NCBI GenBank assembly: GCA_003554345.1
Contig: PWGE01000241.1
Span: forward strand, 1 to 5,159
Direction: 5' to 3'
Length of the DNA stretch: 5,159 nt
DNA from: T1SED10-198M sp003554345 [NCBI: Candidatus Sumerlaeota bacterium]
GTDB lineage: Bacteria > Sumerlaeota > T1SED10-198M
Translations under genes and position numbers: made by a program
Notes under the pieces: generated by a model
The model's database searches: none
Seen by the model: the letters and a program-made list of their open reading frames with translations, nothing else
Told to the model about the DNA's origin: nothing
Shown here: one piece after another, positions 1 through 5,159 of the stretch
How the letters are laid out: the number at the start of each line of letters is the position of its first letter
Position numbering within the stretch: the first letter of the stretch is position 1

Positions 1-1
1 A

Positions 2-1468
2 ATGCTGCAGATATATAACAGCCTGACCAGACAACTCGAAGAATTTCAACCTCTCTACAAGGACTATGTAACCTTTTACAACTGTGGTCCTACAGTTTAT
101 GATTTTTTCCACATAGGCAACGCCCGCAATTTCATAACTTTTGATAATATTCGTCGGTACCTCATCTATAGAGGGTATAAGGTGAAATTTATTCAGAACA
201 TCACCGATATCGAAGATAAAATCATACGCAAAGCCCGTGAAGAAAAAGTGCCCGTCGAAAACATCACAGAAAAATACACCCGCTATTTCTTTGATTACCG
301 CAATAAACTTGGCATATTACCGGCTGATTATCACCCCCGTGCCACCGAAATGATCCCCTTTATGATTGAAATGATTAAGGGTTTAATAGAGAAAGGATTT
401 GCCTATGAGAAAGGGGGTGACGTCCTTTTTTCTGTGGCCGCTTTTAAAGATTACGGAAAACTCTCCGGAAAGAAAATTGAGGATCTCAGGGAGGGCGACC
501 GCAAAAAAGTAAAAAAAGAAAAAGAAGCTGCCCAGGACTTTGTCTTATGGAAAAGCTATAAACCCGGCGAACCATACTGGGAATCCCCCTGGGGGAAAGG
601 ACGTCCCGGGTGGCACCTTGAATGCTCCGCCATGTCAATGAAGTATCTTGGTGAGACCATTGATATACACGGCGGCGGAACCGACCTGCAATTTCCTCAT
701 CATGAAAATGAAATTGCCCAGAGCGAGGCTTATACCGGTAAACCATTTGTCAAATACTGGCTACATAATGGTTTTCTCATCATTGACGGAGAAAAAATGT
801 CTAAATCACTGGGCAATTTTTTCATGATTAAGGACGTTCTTGACAATTATTCTCCTCAAACCATTCGTTTTTTTATGTGCATGTCTCATTACCGCAAGCC
901 TCTTGAGTACCGTAAAGGAATATTAACCAACGCTCAAAAAGGCTTCAACCATATTAAAGACTGCTATCAGTTTTTAAAAGAGCATTTTTCTCAGACTGAA
1001 TCCCCTCCCTTTATCCTCTGTGATGAATTATTACATTACCAGTATCTGCTCCCATCAGAACTGGAAAACTTTTTCAAACAGCTCTTTGCATACAAAGATG
1101 AATACGAAAGCGCCATGGATGAAGACTTCAACTTCCCGCAGGCTGTGGGGGCCCTTTTTAATATAACAAAATTCTTGAACACCCATCTGAGAGAGGACAA
1201 TGTGTCCCATCTTCCTCAAAAAGCCGCCTATGGCTATGCCTTGCTTGACAAACTGGCAGGTATCCTTGGTTTAGGTGATCCGGATTATGAAAAAGGGACC
1301 TCAAAAGACGATAAGACAATGGACGACATTATGGAGATTCTTCTTTCTACCAGGCAGCAATTACGTAAGAATAAAGAATTTGCACTGGCAGATTCCATAC
1401 GCGATCGTTTAGAGAAAAGCGGTATAACCATAAAAGATTTCCCCGATAAAACAACATGGAGCCGGTAA
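2..1468 (+). CDS. cysS: Cysteinyl-tRNA synthetase (class I aminoacyl-tRNA synthetase)
   Basis: Charges tRNA-Cys with cysteine using ATP, in the cytoplasm. The 488-residue product starts [11 protein letters not shown], which lines up with the usual CysRS N-terminus, so the ATG at base 2 is very likely the true start although its ribosome binding site lies outside the window. Visible motifs are the HIGH-type signature HIGN at residues 37-40, followed by AR, and KMSKS at 265-269. The four expected zinc and cysteine-binding ligands are C28, C208 (in WHLEC), H233 and E237 (in FPHHENE). The C-terminus has the typical helical end, with [16 protein letters not shown] followed by an [14 protein letters not shown] tail. 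It is somewhat longer than the roughly 460 residues of E. coli CysS; the extra length seems to lie in the C-terminal helical part after KMSKS. All key residues are present, so it should be active. It ends in TAA, 4 bp before the next gene, which suggests one transcript. Confidence 0.97.
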
Positions 1469-1472
1469 AGGA

Positions 1473-2108
1473 ATGGCGTTTATTCGTTATCCCCGGTGGT
1501 TGGAAGTCAGCGGTCTACCTCAATTGTTAAACGAAGAAGCCCCCCCACACGGGTATTTTATCTTTAAAAAACTGGTAGAAATGGATCTTTACCAGAATGT
1601 TTCGCCGGATATAATAGAAACCTCCCTTCATCAGCTGAGCAAATTTCTGGGACTCTCTATGAACAATATTGAGCAAATGCTGAAAACACTGGAATCATCA
1701 GAGTATATAAAAATATTCTGGGGAAATATTCCCGAAGAAGAACTCTTCTTACGAATCATAATTCCTGTCAAAACCCCGCAATCACCCTTTGAAATACCTG
1801 AAACAGAAGGAGGATACAAGGAACGTCCTGAAGAGCAGGTTCCTTATTATCATGTCCCTGATTTTGATCCTGACAGCAGCGATTTAGACCGTGATGATTA
1901 CTTTCAGACAAAGCTGGAACATGTCACCAATTGGTATGTTCAAATTATCAAACCAGATCTCAATCCTATTGTATTGCAAAAAATTCACTATCTCTGTCAG
2001 AGCTTTTCCTATCAGGATTTACGACAGGCTTTTTTAAATGCAAGAAAAAATAAAGTGAGGTCACTCGAATGCTTGATGAGAGAATTATACAGTTACAAAA
2101 AGCGGTAG
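1473..2108 (+). CDS. DnaD-like replication initiation protein (putative)
   Basis: A 211-residue soluble protein with no signal peptide or membrane segment. Residues about 26-98 look like a winged helix-turn-helix: several predicted helices (FKKLVEMDLY; IIETSLHQLSKFLGLS; IEQMLKTLESSEYI) lead into a beta-rich stretch, FLRIIIPV. Residues about 99-143 form a proline-rich and acidic linker. Residues about 144-207 resemble the DnaD/DnaB_2 C-terminal helical domain, with a WYVQII helix, a QDLRQAFLNARKN helix and an ending like the family's 'SLxYLxxxL' helix. DnaD-type proteins help open the origin and recruit the helicase loader. That role fits the next gene, a DnaC/DnaI-type ATPase, which begins inside this one with a 40 bp overlap. 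The start at 1473 is 4 bp after cysS. A GGAG at 1458-1461 is 11 nt upstream, and AAAGGA abuts the ATG too closely to be ideal. The family call rests on pattern recognition and context and could be wrong; a phage-type replication protein is the main alternative. Confidence 0.68.
   Translation: MAFIRYPRWLEVSGLPQLLNEEAPPHGYFIFKKLVEMDLYQNVSPDIIETSLHQLSKFLGLSMNNIEQMLKTLESSEYIKIFWGNIPEEELFLRIIIPVKTPQSPFEIPETEGGYKERPEEQVPYYHVPDFDPDSSDLDRDDYFQTKLEHVTNWYVQIIKPDLNPIVLQKIHYLCQSFSYQDLRQAFLNARKNKVRSLECLMRELYSYKKR
2057..2060 (+). promoter_or_regulatory. Ribosome binding site of the DnaC-like gene, inside the DnaD-like gene
   Basis: GAGG sits 8 nt before the ATG at 2069, within the coding sequence of the upstream DnaD-like gene. 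It supports 2069 as the true start and so a real 40 bp overlap between the two genes. This arrangement favours co-translation of the pair. Confidence 0.6.
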
Positions 2109-2782
2109 AACAACCCTGTCCTGAATGTAACGGAGAAGAATATATTATCAAGGATAACCGGGCCATTCCCTGTGAATGCCGCCACCAAAAAAAGCTTTTG
2201 AAATCCTTTAAATCTGCTGAAATTCCCCCTAAGTATGAACATGTGACAATAGAAAATTTCAAAGAAATCAACAGTACCTGTGCAAAACTTAAAACCATGG
2301 CAAAAAGATATGCCGAGAACTTTACACCTGGTTGCACAGGTTTTCTATTTAAGGGTAAAACCGGTTCGGGAAAAACACATCTGGCTGTTTCCATTCTAAA
2401 AGAGCTCATTTTTAAAGGATACAGCGGCCTGTACACAAACACCGTGGACTTATTACAATTCATTCGTTCTGTTCAGTTCAATGCCTGGAAATATGATGAA
2501 CTTACAGAAATGATGGACCATATTCTCCAGCAGGATTTACTGGTACTTGACGACTTAGGGGCGGAAAAAGTTACCGACTGGACCAGGGAGCGTTTATATT
2601 CCCTGATCAACAAATTATATGAAAATAACAAAACCATTATTGTAACCAGCAACATTGACTTGCACGAACTTTCCCTGCGATTGGGAGACCACACAGTGTC
2701 CCGGTTATGTGAAATGTGCATGCACGATACAAAATTTCCGGACAAGGATTATCGGCGGGTATTCTTAAGACATTTTCTGTAA
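2069..2782 (+). CDS. DnaC/DnaI-type helicase-loader AAA+ ATPase with N-terminal zinc motif
   Basis: A 237-residue AAA+ ATPase of the DnaC/DnaI/IstB group, whose members load replicative helicase or assist transposases. The N-terminus carries a CxxC-CxC pattern (C17, C20, C35, C37) likely to bind zinc. Walker A is GKTGSGKT at residues 96-103. Walker B is LLVLDDLGAE, with D161 and D162. The sensor-1 region is IIVTSN, ending at N195. A late SRL element with R212 matches the arginine-finger position of this family (RxxSRL in DnaC/DnaI). The length fits DnaC-like proteins (about 240-250 residues). An IstB transposase helper is unlikely because no IS21 transposase or inverted repeats are seen nearby, and because the upstream partner looks like DnaD. 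It probably acts in the cytoplasm at forks or origins, delivering the helicase with the upstream protein. It ends in TAA, and the spacer after it separates this block from the kinase gene. Confidence 0.9.
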   Translation: MLDERIIQLQKAVEQPCPECNGEEYIIKDNRAIPCECRHQKKLLKSFKSAEIPPKYEHVTIENFKEINSTCAKLKTMAKRYAENFTPGCTGFLFKGKTGSGKTHLAVSILKELIFKGYSGLYTNTVDLLQFIRSVQFNAWKYDELTEMMDHILQQDLLVLDDLGAEKVTDWTRERLYSLINKLYENNKTIIVTSNIDLHELSLRLGDHTVSRLCEMCMHDTKFPDKDYRRVFLRHFL

Positions 2783-2819
2783 AACAGACAAATATCCAAA
2801 AGGTAAGGTCCTTTATCAT

Positions 2820-2835
2820 CAGCTTATTCAAGCTG
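2820..2835. other. Small hairpin in the spacer after the DnaC-like gene
   Basis: CAGCTT at 2820-2825 and AAGCTG at 2830-2835 form a perfect 6 bp inverted repeat around the loop ATTC. No T-run follows, so it is not a standard intrinsic terminator. It could be a weak RNA processing or attenuation element, a protein-binding palindrome, or chance. Confidence 0.35.
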
Positions 2836-2840
2836 GCAAG

Positions 2841-2869
2841 TACCCTGAAAGAAAACGCTTTACCCTGAA
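2841..2869. repeat. 9 bp direct repeat TACCCTGAA, two copies spaced 20 bp
   Basis: TACCCTGAA occurs at 2841-2849 and again at 2861-2869, start to start 20 bp. This is close to two helical turns, so both copies face the same side of the DNA. They lie in the spacer about 60-90 bp before the start of the kinase gene. Two copies could bind a regulator dimer, but with only two copies chance is possible. Confidence 0.3.
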
Positions 2870-2920
2870 CAAGAAAAGAAGGTTAAAAAAATTCAGTACA
2901 AAGAAAGATTATACAGAAAG

Positions 2921-2925
2921 AGGAG
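2921..2925 (+). promoter_or_regulatory. Strong ribosome binding site for the interrupted sugar kinase
   Basis: AGGAG lies 6 nt before the ATG at 2932, the best Shine-Dalgarno match in the window. It fixes 2932 as the original start of the kinase gene, rather than the ATG at 3061 that follows the internal stop. Confidence 0.75.
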
Positions 2926-2931
2926 AGACCT

Positions 2932-3882
2932 ATGAAATTCAAGTATGCTATTGGAATCGACGGCGGAGCCACTAAAACGAGGGCAGCTCTGGTAAACAGC
3001 GAATAACAGATTGTAAAAGAGCTCACCCGTCGTGAATCAGCCAATTATCATGCTAAAGGAATGCCTGCTATCGCCAGGATGATTAACAGCCTTATTGATG
3101 AATTATTGAAAGAAAGTCCTTCCATTGATCCAGAAGATATTTCTTTTGCATGCCTCGGAGCTACCGGCCTATCCACCGAAGAAGAATATCGCCGGATGTC
3201 TTCTGAATTGAACAGTTTCTCTCATCCCTTTCCCTTTGTTGCCACGAATGATGCTATTACCGCTTTACTCGGGGGGACGGAGCAAAATTATGGAGTACTG
3301 GTTATTGCAGGTACCGGTTCCATTATGATGGGCATTAACACAGAAGGCACCATCGCCCGCGTTGGTGGCTGGGGAGCCCTGCTGGGCGACGAAGGCAGTG
3401 GGTATTATATTGCTGTCGAAGCTTTACGGCTTGTTTGTAAACAGGCAGACGGACGTCTGCAACTTACTCCCCTTCGGGAAGAGATATATAAATTACTGGG
3501 GGTTGAAGATATCTATGGTTTGAGATCATGGGCTATCCAGGTGGGATTTGAAAAAGATAAGATAGCAGCAGTAGCCCCTGCGGTTTTTCAGGCATACCGT
3601 AGAAATGACCGCTATGCAGAAAACATCCTGTTGACACAGGCAAAAGAACTGGGTATAGGAGTTTATACCATCATGAAACATCTCGCCTTTGAAAACAGTC
3701 CGGTAGAAGTTGTAGCCGCCGGGGGAAATCTTATACATAATAAGGACTACTATTCAATGGTAGAAAACGAAATACAGAACCTTAACCAGCAGGCAAACCT
3801 GATCGAACCCCGACAATGTTCATGCACAGGTGCTGTTAAATTTGGTCAACATTACAGTCCTCCTGAAACAGAGCAGGCTTAA
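2932..3882 (+). pseudogene. BadF/BadG-family sugar kinase (N-acetylglucosamine-kinase-like), interrupted by an in-frame TAA
   Basis: The reading frame runs from the ATG at 2932 to the TAA at 3880-3882 (317 codons with the final stop), a normal length for this family, broken only by TAA at codon 25. Counting through the stop, the phosphate-binding motif GIDGGATKT is at residues 8-16, just before the stop. After it come an NDA element with D107, the likely catalytic aspartate by comparison with N-acetylglucosamine kinases, then IAGTGS (GTGS 127-130) and GGWGALLGDEGSG (145-157). A VVAAGGN element lies near the C-terminus. Such enzymes usually phosphorylate N-acetylglucosamine or related sugars with ATP in the cytoplasm, often in cell-wall or chitin-sugar salvage. 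The open part after the stop has its first ATG at 3061 (273 residues). That ATG has no well-spaced ribosome binding site, and its product would lack the ATP phosphate motif. The gene is therefore probably non-functional unless the stop is a sequence error or is read through. Family assignment is firm; the exact sugar is inferred. Confidence 0.85.
3004..3006 (+). other. Premature in-frame TAA (codon 25) in the kinase gene
   Basis: The codons around it read GAA TAA CAG ATT. The frame is the same before and after, and protein similarity continues directly (LVNSE, stop, QIVKELTRRESANYH), so this is one nonsense codon and not a frameshift. One substitution from CAA, GAA or AAA would produce it. 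TAA also ends cysS, the DnaC-like gene and the glycosyltransferase gene, so it is a genuine stop codon here. Confidence 0.9.
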
Positions 3883-3920
3883 GGAACTGTTTTAACTTAT
3901 ACATTTTCAAGGCAAAACTG

Positions 3921-3962
3921 ATGAACGACAATCTCTGTTCGTATAAACATAAAAAAATATGA
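3921..3962 (+). CDS. Possible 13-codon leader ORF coupled to the glycosyltransferase
   Basis: The frame ATG...TGA encodes MNDNLCSYKHKKI. It is preceded by AAGG at 3909-3912, 8 nt before its ATG. Its TGA (3960-3962) overlaps the ATG of the glycosyltransferase (3959-3961) in an ATGA junction, a classic layout for translational coupling. The glycosyltransferase start has only A/T-rich sequence before it and no Shine-Dalgarno match of its own. The peptide has no recognisable motif and no run of one amino acid typical of attenuation leaders. An ORF this short can arise by chance, so this is a suggestion only. Confidence 0.3.
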   Translation: MNDNLCSYKHKKI

Positions 3963-4822
3963 GATGGTCTGAACCCTGTATTTCTGTTATCATTCCCACG
4001 TTCAATCGTGCCCCTGTTTTAGAAAGGGCAATACAATCGGTCCTCAAGCAGGAGTACCGTCATTTCGAACTTATAGTAGTAGACGACTGCTCTCAGGATA
4101 ACACCGGCTGCATATTAAAAGAGTACCAGAATTCACTCCAGGCTGTCAGGCACCCCTTTCATTGTGGTGTCAGTGCCGCCCGCAACACCGGAATTCTCAG
4201 AGCAAAAGGCTCTTATATCGCCTTTCTTGATTCTGATGATGAATGGCTTCCCTCCAAACTTTCCCGCCAGGTACGGTATCTTCAGTTACATCCTCACTTC
4301 AAGGTTCTTCAAACGGAAGAAATCTGGATTCGAAATGGGAGGCGGGTCAATCCCGGGAAAAAACATGCCAAACCTGAAGGGTATATCTATCTAAAAAGTC
4401 TCCCACTTTGTAAAATAACCCCCTCTTCTGTACTCATTCATTATTCTGTACTGCAAGAGACAGGTCTTTTCGACGTAACTTTTCCAGCGTGTGAAGACTA
4501 CGAACTATGGCTGCGCATTACTTCACGATATCCGGTGGGTCTTGTCAAAACCAAAGAACTCATTAAATATGGGGGACACAATGATCAACTATCCCGCACC
4601 ACTCCCTGCCTTGACCGATGGCGTATCCTGGCACTATTACGAGCTATAGCTGATGGAAACCTGAATAACCGGGAAACATACCGGACCTGGAAAGAAATTT
4701 GCAGCAAGACTCAAATTTATGTACAGGGATGCCGAAAACACGGCAATATTCAGGACTGGCATTTTTTTGAAGGAATTCTTCAGCTGGCACAGGAGAAGCT
4801 TGCCACCTTTAACATATTGTAA
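3959..4822 (+). CDS. Glycosyltransferase family 2 (GT-A fold)
   Basis: A 287-residue protein that should transfer a sugar from a nucleotide-sugar donor to a glycan or lipid acceptor. The GT-A domain occupies roughly residues 7-190. It shows SVIIPTFNR at 9-17, the nucleotide-binding VDDCSQDNTG at 41-50, VSAARNTGI at 71-79, the metal-binding DSD at 91-93 (followed by DEW), and an ED pair at E179-D180 (CEDYELW), the likely catalytic base region. The remaining C-terminal part (YGGHNDQLSRT, then a helical region) is soluble, with no membrane segments, so the enzyme is probably cytoplasmic or loosely attached to the inner membrane face. Donor and acceptor cannot be told from sequence; a role in lipopolysaccharide, capsule or another surface glycan is inferred from the family. 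The ATG at 3959 is the only good start before the conserved SVIIPTFNR. It lacks a Shine-Dalgarno sequence and overlaps a possible leader ORF. The gene lies 76 bp after the kinase gene. Confidence 0.92.
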   Translation: MRWSEPCISVIIPTFNRAPVLERAIQSVLKQEYRHFELIVVDDCSQDNTGCILKEYQNSLQAVRHPFHCGVSAARNTGILRAKGSYIAFLDSDDEWLPSKLSRQVRYLQLHPHFKVLQTEEIWIRNGRRVNPGKKHAKPEGYIYLKSLPLCKITPSSVLIHYSVLQETGLFDVTFPACEDYELWLRITSRYPVGLVKTKELIKYGGHNDQLSRTTPCLDRWRILALLRAIADGNLNNRETYRTWKEICSKTQIYVQGCRKHGNIQDWHFFEGILQLAQEKLATFNIL

Positions 4823-4886
4823 GAATTCAACATAGCGCAATCAGTATGATAATGCTCAGTGGTTAAGACAAAAGCGCCTCTTTCAA

Positions 4887-5024
4887 ATGACAACGCCTTT
4901 TAAAAGCGATACTACGGAATCAGGTACCAGGGAAGTTCCTCATGCTGTTGCAGACATCAGCACCTCTAATAATGAATCCGCCAGCGTGAACTTTCAGAAT
5001 AAATATGACAAACCCCCGGAATAA
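4887..5024 (+). CDS. Small ORF, hypothetical (45 residues)
   Basis: An ATG-to-TAA frame of 45 residues, beginning MTTPFKSDTTESG and ending NKYDKPPE. It is polar, rich in S, T, N and E, with no membrane segment, cysteine motif or recognised family. The same frame is open upstream to 4836 but offers no other start codon. No Shine-Dalgarno sequence precedes the ATG (the bases before it are CTCTTTCAA). Codon choice does not look odd beside the neighbours. It could be a small disordered protein, a remnant of a decayed gene or a chance ORF; I lean to one of the last two. Confidence 0.2.
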   Translation: MTTPFKSDTTESGTREVPHAVADISTSNNESASVNFQNKYDKPPE

Positions 5025-5113
5025 AAATGTATCACGCGAAGTCAACTATACTGAATAGAATAATTACCTTTAACCACAAAAATTATCAGAGTATGTTCCT
5101 GGACTGTCCGAAT

Positions 5114-5147
5114 AGGATCTTTTAACAGAGAAAAAGTCCTTTTTTTT
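5114..5147 (+). terminator. Probable intrinsic terminator
   Basis: AGGATCTTTT (5114-5123) pairs with AAAAAGTCCT (5131-5140) around the 7 nt loop AACAGAG, with one G-T pair and one C-A mismatch. A run of eight T (5140-5147) overlaps the stem end and follows it. The T-run gives it + strand polarity. The stem is A/T-rich and only moderately stable. It would end transcripts from the glycosyltransferase and any small downstream ORF. Confidence 0.5.
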
Positions 5148-5159
5148 GTCAAAACCTGC

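What the first reader, a model, noticed from the sequence alone, without database searches (positions are those of the whole stretch)
2932..3882. Sugar kinase with a single in-frame TAA just after its ATP phosphate-binding motif
The gene has a strong ribosome binding site (AGGAG, 6 nt spacing), a correct start and all family motifs. TAA at codon 25 separates GIDGGATKT from the rest. No frameshift and no other damage are visible across about 290 downstream codons, so the lesion is very recent, an assembly or read error, or a recoded stop. A downstream restart at 3061 would give a protein lacking the phosphate motif, so restart alone is unlikely to rescue activity.
Basis: partly seen in the sequence, partly recalled or inferred. 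Interest (0 to 1): 0.6.

Follow-up and report, generated by a model that had tools for sequence, protein, structure and literature searches.

The report
Sugar kinase gene with stray stop
A bacterial sugar-kinase gene in a fragmentary environmental genome carries one stray stop codon; a few other genes in the same assembly carry similar isolated stops, so this looks like a fresh mutation or a sequence error and not a new way of reading stop codons.

Summary
A BadF/BadG-type sugar kinase (best solved match: a MurNAc/GlcNAc kinase) starts at 2932 behind a good ribosome-binding site. It has TAA at 3004-3006 (codon 25), then 291 open codons. All 13 columns invariant in 30 relatives are kept. The window is one whole contig of a fragmentary assembly (454 contigs, 88% complete), inferred to be an isolated branch of Candidatus Sumerlaeota.

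Recoding is disfavoured. TAA ends 286 of 590 strong frames in the part read. None of the 32 anticodons read, of 34 tRNAs found, reads UAA. None of 109 distant homologues has a stop at this site, a variable turn position.

In the 35% of the genome read, two more genes carry one isolated stop: the only class IV aminotransferase found (ilvE-like; TAA) and an unnamed conserved gene (TGA). A GxxExxY nuclease with TAA looks decayed. The stop type is not special.

Best reading: an unprogrammed nonsense lesion in the recorded sequence, either a consensus error or a very recent mutation. Without reads or a sister strain I cannot separate these. A restart at 3061 would lose the phosphate motif. Ordinary; low interest.

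The parts
2921..2925 (+). Ribosome-binding site AGGAG, 6-nt spacer before the kinase ATG
   Evidence: Read directly; region pairs with anti-SD at -9.1 kcal/mol
2932..3003 (+). First 24 codons of the kinase, with the phosphate-binding motif GIDGGATKT
   Evidence: Translation; alignment to 30 relatives; D-G-G in 30 of 30 and the T in 26 of 30 relatives
3004..3006 (+). In-frame TAA at codon 25, at a turn position that is usually Gly but variable
   Evidence: column in 109 homologues: Gly 77, other residues 30, gap 2, stop 0
3007..3882 (+). Rest of the kinase (291 codons plus terminal TAA), PF01869 BadF/BadG/BcrA/BcrD ATPase family
   Evidence: E 4.3e-30; best solved relative 8zo3, MurNAc/GlcNAc kinase, E 6.4e-36
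3061..3063 (+). First in-frame ATG after the stop (possible restart; the product would lack the phosphate motif)
   Evidence: AAAGGA abuts the ATG, weaker pairing (-4.7)

Best explanation
This is an ordinary MurK/NAGK-like sugar-kinase gene in which one codon at a tolerant turn position reads as TAA in the assembled sequence. It is an unprogrammed point lesion: either an error or minority allele captured in the consensus of a fragmentary assembly (I lean slightly this way, about 0.5), or a genuine, very recent nonsense mutation in the sampled strain (about 0.41). If the stop is real, ribosomes release a 24-residue peptide, and no other kinase of this kind was found in the held assembly. Shown: the stop, the intact remainder, the single match in the held assembly, and other isolated stops in the same assembly. 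Inferred: that the lesion is recent or artefactual, and that it abolishes the kinase if real.
For: One stop only, then 291 open codons. All 13 columns invariant in 30 relatives are kept; of columns at least 80% conserved, 50 of 61 match, within the relatives' own range of 66 to 100%, with 5 of 30 lower (the figures with four relatives dropped are 23 of 23 and 56 of 71). Coding signal is unbroken across the stop. Other isolated stops: the only PF01063 match of the held genome has '1 TAA' inside, at a column that is Glu in 8 of 9 and Gln in 1 of 9 relatives; an unnamed gene on C37 has TGA, and 6 of 6 similar sequences examined align on past it. A GxxExxY nuclease that looks decayed shows that gene loss also occurs. 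TAA ends 286 of 590 strong frames. 454 contigs, 87.66% complete, 4.32% contaminated. No UAA-reading anticodon among 32 read of 34 tRNAs found.
Against: No reads and no close relative were available (nearest matches 25 to 38% identical), so neither 'recent' nor 'error' is proven. Gly is the commonest residue in the column (77 of 109) and a Gly codon needs at least two changes to become TAA, which weakens a one-step origin; residues with one-step codons do occur there. The kinase and the ilvE-like gene are both the only match of their kind in the held assembly, which would be odd for tolerated knock-outs and leaves room for some rescue. The base after this TAA is C, the rarest after ordinary TAA stops here (27 of 286), a context recalled as leaky. 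The frame after ordinary TAA stops looks coding-like slightly more often than after TGA: 22 of 286 against 9 of 220 (TAG 7 of 84).
Confidence: 0.91

Rival explanations
1. Consensus error or minority allele in the assembly: most living cells carry a sense codon at 3004-3006 and make a normal kinase.
For: Fragmentary assembly. Single stops of two types in three genes that otherwise read on (kinase; ilvE-like gene, whose two halves together cover nearly the whole profile; unnamed gene), two of them the only match of their kind. The strict scan found 3 interrupted genes (one of them decayed) at a simulated sensitivity of 1091 of 3165, so roughly 9 in the 888 kb read; a modest substitution error rate could give that.
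Against: No read data; the error rate is inferred, not measured. The sensitivity was simulated only in genes with strong coding signal. A scan for frameshifts was too unspecific to help.
Confidence: 0.5
2. Genuine, very recent nonsense mutation: the strain has just lost this kinase.
For: Otherwise intact gene. At least one gene in the genome looks decayed: the GxxExxY nuclease with an in-frame stop and an upstream part broken by further stops.
Against: The ilvE-like gene is also interrupted and no second PF01063 protein was found, so real loss there would imply dependence on outside branched-chain amino acids or a substitute enzyme. No second lesion means it must be very young.
Confidence: 0.41
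3. Functional readthrough of UAA (recoding or low-level suppression) yields full-length kinase.
For: TAA is followed by C (TAA CAG), recalled as a leaky context and uncommon after ordinary TAA stops here (27 of 286). A second single-match gene with an in-frame TAA (ilvE-like) reads on intact. Low-level protein from pseudogenes is reported in bacteria (Feng et al. 2022, seen only as a reference entry in PMC11078800).
Against: TAA is the commonest terminator. No tta anticodon in 32 read of 34 tRNAs found. None of 34 ABC and 35 radical-SAM matches has an inner stop, though so few domains exclude only frequent recoding. No stop at this column in 109 homologues, all distant. The ilvE-like stop is followed by AGA and a third gene has TGA. 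An RF1-like factor is present. The abstract of PMC6764699 calls TGA the leakiest primary stop and TAA non-leaky.
Confidence: 0.05
4. Restart at ATG 3061 makes a shorter but useful protein, or two peptides complement each other.
For: An ATG at codon 44 is preceded by AAAGGA.
Against: AAAGGA abuts the ATG (zero spacing) and pairs more weakly (-4.7 against -9.1). The product lacks the phosphate loop, whose D-G-G is kept in 30 of 30 relatives and whose T in 26 of 30.
Confidence: 0.03

Closest known systems
N-acetylmuramic acid/N-acetylglucosamine kinase of PDB 8zo3 (MurK-type)
   Same: Best of 5 solved matches to the part after the stop, E 6.4e-36 over query residues 13-278
   Different: Distant by sequence; substrate untested; the window gene has a stop at codon 25
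Bacterial pseudogenes with a premature stop, including translated 'pseudo-pseudogenes' (Feng et al. 2022, reference entry only; endosymbiont study PMC13345370, abstract only)
   Same: An otherwise intact gene with one inactivating stop
   Different: No transcript or protein data here; the stop may be a sequence error
Stop codon reassignment in bacteria (stop-to-tryptophan UGA; PMC13092985, start of abstract in the search listing only)
   Same: In-frame stops inside conserved genes
   Different: Here the stops found inside genes are few, of more than one type, and TAA still ends many genes

Membership tests
BadF/BadG/BcrA/BcrD ATPase family (PF01869) | Profile score over the curated cut-off | tested here: met
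   105.6 bits against 31.5 for the part after the stop alone
BadF/BadG/BcrA/BcrD ATPase family (PF01869) | Conserved residues of the relatives, phosphate loop included | tested here: met
   13 of 13 columns invariant in 30 relatives are kept; the loop itself lies before the stop
NagK equivalog (NF046058) | Score over the equivalog cut-off | tested here: not met
   67.8 bits against 370 for the part after the stop; not filed as this NagK
MurK (MurNAc/GlcNAc kinase) | Phosphorylates MurNAc and GlcNAc | not testable with these tools
   Only sequence similarity to 8zo3
UAA reassigned to a sense codon | TAA no longer used as the general terminator | tested here: not met
   TAA ends 286 of 590 strong frames in the 35% of the genome read
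UAA reassigned to a sense codon | tRNA that reads UAA (anticodon tta) | tested here: not met
   None among 32 anticodons read of 34 tRNAs found; those on C91 and C331 were not read and the assembly is 88% complete
Programmed stop-codon readthrough | Stop conserved at the same site in relatives | tested here: not met
   0 of 109 homologues; all distant, so a recent local arrangement is not excluded
Recent pseudogene by nonsense mutation | Stop present in the real DNA | not testable with these tools
   No reads or sister strain available

The most novel reading that the evidence does not exclude
The organism tolerates isolated UAA (and UGA) codons in a few single-copy genes through low-level readthrough, so that the kinase and the ilvE-like aminotransferase are still made in small amounts although the stop codons keep their normal meaning elsewhere.
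Probability: 0.04. Interest if true: 0.6.

Novelty: already known. Interest (0 to 1): 0.12.

Why it matters
It matters mainly as a caution: in a deep-branching genome known from one fragmentary assembly, a single in-frame stop in a conserved gene can look like recoding. Scanning part of the same assembly shows other such stops, of more than one type, which points to lesions or errors. If readthrough were real, it would bear on how bacteria keep enzymes from genes that look broken.

Tried and rejected
Closer relatives for a dN/dS or sister-strain test: none found. The phylum search covered 40 genomes, and all 39 others are labelled only 'same phylum'. A protein scan of genome contigs found no relative; the alignment scan gave its best 80 loci (of 550 related stretches), 25 to 38% identical. 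Plasmids: no match to the window by megablast; with the protein, 137 records, each under 60% identity. A viral-contig scan with the cysS protein found no relative.

Recoding of TAA: disfavoured by stop usage, tRNAs, release factor and 69 domain matches without inner stops, of which 64 are over the family cut-off. Few domains were tested, so rare inner stops would be missed. My first impression that inner stops were all TAA was corrected by a gene with TGA. The expected share of TAA among one-step stops is 37 to 61% by mutation model, so two or three TAA cases mean little.

A shared leaky context: kinase and GxxExxY gene have TAA CAG, the ilvE-like gene has TAA AGA; rejected as a common signal.

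Tandem back-up stops within five codons: 56 of 286 after TAA, 55 of 220 after TGA, 15 of 84 after TAG; no sign of extra protection after TAA.

Frameshift scan to separate error from decay: 99 hits at 81 of 300 simulated sensitivity, many noise by eye; not used. A Markov-model stop scan was strict and returned the kinase alone. A GC-rich candidate on another contig (L126) gave no Pfam family and no plasmid match; not pursued.

In one search I had dropped four (L023, L049, L051, L052); in all four the loop T is another residue, which made the loop look more constant than it is. The gene on C37 is now called unnamed, because no call names it.

Full report
What is there. The window is a complete contig (C114, 5,159 bases) of an assembly of 2,554,880 bases in 454 contigs, 87.66% complete and 4.32% contaminated. 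Its genes on the + strand are cysS (2-1468), a weak DnaD-like gene (1473-2108; E 0.00083, under its cut-off), a DnaC/IstB-type ATPase (2069-2782), the kinase (2932-3882) and a family 2 glycosyltransferase (3959-4822). The kinase locus of one same-phylum genome, G033, is identical over 3,804 bases to a named record, Candidatus Sumerlaeaceae isolate SKW119; from that name I infer Candidatus Sumerlaeota. No genome in the searches is nearer than 'same phylum'.

The kinase has one in-frame stop, TAA at 3004-3006, after MKFKYAIGIDGGATKTRAALVNSE; 291 codons follow. The part after the stop alone scores 105.6 bits against PF01869 (cut-off 31.5), and its best solved match is the MurNAc/GlcNAc kinase 8zo3, E 6.4e-36. 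The 24 codons before the stop align to the N-termini of the relatives. The coding signal is positive before the stop, in the 18 codons between the stop and the next ATG, and after it, and negative in the other two frames of those 18 codons.

The gene is otherwise undamaged as far as distant relatives can tell. In the alignment of 30 relatives the window keeps 13 of 13 invariant columns and 50 of 61 that are at least 80% conserved; the relatives themselves score 66 to 100% by leave-one-out and 5 of 30 score below the window. An earlier count left out four relatives (L023, L049, L051, L052) whose phosphate loop departs from the usual pattern; it gave 23 of 23 and 56 of 71, with 4 of 26 lower. 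The stop falls on a turn that is Gly in 77 of 109 homologues, another residue in 30, a gap in 2 and a stop in none (L184 and L008 hold the same sequence). The window gene also has about one residue more than most relatives shortly after the stop, which ordinary length variation can explain. It is the only match of its kind in the held genome. Of 110 loci compared, a cysS gene lies directly beside the kinase in one relative (L011, 49% identity) and the end of one in another (L014); most phylum loci hold too little flank to judge.

Is the stop special in this genome? I read 887,674 bases (35%) of the assembly. A codon-usage scan of 5,570 same-frame stop junctions left 30 candidates (TAA 20, TGA 8, TAG 2). 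Seven of the 30 were tested by profile search; the rest I judged by eye only. Three are interrupted genes: the window kinase; an ilvE-like aminotransferase on C96 with TAA; and a GxxExxY nuclease on C8 with TAA, whose upstream part is broken by further stops. The aminotransferase is the only PF01063 match of the held genome and was independently reported with '1 TAA' inside; the column is Glu in 8 of 9 and Gln in 1 of 9 relatives. A relaxed scan (61 candidates: TAA 34, TGA 18, TAG 9) added a gene on C37 with TGA. It has no Pfam family but relatives across the phylum (32 of 40 genomes at E 0.001, own genome counted, mostly weak). Of 6 similar sequences examined, one of them from the own genome, 6 align on past the stop, and 4 share a YD-x-TNG stretch with it. 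Simulated stops were recovered by the strict scan in 1091 of 3165 trials, in genes with strong coding signal, so roughly nine such stops may lie in the part read.

Against recoding. TAA ends 286, TGA 220 and TAG 84 of 590 strong frames. Of 34 tRNAs found, 32 anticodons were read and none reads UAA. One release factor was found; a PxT-type motif (recalled) marks it as RF1, which reads UAA. None of 34 ABC and 35 radical-SAM matches in the assembly has an inner stop; at the density estimated above hardly any would be expected, so this excludes only frequent recoding. The bases after the inner stops are not all alike. On the other side, C follows only 27 of 286 ordinary TAA stops, and the frame after ordinary stops looks coding-like in 22 of 286 (TAA), 9 of 220 (TGA) and 7 of 84 (TAG) cases; I give these little weight.

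Mechanism. The best reading is an unprogrammed point lesion in the recorded sequence. A consensus error or minority allele fits isolated stops in genes that are single matches here, in a fragmentary assembly; a very recent nonsense mutation fits the kinase itself equally well. If the stop is real, only a 24-residue peptide is made. The next ATG (3061) is preceded by AAAGGA with no spacer, pairs more weakly (-4.7 against -9.1 kcal/mol) and would give a protein without the phosphate loop.

Literature. Searches on stop-codon readthrough in bacteria, MurK, Sumerlaeota and translated pseudogenes were seen as listings; the abstracts of PMC13345370 and PMC6764699 and two reference passages of PMC11078800 were seen. 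I claim nothing about absence from print beyond saying that no listed title concerns this gene.

Noticed in passing
L132 (contig C96), stop at 4664-4666 on the - strand: The only class IV aminotransferase match of the held genome (ilvE-like) has a single in-frame TAA at a column that is Glu (8 of 9) or Gln (1 of 9) in relatives.
   Followed up: yes
L069 (contig C37), 3301-3303 +: An unnamed conserved gene has an in-frame TGA; 6 of 6 similar sequences examined align past it.
   Followed up: yes
L034 (contig C8), 2602-2604 +: GxxExxY (PDDEXK_3) nuclease with an in-frame TAA and an upstream part broken by further stops: looks decayed.
   Followed up: partly
whole assembly G000: Only one release factor match (RF1-like, contig C5) was found although TGA ends 220 of 590 strong frames; RF2 is probably on a missing piece.
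   Followed up: partly
window 2781-2960 +: Open, Lys/Arg-rich frame without a listed start between dnaC and the kinase; no Pfam family for 2781-2936 (best E 0.095).
   Followed up: partly
window 3959 +: The glycosyltransferase has no visible ribosome-binding site before its ATG (+0.5 kcal/mol).
   Followed up: no
window 1473-2782 +: A weak DnaD-like gene overlapping a DnaC/IstB-like ATPase sits between cysS and the kinase; in relative L011 cysS and the kinase are directly adjacent.
   Followed up: no
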